The notes under the pieces were generated by a model, which did not search any database, was not told where the DNA came from, and worked only from the letters and a program-made list of their open reading frames with translations. From a virus: a DNA stretch of 32,880 nucleotides. Position numbers and translations under genes: made by a program. Below are positions 1 to 32,880 of this stretch, piece after piece. Where the stretch lies: positions 1 to 32,880 of the IMG/VR virus record IMGVR_UViG_3300029787_000193; one strand, given 5' to 3'. Every line of letters begins with the position of its first letter. The first letter of the stretch is position 1.

Positions 1-77
1 ATGCACGATATTGATGGAGTAAGACACTCAGCAAAAATAGCTTGGAGAGCATTAGCACACTTACAAAAAGAAATAGA
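1..77. repeat. Terminal direct repeat, copy 1 (contig overlap)
   Basis: Bases 1-77 are identical to 32804-32880. An exact overlap of the two contig ends means the sequence closes into a circle of 32,803 bp. A length of 77 equals a k-mer size commonly used by short-read assemblers, so this is more likely an assembly overlap of a circular or circularly permuted genome than a genuine physical terminal repeat. Confidence 0.95.
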
Positions 78-162
78 AGGAGATAAGTTTCACGAGGGTT
101 ATGATGAACAGTTTGGCGATTACAAAATACCACACAACCAAATAATATCAGGTACAGAATGA
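1..162 (+). CDS. dATP/dGTP diphosphohydrolase-like protein, C-terminal part (continues from the window end)
   Basis: Frame 1 is open from the first base to TGA at 160-162. Joined through the 77-bp overlap to the ORF starting at 32603, it makes a protein of 120 residues. This part holds the helix with SAKIAWRALAHL, which resembles the conserved HLAHALW-type helix of the dATP/dGTP diphosphohydrolase N-terminal domain of phages, an all-alpha MazG-like fold that removes pyrophosphate from dNTPs. Its stop overlaps the ATG of the methyltransferase gene at 159 (ATGA), so the two are probably translationally coupled. Nucleotide-pool control next to DNA methylation genes fits a role in DNA modification or host takeover, which is inference. 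Confidence 0.7.
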   Translation: MHDIDGVRHSAKIAWRALAHLQKEIEGDKFHEGYDEQFGDYKIPHNQIISGTE

Positions 163-743
163 AAATACTTAACTTATATTCAGGCATAGGTGGTAATAGA
201 CATCTTTGGGGAGATGAACACCAAATAACAGCCATAGAAATAAATCCTGAAATATCAGCTATATATAAAGATAAGTTTCCAAATGATGAGGTAATAAATA
301 CAGATGCACATTTTTACTTATTATATAACTATCAAGACTTCGATTTTATTTGGAGTTCCCCTCCTTGCCCAAGCCATAGTAGATTATGCTATTCACAAAA
401 AGAAAAGAAATATATAGACTTAGCATTATATCAACAAATTATACTTTTAAAGTCTTGGTTTAAGGGTAAGTGGGTTATAGAGAATGTAGTACCTTATTAT
501 GATTATCTTATAAAGCCAAGTGTAGTAATAGGCAGACATCCTTACTGGTGCAATTTTGAAGTTCCTAATTTAGAAATAAAAAACATAGATGTATCTCGCT
601 CAACAGCAGATGAATTATCAGAATACTTAGGCATACCCAAACCAAGATACAAATCAGCATTATTATTAAGAAACTGTGTAGAGCCAAAGATAGGATTACA
701 CTTTCTAAAACATAGTGCTAATAAACAAACAGAATTATTTTGA
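159..743 (+). CDS. C5-cytosine DNA methyltransferase-like protein, copy 1 (194 aa)
   Basis: Short SAM-dependent DNA methyltransferase. Motif I (LNLYSGIGG, residues 4-12) binds SAM. SSPPC (66-70) is the motif IV-like loop with candidate catalytic Cys70. WVIENV (105-110) is motif VI with the Glu-Asn-Val core of C5 methylases. At 194 residues it is far shorter than typical C5 enzymes (over 300) and has little room for a target-recognition domain. The first 74 residues align without gaps to the next gene, so the two are tandem paralogues. The C-terminus is QTELF, matching the QxxLF pattern of beta-sliding-clamp-binding peptides. It probably modifies phage DNA during replication; the target is unknown. 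Confidence 0.8.
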   Translation: MKILNLYSGIGGNRHLWGDEHQITAIEINPEISAIYKDKFPNDEVINTDAHFYLLYNYQDFDFIWSSPPCPSHSRLCYSQKEKKYIDLALYQQIILLKSWFKGKWVIENVVPYYDYLIKPSVVIGRHPYWCNFEVPNLEIKNIDVSRSTADELSEYLGIPKPRYKSALLLRNCVEPKIGLHFLKHSANKQTELF

Positions 744-1378
744 AAATACTAAATCTTTATGCTTGTTTAGGAGGTAATAGATATAAGTGGGGAGATAACC
801 ACGATATTACAGCTGTAGAATGGGATGAGGAATTAGCAAGATTATATAAAGAGAGATTTCCAAAAGATAAAGTAATAGTAGCAGATGCTCACGAATATTT
901 ATTAGAACATTATAAAGAGTTTGATTTTATCTGGAGTAGTCCTCCTTGTCCTACACATAGTAGAGCTAGATATTGGAGCATAGGTGCAAATGGTAAAAGT
1001 CCAATTTATCCTGATATGAGTTTGTATCAACAAATACTACTTTTAGATTTTCACTTTAGAGGATTTTGGGTTGTAGAAAATGTAGTACCATACTACAAAC
1101 CAATATTTAATCCAAAAAAAAGAAACAGACATTTGTATTGGACTAACTTTAATCTACCTAACGATTTAGGAGATAGAACAATAAATGTATGTCAAGGTAA
1201 AGATGAATTAAATAGGCTGTGTAATTTTCACGAATATAATTTTAAGAATTATAAAGGGAAGCAATCTATTTTAAAAATAGCAAGAAACCTGGTAGATTAT
1301 GAAGCAGGAAAAACTATATTAGATACAGCTCTAGGAATAATGACAAAACAAGACACAACTCAAACAGAATTATTTTGA
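740..1378 (+). CDS. C5-cytosine DNA methyltransferase-like protein, copy 2 (212 aa, TTG start)
   Basis: Paralogue of the preceding gene: LNLYACLGG (motif I), SSPPC with Cys70, WVVENV (110-115) and a matching YWTNF segment (YWCNF in copy 1). The start must be TTG at 740, because KILNLY follows at once as in copy 1. TTGA overlaps the upstream TGA, a tightly coupled junction. The middle is longer than in copy 1 (an insert after residue 80), where target choice could differ. It again ends in QTELF. Early expression from the 30.17 kb promoter through the circular junction is likely. It could be an orphan protective methylase or part of a larger modification; no restriction enzyme is adjacent. Confidence 0.8.
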   Translation: MKILNLYACLGGNRYKWGDNHDITAVEWDEELARLYKERFPKDKVIVADAHEYLLEHYKEFDFIWSSPPCPTHSRARYWSIGANGKSPIYPDMSLYQQILLLDFHFRGFWVVENVVPYYKPIFNPKKRNRHLYWTNFNLPNDLGDRTINVCQGKDELNRLCNFHEYNFKNYKGKQSILKIARNLVDYEAGKTILDTALGIMTKQDTTQTELF

Positions 1379-1509
1379 AACAAAAGAAATATACAACAAT
1401 ACAAAGAATAAAAAGATTAGAGAATATAGTAAGTCAAATCTATATGAGTGTTGAGGTAATTAAAAAACAATTAGAAAAACAAACTGAGACACAAAATCCT
1501 AAAAACTAA
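1375..1509 (+). CDS. Small coiled-coil protein (44 aa, TTG start)
   Basis: Reads from TTG at 1375, overlapping the methylase TGA at 1376-1378 in the same TTGA arrangement as the previous junction, to TAA at 1507-1509. The product is rich in Lys, Glu and Gln, with a heptad-like stretch (RIKRLENIVSQIYMSVEVIK). No family recognised. The repeated near-cognate overlap start and the open frame filling the gap up to the late promoter support it as a gene. Confidence 0.5.
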   Translation: MKQKKYTTIQRIKRLENIVSQIYMSVEVIKKQLEKQTETQNPKN

Positions 1510-1522
1510 CGTTATATACTTG
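1491..1522 (+). promoter_or_regulatory. Late promoter motif 1 (before terminase)
   Basis: Upstream box ACAAAAT at 1491-1497 and CGTTATATA at 1510-1518, with 19 nt from the first base of the upstream box to CG, as at the other four sites. Here the motif is not followed at once by ATG; the predicted start of transcription is near 1522, about 22 nt before the terminase ATG at 1544. Confidence 0.6.
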
Positions 1523-1539
1523 AATAATCAAGTTTTTTT
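1519..1539 (+). promoter_or_regulatory. Short hairpin with T-run in the terminase leader
   Basis: CTTGA-ATAA-TCAAG (1519-1532) forms a 5-bp stem followed by seven T (1533-1539). It is too weak and AT-rich to be a sure terminator. It may halt part of the early transcript arriving from the methylase genes, or structure the terminase leader. Confidence 0.3.
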
Positions 1540-1543
1540 CAAG

Positions 1544-1783
1544 ATGAGTAAACACGGAGGTAAAAGAGAGGGTGCAGGTAGAAAGCCTAAACAACAAGAA
1601 CAAGACCTAATAGACAAGCTCGATACTATTATAAACAAAGAAGAAGTAATAAAAAAGTTAGGAGAAAAAGCTCTTAGTGGAGATATGAGGGCTATGGGTT
1701 TATATATGGGTTATAGATATGGTAAACCAAAAGAAACAAAGGACATACACATAAACGAAGATGTACCTTTATTTATTGATTAA
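1544..1783 (+). CDS. Terminase small subunit-like protein (79 aa)
   Basis: Starts MSKHGGKREGAGRKP, the basic Gly/Arg-rich N-terminus typical of small terminase subunits in many phages, followed by helices that would form a DNA-binding domain. ATG 1544 is preferred over the in-frame TTG at 1520, because family members begin just before this GGKR motif and the TTG lies inside the promoter/hairpin. The stop TAA (1781-1783) shares one base with the large-subunit ATG. The product would recognise phage DNA and recruit the packaging motor. Identification rests on the N-terminal motif plus position directly before the large subunit. Confidence 0.7.
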   Translation: MSKHGGKREGAGRKPKQQEQDLIDKLDTIINKEEVIKKLGEKALSGDMRAMGLYMGYRYGKPKETKDIHINEDVPLFID

Positions 1784-2952
1784 TGCAACTAACCAAAACC
1801 TCAGCACTACAAAGACTTAGAGAACTTAATAAAAGAGTTCGTATTATTAGAGGAGGCTCATCAGCTGGTAAGACTATAGCAATCATAGCAATCCTTATAG
1901 ACTATGCAATAAGACACAAAGGAAAAGAAATAAGCATAGTAGCTGAATCAGTACCACACTTGCGTAGAGGCGCTTTAAAGGACTTTCTCAATATACTTAA
2001 GGGTCTTAATAGGTATGATGATAGAAAGTTCAATAAGAGTACCTTAAAATACGAATTCAGTAATGGTAGCTATATAGAGTTCTTTAGTACAGACCAACCA
2101 GACAAACTAAGAGGTGCAAGAAGAACAGACTTATTTATAAACGAGTGTAACAATGTTAGCTTTGATTCCTACCAACAATTAGCAGTAAGAACATCTGGTA
2201 AAATATGGTTAGACTATAACCCTGCTAATTTATTCTGGGTAGACAAAGAATTAATAGGACAGCAAGATGCGAACTTTATAACCTTAACATATAAAGACAA
2301 TGACAGCTTACCTGAATCTATAGTTAAAGAAATAGAGAAAGCAAGAGAGAAAGCCAAGACCTCAACCTATTGGGCTAATTGGTGGAAAGTGTACGGACTT
2401 GGTCAAATCGGTAGCTTAGAGGGTGTATGTATTTCTGATTGGAAACCTATTGATAATATTCCAAGTGAAGCTAGACTACTTTGTAGTGGTTTAGACTTTG
2501 GGTATTCAGTAGACCCCTCAACTATTATAAGACTTTACAAATGGAATGATGCTTACATCTTTGATGAGGTATTATATCGTAAAGGAATGCTAAATAGAGA
2601 CCTCAGCTATTTTATCAAACAGAACGAGATACGAGAACAAATATACGCAGATAGTGCAGAGCCTAAATCCATTCAAGAACTAAGAAACTATGGACACAAA
2701 GTATTTCCTGTTACAAAAGGTAGAGATTCAATAATCTATGGTATCAACCTAATCAACCAGAATGAAATCTATGTAACATCTAAGTCTAAGAACTTAATAA
2801 GAGAACTACAAGGCTATGTTTGGGATAAAGACAAAGAGGGTAACAATCTACAAAAACCTACAGGTGTACATCCAGACTGTATTGATGCAGCTCGTTACGC
2901 ATTAATGATGCAGCTAAAAAACCCAAATAGAGGTACTTACGCCATACAATAA
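1783..2952 (+). CDS. terL: Terminase large subunit (389 aa)
   Basis: DNA-packaging motor: ATPase plus headful or site-specific nuclease. Walker A is RGGSSAGKT (residues 23-31) and Walker B is DLFINE (116-121) with the catalytic Glu. The RNase H-like nuclease domain shows LDFG (237-240), YADSAEP (289-294) and HPDCIDA (363-369), supplying three acidic metal ligands. Length is close to the PBSX/Terminase_3 group (about 400-430). It is translated from an ATG overlapping the small-subunit stop. It works at the portal vertex with the protein encoded at 15328, which is unusually far away (12 kb). Confidence 0.95.
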   Translation: MQLTKTSALQRLRELNKRVRIIRGGSSAGKTIAIIAILIDYAIRHKGKEISIVAESVPHLRRGALKDFLNILKGLNRYDDRKFNKSTLKYEFSNGSYIEFFSTDQPDKLRGARRTDLFINECNNVSFDSYQQLAVRTSGKIWLDYNPANLFWVDKELIGQQDANFITLTYKDNDSLPESIVKEIEKAREKAKTSTYWANWWKVYGLGQIGSLEGVCISDWKPIDNIPSEARLLCSGLDFGYSVDPSTIIRLYKWNDAYIFDEVLYRKGMLNRDLSYFIKQNEIREQIYADSAEPKSIQELRNYGHKVFPVTKGRDSIIYGINLINQNEIYVTSKSKNLIRELQGYVWDKDKEGNNLQKPTGVHPDCIDAARYALMMQLKNPNRGTYAIQ

Positions 2953-2990
2953 GTGTTAAAATTATGTTAAAGAAATGTTAAAGTTTTAAC
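2951..2990. promoter_or_regulatory. ATGTTAAA direct repeats (three copies, 11-bp period), set 1
   Basis: GTGTTAAA at 2953, ATGTTAAA at 2964 and ATGTTAAA at 2975, each 11 bp apart, then an inverted TTTAAC at 2985-2990 (set taken as 2951-2990). One helical turn of spacing places all copies on one face of the helix, as expected for a cooperatively bound regulator. The first 21 bases (2951-2971) are identical to 14228-14248 upstream of the RNA promoter. Confidence 0.6.
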
Positions 2991-3016
2991 TATTCTTCTC
3001 TGTTGGATAAAAATAA

Positions 3017-3070
3017 TTAAAAAAAAGTTCCTAACAATAGTTAATAATCCAAATAAGCGTTGTATATTTA
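3017..3070 (+). promoter_or_regulatory. Host-type promoter P1 (3 kb cassette)
   Basis: A-tract at 3017-3027, AACAATAGTT at 3033-3042, then 20 bases, then TATATTTA at 3063-3070. This aligns along its length with P2 (26884-26937) and P3 (30121-30171) and fits the Bacteroidota -33/-7 promoter form (TTTG ... TAnnTTTG) loosely. Transcription would start near 3077. Confidence 0.55.
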
Positions 3071-3076
3071 CAGTAT

Positions 3077-3107
3077 TAATAACAATAAAAACAAAACAAA
3101 ATGAAAA
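3077..3107 (+). repeat. A-rich 5' leader, copy 1
   Basis: The 31 bases at 3077-3107 are identical to 3356-3386, including the ATG and the next four A. The shared core ends AAAACAAAACAAAATG, also seen at 30675-30692, with a shorter relative before 30401. It has no Shine-Dalgarno site. It probably acts as the A-rich initiation signal used by Bacteroidota ribosomes. Confidence 0.6.
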
Positions 3108-3358
3108 ACACAAACACAAAAGTACCTTACGGAATTGGTCAAAAAGAATTTGATTCAATAATAGCATTAGAAAGAAGAACTAAACTATTAAAATCATTAT
3201 TACTAAATTCAAATTACGGGAATTGGAACTATGAACAAAGGTTAGAAAATATGGAAGTTGAAGTTTTAATACAAATGGAAAAAACACAAAAACTACTATA
3301 CGAAAATTTATCAGACCACGCTAAATTATACAGAATCGATAAAAATTTAATAAAATAA
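3101..3358 (+). CDS. Hypothetical protein of the independent cassette (85 aa)
   Basis: Unrecognised small, mainly helical charged protein (residues about 25-85 rich in Leu, Glu, Lys and Asn). First gene of a two-gene unit with its own host-type promoter and terminator, lying between terminase and the tail genes. The start is fixed by the A-rich leader ending at the ATG. Early-type expression signals inside a late region mark it as a moron-like insertion, probably a host-directed or regulatory protein. No domain can be named. Confidence 0.75.
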   Translation: MKNTNTKVPYGIGQKEFDSIIALERRTKLLKSLLLNSNYGNWNYEQRLENMEVEVLIQMEKTQKLLYENLSDHAKLYRIDKNLIK

Positions 3359-3386
3359 TAACAATAAAAACAAAACAAAATGAAAA
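3356..3386 (+). repeat. A-rich 5' leader, copy 2
   Basis: Exact duplicate of 3077-3107, placed before the second gene of the cassette. The duplicate carries leader, ATG and the start of the second codon, as if the two genes were built from a shared cassette front. Confidence 0.6.
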
Positions 3387-3928
3387 CAGTAAAGCAAAAT
3401 TTAACAGCAGCACAAATAAGATTACTAGATAGAGTAATTTTAGCTAATGGTTTAAACGATAACTTAACATTTAGAAGTTTAACTACTAAAGAACAAAAGT
3501 CTCTTTACAACTTAAGAAATAAGGCTCTTTATATATATGTAGATTCTGATGATAAGTTAAGGTTAAATGTTAGTAGAATGATTAATGATACTGACTTTAT
3601 CAATTATGTAGCTTCTAAAAAACAAGATGTCATATCTGAAAAGATGGATAGACTTAAGAAAGCTAGAGAAGAGCAATCAGTTGCAAACTGGATAATCAGA
3701 AACACTGGACTATCTGCTGCAAGTAAGTATAAAGGTTTATCTCTCTTTAATAATATCTATACTTTCTATAATGAAAAAGAAATTAGAGCTAGAAAAGAAG
3801 AGTCTAAAGAAATTATAAGAAAAGAAAGAAATGAAATCCTTGACTTAGCATTTAGAATTGACCACACTAAGACTTATGTTTATAGTTTAGATAATTATGA
3901 TTATCCATTTGAAAGTAAATTAAAATAA
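3380..3928 (+). CDS. Hypothetical protein of the independent cassette (182 aa)
   Basis: Unrecognised basic protein with a long charged helix at about residues 130-160 (REIRARKEESKEIIRKERNE-like content) and a short Tyr/Asp-rich tail. An N-terminal segment (SLTTKEQKSLYNLRNKALYI) followed by basic helices could bind nucleic acid, but no family is clear. It is preceded by the duplicated A-rich leader and followed 20 bp later by a strong terminator, so transcription of the cassette ends here. Confidence 0.8.
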   Translation: MKTVKQNLTAAQIRLLDRVILANGLNDNLTFRSLTTKEQKSLYNLRNKALYIYVDSDDKLRLNVSRMINDTDFINYVASKKQDVISEKMDRLKKAREEQSVANWIIRNTGLSAASKYKGLSLFNNIYTFYNEKEIRARKEESKEIIRKERNEILDLAFRIDHTKTYVYSLDNYDYPFESKLK

Positions 3929-3947
3929 AACAAAACCCAATACAAAG

Positions 3948-3973
3948 ACCTCTACGAAAGTAGGGGTTTTTTT
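3948..3973 (+). terminator. Intrinsic terminator T1
   Basis: Stem ACCTCTAC (3948-3955) with GTAGGGGT (3960-3967), including one G-T pair, a GAAA loop, and a run of seven T to 3973. It closes the 3 kb cassette and stands 24 nt before the late motif of the next gene. Confidence 0.9.
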
Positions 3974-3978
3974 ATGCT

Positions 3979-4009
3979 CTAAAACTTTTTATTTCTACGT
4001 TATATAAAT
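3979..4009 (+). promoter_or_regulatory. Late promoter motif 2 (tail operon)
   Basis: CTAAAAC at 3979-3985 and CGTTATATAAAT at 3998-4009, followed directly by ATG at 4010. This is the best match to the consensus -10-like half. If transcription starts at the ATG, the mRNA is leaderless. Confidence 0.65.
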
Positions 4010-4660
4010 ATGAAAGTAGAAATGTATATACCAGACACTCTAAGCGAAATTACATTAGCACAATACCAAAAGTATATTAAGTATCAAAATGACAATGATG
4101 ATGAGAACTTTCTAGCTATAAAAATGATAGAAGTATTTTGTGGTTTAAGAAACACAACTGTAAGGTCTATGAAAGCTAAAAGTATTAACGATGTATGTAA
4201 GATACTAGTAGATATGTTTAACGAAAAGCCTGAGCTTGTAAAACAGTTTGAGATGAATGGAATTACTTATGGTTTTATTCCTGATTTAGAAAACATAACA
4301 TTTGGAGAGTATATAGACTTAGATACCTTTATAGGAGACTTTGAAAATATGCATAAAGCTATGGCAGTATTATACAGACCAATAACACAAAAATATAAAG
4401 ATAAATATCTAGTAGAGAAATACACAGCTGACAAGTTTAACCAAATGGTTGATATGCCAATGGATGCTGTATTTAGTTCTATACTTTTTTTTTATCATTT
4501 AGGGATGGAATTGTCGACAGTTATGCTGAACTCTTTGGAAACACAGGAGGAGGAGAACTTGGTGCAGTATCTCAATTCAACAGTAAGTGGGGATGGTATC
4601 AATCAGTTTTCGGACTCTCTCAAGGGGATATTAGAAAATTTAAAAATATCACTGAATTAA
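4010..4660 (+). CDS. Tail assembly chaperone, zero-frame product (216 aa)
   Basis: N-terminal part of a gpG-type tail assembly chaperone (typical opening: YIPDTLSEITLAQYQKY). It folds the tape measure and tail tube subunits but is usually absent from the virion. A run of nine T at 4485-4493, in zero frame CTT TTT TTT TAT, offers a slippery heptamer TTTTTTT (4486-4492). Past it the zero frame continues for 56 residues, and the -1 frame is open to 4749 and encodes a different, more conserved-looking extension. The start sits 12 nt after the late motif. Confidence 0.8.
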   Translation: MKVEMYIPDTLSEITLAQYQKYIKYQNDNDDENFLAIKMIEVFCGLRNTTVRSMKAKSINDVCKILVDMFNEKPELVKQFEMNGITYGFIPDLENITFGEYIDLDTFIGDFENMHKAMAVLYRPITQKYKDKYLVEKYTADKFNQMVDMPMDAVFSSILFFYHLGMELSTVMLNSLETQEEENLVQYLNSTVSGDGINQFSDSLKGILENLKISLN

Positions 4661-4749
4661 GTTTACACGAATGTTTATATGCATTAAGTTTTATGAAAGA
4701 AAAAGCAGAACTAGAATCAAAACAAATAAAAAGCAAATTTAGAAAATGA
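4492..4749 (+). CDS. Tail assembly chaperone, -1 frameshift extension (gpGT-like)
   Basis: After a -1 slip at 4486-4492 the frame reads 85 further residues to TGA at 4747-4749, giving a 246-residue fusion. The extension contains KWGWYQSVFGLSQGDIRKF and a charged C-terminal helix (FMKEKAELESKQIK), a pattern I associate with the second half of Bacteroidota phage tail chaperones. Its stop overlaps the next ATG (ATGA at 4746), as expected for a translated frame. The frame has no good start of its own, so frameshifting (as in lambda G/GT) is the simplest reading. An indel error in the T-run is the alternative. Confidence 0.7.
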   Translation, partial: LSFRDGIVDSYAELFGNTGGGELGAVSQFNSKWGWYQSVFGLSQGDIRKFKNITELSLHECLYALSFMKEKAELESKQIKSKFRK

Positions 4750-5219
4750 GCAATCAAGGAGTAAGAGGCTATTATCAAATCACACAAACACTAAAGACAA
4801 AGCTCTTATTAGACGAGAATGTCAATACTGTAACAACAGGAGATATATTTGATATAGACTTAGCTAAACAAACAATCTTCCCTCTAGCTCATATAATCGT
4901 TAATAGTGTTGCAATACAAGAGGCAGCTCTTAGCTTTAACATTACTGTAATGTGTATGGATATAGTTGATGTATCTAAAGATGAAACAACAGACCATTTT
5001 GTAGGAAACAATAACGAACAAGATATACTAAACACACAATTAGCTGTAGCAAATAAGTTAGTAGGATTATTAAGTAAGGGTACATTGTACCAGGATAAAT
5101 ATCAATTATCTGGTGATGCTTCTTGTGAGTTCTTTTATGAAAGGTTTGAGAATAGGTTAGCAGGAGTAGCTTGTACCTTTGATGTATTAATAGCAAATGA
5201 TATAAACGTATGCAGCTAA
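4746..5219 (+). CDS. Tail completion/terminator-like protein (157 aa)
   Basis: Begins at the ATG overlapping the chaperone extension stop. Compact alpha/beta protein with an N-terminal helix (YYQITQTLKTKLLLDEN), central beta strands (AALSFNITVMCMDIVDVS) and a C-terminal strand pair (RLAGVACTFDVLIAND), resembling tail terminator proteins that cap the tail tube and join the head. The call rests on fold pattern and position next to a gp10-like gene; it overlaps the following gene by 10 bp. Confidence 0.5.
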   Translation: MSNQGVRGYYQITQTLKTKLLLDENVNTVTTGDIFDIDLAKQTIFPLAHIIVNSVAIQEAALSFNITVMCMDIVDVSKDETTDHFVGNNNEQDILNTQLAVANKLVGLLSKGTLYQDKYQLSGDASCEFFYERFENRLAGVACTFDVLIANDINVCS

Positions 5220-5728
5220 AAGAAACAAGAAAAGAATTAGAAAAGTTTGCTAAGTATGTTGTTAAACATTCTAGAACTAATCTTACTAAGTCAAATAAGA
5301 ATGTATCTAAAAAACTATATGACAGTATTGACTATAATATAAAAACAAATAAAGAAAGTATTGCCTTGTTTTTTAATATGGTAGATTATGGTAAGTTTCA
5401 AGATTTAGGGGTAAGTGGTGTAAAGAAAAAATACAATACACCTTATAGTTATAAGAATAAAATGCCTCCTCCCTCAGCATTTAATCAATGGGTTGTAAGA
5501 AAAGGTTTAAAGGGTACAAGAGACGATAAAGGAAGATTTGTAAGCAGAAAAAGTTTACAATACTTAATTGCTAAATCAATATATGAAAAAGGGATAAAGC
5601 CAAGTATGTTTTTTACAAAACCTTTTCAAAAAGCGTTCAAGTTATTACCAAATGAAGTAAGAGATGCTTTTATTTTTGATATAGAGCAAGATAAAATGTT
5701 TTTTCCTCAAAATATGAATAAGAATTAG
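5210..5728 (+). CDS. HK97 gp10-like tail completion protein (172 aa)
   Basis: Basic protein. The opening helix (LKETRKELEKFAKYVVKHSRTNL) and the pattern DYGKFQDLGVSG ... PPPSAFNQWVVRKGL ... GIKPSMFFTKPFQKAF match the head-tail completion family, whose members end with a PxxFFxxPF-type segment before a helix. It probably acts at the head-tail joint. It overlaps the previous gene by 10 bp and is 2 bp from the next, in the late tail operon. Confidence 0.6.
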   Translation: MQLKETRKELEKFAKYVVKHSRTNLTKSNKNVSKKLYDSIDYNIKTNKESIALFFNMVDYGKFQDLGVSGVKKKYNTPYSYKNKMPPPSAFNQWVVRKGLKGTRDDKGRFVSRKSLQYLIAKSIYEKGIKPSMFFTKPFQKAFKLLPNEVRDAFIFDIEQDKMFFPQNMNKN

Positions 5729-5730
5729 TT

Positions 5731-6696
5731 ATGGCAAATATATTATTAAGAAGTCCTTACTTTGTTACAATTACTACAGGCTCACACTTGTCAGCACAAA
5801 TGGCTTTGACTATAGACGGAGCTTTACGATATACGATACTTAAAAACGCAACAAGCAATAGAACAGTATTTGAAATATCATCTTTAGCTAGAGATTATTT
5901 TACAGCTAACTATGGAGGCTCAGATGGCTCAACATTTGATACAGTATCTATCGCTTATGTAGTAACAACATTTACAGCAGTAGATGGTGGAGGTACAGGC
6001 ACAATACAAACAACTGTAAATCATACAGGATTCTATGGATATTCAATGTTTTGGGATAGTGCAAATCAAGACATTGACCCTGATGACGCAGCTTTAACAA
6101 ATACAGGTGGTACCAACAAAATATATCTTCCAGATAATACAGCAAGTTTTGTATATGCTATGGCTAGTGGTACAGCAACAAGATACGCAGTAAGCACCTC
6201 AGCAAGTTCTGTATCTGCCTCAACAATTACCTATTCAGTAGAAAGAGTATGTAGTGCTAAGTACACACCAATACAAATGAGGTTTATAAATAAGAATGGT
6301 ATGCCACAAGACCATTATTTCTTTTTAAAGAATGTAGAAAGTGTAAATACTAAATCAGAACAATTCAAACGTAATATATTTGTACAATCTACATCAAGCT
6401 ATGGAATACAAGACCATCAAATGCAAACCTTTAACAAAACAGGTAAAAAACGATTTACCTTAAACACAAACTATTTAGTAGAGGCTTACAACGAGGTAAT
6501 ACAAGATATTATGTTAAGTGAGTATGTTTGGATATATATAAACACCTTTACTCACACTGATAGTATAAGTTTAAAATGGCATCCTGTAAATGTAGTTACC
6601 TCATCACTTACTAAAAAGACATCTGTAAACGACAAGCTCACACAATATACTTTAGAGGTAGAAGATTCAAACGACATTATCAATAATATAGTATAA
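5731..6696 (+). CDS. Virion structural (tail) protein (321 aa)
   Basis: Beta-rich protein with Ser/Thr/Gly-rich repeats in the middle (residues about 60-170) and a more compact C-terminal domain containing MRFINKNGMPQDHYFF. Position between tail completion genes and the large tail protein, and sharing a base with the next start, put it in the tail tip or tube. This arrangement is usual in Bacteroidota siphoviruses, but the exact role cannot be assigned. Confidence 0.55.
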   Translation: MANILLRSPYFVTITTGSHLSAQMALTIDGALRYTILKNATSNRTVFEISSLARDYFTANYGGSDGSTFDTVSIAYVVTTFTAVDGGGTGTIQTTVNHTGFYGYSMFWDSANQDIDPDDAALTNTGGTNKIYLPDNTASFVYAMASGTATRYAVSTSASSVSASTITYSVERVCSAKYTPIQMRFINKNGMPQDHYFFLKNVESVNTKSEQFKRNIFVQSTSSYGIQDHQMQTFNKTGKKRFTLNTNYLVEAYNEVIQDIMLSEYVWIYINTFTHTDSISLKWHPVNVVTSSLTKKTSVNDKLTQYTLEVEDSNDIINNIV

Positions 6697-8849
6697 TGAA
6701 GCGTGAGGTACAATTATATATATCAGACACAAGAGTAGATTTATTTAATGATGAATCAATAAGTATAACTGATTCAATACAGAATGTATCTGACATTAGT
6801 AAGCTGTTTACACCTTTCTCACAACAGTTTAACTTACCAGCATCCCAAACTAATAATAAGTTATTTAAACATTATTACAACTTTCATATTCAAGGTGGCT
6901 TTGATGCTAGGTTTAAAGTAGATGCAAGGATAGAGATAAACTTTGTGCCTTTTAAGACAGGCAAACTTAGACTAACAGGCGTATCATTAAAAGACAATAA
7001 ACCACACACTTACAAAGTAGTATTCTTTGGTGAGCCTAATAACCTAAAAGATATATTTGGAGATGAAGATTTAAGCGGTTTAAATGGCTTATCTACTTAT
7101 GATATACAATATGACAACCCTGATTTCTTAGATGCCTTTAAAACAGGCTTACAATCGACAGGCACAGCAGCTACAAATCTATCAAACAGAAACGTAGTAG
7201 TACCCTTAATATCTCTTAACACATATTATACTTATGATACCTCATCTACAGACAGATTAGACAATGTAACATTTACAGACTTGCGTAAACAACTAAAACC
7301 TGCAATTAAATTAAAAAGAGTTATAGAGGCAATACAAACACAATATGACATTACCTTTAATATGGCAGATGTACACCTTGACGAAAAGGTATTAGCTGAG
7401 GATACAAGCCAAGTTGTAACTGAAGATAGTCCAACAAAAGATGTAATTTTAGAAGATGCAACAAGTGATATTAAAACATTTTTTGGTAGTGATATGTTTG
7501 ATGAGCTTTATTTATGGTTGCATAGAGAAAAGACACCTATAACCTCACCAGAAACCACTACAAAAACATTTGGGGTAGATACAGGCACAAGAAGTATTAA
7601 GTTTACTTTAGCTGACTTTACTTATAGTTCTGGTAGTGGAGATGTATTGACAGGAGGTAAGTTAGTTGTAACTGACCCAGATAGCTACAGTATAAGAGTA
7701 GGTTTAAACCCAAGTGCAAATGCAACAACAGGTGAGATTATTGTAAAAGATAAAAGCACTAATGAGTTATTATTTTTTAAAGAAGATATAACATTTCAAA
7801 GTGGTGTTAGTCAAACAATAACTCTTATGGACTTGACTAGTGGTAATTTAGATTCTAGAACTTATGACATTGAGTTTAGAATAAATTGTCAAACGCAAGA
7901 AACATTTTCAAGTGTTACAATGCGTATTACAAAAAACTCTAGTACAATACACGATTACACAGCAACAAACAAAGTATTAAACGACAATATATTTATACAG
8001 GACTACTTACCTAAAATGAAAGTAATAGATTTTCTTAGCGGCTTGTTTAAGATGTTTAATTTAGTTGCTTACAAAAGATTAGGTGATAGCACAATTTATG
8101 TAGAAACTTTTGACGATTTTATGTTTGAGGGAGTAACAAGAGACATAACAAAATACATAGATGTTTCTAAAAGCACAATAGATAGACCAATACCATACAA
8201 TCAAGTAAACTTTAATTATTCTAAACCTGTAACTCAAACAAGTCTTAGATTTCTCAATCAGTTTGCCCAAGCATTTGGAGATTTAGAATATTCTGCTCCA
8301 GAAAAGTATGACGGTCAAGCATTTAATTTACAATTACCTTTTGAGAAAACTGTTTTAATAAATCTTCAAGATAGTTCTGGTGTAAATACAAACAACATAT
8401 TAGGATGGTGGGTAGATGACAAAGGAGAAACTACATTAGGTAAACCATTTATATTTTTTAATAGAGTTATTGATTCAAGTAGTAATACAGTTACAGGACT
8501 AAACATTACAGCTTATAATGCAGCATCTAGCGTTTCAGCAGATGGAAATCACTCTTTAAATTTTGGTGCTGAATATGATGAATTTAATAAATCTGTAAAT
8601 ACAAATAGTTTGTTTAGTAGATTCTACCAAAACTATATTTTACAAACATTTAACCAGAATGCCAGAATTATAAAAGTATCAGCTAGATTGCCTGTAAGTT
8701 TTATTCTAAATTATAGAGTAAATGACGTTATATTAATAGAAGGTCAAGAATATTATATAAATAGTATTAAAATAGATTTAACAACAGGCAAATCAGATTT
8801 AGACCTAATAGTAAAAACAGTAACATATACAAATAGTGTACTAACGTGA
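6696..8849 (+). CDS. Large tail protein, baseplate/tail-tip type (717 aa)
   Basis: N-terminal segment (VQLYISDTRVDLFNDESISITDSIQNV ... FSQQFNLPAS) is typical of a large tail protein of Bacteroidota phages. The middle (about residues 290-420) is beta-sandwich-like and could be carbohydrate-binding. The C-terminal third resembles a tail-hub fold (VIDFLSGLFKMFNLV, then an SKSTIDRPIPYNQVNF-type segment). No lysozyme or peptidase motif is visible. It ends in TGA overlapped by the GTG start of a mini-gene. Confidence 0.6.
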   Translation: MKREVQLYISDTRVDLFNDESISITDSIQNVSDISKLFTPFSQQFNLPASQTNNKLFKHYYNFHIQGGFDARFKVDARIEINFVPFKTGKLRLTGVSLKDNKPHTYKVVFFGEPNNLKDIFGDEDLSGLNGLSTYDIQYDNPDFLDAFKTGLQSTGTAATNLSNRNVVVPLISLNTYYTYDTSSTDRLDNVTFTDLRKQLKPAIKLKRVIEAIQTQYDITFNMADVHLDEKVLAEDTSQVVTEDSPTKDVILEDATSDIKTFFGSDMFDELYLWLHREKTPITSPETTTKTFGVDTGTRSIKFTLADFTYSSGSGDVLTGGKLVVTDPDSYSIRVGLNPSANATTGEIIVKDKSTNELLFFKEDITFQSGVSQTITLMDLTSGNLDSRTYDIEFRINCQTQETFSSVTMRITKNSSTIHDYTATNKVLNDNIFIQDYLPKMKVIDFLSGLFKMFNLVAYKRLGDSTIYVETFDDFMFEGVTRDITKYIDVSKSTIDRPIPYNQVNFNYSKPVTQTSLRFLNQFAQAFGDLEYSAPEKYDGQAFNLQLPFEKTVLINLQDSSGVNTNNILGWWVDDKGETTLGKPFIFFNRVIDSSSNTVTGLNITAYNAASSVSADGNHSLNFGAEYDEFNKSVNTNSLFSRFYQNYILQTFNQNARIIKVSARLPVSFILNYRVNDVILIEGQEYYINSIKIDLTTGKSDLDLIVKTVTYTNSVLT

Positions 8850-8995
8850 TAAGAAATATATTAGACTTACTGCCTTATGCTAAAGGCGAAACGGAAAACA
8901 TAAAAATAGCTAAAGGTAGATATAAAATGCCTGAGACATTTAAAGAGGGTTATAAACAACTAAGAGACGAATTGCATACGTTCAAAAATAAATAA
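8846..8995 (+). CDS. Mini-gene in the tail operon (49 aa, GTG start)
   Basis: GTG at 8846 overlaps the upstream TGA (GTGA) and runs to TAA at 8993-8995, 2 bp before the tape measure ATG. The product (opening RNILDLLPYAKGE, then a basic Lys/Tyr-rich tail) fills the whole gap between two tail genes. Possibly a small tail-assembly factor; no family recognised. Confidence 0.6.
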   Translation: MIRNILDLLPYAKGETENIKIAKGRYKMPETFKEGYKQLRDELHTFKNK

Positions 8996-8997
8996 AA

Positions 8998-10794
8998 ATG
9001 AGTAAAAAGGTTTACATAGATTTTGAGCTTAGATATAAAGAGGCTGTTAAGAACTTGGATGAAATGCAAAAAGAATACACCAAGTTAGAAACTAAGGTTG
9101 GAAAGTATGAAAAGCAAGTAGAGAAAGCAGCAGACACTCAAAATCAAATGGGTGGAGTGCTTGATAAAGTTACAGGTGGTGCTGTTACTAAATTTAAAAA
9201 CCTAACTAGTGGAGTTAAATCTGCTATAAAAGGTTTTAAAGGTTTAAGGGTTGCAATTATATCAACAGGTATTGGTGCTTTAGTTATAGCTTTAGGCTCT
9301 TTGATTACAATGTTTAAAAGCTCAGAGGAGGGTCAAAATAGGTTTGCAAAAATTATGACGCAAATTAGCGTTGTTACAAATAATCTTATTGATATTTTTA
9401 GTGATTTTGGAAGTGTAATATTTAATGTATTTAAAGGAGACTTTGGTGCTGCAAAAGATGCTCTAAAAGATGTTACAGAAGGAGTTAAAAACTTTGGAGA
9501 GGAAACCAGAAAAGAGTTAGAAGTTGCAGGTGAGCTAGCAGATAAAAGGGCTAAGGCAGATAAAGTTGAAAGAGGTTTAATTGTAGAGAGAGCTGAGGCG
9601 ACAAGAAAATATAATGAGCTTAGAGAAAAGGCAGCACAAAGAGAAAACTTTACATCAGCAGAAAGAATAGAGTTTTTAAAAGAAGCTGGTAGAGTTGAAG
9701 AAGAAATAACACTTAAAGAAATAGCTGCTGCTAAATTAAGATTTGAAGCAAAAAGTGCAGAAAACAAATTATCAAAATCAACCAAAGAAGATTTAGACGA
9801 AGAGGCGCAGTTAAAAGCTAGATTGATTGAGCTAGAAGCTAGTAGATTAAAGAAACAAAAAACTCTTAACGCTGAACTTGTTACAAACATAAGAGAAGCT
9901 AAAGCACTTGAAAAAGCAGAAGAGCTAGAGTTAGCAAACTTTAAAAAACAATTAAGAGATGCAGAAGCAGTTTCAGAAGAAGATAAAAGAGCTTTAGAAT
10001 TATTAAAAATAGAAGAACATTATCAAGCATTAATAGATAAAGCAATAGAAAATGATATTGCTACTACTGAGTTAGAAGATGCTCTTAGACTTGCTAAAGA
10101 AGAAAAACAAGCCGGGTTTGATGAGGCAGATGCTAAGAAACAAAAAGAAATAGATGACAAGATAAAAGCAGATGCAGATAAAAGATTAGCTGAAGAACAA
10201 AAAATTGAAGAACAAAGAATTGCATTAAGAGAAAAAACATTTAGTAATGCTGTTCAATTAGCAGGTGCAGAAAGTCGATTAGGTAAAACTTTACTTTTAG
10301 CAAAACAATTAATCTTAGCTAAAGAATTTATCTTAGATGCTAAAAAACAAATAATGGCTGCAAAAAGTGCTGTTAATACCGCTGTTATTAATGCAGCAGA
10401 AGCAAGTACAGAAACAACAGGCTCAGTAGCTAAAGGTGCTAACGCAGCACCGCCTCCATTTAACATACCTTTTATATTAAGTGCTATTGCTACAGGAGCT
10501 TCAGTAATGAGTGCAGTTAGGGGTGCAGTAAAAGCCACTAAGAAAGCAGCATCAAGTTCTGGAGCAGGTGGTGGAGCTTCATTAACAAATGTTCCTGCGC
10601 CTAGCATATCTACTCCTACAGGTACAGAATCACAACCTCCATCATTTTCAACAGTTGGAGCAAGTGGAGTAAATCAATTAGCAGATGTATTAGGAGGAGG
10701 ACAACAACCTGTTAGAGCGTTTGTAGTAAGTAGTGAGGTATCAACAGCTCAACAATTAGATAGAAACATTGTACAGAGTGCAAGTATAGGATAA
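8998..10794 (+). CDS. Tape measure protein (598 aa)
   Basis: Long, helical, Lys/Glu/Ala-rich protein. N-terminal coiled coil (residues about 10-50), hydrophobic segment LRVAIISTGIGALVIALGSL (83-102), long coiled coil (about 170-420), then a second hydrophobic stretch (FILSAIATGASVMSAV, about 490-515) and a Gly/Ser/Pro-rich tail. This architecture sets tail length by acting as a ruler in the tube. At about 0.15 nm per residue it predicts a tail near 90 nm. Minus-strand and alternate-frame ORFs inside it come from the repetitive helical code. Confidence 0.9.
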   Translation: MSKKVYIDFELRYKEAVKNLDEMQKEYTKLETKVGKYEKQVEKAADTQNQMGGVLDKVTGGAVTKFKNLTSGVKSAIKGFKGLRVAIISTGIGALVIALGSLITMFKSSEEGQNRFAKIMTQISVVTNNLIDIFSDFGSVIFNVFKGDFGAAKDALKDVTEGVKNFGEETRKELEVAGELADKRAKADKVERGLIVERAEATRKYNELREKAAQRENFTSAERIEFLKEAGRVEEEITLKEIAAAKLRFEAKSAENKLSKSTKEDLDEEAQLKARLIELEASRLKKQKTLNAELVTNIREAKALEKAEELELANFKKQLRDAEAVSEEDKRALELLKIEEHYQALIDKAIENDIATTELEDALRLAKEEKQAGFDEADAKKQKEIDDKIKADADKRLAEEQKIEEQRIALREKTFSNAVQLAGAESRLGKTLLLAKQLILAKEFILDAKKQIMAAKSAVNTAVINAAEASTETTGSVAKGANAAPPPFNIPFILSAIATGASVMSAVRGAVKATKKAASSSGAGGGASLTNVPAPSISTPTGTESQPPSFSTVGASGVNQLADVLGGGQQPVRAFVVSSEVSTAQQLDRNIVQSASIG

Positions 10795-10825
10795 ACAAAA
10801 AAATAAATTAAAACGTTATTATAAT
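10795..10825 (+). promoter_or_regulatory. Late promoter motif 3 (prohead protease)
   Basis: ACAAAAA at 10795-10801 and CGTTATTATAAT at 10814-10825, followed directly by ATG at 10826, with the same spacing as the other sites. Confidence 0.65.
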
Positions 10826-11764
10826 ATGAGAATTGTAGAACTTATCTTAGGAGATGATGAACTAACAGGAATCGAAGCTATTTCAGTAGTAGAAAACCCT
10901 GCAATCGAAGAAGATTTTATAGCACTTAAAAGCGAGGAAATTAAACTTGCTGAGGTTAATAAAGAAAAGCGTATTCTTATGGGTGCTTTACTTGTTCCTA
11001 ACAAACCTATTTATCGTAGAAAAGGAGAAGAAGAATATTACATATATTTTTCAAAAGATACAGTAGAAAAAGCATCACAGCTTTATTTAATGAATGGTAA
11101 TCAATCAAAAGCAACATTAGAACACCAACACACGATAAACGGACTTACATTAGTGGAATCTTGGTTAGTAGAAGATAAAGTACACGATAAATCAGCAAAA
11201 TATGGACTTAATCTACCTATTGGTACTTGGATGGGTGCAGTTAAGGTAAACAACGATGAAATCTGGAATAATTATGTCAAAACAGGTAAAGTTAAAGGCT
11301 TTAGTATAGAAGGTTACTTTGCTGATAAGATGGAAAGACCAAAAGAGCCTATAAACGACTTTGAAGAAGAAGAAGCAGAAGAAATGTTATCGGTAATACG
11401 TTCTATAGTAAAAGAGGATAAGCGTTTAAAGGGTGGTAAGAGACGAGAACTAGAAACATATAGCGATTACCCTTCTGGCGTAAAGAACAACGCTAAAAGA
11501 GGCATAGAATTAAACGAGAAGGTTAATAATAAGTGTGCTACGCAAGTAGGTAAGATACGAGCTAAACAACTTGCACAAGGAAAAGCTATTTCTAAGGAAA
11601 CAATAAAAAGAATGTATTCTTATTTAAGTAGAGCAGAAGAATATTATGATGAGGGAGATTCTAAAGCGTGTGGAACTATTTCATATTTACTTTGGGGTGG
11701 TAAAGCAGCTCTTAGATGGTCAGAATCTAAACTTAAAGAATTAGATGGCAAGAAAAATAATTAG
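10826..11764 (+). CDS. XkdF-like prohead serine protease with C-terminal accessory domain (312 aa)
   Basis: The N-terminal 170 residues match the putative XkdF serine protease fold: GALLVPNKPIYRR (53-65), YYIYFSKDTV (71-80), TLEHQH with candidate catalytic His100, and GFSIEGYF with candidate Ser160. It would trim the scaffold and capsid during head maturation. An acidic linker (178-190) leads to a second domain (about 210-306: NNKCATQVGKIRAKQLAQG, RMYSYLSRAEEYY, CGTISYLLWGGKAALRW) that I associate with several Bacteroidota phage structural proteins. It begins directly at a late motif, and the last 20 bases overlap the next mini-gene. Confidence 0.8.
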   Translation: MRIVELILGDDELTGIEAISVVENPAIEEDFIALKSEEIKLAEVNKEKRILMGALLVPNKPIYRRKGEEEYYIYFSKDTVEKASQLYLMNGNQSKATLEHQHTINGLTLVESWLVEDKVHDKSAKYGLNLPIGTWMGAVKVNNDEIWNNYVKTGKVKGFSIEGYFADKMERPKEPINDFEEEEAEEMLSVIRSIVKEDKRLKGGKRRELETYSDYPSGVKNNAKRGIELNEKVNNKCATQVGKIRAKQLAQGKAISKETIKRMYSYLSRAEEYYDEGDSKACGTISYLLWGGKAALRWSESKLKELDGKKNN

Positions 11765-11864
11765 CACTTATATAAAGCCTAAAAGAAAATCTCATTCACA
11801 TAGCAAAAATGCAAGTGTAGGACAAACAGGATATAAAAAAAAATATAGAGGACAAGGCAGATGA
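11745..11864 (+). CDS. Small very basic protein (39 aa)
   Basis: ATG 11745 lies inside the end of the protease gene; stop TGA 11862-11864. The product is Lys/Arg/Ser/Gly-rich (for example KPKRKSHSHSKNA and YKKKYRGQGR), so it is probably nucleic-acid-binding or a packaged head peptide. It is linked to the next mini-gene by an ATGA overlap. Too small to assign by family. Confidence 0.5.
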   Translation: MARKIISTYIKPKRKSHSHSKNASVGQTGYKKKYRGQGR

Positions 11865-11992
11865 AAAAATTTGAAACACCAAGTAAGACAAGTCCAAAAG
11901 GAGGACGTAGAGGTTGTTTATGTAAAGATGAAACCTATTCAGTAAAGTGCTGTAAGGGTAATATAATAAATCAGGGCATTGGTAAAATATAA
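11861..11992 (+). CDS. Small Cys-rich protein, CxC...CC (43 aa)
   Basis: ATG 11861 overlaps the stop of the basic mini-gene; stop TAA 11990-11992. The sequence has GGRRGCLCKD, TYSVKCC and NQGIG. Four Cys spaced C-x-C-(x9)-C-C suggest a small metal-binding or disulphide knuckle. I recall similar GCLCKD/CC peptides in Bacteroidota phage structural regions. Location between protease and scaffold suggests a head or tail component. Confidence 0.55.
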   Translation: MKKFETPSKTSPKGGRRGCLCKDETYSVKCCKGNIINQGIGKI

Positions 11993-11996
11993 AAAT

Positions 11997-12027
11997 GCAA
12001 ATATAAATTTAATAACGTTATAGTAAT
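11997..12027 (+). promoter_or_regulatory. Late promoter motif 4 (scaffold and capsid)
   Basis: GCAAATA at 11997-12003 and CGTTATAGTAAT at 12016-12027, followed directly by ATG at 12028. It serves the scaffold and major capsid genes, whose transcript ends at terminator T2. Confidence 0.65.
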
Positions 12028-12618
12028 ATGAAATCAACAGAAATCTTAAACAAAATCAAAACTTTCTTAGGAGAGGATAAAGTTGAGCAAGAAGAAACTC
12101 AATTAGAAGAAACTCCTAAAGAAGTATTAGAACTAGCACAATTAAAGCTAGAAAACGGTACAGTATTAGAAGCTGAGGCTTTTGAAGCAGGAAACGAAAT
12201 CTTTATTCTTACAGAAGATGATAAAATTGCTTTACCTGTAGGTGAGTATCTTACAGAAGAAGGTAAAACACTTGTTGTAGAGGAAGAAGGAATAATTCAA
12301 GAAATCAAAGCAGAAGAGGAAGTAGAAGAAGAAGCTCCTGCTGAAGAAGAAGAAGAAGAAGTAGAAGCTGAATATGTATCTAAGGAAGAATTTGAATCAG
12401 CCGTTGAAGAAATCAAAGGTATGATAAACGAACTTAAGGAAGTAAAAGAAGAAATGGCTGAGGTAGAGGAGCAAGTTAAACAAGAACTTAGCGAAACTCC
12501 AGCAACTGAGCCAATTAATCACAATCCTGAAGTTCAAGAGAAATTTAAAGTAAAGTTCGGACAAAATAGAAAAGAAACTACTTTAGATAAGATAATGAAA
12601 AAATTAAGTAACAATTAA
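12028..12618 (+). CDS. Putative scaffold protein (196 aa)
   Basis: Strongly acidic, Glu-rich coiled-coil protein directly before the major capsid gene and after the protease. An N-terminal helix (TEILNKIKTFLGEDK) is followed by a small beta segment (about 50-90), a Glu-rich run (about 95-120), a coiled coil (125-155) and a basic C-terminus (FKVKFGQNRKETTLDKIMKKL) that would bind the capsid protein. This is the usual layout of scaffolds that are cleaved after head assembly. No catalytic motif is seen. Confidence 0.65.
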   Translation: MKSTEILNKIKTFLGEDKVEQEETQLEETPKEVLELAQLKLENGTVLEAEAFEAGNEIFILTEDDKIALPVGEYLTEEGKTLVVEEEGIIQEIKAEEEVEEEAPAEEEEEEVEAEYVSKEEFESAVEEIKGMINELKEVKEEMAEVEEQVKQELSETPATEPINHNPEVQEKFKVKFGQNRKETTLDKIMKKLSNN

Positions 12619-12629
12619 AATTAAATAAA

Positions 12630-13526
12630 ATGCCAAATCCAACAATTACAGGAAGTAGTTATGCAGGTGAATTTGCAGGGAAATATTTAGCAGCTAGTTT
12701 ATTCGCAGCTAAAACTCTTGATGAAGCTGCTGTAACTATTTTACCTAACATTAAGTACAAAGCTGCTATGAAAGTAGGAGCATTTTCAAACTTAGTAAGA
12801 AGTGCAGATTGTGATTTCGATTCAACGACATCAGGTCTTACTCTTACTGAAAAAGTATTAACTCCAACTGAATTGCAAGTTAACCTTCAGATTTGTAAGA
12901 AAGAATTACATTCTGATTGGGAAGCTGCTCAAATGGGCTTTAGTGCTTTCGATAATTTACCTCCATTATTTTCTGACTTTGTTATCGCTAGAGTAGCAGC
13001 AGAGGTTGCACAAGCAACTGAAAACTCTATCTGGGGTGGTGCAGCAGCAGAAGGTAACTTTGATGGTTTTAAAACTATTATGCAAGCAGATGGAACTGTA
13101 GTAGATGTAACAGGACAATCTGTTACTGCTGCTAATGTTATTGCAGAGCTTACTAAAATTATAGATGCAATTCCAGCAGCTGTTTATGGAAGTGATGATT
13201 TAGTATTATATGTTTCAACAACATTTGCTAAGTGTTATATTCAAGCACAAGCTACTTTAGGTTATGCTAATTTATATAATGCAGGAACAACAGAAATGAA
13301 CTTTCAAGGTATTCCAATGTTTGTAACACCAGGTCTACAGACTAACAATGCAGTTGCAGCTAGAAAATCTAACTTATATTTCGGAACAGGTCTATTAAAT
13401 GACAGAAACGAAGTAAAAGTTATTGATATGGCTGATATTGATGGGTCTCAAAACGTAAGAGTAGTTATGAGATATACAGCTGGAGTTCAGATTGGTGTAG
13501 GAGCTGATATTGTTCTTTACTCATAA
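12630..13526 (+). CDS. Major capsid protein (298 aa)
   Basis: Shows capsid features of Bacteroidota phages: an opening (SYAGEFAGKYLAASLFAAKTLDEAAVTIL), a CDFDSTTSGLTLTEKVLTPTELQV beta segment, ELHSDWEAAQMG, and a C-terminal domain with VRVVMRYTAGVQIGVGADIVLYS. Likely HK97 fold. Enriched in Ala and Gly, and followed by a strong terminator, as usual for the most expressed late gene. It should be the main head protein cleaved or assembled with the protease and scaffold encoded just upstream. Confidence 0.85.
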   Translation: MPNPTITGSSYAGEFAGKYLAASLFAAKTLDEAAVTILPNIKYKAAMKVGAFSNLVRSADCDFDSTTSGLTLTEKVLTPTELQVNLQICKKELHSDWEAAQMGFSAFDNLPPLFSDFVIARVAAEVAQATENSIWGGAAAEGNFDGFKTIMQADGTVVDVTGQSVTAANVIAELTKIIDAIPAAVYGSDDLVLYVSTTFAKCYIQAQATLGYANLYNAGTTEMNFQGIPMFVTPGLQTNNAVAARKSNLYFGTGLLNDRNEVKVIDMADIDGSQNVRVVMRYTAGVQIGVGADIVLYS

Positions 13527-13550
13527 TAAAATAAATTAACTAACAAATAA

Positions 13551-13583
13551 GGGGTAGGTGGTTTTTCTACCCACCCCTTTTTT
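13551..13583 (+). terminator. Intrinsic terminator T2 (after major capsid gene)
   Basis: GGGGTAGGTGG (13551-13561) pairs with CTACCCACCCC (13567-13577) at 10 of 11 positions around a TTTTT loop, then six T (13578-13583). The strongest GC-rich hairpin in this AT-rich genome. Confidence 0.9.
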
Positions 13584-13599
13584 AATAAAATAAAAGAAT

Positions 13600-14124
13600 A
13601 TGGCTTGTATATTAACAAAAGGAAGAGGTTTACCTTGTAAAACAGGAGTTGGTGGCTTAAAGGCTGTTTACTTTGTTGACTTTGGTGGTCTTGGAGCTTT
13701 AACTGCATCTGGAGGAGAAGTTTCTGGGTTTGGTGGAAGTCCAACGCTTATGAAGTTTGACATTAAAGGAACATCGACACTTGATACTACTGTAACCTCA
13801 TCAAGAGAAAACGGAACTACTTTCTACGAATCAAGTTTAGTAATGAACTTAACATTCCAAGAAAAACAAACATCAGAAGAAATTAAATTATTAGCAGTTG
13901 CAAGACCACAAATCATTGTAGCAGATTATAATGGTAATTTCTTTTTATTAGGACAAGACCACGGATGTGAGCTTACAACAGGTACTTTTAGTAGTGGAGC
14001 TGCTATGGGTGATATGAGTGGTTATTCACTAACATTTGTATCGCAGGAAACTGACCCACCATTATTTGTACAAAAATCTGTAATGGATGGTGCAACTGAA
14101 GGTAGCCAGATAACACCTAATTAA
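13600..14124 (+). CDS. Major tail tube-like protein (174 aa)
   Basis: Beta-rich protein: a Gly-rich N-terminal region (CKTGVGGLKAVYFVDFGG), then FDIKGTSTLDTTVTSSRENGTTFYESSLVMNLTF, a mixed segment LLAVARPQIIVADYNG, and a C-terminal GYSLTFVSQETDPPLFV. This matches the tube-protein pattern of strand, helix and GxSLTFxxxExxPP near the end. It is separated from the capsid gene by T2, so it needs read-through or its own unseen promoter. A head decoration protein is the alternative. Confidence 0.6.
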   Translation: MACILTKGRGLPCKTGVGGLKAVYFVDFGGLGALTASGGEVSGFGGSPTLMKFDIKGTSTLDTTVTSSRENGTTFYESSLVMNLTFQEKQTSEEIKLLAVARPQIIVADYNGNFFLLGQDHGCELTTGTFSSGAAMGDMSGYSLTFVSQETDPPLFVQKSVMDGATEGSQITPN

Positions 14125-14186
14125 AATTAATTTTGTATATTTGAACTTGTAGAGTTTTCATAATGTAAATTAGTTTAGTTTTTGAA

Positions 14187-14214
14187 AGGGGAGTTTTTTA
14201 ACTCCTCTTTTTTT
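14187..14214 (+). terminator. Intrinsic terminator T3 (after tail tube gene)
   Basis: AGGGGAGTT (14187-14195) pairs with AACTCCTCT (14200-14208) across a TTTT loop, followed by a T-run to 14214. It isolates the RNA unit downstream from structural-gene transcription. Confidence 0.9.
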
Positions 14215-14227
14215 GTTTACAGAGTAG

Positions 14228-14259
14228 AAGTGTTAAAATTATGTTAAAATTATGTTAAA
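14228..14259. promoter_or_regulatory. ATGTTAAA direct repeats (three copies, 11-bp period), set 2
   Basis: GTGTTAAA at 14230, ATGTTAAA at 14241 and ATGTTAAA at 14252, each 11 bp apart, ending 14 bp before the -33 box of the RNA promoter. Bases 14228-14248 are identical to 2951-2971. Confidence 0.6.
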
Positions 14260-14273
14260 ATTAGTATTAGTGC

Positions 14274-14303
14274 TTGTTTTATTAACATTTGTTACTATAT
14301 TTG
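14274..14303 (+). promoter_or_regulatory. Host-type promoter of the structured RNA
   Basis: TTG at 14274-14276, 19 bases, then TATATTTG at 14296-14303. This matches the Bacteroidota TTTG/TAnnTTTG housekeeping promoter with a perfect -7 box. The expected transcription start is about 14309. ATTAACATTTG at 14281-14291 also resembles the -33 part of P3. Confidence 0.75.
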
Positions 14304-14308
14304 GTGTG

Positions 14309-14948
14309 TAGTTAATTCTACAATGTTCTTTAAAATATTTGCGACAGAGTTAAAAGCTCGATTTAGTGCTAAAACCATTAAATGCAGAATCCCAGTTGAT
14401 TTAAGAAGAAAAACAAGTAGGCGTAAAAAAATCTCGGTAAGACGGTAACCAATCCGATTTTATTAAAGAGTAAAAGCGTAGGCACTTCGGATAAAAATGG
14501 AAATTTTTACAAAAAGATTGATAAGAGGGCAAGCAAATATTGAAAGAACAATGTTCATTAAAATATTGAAAGTCAAACAAGGAAATCTGTTTATAGTAAA
14601 AATGTTTGAAGGATTGTTTAAAAACTCTCGTATGAAACCAAACCTAAAAATTAGGGACATAATATTTGAGTTGAGGATAACTGAAATGGTAGGTGCAATT
14701 CCTATCCCCGCCCGCTCACGGCAGGTAGTGTATTAAATCACGCAGACACGAATCAATTAATAGAATATGCTTGAACAGCGGATAGTAAAGGGAACACACC
14801 CAACTATTAAAGACTCTAACAAAAATGAACCGGCAACTGGTAGAGCTGGGAGGTAAAAAAAGTACATACCGGACTTGATTACCTAAGGGAGCGCCTAACT
14901 TATTTGATATTCATTAAATAACCCTCGCAGATATGTGGGGGTTTTTTT
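14309..14948 (+). ncRNA. Large structured noncoding RNA, about 640 nt, family not recognised
   Basis: No credible gene lies here. The block has a near-consensus promoter and an intrinsic terminator of its own. By eye: a hairpin at 14307-14322 (TGTAG/CTACA); a 10-bp helix joining the two ends, ATATTTGCGA 14335-14344 with TCGCAGATAT 14925-14934; a second long-range helix AAGTAGGCG 14415-14423 with CGCCTAACTT 14892-14901 (one bulge); and hairpins at 14347-14359, 14361-14383, 14492-14509 (GGAA loop), 14643-14655, 14706-14724, 14782-14807 and 14851-14884 (nested). A GC-rich patch near 14700-14725 stands out from the genome. Size, phage setting and nested long-range pairing recall giant phage RNAs such as GOLLD and ROOL, but I cannot match it to either. 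Confidence 0.75.
14922..14948 (+). terminator. Intrinsic terminator T4 (end of structured RNA)
   Basis: CCCTCGCA (14922-14929), loop GATA, TGTGGGGG (14934-14941), then seven T (14942-14948). The left arm and loop are also the 3' strand of the end-to-end helix with 14335-14344, so the two structures exclude each other. Confidence 0.9.
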
Positions 14949-14952
14949 ATGT

Positions 14953-14983
14953 ACAAAATTTAAAGATAGTGCGTTATATAAGT
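14953..14983 (+). promoter_or_regulatory. Late promoter motif 5 (portal operon)
   Basis: ACAAAAT at 14953-14959 and CGTTATATAAGT at 14972-14983, followed directly by ATG at 14984. It stands 4 bp after the T-run of the RNA terminator, so the late portal operon restarts at once. Confidence 0.65.
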
Positions 14984-15331
14984 ATGAAACATTTAACTAC
15001 ATCTGCTTCAGCACAAACTTTAAAAATAATTCCTAGAAGTTATGCTAGTACAGTTAGTATGATACTAAGAGACGATTCTACAAATACCTCAACAACATAC
15101 AGTAGCATAAGCACCTCAACAGACAAAAACTATCTAGTAATATCTAAGGCATTAAGTCCTGTATTAGTAGAAGGTAGATTTTATGATATGACTGTTAAAG
15201 AGGGAGCAAGTGTAATTTATAAAGACAAAATATTTTGTACAGACCAAACATTACCATATACAGTTAACAGTGGAGAATACACTACTCCTACAGGAAACGA
15301 CAAATATGATAATGATTACTTAATTATATGA
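14984..15331 (+). CDS. Structural protein, beta-sandwich-like (115 aa)
   Basis: ATG 14984 is chosen over an upstream in-frame ATG (14933) that lies inside the terminator, because the late motif ends exactly at 14983. The product is Ser/Thr-rich, with alternating strands (TLKIIPRSYASTVSMILRDD, then VLVEGRFYDMTVKEGASVIYKDKIFC), a small beta sandwich typical of virion decoration or tail accessory proteins. It ends with NDYLII and overlaps the portal ATG by 4 bp. Function unassigned. Confidence 0.65.
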   Translation: MKHLTTSASAQTLKIIPRSYASTVSMILRDDSTNTSTTYSSISTSTDKNYLVISKALSPVLVEGRFYDMTVKEGASVIYKDKIFCTDQTLPYTVNSGEYTTPTGNDKYDNDYLII

Positions 15332-17307
15332 AAAATAGAACAAGAAATAAATTAGGGCAGTTTACTAAAGGCTCAAAGTCAGATTTAAGTATTGTAAATC
15401 TTTCTACTTATACATCACCAGCTGTAAAAGAAGTTAGAGGTAAAGACTTTATTGAATACGGAGAAGATAACAACTACTTTCAATACTTAATAGACAGATA
15501 CAACGGAAGTCCTACTAATAACGCTATTATAAATGGTGTTAGTGAGATGATTTACGGAAAAGGCTTAGATGCGACCAATTCAAATAAAAAACCTAATGAG
15601 TACGCTCAAATGATGAGCTTGTTTACCAAAGATTGTACTAGAAAGTTATGTTATGATTTAAAATTAATGGGTCAATGTGCAATACAAATTATCTACTCTA
15701 AAAACAGAACTAAGATTGTACAAGTTGAACACATACCCATAGAAACTATACGAGCTGAGAAATGTGATGAAAAAGGAGATATAAATGCATATTATTATTT
15801 TAGTGATTGGAGCAAGTATAAGCGAGGAAATGAGTTAAAACGTATCCCAGCATTCGGAACGTCTAAAGAAGCCTTAGAGATACTTTATATTAAGCCATAC
15901 AGGGCAGGTTTTAAATATTATAGTCCTGTAGATTATCAAGGGGGTACACAATACGCTGAATTAGAAGAAGAAATATCTAATTATCACCTAAACAACATTT
16001 TAAACGGTCTAGCTCCTAGTATGTTGATTAACTTTAACAATGGTACGCCAGACCCTGAGCAAAGAGAAATGATAGAAAGAAGAATCTACGAAAAGTTTTC
16101 AGGTAGTTCTAATGCTGGGAAGTTTATCTTAGCTTTTAATGACAATCCTGATACTGCTGCTAGTATTGAGCCTGTACAGTTGAGTGATGCACATCAACAA
16201 TACCAATTTTTAAGTGATGAGAGTTCTAAAAAGATTATGGTGGCTCATAGAGTTGTAAGTCCTATGCTATTTGGTATAAAAGACAGTACAGGTCTTGGAA
16301 ATAATGCAGATGAGTTAAAAACAGCGTCTATATTATTTGACAATCTTGTAATTAAGGGCTTTCAAGGGCTTTTAATCGATGCGTTTGACCAAATACTAGC
16401 TTATAATGATATCTCGCTGCATTTGTACTTTAAAACGCTTCAGCCACTTGAATTTACAGACTTAGAGAACGTAGAGGACGAAGAAACTAAGGAAGAAGAG
16501 ACAGGAGTGAAGTTAAAAAAGATTGACGGTCAAGATGTTTATTCTACTAAAGAGGAAGCAATAGAAAAAGCTAAAGAAATAGGTTGTGAAGGTTATCACG
16601 TACACGAAGAAGATGATATGACTTGGTATATGCCTTGTAAAGACCATTCTGAAATACAAAATTTATCAGAATTAGATAAGTTTATTGATTTAGGTCAAAA
16701 TGAAGAAGATTTATTAGAAGAGTTTGACTTAATTGATGAAATGGATGTTGATTATGACTTAGAAGATGAACTTGATAAAAAAATAGACGAATTAAACAAC
16801 GAAGTTAAGTTAACATCTACAGGTAGAGCAAATAAAACAAGAAAAAGTGAGCAAGATGGGAAAAGTAAGAAAAAAGGTAAAGAAGATATTACGTATTTAG
16901 TTAGGTATATGTACACAGCTTATAAAGATGGTTATCCTACTGATTCTACAACAAGCTCAAGAGAATTTTGCGTTAAAATGATGAGAGCTAAAAAAATATA
17001 TCGTAAAGAAGATATTATTGCTATGGAAAATGTAGCAGTCAATCCAGGATTTGGTCAAAATGGTGCTGCAACGTATTCTATATGGCTATATAAAGGTGGT
17101 GCGAGATGTTCGCATAGATGGACTAGAAAAATATATGCAAGAAAAGACGGAGAGAGAAGTTTGGGAAATACAATAAGTACAACAAAAGCTAGAACTGAGG
17201 GTTTTAGACCAGAAGCTAATCCAAACAAAGTATCTATAGCTCCTAGAAATATGACGTATAAAGGCTATACGGCAGCGTATTGGAATAAAATAGGATTTGA
17301 AAATTAA
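15328..17307 (+). CDS. Portal protein with two extra C-terminal domains (659 aa)
   Basis: Residues 1-370 fit a phage portal: TYTSPAVKEVRGKDFIEYGEDNNYFQYLIDRYNGSPTN at the start, long helices, and ISNYHLNNILNGLAPSMLINFNNGTPDPEQ in the core. It forms the dodecameric ring through which terminase packs DNA. Two accessory segments follow an acidic linker: about residues 390-440, with GYHVHEEDD and WYMPCKDHSE, and about 515-659, with SREFCVKMMRAKKIYRKEDI and GGARCSHRWTRKIYARKDG. Both look like small domains fused to various structural proteins of this phage group. At 659 residues it is longer than usual portals (about 400-530). Confidence 0.8.
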   Translation: MKNRTRNKLGQFTKGSKSDLSIVNLSTYTSPAVKEVRGKDFIEYGEDNNYFQYLIDRYNGSPTNNAIINGVSEMIYGKGLDATNSNKKPNEYAQMMSLFTKDCTRKLCYDLKLMGQCAIQIIYSKNRTKIVQVEHIPIETIRAEKCDEKGDINAYYYFSDWSKYKRGNELKRIPAFGTSKEALEILYIKPYRAGFKYYSPVDYQGGTQYAELEEEISNYHLNNILNGLAPSMLINFNNGTPDPEQREMIERRIYEKFSGSSNAGKFILAFNDNPDTAASIEPVQLSDAHQQYQFLSDESSKKIMVAHRVVSPMLFGIKDSTGLGNNADELKTASILFDNLVIKGFQGLLIDAFDQILAYNDISLHLYFKTLQPLEFTDLENVEDEETKEEETGVKLKKIDGQDVYSTKEEAIEKAKEIGCEGYHVHEEDDMTWYMPCKDHSEIQNLSELDKFIDLGQNEEDLLEEFDLIDEMDVDYDLEDELDKKIDELNNEVKLTSTGRANKTRKSEQDGKSKKKGKEDITYLVRYMYTAYKDGYPTDSTTSSREFCVKMMRAKKIYRKEDIIAMENVAVNPGFGQNGAATYSIWLYKGGARCSHRWTRKIYARKDGERSLGNTISTTKARTEGFRPEANPNKVSIAPRNMTYKGYTAAYWNKIGFEN

Positions 17308-17309
17308 TT

Positions 17310-17810
17310 ATGGCAACAGTTTTATTTATATCGAGAACAGATTTAGTTAAGAATAGTATCATTGATGGTAATGTAGATACTGATAAGTTTATACAATTTA
17401 TCAAAGTAGCGCAACAAACTGAAATAAGAAACTATCTAGGAACTAAATTATATAATAAAATTGGTGCAGATATTTCAGGTTCAGGCTTGTCAGGAAACTA
17501 TGAAACCTTAGTAAACGACTATGTACAGCCTATGTTGATTTGGTACGCACAAGCTGAGTATATACCTTATGCAGCTTATCAAATAAAAAACGGAGGTATA
17601 TTTAAAGGTAATTCAGAGAACGCAGAAAGCGTTGCAAAAGAAGAAGTAGATTATCTAGTAAACAAAGCAAGAAACACAGCAGAATATTATACACAAAGGT
17701 TTTTAGATTACATAAGCAACAATAGTAATTTGTTTCCTGAGTATAATCAAAATACAGGCGGTGATGTTTACCCAGATAGTGATGGTTTATTTAACAGTTG
17801 GGTTCTGTGA
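17310..17810 (+). CDS. Head-tail connector (gp6-like) protein (166 aa)
   Basis: Mainly helical protein directly after the portal: FISRTDLVKNSIIDGNVDTDKFIQFIKVAQQTEIRNYLG, then a long helix with QAEYIPYAAYQIKNGGI, the pattern of head completion proteins that sit below the portal. It ends with the acidic segment GLFNSWVL. Its TGA is overlapped by GTG of a mini-gene. Confidence 0.65.
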   Translation: MATVLFISRTDLVKNSIIDGNVDTDKFIQFIKVAQQTEIRNYLGTKLYNKIGADISGSGLSGNYETLVNDYVQPMLIWYAQAEYIPYAAYQIKNGGIFKGNSENAESVAKEEVDYLVNKARNTAEYYTQRFLDYISNNSNLFPEYNQNTGGDVYPDSDGLFNSWVL

Positions 17811-17923
17811 GATACAAACCAAAAAATAAAAATATAGTAAAACTTAAAAAGTATTTAGATATGAATTGGTATACTAATAATACACAAAACATAAAAGTAG
17901 AATATATAAAAGAAACTAAGTAG
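17807..17923 (+). CDS. Basic mini-gene after the connector (38 aa, GTG start)
   Basis: GTG 17807 overlaps the connector stop (GTGA) and runs to TAG 17921-17923, 2 bp before the tail-fibre ATG. Lys/Asn-rich peptide. It fills the gap exactly; function unknown. Confidence 0.5.
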   Translation: MRYKPKNKNIVKLKKYLDMNWYTNNTQNIKVEYIKETK

Positions 17924-17925
17924 AT

Positions 17926-20900
17926 ATGTCAGATAAGAAGTTTTCAGAGTTTACGTTACAAACTAGCAATTCTAATGTTGCGTTTGTCGTTGGTTTTAAT
18001 GGGTCAGATAATGTTAGAATATCTCCTAGCAATCTTATAGGTAGTGGTTTCTTACCTACCTCTGGTGGTACTATGACAGGTAACTTACTTTTACAAGATA
18101 ACATACAAGTACAAGTAGGAACAGGAGGCGACTTAAAACTATATCACAATGCTACAGATTCATTTATTGAGAATCAAACAGGAATCTTAAAAATACAAAG
18201 TTCTGTTGTAGATGGTGATATATCCTTTCTTGCAGATAATGGTAGTGGTACGCCTACAGAATATTTGAGACTAGATGGTGGTGATACAAGAATAAAAATA
18301 CCTGATAATATAAATATGACATTTGGGGCAGGTGGAGATTTACAGTTAAGCCACGATGCTACTGACAGTTTAATTAGAAACTATACAGGTGATTTAAAAA
18401 TAACTAATTTTGCTGATGATAAAGACATTATCTTCCAATCAGACGATGGAAGTGGTGGAGTAACAGAATATTTTAGAGTTGATGGAAGTAATGCAGGTTT
18501 TACTACTTTTCCTGATAGTACACACTTAGCCATTGGTACTGATAGAGATTTTAGAATGTCTCACGATGGTACAGATACAAATGTTTTTGGTGTTACAGGT
18601 GATATAATTTTTACAAATTATGCTGATGACAAAGACATTATTTTTAGGTCTGATGATGGAAGTGGTGGAACTGCTGAATATTTTAAATTAGATGGTGGTA
18701 CTGTAAAATCAATTTTTAGTAAACCTGCCCAATTTATTGATAATACAAAACTATATGTAGGCTCATCAAACGATTTTGAAATGTATCACGCTACAAATAC
18801 TTATTTAAATAATAATGGAACGGGAGGACATTTATATATTTCTAATTACGCTGATGACAAAGATATTATATTTCAGTCAGATGATGGTTCTGGTGGAACT
18901 ACTGCTTATTTAACATTAGATGGGAGCGTAGGATATACAACTGTTCAAAAAGACATTAGATTAGAAGATAATGTACAATTAGAACTTGGAAATGACCGAG
19001 AATTAACAATATATTCGGATGGCTCTAATGGTTTGATTTCAAATCAAATTGGAGATTTAGTCATTACTAATGCAGCAGATGATAAAGATATTATCTTTCA
19101 AACAGATGACGGAAGTGGTGGTTTAGCTACATATTTCTTTTTAGATGGTAGTCAATCTACCGGGTCATTATTTACAAAGTTTCCAGATAACAGTATAATT
19201 AGTTTGGGTGATGGCTCAGATTGTTATATTAGACACGATGGAACTAATACAAGAATTGATAATTCTACTGGTAATTTAAAGTTTAAAAACTCTCAAGATG
19301 ATGGAGATATTATTTTTGAATGTGATGATGGCAGCGGTGGAACTACTGAATATTTTAGAGTTGATGGGCAATATGAAGTAAATAGATTTCTTAAAAACGC
19401 AAGATTTAACGATAGTGTAAAAGCTAATTTTGGTACAGGAGATGATTTACAAATATATCACGATGGCTCGAGTACACATATAGAAAACCAAACAAGTAAT
19501 TTAACTATAACTAATTACGCAGATGACGGAGATATTATATTAAGGTCAGACGATGGTAGCGGTGGGCATACTGAATATTTTAGATTAGATGGTGGTGATG
19601 TAAAATCAGTTTTTAGCAAACCAGCACAATTTATAGATAATACAAAACTTTTTATAGGTTCTTCAAATGATTTACAAATATATCACGATGCTACAAATTC
19701 AAATATTGTAAATGAAACAGGAGATTTACTAATTGAACAAAAAGCTAATGATGGAGATATAAAATTTTATAGTGATGATGGTTCAGGTAATGTTGCTCAA
19801 TATTTTAGACTAGATGGCGGTAGTGTAACTACCCAATTTCTAAAAACAGTAAAGTTATATGATAATGTTGCATTATGGCTAGGAGATAACAACGACCTTC
19901 AAATATATCACGATGGCTCAAATTCTTATATTAAAGATGCAGGAACAGGATTCTTAATAATACAAGCTGATGCTGCTTTAGTTTTACAAAATGCAGGAGG
20001 GGAACCATATTTACAAGCTATCTCAAATGGTGCAGTACAATTATATCACGATAATAGCAAAAAATTTGAAACAACAAGTAGTGGAGTAGATGTTACAGGA
20101 AGAATGGCTATTGATGATGGTAATAACAACGTTTCTATTGGTGATTTTGCTGGTGATGCTTTAAGTTCTGGTACTTACAATGTTGCAGTTGGTCGAAGTG
20201 CATTAAGCACAGAAGATGGACACGGATTTAACGTAGCTGTTGGAGCATTTGCTTTATTAAATCAGAACGCAGGAGCTGATGCGCATAATGTAGCAGTGGG
20301 TTATGCTGCAGGTGAAAATGTTACAACAGGTACTCAAAACACTTTGATAGGTGGTAATGCAGGAGACGCTCTTACAACAGGTACCTCTAATATAGCTTTA
20401 GGTTATAGAGCCTTAACTACAGAAGATACTGGAAGTAGAAACGTAGCTATAGGTGATAATTCTTTAGCTGCATTAAACTATGATGGTGTTGGTTATAACA
20501 CGGCTGTAGGTTTTTATGCTGGAGCCGCTATGACAACAGCTACAGCTAACACGATTATAGGAGGTAATGCTGGTGATGCACTAACGACAGGGGGTGATAA
20601 TGTAGCTGTTGGTTATAATGCTTTATCAACTGAAGATACAGGTACTCGTAATACCGCTATAGGTAGAGGTGCTTTACAAAATTTAAATTACAATGGTAAT
20701 GGTTATAATACTGCTGTAGGATATGAAGCAGGTAATGATATTACAACAGGTATTCAAAATACTTTGATTGGGGCTTTAGCAGGTGATAGTTTAGCAGGTG
20801 GTAGTCAAAATGTTGCTGTAGGTATGTATGCTTTATCTACTGAAGATACACACGGTAAAAATGTAGCAGTTGGATATAGTGCTTTAGTTGTACAAAATGC

Positions 20901-22281
20901 AGGTGCTGACGCTTACAATGTAGCGGTTGGTTATAATGCAGGTGGCTCTGTTACAACAGCTATTCAAAGCACAATAGTAGGGGCTAACGCTGGAGATAAT
21001 CTTACCACAGGTAGTTATAATACTGTTTTTGGTTATAATGCTTTATCTGAAGAAGATACTCACGGTGGAAATACCGCTATTGGTAGACGAGCTTTAATGA
21101 CACAAAATGCTGGTGCTGATGCTTATAATACAGCGGTAGGATATGATGCTGGTTTAAACGTTACAACAGGTTTAAAAAACAACTTATTAGGAGGTCTTGC
21201 TGGTGATGCATTAACTACAGGAAGTAACAATGTAGCTATAGGTTATGAAGCTCTTACTACTGAAGATACAGGTTCAAGAAATATTGCTATTGGACAATCT
21301 GCTTTAGGAAGTTTAAATTATGATGGTAATGGTTACAATATAGCTGTGGGTCATAACGCTGGTGTATTAGTAACAACAGGTGTAAATAATACTCTTATAG
21401 GAGGTTTAGCAGGTGATGCTTTAAATTCAGGTAGTCAAAACATAGCTGTTGGAACAGCGGCTTTGAGTTCAGCTACGACGTCTGCTAATAACATAGCTAT
21501 TGGTGCTGATGCTTTAGGCGCTCTTACAACGTCAGCGAGAAACGTTGCTATTGGAACAGAAGCTTTAAACGGTGTTATGGATACAGGCACCAACACTTAT
21601 AATGTTGCTATAGGTTATCAAGCCGGTAACGATGTTACAACAGGTACATTAAATACTATAGTAGGGGGACTTGCAGGAAAAACAATTACTACAGGTACTA
21701 GTAATGTTTTAATGGGTTATGAAGCAGGAGAAGTTTTATTAGATGGTGCTCAAAACACTTTATTAGGAGACCAAGTATCTGGCGGACTTACAAGTGGTAG
21801 TGAAAACACATATATAGGAAGAAGGGCTGCTTCTTTTGCAACAACAGGAAGTAATAATTTATCTATAGGTGCAGGCTCAAGTTTATCTTCTGCTACAGTA
21901 AGTAATGAGGCAAACATATTTAATGGCTCAGTTGTAGCAAGATTTCAAGGAGCTGCTAGTGCTTGGACTTTTGTATCGGATGAAAGAGATAAAAAAGACA
22001 TTGAAGATTTAGAACTAGGACTTGATTTTATAGACAAACTTAAACCAAGAAAATTTAAATGGGATTTAAGAGATTCAGATACAGATAAAGGTAAAGAATC
22101 ATCAGGGTTTATAGCACAAGAAATAAAAGAAGTTTTAGATGAAACAGGTGTTGATTATACAGGTATTGTAGATACTAACAACCCAGACCAATATACAGTT
22201 GCACAAGCTAACATAATACCTATGCTAGTAAAAGCAATACAAGAATTAAAACAAGAAATACAACAATTAAAAAATAAATAA
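17926..22281 (+). CDS. Tail fibre with two repeat arrays and S74 intramolecular chaperone (1451 aa)
   Basis: The longest gene. An N-terminal attachment region (residues 1-60) is followed by about nine imperfect repeats of a NDLQIYHDGSNSYI ... DDGSGGTTEYFRLDGG unit, then six 70-residue repeats with NVAVGYNALSTEDT ... NTAIG, resembling YadA-head-like trimeric beta helix. The last 101 residues (from Ser1351, SDERDKKDI) are the S74 endosialidase-type chaperone, which trimerises the fibre and then self-cleaves at the Ser; KPRKFKW and SSGFIAQEI are typical of it. A C-terminal coiled coil ends the chaperone. The fibre should bind a host surface structure. Confidence 0.85.
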   Translation: MSDKKFSEFTLQTSNSNVAFVVGFNGSDNVRISPSNLIGSGFLPTSGGTMTGNLLLQDNIQVQVGTGGDLKLYHNATDSFIENQTGILKIQSSVVDGDISFLADNGSGTPTEYLRLDGGDTRIKIPDNINMTFGAGGDLQLSHDATDSLIRNYTGDLKITNFADDKDIIFQSDDGSGGVTEYFRVDGSNAGFTTFPDSTHLAIGTDRDFRMSHDGTDTNVFGVTGDIIFTNYADDKDIIFRSDDGSGGTAEYFKLDGGTVKSIFSKPAQFIDNTKLYVGSSNDFEMYHATNTYLNNNGTGGHLYISNYADDKDIIFQSDDGSGGTTAYLTLDGSVGYTTVQKDIRLEDNVQLELGNDRELTIYSDGSNGLISNQIGDLVITNAADDKDIIFQTDDGSGGLATYFFLDGSQSTGSLFTKFPDNSIISLGDGSDCYIRHDGTNTRIDNSTGNLKFKNSQDDGDIIFECDDGSGGTTEYFRVDGQYEVNRFLKNARFNDSVKANFGTGDDLQIYHDGSSTHIENQTSNLTITNYADDGDIILRSDDGSGGHTEYFRLDGGDVKSVFSKPAQFIDNTKLFIGSSNDLQIYHDATNSNIVNETGDLLIEQKANDGDIKFYSDDGSGNVAQYFRLDGGSVTTQFLKTVKLYDNVALWLGDNNDLQIYHDGSNSYIKDAGTGFLIIQADAALVLQNAGGEPYLQAISNGAVQLYHDNSKKFETTSSGVDVTGRMAIDDGNNNVSIGDFAGDALSSGTYNVAVGRSALSTEDGHGFNVAVGAFALLNQNAGADAHNVAVGYAAGENVTTGTQNTLIGGNAGDALTTGTSNIALGYRALTTEDTGSRNVAIGDNSLAALNYDGVGYNTAVGFYAGAAMTTATANTIIGGNAGDALTTGGDNVAVGYNALSTEDTGTRNTAIGRGALQNLNYNGNGYNTAVGYEAGNDITTGIQNTLIGALAGDSLAGGSQNVAVGMYALSTEDTHGKNVAVGYSALVVQNAGADAYNVAVGYNAGGSVTTAIQSTIVGANAGDNLTTGSYNTVFGYNALSEEDTHGGNTAIGRRALMTQNAGADAYNTAVGYDAGLNVTTGLKNNLLGGLAGDALTTGSNNVAIGYEALTTEDTGSRNIAIGQSALGSLNYDGNGYNIAVGHNAGVLVTTGVNNTLIGGLAGDALNSGSQNIAVGTAALSSATTSANNIAIGADALGALTTSARNVAIGTEALNGVMDTGTNTYNVAIGYQAGNDVTTGTLNTIVGGLAGKTITTGTSNVLMGYEAGEVLLDGAQNTLLGDQVSGGLTSGSENTYIGRRAASFATTGSNNLSIGAGSSLSSATVSNEANIFNGSVVARFQGAASAWTFVSDERDKKDIEDLELGLDFIDKLKPRKFKWDLRDSDTDKGKESSGFIAQEIKEVLDETGVDYTGIVDTNNPDQYTVAQANIIPMLVKAIQELKQEIQQLKNK
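18085..20080 (+). repeat. Fibre repeat array 1 (DDGSGG units)
   Basis: About nine imperfect units of roughly 210-230 bp within the fibre gene. Eight recognisable copies of the DDGSGG...YFRLDG motif; two units share a nearly identical FSKPAQFIDNTKL segment. Boundaries are approximate. Confidence 0.7.
20120..21870 (+). repeat. Fibre repeat array 2 (six exact-period 210-bp units)
   Basis: The EDG/EDT codons recur near 20209, 20419, 20629, 20839, 21049 and 21259, exactly 210 bp (70 residues) apart. Units are of two kinds: A with QNAGADA (units 1, 4, 5) and B with LNYDGNGYN (units 2, 3, 6), in the order A B B A A B. The array is followed by shorter degenerate units to about 21870. Confidence 0.8.
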
Positions 22282-22517
22282 TGGAAGAATACACAGACGA
22301 GCAAGTAGCTCAAGACATTTTTGCGACTTTAGATTCTATAGGAATTGTAGAAAGAGTAAGATTAATTGCAGAATCAGATAGAACTGATGACCAAAAAGAT
22401 AATTTATCAAGAAACGAAAGACATATACAACTTAAAATGAAAAAGGATAAATTTGTAAAAGGTTTGACAAAAACTCAAGCTGACAGAATTAGTGCTTTAG
22501 CATTACCAAGTTTATAA
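22281..22517 (+). CDS. Hypothetical protein (78 aa)
   Basis: Begins at the ATG sharing its first base with the fibre stop. Acidic N-terminus (MEEYTDEQVAQDIFATLDSIG) and basic C-terminal half (ERHIQLKMKKDKFVKGLTKTQ), wholly helical. Possibly a fibre assembly helper; no family recognised. Confidence 0.7.
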   Translation: MEEYTDEQVAQDIFATLDSIGIVERVRLIAESDRTDDQKDNLSRNERHIQLKMKKDKFVKGLTKTQADRISALALPSL

Positions 22518-22570
22518 AAAACTATACTAAATTTACTTATGAATTAATATTAACAAGTAAATAAATAAAA

Positions 22571-22714
22571 ATGAAAATTACAAAAGAACAAATTTTAAGA
22601 GTTAACCAAGTAATAGCAAGTTTGCCTATTGCATATCTAGGACAAGCACAAGAGATTGTAAAAATCTTAAATGAAAGTGCTGAAGAAGATAAAAAAGAAA
22701 AACCAAAGAAATGA
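22571..22714 (+). CDS. Small helical protein (47 aa)
   Basis: ATG 22571 follows an A-rich leader (AAATAAATAAAA). The stop TGA at 22712-22714 overlaps the next ATG. It reads KITKEQILRVNQVIASLPIA, then a charged tail. No family recognised, but an A-rich leader and coupled stop support it. Confidence 0.55.
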   Translation: MKITKEQILRVNQVIASLPIAYLGQAQEIVKILNESAEEDKKEKPKK

Positions 22715-22902
22715 AATACAAATTTGAAAACAGAGAAGAGCTACTAGGTATGTATAACAGCATACCTACACCTCACTCTCACGGAATAGTAATTGACGGA
22801 AATAATTTAATCATAGAGTGGGATGGTGATGAGTTAGATGGATGGAATAAATACTCTGAAGTAAAACCAAAAGTTAAATCAAAAAAGTCTAAAAAGAAAT
22901 AA
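22711..22902 (+). CDS. Hypothetical protein with basic tail (63 aa)
   Basis: Coupled by ATGA to the previous gene. Beta-rich core (HGIVIDGNNLIIEWDGDELDGWNKYSEV) and a Lys/Ser-rich tail. Unrecognised. Confidence 0.65.
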   Translation: MKYKFENREELLGMYNSIPTPHSHGIVIDGNNLIIEWDGDELDGWNKYSEVKPKVKSKKSKKK

Positions 22903-22904
22903 CT

Positions 22905-23204
22905 ATGAAAATAAGTGAAGATACAAATGTACAATTAGACCTAAAAACAATAGGTATAATAATAGGTGGAGCTGTAATGTTAGCAGGAACGTATTTTACT
23001 TTACAAGCTCAGATACAAGTAGCTATGGAAGAACCTAAGCCAGAAATTCAAAAAGTTGAGTTCGAATATAAAGATAAATTAATTAGGTCGACCATTGAGA
23101 AGATTGATGCTGATGTAACCACAGTAAAAGATGATGTAAATGAAATTAAAAAGTCTCTTGAAAAAATGGATGAGAGATTATACGAGATTAGTAAACAAAG
23201 ATGA
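22905..23204 (+). CDS. Membrane-anchored coiled-coil protein, possible inner-membrane spanin or holin partner (99 aa)
   Basis: One N-terminal transmembrane segment (TIGIIIGGAVMLAGTYFTL, residues 16-34) followed by a periplasmic-type coiled coil rich in Lys/Glu/Asp (about 45-99). This is the topology of an i-spanin or of a holin-associated protein. It lies upstream of secreted proteins and 1.9 kb before the endolysin, in the host-lysis half of the late region. No partner lipoprotein with a clear lipobox is next to it, so the spanin call stays tentative. Confidence 0.5.
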   Translation: MKISEDTNVQLDLKTIGIIIGGAVMLAGTYFTLQAQIQVAMEEPKPEIQKVEFEYKDKLIRSTIEKIDADVTTVKDDVNEIKKSLEKMDERLYEISKQR

Positions 23205-23527
23205 GATGTGTAATAATTGCTTTTTTCCTGACTTATGCAGGTTTTGCTCAATCTAATATTGAGGTAGTTCAATATAGTGCTGAGTTTGTAAAAGAAAACG
23301 AAATAAGTTTAAAACCTTTTAGACAGTATGATACTAAAACATTATATATGTCTAAGGCTAGTAGTGTCTTTGCAAAACATAAAGTAGAATTTATACCTAG
23401 TATTATTTTGTTTTATAACGGTGAAGAAGTTTATAGAATAGAAGCAGGAATTAGTTTACAGCTGCCAGAGGATACGATACAGCAAATAAACGACAAAATA
23501 GAAACAATAATAGAAAGTAAGTTTTAA
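23201..23527 (+). CDS. Secreted thioredoxin-fold-like protein (108 aa)
   Basis: Signal peptide (MRCVIIAFFLTYAGFAQ) and a small alpha/beta domain. The segment VFAKHKVEFIPSIILFYNGEEVYRIEAG has the Pro-containing strand of the thioredoxin fold, but there is no CxxC, so redox catalysis is unlikely. It is overlapped by 4 bp upstream and shares a base with the next gene. Its role in the periplasm is unknown. Confidence 0.5.
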   Translation: MRCVIIAFFLTYAGFAQSNIEVVQYSAEFVKENEISLKPFRQYDTKTLYMSKASSVFAKHKVEFIPSIILFYNGEEVYRIEAGISLQLPEDTIQQINDKIETIIESKF

Positions 23528-23886
23528 TGAGATATATTATTTTTTTTTTATGTTTTCATTTAAGTTTTACACAAATAGGTGAAGATAAGCTATATCATTT
23601 TGCAGCAGGAGCTTATTCTGGCTATACAGGATATAAAGTTTTTAAAACGCCAGAAAGTCCTATAGTGTCAGCTTTTGCAATAGGTTTAGGCAAAGAGGTA
23701 TATGACGAAATAACTTATGGAGGCTTTGATGATGCTGATTTATTAGCAACAACTCTAGGAGGCGTAGCTATACATTTTACAATAAAATTAATAAATAAAC
23801 CAAAAGATGAAAAGATTAATAATCGTATTGTGCGTACTTATCGTAAGCAACAGCGTAAGAAGTCAAGAAAAGAAAAATCTCTTTAA
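23527..23886 (+). CDS. YfiM/DUF2279-like exported protein (119 aa)
   Basis: Short N-terminal hydrophobic segment (MRYIIFFLCFHLSFTQ), then DKLYHFAAGAYSGYTG, GLGKEVYDE and a DDADLLATTLGGVAI segment. Together these resemble a YfiM-like family of small membrane or lipo-proteins often found in phage lysis regions. The C-terminus is highly basic. The last 80 bp (23807-23886) encode in another frame the signal peptide of the next gene. Confidence 0.55.
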   Translation: MRYIIFFLCFHLSFTQIGEDKLYHFAAGAYSGYTGYKVFKTPESPIVSAFAIGLGKEVYDEITYGGFDDADLLATTLGGVAIHFTIKLINKPKDEKINNRIVRTYRKQQRKKSRKEKSL

Positions 23887-25015
23887 GACTATATACAATG
23901 AGTTGTTTAAGTATGGTACTTTGTATGTAGCAGGAGATGCTAAAAGTCCTTATGAGCAACAACGTAAAGACTATTTTATAAGAACTAACCCAGAGGATTT
24001 ATATGATGTTCCACAGGTAGTTGATGAAACTGTTTATCATCCTTTTGATTATAGATATGGGATAGGTTTTAGACGTTTAGCGAGATACGACTTTGAAATA
24101 AAACAAAACTACATAGACGGTACAGAGAATATGACAGGTCTATCTTCACCAACAGGCGCAGTAAAAGGCTTTGAATACCTTATACACTTTGAAAAAGAAA
24201 GACGTAGAGGAGAAACATTTACAAACTCAAGATACTTTATTAGACATACAGGTAAGTATCATATACTAAAAGTAGAACATAGACAACAAGGTAATATAGA
24301 TTTTGAATATCAATCAGCAGAAGCTAGACTAAGATTACCAATAGGTAAGAAGTTTAGTTTAAGTGCTGGAGTAATAGCAAGAACACACCAAAAAGCCTAT
24401 GGGTATAACCCTATAGAAATATGGCTTAACGAATCTCAAACATATACTGATTCTGAAGGTAATACTTTTGAGTACCCTTTAAACCCTTGGTATAGCTTAG
24501 GTTATGAATATGGCTACACAGACGAGCCTACAACTTATACAAACGAAGCTACAGGTGAATCATTCTTTGATTGGATTTGGAGAAATCCTGAAGGAGAAAT
24601 AGTAGCCTATGGTGATAGAGACTTTAGAGATAGAGTTTATGGTGATTTAATGAACAGATATAATAATGAAATTTGGGATGAGTTAGATGCTTATGCAGAG
24701 TATGCTCCTATTGTAGGTTTTGATTTTTACCATCAAAGAAATAATTATTGGTTAATGGCTTATGGAAATTGGATTTTACCTTATCATAAATATTTTGAAG
24801 GTGATGATGATTTTAATTATCTAAACAGAAATAATTGGGGTCTAGGTGGATTAAAAGAAGATTCAAGTCCAGAGCAATGGTCAGACTATCAGGCAGGCAT
24901 TATTATGGGATGGAAAGTTACAAAAACTATAGGTTTCTTTGTTGAGGGAGAATATACTAAGTTTTGGGATAGTGAATTGTTTAACACCTCAGCAGGAATA
25001 AACATAAGATTATGA
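23807..25015 (+). CDS. Putative outer-membrane beta-barrel-like protein (402 aa)
   Basis: Signal peptide MKRLIIVLCVLIVSNSVRSQ encoded inside the 3' end of the previous gene (80-bp out-of-frame overlap). The mature part is rich in aromatic residues with alternating amphipathic strands (KGFEYLIHFEKERRRGETFTNSRYFIRHTGKYHILKVEHRQQ; AGIIMGWKVTKTIGFFVEGEYTKFW), and it ends in a hydrophobic NTSAGINIRL, the style of outer-membrane barrel C-termini. Unusual cargo for a phage. Possible roles: altering the cell surface, superinfection exclusion or a lysis step. The fold is read by eye. Confidence 0.55.
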   Translation: MKRLIIVLCVLIVSNSVRSQEKKNLFKTIYNELFKYGTLYVAGDAKSPYEQQRKDYFIRTNPEDLYDVPQVVDETVYHPFDYRYGIGFRRLARYDFEIKQNYIDGTENMTGLSSPTGAVKGFEYLIHFEKERRRGETFTNSRYFIRHTGKYHILKVEHRQQGNIDFEYQSAEARLRLPIGKKFSLSAGVIARTHQKAYGYNPIEIWLNESQTYTDSEGNTFEYPLNPWYSLGYEYGYTDEPTTYTNEATGESFFDWIWRNPEGEIVAYGDRDFRDRVYGDLMNRYNNEIWDELDAYAEYAPIVGFDFYHQRNNYWLMAYGNWILPYHKYFEGDDDFNYLNRNNWGLGGLKEDSSPEQWSDYQAGIIMGWKVTKTIGFFVEGEYTKFWDSELFNTSAGINIRL

Positions 25016-25137
25016 TAAATTTTTTAAAATATATTACAGAAAAACTACAACAATTTAAATGTTGGAGACACTACAAATGGAATAGTTTATTAGAATATTT
25101 AAAAGTAAATTGTAATTGTGATGCTAAAAATAAGTAA
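25012..25137 (+). CDS. Small Cys/Trp-containing protein (41 aa)
   Basis: ATG 25012 overlaps the stop of the barrel gene; TAA 25135-25137 lies inside the endolysin start region. It contains KCWRHYKWN and VNCNCDAKNK. Possibly a small lysis or zinc-knuckle peptide. Confidence 0.45.
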   Translation: MINFLKYITEKLQQFKCWRHYKWNSLLEYLKVNCNCDAKNK

Positions 25138-25582
25138 ACATATATCGTATAGGGAAGCTGTACATAGTGCGACAGCTAAACGTAGGGGCTTAAATAACAC
25201 TCCTAACGACAATCAATTAGATAATATGTATAAAGTTGCCGATTTTATATTTGAGCCTCTTAGAACGTTTGTAGGAGGTGCTATAAAGATTACATCTTTT
25301 TTTAGAAGTCCAGAAGTTAACACAGCTATTGGTGGCTCTACTAAATCTCAGCATTGTAAAGGTCAAGCTATAGATATTGATGATGTCTTTGGTCATAAGA
25401 CTAATTATGAAATGTTTGAATACATTAGAGAGAACTTAGACTTTGACCAACTTATATATGAATTTGGAACAAATGATAATCCTGATTGGATTCACGTTTC
25501 GTATGTAAGTAAAAAAGAAAATAGAAATAGAGTTTTAAGAGCTATTAGAGAAAATGGTAAAACAAAATACGAATTATACTAA
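25121..25582 (+). CDS. M15-type peptidase endolysin (153 aa from ATG)
   Basis: Peptidase_M15 D-Ala-D-Ala carboxypeptidase/endopeptidase domain: SQHCKGQAIDID supplies His78 and Asp85, WIHVS supplies His125, and Tyr-Glu about 113-114 gives the catalytic acid (numbering from ATG 25121; the upstream GTG at 25118 would add one residue). It cuts peptidoglycan peptides in the periplasm. It has no signal peptide, so it should be released by the downstream holin. The stop shares a base with the next ATG. Confidence 0.85.
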   Translation: MLKISKHISYREAVHSATAKRRGLNNTPNDNQLDNMYKVADFIFEPLRTFVGGAIKITSFFRSPEVNTAIGGSTKSQHCKGQAIDIDDVFGHKTNYEMFEYIRENLDFDQLIYEFGTNDNPDWIHVSYVSKKENRNRVLRAIRENGKTKYELY

Positions 25583-25725
25583 TGGACTTTTCAATTATAC
25601 TCTTACTACCTAACGGAATCAACTTAGGGTTTAACTATTTTCCTATGGATGAAGAACACCAATACGAAGAAGTAAATGTATACTTATTTATAGTTCAATT
25701 AAAATGGAGGTTTTATTATGAGTAA
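25582..25725 (+). CDS. Small protein between endolysin and holin (47 aa)
   Basis: One-base overlap with the endolysin stop and 8-bp overlap with the holin start. Strand-rich peptide with hydrophobic stretches (FSIILLLPNG and VYLFIVQLKWRFYYE) flanking an acidic loop. Its last codons contain the holin Shine-Dalgarno. Confidence 0.5.
   Translation: MDFSIILLLPNGINLGFNYFPMDEEHQYEEVNVYLFIVQLKWRFYYE
25706..25717 (+). promoter_or_regulatory. Unusual strong Shine-Dalgarno before the holin
   Basis: GGAGG at 25706-25710, seven bases before ATG 25718. Most starts in this genome use A-rich leaders, so this is an exception and suggests tuned, strong translation of the holin. Confidence 0.6.
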
Positions 25726-26173
25726 AAAGAAATTTAAAGAAACAACAGTAGGACAGCTTTTATTAGGAGCTGCAAGTGTAATTAATCCAACTTTAGGAAA
25801 TGTGTTACAGGGTGTTACAACACCACAAGAAGCTATTGCAGAAATAACAAAATCAGATGCACCACAAGACGATAAGATAAAGTTACAGCAAATAATATAC
25901 GAACAACAAAACAAAGAGATACAAGCTATCACGTCAAGGTGGGAAGCAGATGCTATGTCAGATTCCTGGTTAAGTAAAAATGTGCGTCCTTTAGTATTGG
26001 TTTGGTGTATATGTATATTTTCTTTAGCAGGTATTTTAGACAGTATAGATAGTGTACCTTTTCACATAAACGCAACTTGGAATGATACTTTTGAGAAAGT
26101 TATGATGGCTGTTGTGTTGGCTTATTTTGGTGGAAGAACGACAGAAAAAGCTACAAGTTTATTTAAAAAATAA
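25718..26173 (+). CDS. Holin, 3-transmembrane family-like (151 aa)
   Basis: Resembles the phage holin-of-3TMs family: a hydrophobic or amphipathic stretch near residues 12-40, RWEADAMSDSWLSKNVRPLVLVW (about 71-93) leading into membrane segment PLVLVWCICIFSLAGIL, and a second segment KVMMAVVLAYFGG (about 126-138) before a basic tail. It would form inner-membrane holes at lysis time, paired with the M15 endolysin upstream. It ends the late lysis block; a long intergenic region follows. Confidence 0.75.
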   Translation: MSKKKFKETTVGQLLLGAASVINPTLGNVLQGVTTPQEAIAEITKSDAPQDDKIKLQQIIYEQQNKEIQAITSRWEADAMSDSWLSKNVRPLVLVWCICIFSLAGILDSIDSVPFHINATWNDTFEKVMMAVVLAYFGGRTTEKATSLFKK

Positions 26174-26490
26174 AACATTTCTATTTAACATAATGTATAA
26201 AAAGTGCTTATTTTGCACACCTCATTAGAGCGTGTTTTTAAGCGTTTTAAGGCACTAAGTACTCTCTAGAATATAGTTACTCCTAAAAGTCGAGAAAGTT
26301 TAATAGCATTAATTTCCAGATAAGAAATAGTAACAAATGTTAAGAATTTAGTAGTTAGTTTCTATTTAACATAATGTTAGAATTATGCCCTATATAACGT
26401 ATATGATATAACGTATCTAGTTGTTTAAGGTATGTAACGTATATATATATATATAGGCGAAGTTAGTGTTTTTTTTTGTAACTTTCAAGT
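26174..26490. other. Repeat-rich intergenic region, candidate origin or control region
   Basis: 317 bp without a gene between late and early blocks. It contains the motif TTTCTATTTAACATAATGT twice (near 26179 and 26360). The second copy forms an inverted repeat TTTAACAT-A-ATGTTAGA, related to the ATGTTAAA half-sites at 2953 and 14230, and a further ATGTTAAG sits near 26337. ATATAACGTAT occurs at 26392-26402 and 26406-26416, and TAACGTAT again at 26435-26442, before a (TA) run. GTTACT 26276-26281 can pair with AGTAAC 26329-26334. TAACTTTC at 26479-26486 may be the ninG promoter -7 box. Confidence 0.6.
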
Positions 26491-26901
26491 ATGCCTAAAA
26501 AACCTTCACGAAAAAATCTAATCAAACGTCTTGACAAAATATTTAGCGAATACATAAGACTAAAACACGCTGACAAAAAAGGTATGGTAAAATGCTATAC
26601 TTGTGGCAAAAAAAAATATTGGAAAGGCGATGGTATGCAGAACGGACATTTCATTTCTAGACGTAGTAGAATATTGCGCTGGAGAGAAAACAACTGCAAA
26701 CCACAGTGCTATTCTTGCAATGTTATGAGGTATGGTGAGAGTTATATTTTTGGTATCAAATTAAATGCAGAATACGGCTATAACATAGCTGAGGAATTAT
26801 TAATAGAAAGCAAAAAAATAATAAAACAGTCTGACCAAGACCTCCTAGATTTAATTAATTCTTATCAAGAAAAAGTAGAAACTTTAAAAAAAAGTTTTTA
26901 A
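26491..26901 (+). CDS. ninG: NinG-like recombination/HNH nuclease (136 aa)
   Basis: Resembles lambda NinG (Rap), which acts on Holliday-like branched DNA. Zinc ligands CYTC (35-38) and a second pair in CKPQCYSC (69-76), with NGHFISRRSR (51-60) holding the candidate catalytic His53 and N72-region Asn. IFGIKLNAEYG (86-96) also matches the family. It begins 4 bp after a TAnnTTTC box. The last 30 bases overlap the A-tract of promoter P2. Probably part of replication/recombination. Confidence 0.8.
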   Translation: MPKKPSRKNLIKRLDKIFSEYIRLKHADKKGMVKCYTCGKKKYWKGDGMQNGHFISRRSRILRWRENNCKPQCYSCNVMRYGESYIFGIKLNAEYGYNIAEELLIESKKIIKQSDQDLLDLINSYQEKVETLKKSF

Positions 26902-26937
26902 CAATAGTTTACTTTTCAAAAATAATTTATAACTTTA
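26884..26937 (+). promoter_or_regulatory. Host-type promoter P2 (replication block)
   Basis: A-tract at 26884-26893, AACAATAGTT at 26900-26909, 20 bases, then TAACTTTA at 26930-26937. It matches P1 in layout and drives the gene at 26952 onward. It partly lies within the 3' end of ninG. Confidence 0.6.
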
Positions 26938-26951
26938 GGAAAACTTAAATT

Positions 26952-27080
26952 ATGGAAAGTCCAAAAGACCAGCTCATAGAAATGTATTACCAAAGAGTAA
27001 TAGCTATGACTGAAAAAATTAATCAATTACAAAATCAATTAAATTATGAAAAAGGGAAAAATTACCCACATCAGTCCTAG
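26952..27080 (+). CDS. Small coiled-coil protein (42 aa)
   Basis: ATG 26952, 15 bp after the P2 -7 box; TAG 27078-27080. Helical content QLIEMYYQRVIAMTEKINQ. It overlaps the next gene by 35 bp in another frame. First gene of the early block. Confidence 0.55.
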   Translation: MESPKDQLIEMYYQRVIAMTEKINQLQNQLNYEKGKNYPHQS

Positions 27081-27402
27081 AGGCGAATACACAAACGCAT
27101 CTGGTACTTTTAACAAATACCAAGTCAGATTTGACGATGGTAATGAATTTCAATTTCTTGCAAGAGGCGAGTTTAAAAAACCTGTTGGAGAACTTGTAGA
27201 ATACGAAATCACAAACGTAGAATACAAAACAGCTAAACTTGTTTACAATCCTCAACCTAGCACACCTGCTAATAAAGACCAACTTATTATTAGGCAATCT
27301 ATGGTAAAGGCAGCTTGTGAGTTTCACGCACATAGACCACAGTCAGACATACATACTTGTCTAGCTGATGCACAATTAATGATAGACTTTATAAATAAAT
27401 AG
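27046..27402 (+). CDS. OB-fold single-strand-binding-like protein (118 aa)
   Basis: The first 65 residues are strand-rich (GKITHISPRGEYTNASGTFNKYQVRFDDGNEFQFLARGEF), the look of an OB fold, and the remainder is helical with SMVKAACEFHAHRPQSDIHTCLADAQLMIDFI. I associate this type with early genes of Bacteroidota phages near SSB. Possibly ssDNA or recombination accessory. No catalytic motif is visible. Confidence 0.5.
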   Translation: MKKGKITHISPRGEYTNASGTFNKYQVRFDDGNEFQFLARGEFKKPVGELVEYEITNVEYKTAKLVYNPQPSTPANKDQLIIRQSMVKAACEFHAHRPQSDIHTCLADAQLMIDFINK

Positions 27403-27404
27403 TT

Positions 27405-27599
27405 ATGCCAATAAGCAACGAAATATTTGAAAGCTATCGTGAAGAAGTCAATAAAATACATAAAGCAATTAGATTGCTAGTAAAACATCGTTATAAAATA
27501 ATTGACCTAGATAATCAGTTAATACATAATGGTAACATTGACAGACCAATAGAAAGGTCTTATTATGGTAGAGTACCAAGAAAATATATTAAAAACTAA
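27405..27599 (+). CDS. Hypothetical protein (64 aa)
   Basis: Short helical protein (EIFESYREEVNKIHKAIRLLVKHRYKI) with a C-terminal YYGRVPRKY. Two bp from the previous gene and 6 bp from the next, so part of the early transcript. Unrecognised. Confidence 0.65.
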   Translation: MPISNEIFESYREEVNKIHKAIRLLVKHRYKIIDLDNQLIHNGNIDRPIERSYYGRVPRKYIKN

Positions 27600-27605
27600 T
27601 AAAAA

Positions 27606-27953
27606 ATGAATAAAATGTCAGTAACAGGAAAAATTAAAAGAATAACAGACGTAGAAGAAAGAGGAACTTTTAGATTTAGAAAACTAATAGTAGAAACACA
27701 AGAAAGAGAAGCAAAGTACAATCAAACAATTTGTGTAGACTTTGTACAAAATAATTGTGGCTTACTAGATGTTTGGAAAGTAGGCGACCACGTTCAAGTC
27801 TTATTTAATCTAAGAGGTAGAGAGTGGACTAATCCTAAAAATAATGAAGTTCTTTACTTTACTACTCTTAACGGATGGAAAGTAGAAAACTATAAAGAGG
27901 AGGTATCCACACACGACCAAGCTCCAGACAGAGAGGACGACTTACCATTCTAA
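27606..27953 (+). CDS. ssb: Single-strand DNA-binding protein, DUF3127-type (115 aa)
   Basis: OB-fold pattern MSVTGKIKRITDVEERG ... RKLIVETQEREAKYNQTICVDF ... WKVGDHVQVLFNLRGREW, typical of the DUF3127 SSB-like family of Bacteroidota. It ends DREDDLPF, the acidic SSB C-terminal tip that docks replication partners. A second ATG at 27615 (MSVTG) is an equally possible start. It coats ssDNA during phage replication. A strong terminator 16 bp after the stop separates it from the helicase-like gene. Confidence 0.8.
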   Translation: MNKMSVTGKIKRITDVEERGTFRFRKLIVETQEREAKYNQTICVDFVQNNCGLLDVWKVGDHVQVLFNLRGREWTNPKNNEVLYFTTLNGWKVENYKEEVSTHDQAPDREDDLPF

Positions 27954-27969
27954 TTAACTTTTAAATTAT

Positions 27970-27994
27970 AGGGGGTTTCGCACCCCCTTTTTTT
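27970..27994 (+). terminator. Intrinsic terminator T5, abutting the helicase start
   Basis: AGGGGGT (27970-27976), loop TTCGC, ACCCCCT (27982-27988), T-run to 27994. The helicase ATG is the next base, 27995. It may act as an attenuator: the downstream helicase and sigma gene need read-through. Confidence 0.85.
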
Positions 27995-28915
27995 ATGCTT
28001 ATAAACTACGATAAACATATAAATACATTAAACGACTTTCGTAAAGGCAAAGTCAAGGAAGCCTTAAAGCTAGGACATAACGAAATTGATTCTAGTTTTA
28101 GGTTTGTAGAGGGTAATATGAATTTTATACTTGGTCATAACAACGTAGGTAAAACACACTTTACGTTTTATCTTATGTTATTATACTCATTAGAACACAA
28201 TATAAGATGGTTAGTATTCTCTAGTGAAAACGACCCTGTACAATTAATTAAGAAGCTAATAGAATTCATAGAAGGCAAACCAATAAACAAAATAGAAGAA
28301 AAAGATTACGAAGAATCAAAAGACTTTGTATATAATCATTTTAAGTTTGTTGACATCAATAGACAGTACACCTATAAACAACTTTTAAAATTAGCAGAAA
28401 AAGTTAAGGATGCTTGGGACTATCACGGATTACTTATTGACCCTATAAACTCTTTAAAGAAAGATTTAAGAAACACTAACGGTTATGAATACAATTATGT
28501 TCAGTTAACCGATATACGAATCTTCTGCAAAAAACATAAGATATCTACTTGGATATGCGCACACGCAGTGACCGAAGCCTTGCGTAGAAAACATTCTCCT
28601 AATCACGATTACGGAGGTATGACACCACCACCAACAATAGGAGATAGTGAGGGTGGAGCTGTAAATGGTAACAGGTGTGATGACTTTCTTATTTGCCATA
28701 GGTACATTGCTAGTCCTGATGCTTGGATGTATACAAGATTGTATGTAGCCAAAGTAAAAGAAATGTCTTTAGGTTATAAACCGACAAGCCACGAATCACC
28801 AATACTATTTAAGTCAATACTAAACAATGTAGGCTTTCAAGTAGGTGGTAAAAATTTAATAAAGTATAGAACTAAGAAACAATTACAAATTGACGATACT
28901 AGAAAAAATAGCTAA
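27995..28915 (+). CDS. DnaB/RecA-like replicative helicase ATPase core (306 aa)
   Basis: Walker A GHNNVGKT (47-54), Walker B in HGLLIDPINSL (144-154), and CAHAVTE (188-194) as a DnaB/RecA-type motif 3 with His190. A phage-typical lead-in IDSSFRFVEGNMNFIL precedes the P-loop. It has no primase or N-terminal DnaB domain, so it would be a stand-alone ATPase that may load or drive host replisome parts. It begins directly after the T5 T-run, and its 3' end is overlapped by the sigma gene. Confidence 0.75.
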   Translation: MLINYDKHINTLNDFRKGKVKEALKLGHNEIDSSFRFVEGNMNFILGHNNVGKTHFTFYLMLLYSLEHNIRWLVFSSENDPVQLIKKLIEFIEGKPINKIEEKDYEESKDFVYNHFKFVDINRQYTYKQLLKLAEKVKDAWDYHGLLIDPINSLKKDLRNTNGYEYNYVQLTDIRIFCKKHKISTWICAHAVTEALRRKHSPNHDYGGMTPPPTIGDSEGGAVNGNRCDDFLICHRYIASPDAWMYTRLYVAKVKEMSLGYKPTSHESPILFKSILNNVGFQVGGKNLIKYRTKKQLQIDDTRKNS

Positions 28916-29390
28916 GCATCATAAAACTTGGGTAAGACAAGTAATATCTTTTGGTTGTAAACCATCAGAGGCAGAAGATGTTGTACAAAATATGTATCTC
29001 AAAGTAAACACACTTATTAATTCTGGTCTTGATATAACCTTTGATGATGACATAAATAAGTTTTATATCTACAGAACATTAAAGTCTTTGTTCTATGATA
29101 CTTGTCGCAAAGAAGCGAAGATACAAAAAGTAAACATTGAGTATCTAGAAAAGTATATTAAGGAAGAAGAAGAATACAAAGAGAAAGATGTACCGAAAAA
29201 AATAAAAGAATACAATAAAATACTAGATGAGTTATATTGGTATGATAGAAAGGTCTGGGAGCTTACTAGAGAAAAGAGTATAGCAGAAGTAAGCAAGCTA
29301 ACTAACATTTCATATTACTCGTTATATAATACAGTAAAAGGTGTTAAAAGATTAATTAAAGAAAAAATAGAATGGGACTTGGAGACTTAA
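28890..29390 (+). CDS. ECF-like RNA polymerase sigma factor (166 aa)
   Basis: Region 2: SFGCKPSEAEDVVQNMYLKV (about 20-39) and YIYRTLKSLFYDTCRKEAKI (about 59-79), the DNA-opening part of ECF-type sigma factors. After an acidic linker, region 4 is seen as YDRKVWELTREKSIAEVSKLTNISYYSLYNTVKGVKRLIKEKI (about 118-160), a helix-turn-helix for the -35 box. Start TTG 28890 within the helicase gene. It most likely turns host RNA polymerase to the five CGTTATA late promoters. Confidence 0.75.
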   Translation: MTILEKIAKHHKTWVRQVISFGCKPSEAEDVVQNMYLKVNTLINSGLDITFDDDINKFYIYRTLKSLFYDTCRKEAKIQKVNIEYLEKYIKEEEEYKEKDVPKKIKEYNKILDELYWYDRKVWELTREKSIAEVSKLTNISYYSLYNTVKGVKRLIKEKIEWDLET

Positions 29391-29503
29391 TAGAAAAGAT
29401 AACAATATACACAGGGATTAAGTGGATAGTTAAAAAGATTTGGGGAGATGATTGTGGCTGCGACAAGCGAAAAGATAAAGCAAATAAAGTAAAGCTATGG
29501 TAG
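29372..29503 (+). CDS. Small conserved-type protein with GDDCGCDKR (43 aa)
   Basis: ATG 29372 overlaps the sigma gene end; stop TAG 29501-29503 overlaps the next ATG. GLGDLIEKITIYTGIKWIVKKIWG, then GDDCGCDKRKDK. I recall this opening plus DCGC motif from Bacteroidota phages. CGC could coordinate a metal. Function unknown. Confidence 0.6.
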   Translation: MGLGDLIEKITIYTGIKWIVKKIWGDDCGCDKRKDKANKVKLW

Positions 29504-29688
29504 AAGAAGATAAGGAAAGATGGTTAGACTTTACTAATCGACCTAAACAAAACGAATTAGATAAACAACAAATACAGCTAGTGGCAGAACTACACGCTAA
29601 ATATTATAATCATAAATATAATGAGCCTTGTACTTGTAATGGGTCAATATATAGAAGATGGATATCAGACCTTAATAAACTTATATGA
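29497..29688 (+). CDS. Small Cys-containing hypothetical protein (63 aa)
   Basis: Starts in the end of the previous gene. Contains YNEPCTCNGSIYRRW, a CxC pattern similar to the previous mini-gene, plus a charged N-terminus. A 4-bp overlap with the nuclease-like gene suggests coupling. Unrecognised. Confidence 0.6.
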   Translation: MVEEDKERWLDFTNRPKQNELDKQQIQLVAELHAKYYNHKYNEPCTCNGSIYRRWISDLNKLI

Positions 29689-30077
29689 AATCATTAATAA
29701 AAAATAGAGATAGAGTAAAACAGGTAATAGACTTTACAGGCGTACAAAACAAAAAGATGCACCCATCAGACATAGATGCAGTCTTAGAGTTTAACAATGA
29801 CGCTTTAATATTAATGGAAGTTAAATATCAGTATCATAAAATACCTATAGGTCAAAGACTTTTATTAGAAAGAATAGCAGATAGATGGGGAGATAAATCT
29901 ATAGTTCTTAAAATAGAACACACCTTTAATAATGATAAACTAAACATACCTTTAGAGAAATGTTTCGTAACCAGAATATACTACAAAAAGACTTGGCATC
30001 CGATTGAAAGGGTCAATGTTATAGAGTATTTAAACAAATTGGGGGAGAAATGGAACATAAAAAAGTGTAGATTCTAA
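29685..30077 (+). CDS. PD-(D/E)XK-like nuclease (130 aa)
   Basis: SDIDAVLEFNNDALILMEVKYQ gives Asp29 and the E45-V-K47 pair of PD-(D/E)XK nucleases. IGQRLLLERI (56-65) with Gln57 fits the next helix. The remaining half is strand-rich. Likely a single-domain nuclease, perhaps for replication, host DNA degradation or Holliday junctions. Last gene before promoter P3. Confidence 0.6.
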   Translation: MKSLIKNRDRVKQVIDFTGVQNKKMHPSDIDAVLEFNNDALILMEVKYQYHKIPIGQRLLLERIADRWGDKSIVLKIEHTFNNDKLNIPLEKCFVTRIYYKKTWHPIERVNVIEYLNKLGEKWNIKKCRF

Positions 30078-30120
30078 AAAAATTTTACCTACTCCAACAG
30101 ATAAGAAACAAAAAAAACTT

Positions 30121-30171
30121 AAAAAAAAAGTAATTAACATTTGTTTACAAGCTAAAAGTTCACTAGTTTTG
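30121..30171 (+). promoter_or_regulatory. Host-type promoter P3 (early block, through the circular junction)
   Basis: A-tract 30121-30129, TTTG at 30140-30143, 20 bases, TAGTTTTG at 30164-30171: a near-perfect Bacteroidota housekeeping promoter. It is the most consensus-like in the window and should drive the block from 30204 through the ends to the methyltransferases. Confidence 0.8.
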
Positions 30172-30203
30172 ATTATTATTAAAAACAAAAACTAAATTTT
30201 ATT

Positions 30204-30404
30204 ATGAAAACCGAAAGTCAAATTGTTAAAGATTGGATGCGAACAATGGAATTAGAAGATTTCAAAAAAGACATCAAGAAAGTAAACAATAAATTTTTTA
30301 AATTATATGTAGAGGCTATGAGAGAAGAATTAGCAAGAAGAATTAAGAAAAGTCCACAAATTAGAAAGTATTATAAGCAAAAACTAAAAACTAAAACAAA
30401 ATGA
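30204..30404 (+). CDS. Small basic helical protein (66 aa)
   Basis: First gene after P3, so likely among the earliest products. Lys/Arg-rich, wholly helical (TMELEDFKKDIKKVNNKFFKLY; RREEL-type positions; KSPQIRKYYKQKLK). No family recognised. Overlaps the next gene by 4 bp. Confidence 0.65.
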   Translation: MKTESQIVKDWMRTMELEDFKKDIKKVNNKFFKLYVEAMREELARRIKKSPQIRKYYKQKLKTKTK

Positions 30405-30676
30405 AAAACACAGAAAAGCAAAATTTTATAGATTTATATAGTCCCTGGAGTTGTAATCATACAAAAAATGGGGTTCAATTTCTTATTAGTAGATATGCGA
30501 CAAACCAAGATTGGTTAAAAGATTTTAAAACTGATTTAAACAAAAAGCCAACAGAAAAAGAAATTGAAAAAGGTATGATTTTTTTAATGAAAAGATTAGG
30601 TCAAATAGAGAAAATAATTGATTGTGAAGGTTGGATTTACCGAAAGCAATTAGATAGAGGAAACACTAATTACTAA
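30401..30676 (+). CDS. Hypothetical early protein (91 aa)
   Basis: Preceded by ACTAAAACAAA directly before ATG, a shorter form of the A-rich leader used at 3101 and 3380. Mixed sequence with SPWSCNHTKNGVQFLISRYA and a charged helix with EKEIEKGMIFLMKRLGQIEK. No family recognised. P3 early block. Confidence 0.65.
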   Translation: MKNTEKQNFIDLYSPWSCNHTKNGVQFLISRYATNQDWLKDFKTDLNKKPTEKEIEKGMIFLMKRLGQIEKIIDCEGWIYRKQLDRGNTNY

Positions 30677-30689
30677 AAAACAAAACAAA

Positions 30690-30875
30690 ATGAGAACAGA
30701 AGTATTTATATCAAAAGAATCTACAAGACCTTACGATAAACCATTCTATTCGGTTTATAAATTAGATAACTGTGAGTTTGTAGATATTATTGGTGACACT
30801 AAATCAAACACTATAAAACTAATTAGAGAAAACAAACAGTATGTTTATCGTGGCAAATATCATATTGATAACTAA
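30690..30875 (+). CDS. Hypothetical early protein (61 aa)
   Basis: AAAACAAAACAAAATG leader again. Strand-rich protein (YSVYKLDNCEFVDIIGDTKSN; KQYVYRGKYHI). Unrecognised. Position and leader suggest a small host-directed or regulatory early factor. Confidence 0.6.
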   Translation: MRTEVFISKESTRPYDKPFYSVYKLDNCEFVDIIGDTKSNTIKLIRENKQYVYRGKYHIDN

Positions 30876-30886
30876 TAACAAAAATT

Positions 30887-31033
30887 ATGAACGTATATCA
30901 AGCAGGAAAATTTGGAAAAGTAGAAGGGTTACTCAAGTTTATTATGAGAAACACTAAAGACTTATCTATAAAACAAGCAGCGCAAGAAGCGTATAATCAT
31001 TCAGAAGAACTATATAAAGAATTAAACAAATGA
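30887..31033 (+). CDS. Small helical early protein (48 aa)
   Basis: ATG 30887, TGA 31031-31033 overlapping the next ATG. Contains KVEGLLKFIMRNTKDLSIKQ and a Gln/Glu/Lys tail. Unrecognised; the coupled junction supports it. Confidence 0.55.
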   Translation: MNVYQAGKFGKVEGLLKFIMRNTKDLSIKQAAQEAYNHSEELYKELNK

Positions 31034-31119
31034 AAAAGACATTAAAACTTATTGGAGAATTTATTTTTGTAGTATCAGTATTTGCCTTACTTTGGGCGTC
31101 ACTTTGGATATTTGCATAA
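31030..31119 (+). CDS. Single-pass membrane micropeptide 1 (29 aa)
   Basis: ATG 31030 overlaps the previous TGA; TAA 31117-31119. KKTLKLIGEFIFVVSVFALL then WASLWIFA: a lysine-capped, hydrophobic, Trp-ended helix, long enough to span a membrane once. A similar 29-residue peptide follows 341 bp later. Confidence 0.55.
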   Translation: MKKTLKLIGEFIFVVSVFALLWASLWIFA

Positions 31120-31120
31120 A

Positions 31121-31411
31121 ATGAAAAAGATTGACAACCTTAAGGATATGGAAATTTGGGGAGATATTAGTTTTCTAGCTGGTACAATCCTTAAAGAATA
31201 CAACAAGAAAAAAACAAGTAGGCTAGAGGATATGGCTGATTCTATTTCAAGACTTACTTTTTATTTCCAAGAAAATATAAACAACAAACGACTTTATAAA
31301 AAAGCAATCTCAGAATATAGACTGTCAAGAAACAGAGCTATAGAGAGAGCAAGAAAAGCAGAAAAAGAAAATGAAAAAATACGAAAACAAAATCAAAGCC
31401 GTAGCATTTAG
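31121..31411 (+). CDS. Charged helical early protein (96 aa)
   Basis: ATG 31121 is one base after the micropeptide stop. An in-frame ATG upstream at 31082 lies inside the micropeptide gene and is not chosen. MEIWGDISFLAGTILKEY then a long basic coiled coil (AISEYRLSRNRAIERARKAEKENEKI). Its C-terminal coding region overlaps the second micropeptide. Unrecognised. Confidence 0.6.
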   Translation: MKKIDNLKDMEIWGDISFLAGTILKEYNKKKTSRLEDMADSISRLTFYFQENINNKRLYKKAISEYRLSRNRAIERARKAEKENEKIRKQNQSRSI

Positions 31412-31460
31412 TTACTTAGGCATAATACTTACTTTACTATGGATAATATTCAACTCTTAA
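31371..31460 (+). CDS. Single-pass membrane micropeptide 2 (29 aa)
   Basis: ATG 31371 inside the previous gene, TAA 31458-31460 inside the next. KKYENKIKAVAFSYLGIILT then LLWIIFNS. Same length, Lys-capped start, and a late LLW segment like micropeptide 1. It is overlapped on both sides, so evidence is the shared design. Confidence 0.5.
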   Translation: MKKYENKIKAVAFSYLGIILTLLWIIFNS

Positions 31461-32209
31461 ACGGAGAAACATTTAGACACGATGAAATACTAGAGCTGAT
31501 GAAAGATGATGAGTTCTACTATGGTTACTTAGGTAAGGCAGCTCTAAGCTCCTCATCAATTAAACTACTCTTAGATAGTCCTAAGAAATACAAATACGTT
31601 ACACAATACGGTTCACCTTCAACGCAAGGTCTTAGGGATGGTTGGTTGTTTCATACTTGTATCTTAGAGCCAGATGTTTTTAACTCTCAAATATTTGTAG
31701 ATGTTAAATCTAAAAACACAAAGGCTTACAAGCTGGCAAAGGAAGAACACGGAAAAGTATTTACAATGAAAGAAAAGAATGATGCTGAGAGATTAGCAGA
31801 TGCCTTTCTAAGAAACGAACACGCATTACAACTAATAACAAACTGCGAGTTTGAAGTACCATCAATAGGTATGGTGCAAGGCTACCCATTTAGAGGCAAA
31901 GCAGATGTATTAGGTAAAGGAATTGTAGATTTAAAAACAACAGCAGATTTAAAAGCATTCCCTTATGCTGCAAGAAAATATGGATATGATGTACAAGTGT
32001 ATTTATATTCAGAATTATTTAATAAACCTTACCAAGAGTTTAAGTTTATAGCAATAGACAAAGGCTCTTTAGACATAGGAATATATGATGTAAGTGAGGA
32101 ATTTTATTTACAAGGAAAAGCAAAAGTAACAAAAGCAATAAAAACTTTTGAGACATTTTTTATTAACGGAGCAGACATAGATAGTTACTGCATAAAAGGA
32201 ACATTATGA
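31439..32209 (+). CDS. RecE-like PD-(D/E)XK exonuclease, DUF3799-type (256 aa)
   Basis: LRDGWLFHTCILEPD (65-79, with His72), GKADVLGKGIVDLKT (153-167: Asp156, Asp164, Lys166) and YDVQVYLYSELF (183-194, Gln186 and Tyr190) together form a RecE/exonuclease VIII PD-(D/E)XK signature. It would resect dsDNA ends for recombination. No RecT-type annealing partner is seen. Overlaps the DnaA-like gene by 4 bp. Confidence 0.75.
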   Translation: MDNIQLLNGETFRHDEILELMKDDEFYYGYLGKAALSSSSIKLLLDSPKKYKYVTQYGSPSTQGLRDGWLFHTCILEPDVFNSQIFVDVKSKNTKAYKLAKEEHGKVFTMKEKNDAERLADAFLRNEHALQLITNCEFEVPSIGMVQGYPFRGKADVLGKGIVDLKTTADLKAFPYAARKYGYDVQVYLYSELFNKPYQEFKFIAIDKGSLDIGIYDVSEEFYLQGKAKVTKAIKTFETFFINGADIDSYCIKGTL

Positions 32210-32646
32210 AAGAAGCAAACAAAATAGCAAAGAACATTATAGATATATCTGGAATAGATGTATTTAAAAATAGTAGAAAAAGAGAATATGTAGAGGTAAG
32301 GTCTTTACTTACATTTATGTTGAGGCATCATTGTAATATGAGGTTTACAGAGATTAGAGACTTTTACGAAACGAATGGAAAGAACTATGACCACGCTACA
32401 GCAATATATAGTTTAAAGGCATTTGAGATGCATAGAAGATACAATCCGAAGTTAGACAAGTATTTTGATATAGTGCTTCTCAGACTAAGAAACAAATCAA
32501 AATTAAGAAAAGCATTAATAAACCACATAATAGACTACACAAAAGAAAAGGACTTAAAGAAACTCCTTAAAATAGTAGATACATTACCCTTAAAAGATAT
32601 AGATGGAAAAGAACAAACAAAAGAGAAAAGAGATACCCTTGTATAA
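32206..32646 (+). CDS. DnaA domain IV-like initiator protein (146 aa)
   Basis: RKREYVEVRSLLTFMLRHHC (24-43), then RFTEIRDFYETNG and DHATAIYSLK (62-71), a clear counterpart of the DnaA signature DHxTV-HA, the DNA-box-reading helix. No AAA+ ATPase is present. It may bind DnaA boxes and recruit or block host DnaA at phage or host origins. It lies beside the exonuclease and opposite, on the circle, the terminase genes. Its last 44 bases overlap the diphosphohydrolase-like gene. Confidence 0.7.
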   Translation: MKEANKIAKNIIDISGIDVFKNSRKREYVEVRSLLTFMLRHHCNMRFTEIRDFYETNGKNYDHATAIYSLKAFEMHRRYNPKLDKYFDIVLLRLRNKSKLRKALINHIIDYTKEKDLKKLLKIVDTLPLKDIDGKEQTKEKRDTLV

Positions 32647-32880
32647 AGGACTTATAAAATACTTTCCTGACGCACTATGTGAAGTAGCAAGAGTAAGCTA
32701 CATAGGAAGTAAACAACATCACCCAGACGAGGACATACATTGGGACAGAGAAAAGAGTAGCGATGACTTAGATGCATTGATGCGACACCTAATGGAAAAT
32801 GGTATGCACGATATTGATGGAGTAAGACACTCAGCAAAAATAGCTTGGAGAGCATTAGCACACTTACAAAAAGAAATAGA
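32603..32880 (+). CDS. dATP/dGTP diphosphohydrolase-like protein, N-terminal part (continues at base 1)
   Basis: Frame open from ATG 32603 through the window end and, across the 77-bp overlap, to 162. YKGLIKYFPDALCEVARVSY, then DIHWDREKSSDDLDALMRHL resembles the dGTP/dATP diphosphohydrolase N-terminal domain (AxVLTxGAxKY, LxAALLRHL). A TTG at 32639 giving MYKGLIKYF is an alternative start and would shorten the overlap with the previous gene. 120 residues in all from the ATG. Confidence 0.65.
   Translation, partial: MEKNKQKRKEIPLYKGLIKYFPDALCEVARVSYIGSKQHHPDEDIHWDREKSSDDLDALMRHLMENGMHDIDGVRHSAKIAWRALAHLQKEI
32804..32880. repeat. Terminal direct repeat, copy 2 (contig overlap)
   Basis: Exact copy of bases 1-77; see copy 1. 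Unique genome length is 32,803 bp. Confidence 0.95.

Follow-up and report, generated by a model that had tools for sequence, protein, structure and literature searches.

The window analysed here is the whole of a 32,880-base IMG/VR virus record (IMGVR_UViG_3300029787_000193, positions 1-32,880), whose terminase large subunit has its nearest kin among sequenced phages, at about 50% identity, in phages infecting Flavobacterium. The genes that locate the region under study are:

1783-2949: terminase large subunit (terL)
10826-11761: XkdF-like prohead protease (phage structural family match)
12630-13523: virion structural protein, probably the major capsid protein (phage structural family match)
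15328-17304: portal protein (phage structural family match)

Between two structural genes, and 11 kb away from terL, lies the RNA cassette described below. An ORF listed at 14933-15331 begins within the terminator hairpin of this cassette, and its true start is more likely the ATG at 14984. Many of the relatives L002-L081 have, in a second gene located 1.3-1.5 kb upstream of their capsid-like gene, a stretch of about 42 aa that is 50-60% identical to the C-terminal DUF3721 motif of the portal; in the window itself the motif was found in the portal copy only.

A sequence-only reading had proposed that about 640 nt at this site encode a large, structured RNA that is noncoding, has a promoter and a terminator of its own and belongs to no recognised family, and our analysis supports this central proposal. 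The region is noncoding: as that reading held, it has no credible ORF, the longest one between 14.3 and 14.95 kb reaching 79 aa, a length matched by about 6% of composition shuffles, with no match in Pfam or PHROG. The GC-rich patch that it pointed out is real (peak 0.445 in 14700-14899, against about 0.33 nearby), as are the near-consensus Bacteroidota promoter (-7 element TATATTTG at 14296-14303, TTG at 14274) and the intrinsic terminator (14920-14943 plus a T-run). From left to right, the elements of the cassette and of its transcription unit are:

14208-14214, plus strand: T-run of an upstream terminator, left edge of the cassette (from comparison with relative L002)
14231-14263, plus strand: three 11-bp TGTTAAAATTA repeats in tandem, ahead of the promoter (repeat count against chance)
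14274-14303, plus strand: Bacteroidota-type promoter (TTG, 19-nt spacer, TATATTTG), conserved in ten distinct leaders
14308-14321, plus strand: 5'-terminal hairpin GUAG/CUAC, with GUAA/UUAC and GUAC/GUAC in relatives
14325-14335, plus strand: boxA copy 1, GTTCTTTAAAA, identical to a tested Legionella boxA and the sole exact copy in the window
14553-14563, plus strand: boxA-like copy 2, GTTCATTAAAA, opening the core module
14920-14948, plus strand: intrinsic terminator, its T-run forming the right edge of the cassette (terminator prediction, L002 junction)

The window element TATATTTG matches the Flavobacterium -7 consensus, TANNTTTG (PMC6847099), and the RNA is predicted to start at about 14308. 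Ten distinct homologous leaders have in common the TTG, the 19-nt spacer and a TANNTTTG-type -7 element, and in nine of them the terminal hairpin varies by compensation (GUAG/CUAC, GUAA/UUAC). All ten carry a boxA-like element, GTTC[AT]TTAAAATA, or GCTCATTAACATA in L107; nearly all family members have zero to two mismatches to the family form, and in the window GTTCTTTAAAA stands at +18 from the predicted RNA start. L107 carries TGCTCATTAACA, one base from TGCTCTTTAACA, the E. coli rrn boxA. The Bacteroidota rRNA leaders compared here contain related sequences, namely those of Flavobacterium limnophilum (ACAATGTTCCTTGAAAAATTGA), Persicobacter, Aureibacter and Hymenobacter (GTTCTTTGAATG) and Chryseobacterium (GATCATTGAAATA). 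An 11-bp boxA of a Legionella CRISPR array, identical to GTTCTTTAAAA, raised array transcript levels about tenfold (PMC7862264). The cassette RNA resembles rRNA operon and CRISPR-array transcripts in that a boxA, at the sequence level, lies near the 5' end of a long untranslated RNA, but differs in that its body, for which Rfam gives no match, has no kinship with rRNA and that boxA-like copies recur at module joints. The promoter, boxA and terminator, as predicted here, are well supported at the sequence level. The boxA also contains an ATG, which opens ORFs of roughly 7-62 codons (MF[FI]KILK...) and may begin a leader peptide; a conserved peptide was rejected, since the continuation of these ORFs is not conserved and they end at differing places.

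An accessory cassette and its site

Comparison with close relatives shows that the RNA gene is an insertion. A search with the capsid-like protein gave 80 relatives. One of them, L002, is 98-99% identical to the window on both flanks, and its flanking genes are just 87 nt apart. Because the site is empty in so close a relative, the roughly 730 nt that the window has in addition, between the T-runs at 14208-14214 and 14942-14948, represent a cassette of about 730 bp made up of promoter, RNA and terminator. At the empty junction of L002 (CTCCTCTTTTTTT followed by ATGTACAAAATT) the T-run runs directly into ATGTACAAAATT. In L004 the same site holds a cassette that codes for protein and has a similar promoter and a terminator of its own, and in L005 it holds two cassettes in tandem, the second being a 1.06-kb RNA related to that of the window. 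The cassette thus resembles phage morons, extra transcription units with their own promoter and terminator that one relative has and another lacks at a given site, and differs from them in that the cargo is RNA and not protein and that the site swaps coding and RNA cassettes. The simplest reading is that cassettes would be swapped by terminator-to-terminator exchange. The cassette that precedes the RNA in L005 (about 3100-3720) contains part of a gene together with a tRNA-like stretch (GGGTTAGTGTAATAGG...AAAGTTCGAGTCTTTACCCTA); a long insert interrupts this stretch, and ARAGORN does not call it as a tRNA.

The tandem TGTTAAA repeats, at 11-bp spacing, give four pair matches in the window against 0.15 expected, and are probably sites for a phage regulator carried with the cassette. 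The sole other cluster of these repeats in the window lies just after terL (2954-2982), which suggests that the cassette came from there. The record behind L021 and L099 has the reverse arrangement to the window, with the RNA after terL and the capsid-side site empty.

Homologues were sought in IMG/VR with patterns from the shared 3' end of the RNA, and the core was found in about two dozen phage contigs, mostly directly after terL. A survey of terL loci found the core at 14 of 116, with only other modules at 3 more; module R was recognised by eye in L186-L188. The covariance model R1, run over the whole length of 48 long phage records, detected one copy of the core in each of 8. Some of these records had been selected as carriers of the core, and absence is not proof, since most of the 48 are linear contigs of uncertain completeness. 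The cassette is accessory, and many relatives are without it. BLASTN of the window RNA and of its homologues L102 and L163 against sequenced phages returned only short low-complexity or terminase-gene matches. The sole match of the pattern search in GTDB genomes, L112, falls in coding sequence and was rejected as due to chance, which leaves that search without a prophage or host. A different conserved noncoding stretch of about 190 nt (GTTAAAGTCAGATCCC...CGGATCGGTTGAGTGAGC...) lies just after terL in L212, L213, L216, L217 and L218 and near 4300 in L205, where it follows a tRNA-Met gene; its carriers are a related phage clade, and it may be a further structured RNA that occupies this site.

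A covarying core among exchangeable modules

The conserved core occupies only the 3' part of the RNA, about 350 nt, and is preceded in the window by a domain that we call module X:

14324-14550, plus strand: module X, closed by 14324-14331 with 14543-14550 and 14334-14342 with 14533-14541 (17 perfect pairs; fold predicted)
14564-14900, plus strand: core module, with conserved counterparts in about two dozen phage contigs
14690-14897, plus strand: long-range helix P1, 14690-14695 with 14892-14897 (UAGGUG/CGCCUA), from pairing in relatives
14782-14807, plus strand: hairpin H0, AUAGU/ACUAU; in relatives ATGGT/ACCAT, AGAGT/ACTCT, AGCAG/CTGCA, AGGAA/TTCCT
14814-14891, plus strand: helix P2, 14814-14817 with 14888-14891 (CUCU/GGAG), 3 of 4 pairs double-changed
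14830-14849, plus strand: hairpin H1, CCGGC/GCUGG, 3 of 5 pairs double-changed
14851-14884, plus strand: hairpin H2, made of H2a (14851-14856 with 14879-14884) and H2b (14860-14863 with 14873-14876), from covariation
14837-14872, plus strand: H1-H2 kissing loop, 14837-14842 (CUGGUA) with 14867-14872 (UACCGG), from covariation

Compensatory changes establish P2, H1, H2 and the H1-H2 kissing loop, each helix of the 3' domain being backed by changes on both strands. The variants include CUCU/GGAG, AUCU/GGAU, CUGU/GCAG, CCUU/GAGG and AAAU/GUUU for P2, CCGGC/GCUGG, CUAGC/GCUGG, CCAAC/GUUGG and CUCGU/GCGAG for H1, and AAGU/ACUU, AAGAU/AUCUU, GUAUUG/CAAUAC and AAUGAU/AUCAUU for H2b. The H1 and H2 loops remain complementary across the family as CUGGUA/UACCGG, CGCAU/AUGCG, CGUAU/AUACG, CUGACA/UGUCAG, CUGAUA/UAUCAG and UUGAUAG/CUAUCAA, with a C-G pair changed to G-C in three sequences and a U-A pair to C-G in six. 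P1 pairs AGGUG with CGCCU, UACCU or CACCU in type I relatives and is weaker in some type II members. For the 14 pairs of P2, H1 and H2a in 19 sequences, including the divergent L104, L107, L159 and L265, 97.0% of cells are paired and 34 cells are double-changed, against 7.8 +/- 2.4 after shuffling (reached in 0 of 500 shuffles). A 21-pair model that includes the kissing helix gave 97.4% paired cells in 13 sequences and 22 double changes against 5.8 +/- 2.3. Although the shuffles leave the kinship among sequences in place, the many distinct double changes and a slide control, in which shifting partners by 1-3 columns abolished the covariation signal, make chance very unlikely. In a swap test of the kissing loop, each sequence's own loops always formed at least 5 pairs and so did 33% of swapped combinations; since several loop types are alike, we rely on the column-wise double changes. 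The kissing loop may form within one molecule or between molecules, both of which fit the aligned sequences.

Around this core the family is modular. A leader is combined with interchangeable modules (X, A, A2, B, C, core, D, E, F, G and Q/R) joined at boxA-like sequences, as the following architectures illustrate:

Window: leader-X-boxA-core
L099: leader-core
L005: leader-A-boxA-A2-boxA-core
L166: leader-A-boxA-D
L095: leader-D-B-core-E-F
L101: leader-B-core-E-F
L102: leader-core-G-F
L266: leader-core-D
L163: leader-core-Q/R
L178: Q alone

Module D thus occurs 5' of the core (L095), 3' of it (L266) or without it (L166). The last 420 nt or so of the L005 RNA correspond to the whole L099 RNA at 89.5% identity, and the 3' part of L163 to that of L182 at 94%. 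Module X had no homologues, its 32 15-mer matches all lying in unrelated contexts with no boxA nearby; boxA copy 1 can pair inside its closing helix and may be masked there. Both points weigh against the reading preferred below. Module E, 3' of the core in L089, L092, L093, L095 and L101, contains GAGATTCGAATCTC or a close variant, which resembles a tRNA T-arm, within an otherwise non-tRNA domain.

The structural detail of the sequence-only reading fared less well than its account of the locus. Its pairing of the RNA ends (14335-14344 with 14925-14934) exists as a complement, but the helix is not supported: the terminator stem and the better 17-bp helix 14324-14342 with 14533-14550 both compete with it, and L099 has the same terminator and lacks the 5' partner. 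Its nested helix (14415-14423 with 14892-14901) is likewise unsupported, one of its strands pairing with the AGGUG of P1 in relatives. Relatives lack the partners, and such long-range complements are expected by chance in so AT-rich a sequence (five 10-bp long-range matches in the RNA region against 2.0 expected, range 0-8). The "dense helices" that it counted as evidence did not stand out in single-sequence folding, where the minimum free energy z-scores (-1.49 for the whole RNA, -0.38 for module X and -0.45 for the core module) span only about -1.5 to -0.4; the case therefore rests on comparative data. What held was the absence of a gene, the promoter, the terminator, the GC peak and the lack of an Rfam family, and the checks that we ran found no homologous protein, an empty Rfam search, homologues and covariation. 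Beyond that first reading, the comparisons added the insertion as a cassette, the restriction of the conserved core to the 3' end, the boxA start and the modular family.

Function and relation to other phage RNAs

Rfam searches of the window region (E <= 10) and of homologous loci (gathering score in 12, E <= 2 in 7) gave no family for the window RNA at gathering or permissive thresholds, again as the sequence-only reading had it, and the covariance models of GOLLD, ROOL, group I and II introns, HEARO and OLE had no match in the window or homologous loci. The family is absent from Rfam 15 and from the literature searched, preprints and subscription papers being outside that search, and it is possible that it was listed earlier as an unnamed candidate motif. 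GOLLD is a large noncoding phage-borne RNA of unknown function with a conserved 3' and a variable 5' region, and ROOL is a non-essential phage-borne RNA of about 600 nt with kissing loops (PMC12286853). The window RNA resembles GOLLD in size, phage setting, noncoding nature and the conservation of its 3' rather than its 5' region, and differs in that the cassette RNAs are often only about 420-450 nt, have modules on both sides of the core and begin with a boxA leader. The tRNA association of GOLLD was not seen, the window and 9 other loci being free of tRNAs and a single tRNA-Met lying in L205, a locus without the core; a further trait of GOLLD is a 14-mer RNA cage. With ROOL it shares a length of about 600 nt, carriage by phages, dispensability and kissing loops, the differences being the combinatorial modules, the Bacteroidota phage setting and the lack of a tRNA island beside the window copy. 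Large ornate phage RNAs are a known kind; what is new is the boxA leader and the shuffling of domains at boxA-like joints.

The cassette probably encodes a trans-acting, boxA-protected modular RNA moron, analogous to GOLLD and ROOL and unrelated to them in sequence. We infer its expression, its action in trans and its molecular target. In this reading the element is an accessory cassette, exchanged between terminator T-runs of Bacteroidota phages, that carries TGTTAAA repeats, a Bacteroidota promoter, the noncoding RNA gene and a terminator. The transcript would start with a small hairpin and a boxA that recruits host NusB-S10, as in rRNA and CRISPR-array leaders, and keeps the polymerase going through the long untranslated RNA. 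It would fold as independent domains, module X with its 17-bp closure and the core of about 350 nt with P1, P2, H1, H2 and the kissing loop, the core being joined with other modules at boxA-like joints across phages. The RNA would then act in trans during infection as a structural or scaffold RNA, in the manner of GOLLD and ROOL, with modules adding or changing binding surfaces.

The 5' boxA and the position in the late gene block would also suit an antitermination or leader RNA acting in cis, in which boxA and the structured core modify RNA polymerase to read into downstream late genes (cf. lambda nut, HK022 put). This reading is unlikely but keeps some weight, because in L103, L104 and L118 the core runs straight into a protein ORF with no terminator between, an arrangement that counts against action in trans and suits a cis element equally. 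Most members, however, end in a strong terminator of their own, the cassette stands at two different sites before different genes, relatives that are otherwise near-identical do without it, and a cis role does not explain the shuffled modules.

We consider it improbable that the RNA is a decoy or sponge, whose boxA repeats would titrate NusB-S10 or whose modules, as separate counter-defence devices, would mimic host-defence targets. Highly transcribed lambda nutL RNA titrates Nus factors (PMC4807359), up to three boxA copies occur per RNA (L005), and counter-defence loci typically have contents that are accessory, mosaic and quick to change. Against this, most members have a single boxA, and the kissing-loop core keeps its structure while its sequence changes, which suggests an architecture and not the mimicry of one fixed target.

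The usual position directly after terL and the kissing-loop motif recall the pRNA of phi29, a phage RNA with kissing loops, and a packaging RNA whose loops form a ring on the terminase might be envisaged. We regard this as highly improbable, since most close relatives with the same terL lack the RNA and the window copy is 11 kb from terL; size, structure, modularity and accessory distribution also differ from pRNA, with which homology was compared through Rfam. Equally remote is a degenerate intron or other selfish RNA with no host function, which an inserted element with modular additions might suggest, but which has no group I, group II or HEARO match in Rfam, has its own promoter and terminator, never lies inside a gene in the studied set and shows compensatory changes, that is, selection on structure.

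Taking the trans-acting modular RNA as the preferred reading, we tentatively put forward, as something quite possible, that this is a new class of phage RNA made like a construction kit: independently folding domains bounded by boxA-derived joints would be shuffled between phages through recombination, with a kissing-loop core at the centre, and each phage would thereby obtain a tailor-made trans-acting multi-domain RNA machine, be it scaffold, cage or counter-defence device. The roles of GOLLD and ROOL are not known, and few independent families of large phage RNAs are at hand for comparison. The present family offers natural versions from compact (about 420 nt) to long (more than 1 kb) whose domains evolution has swapped, and comparing them gives a way to test what each domain does. 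The family further suggests that phages borrow the boxA antitermination of host rRNA to make long untranslated RNAs.
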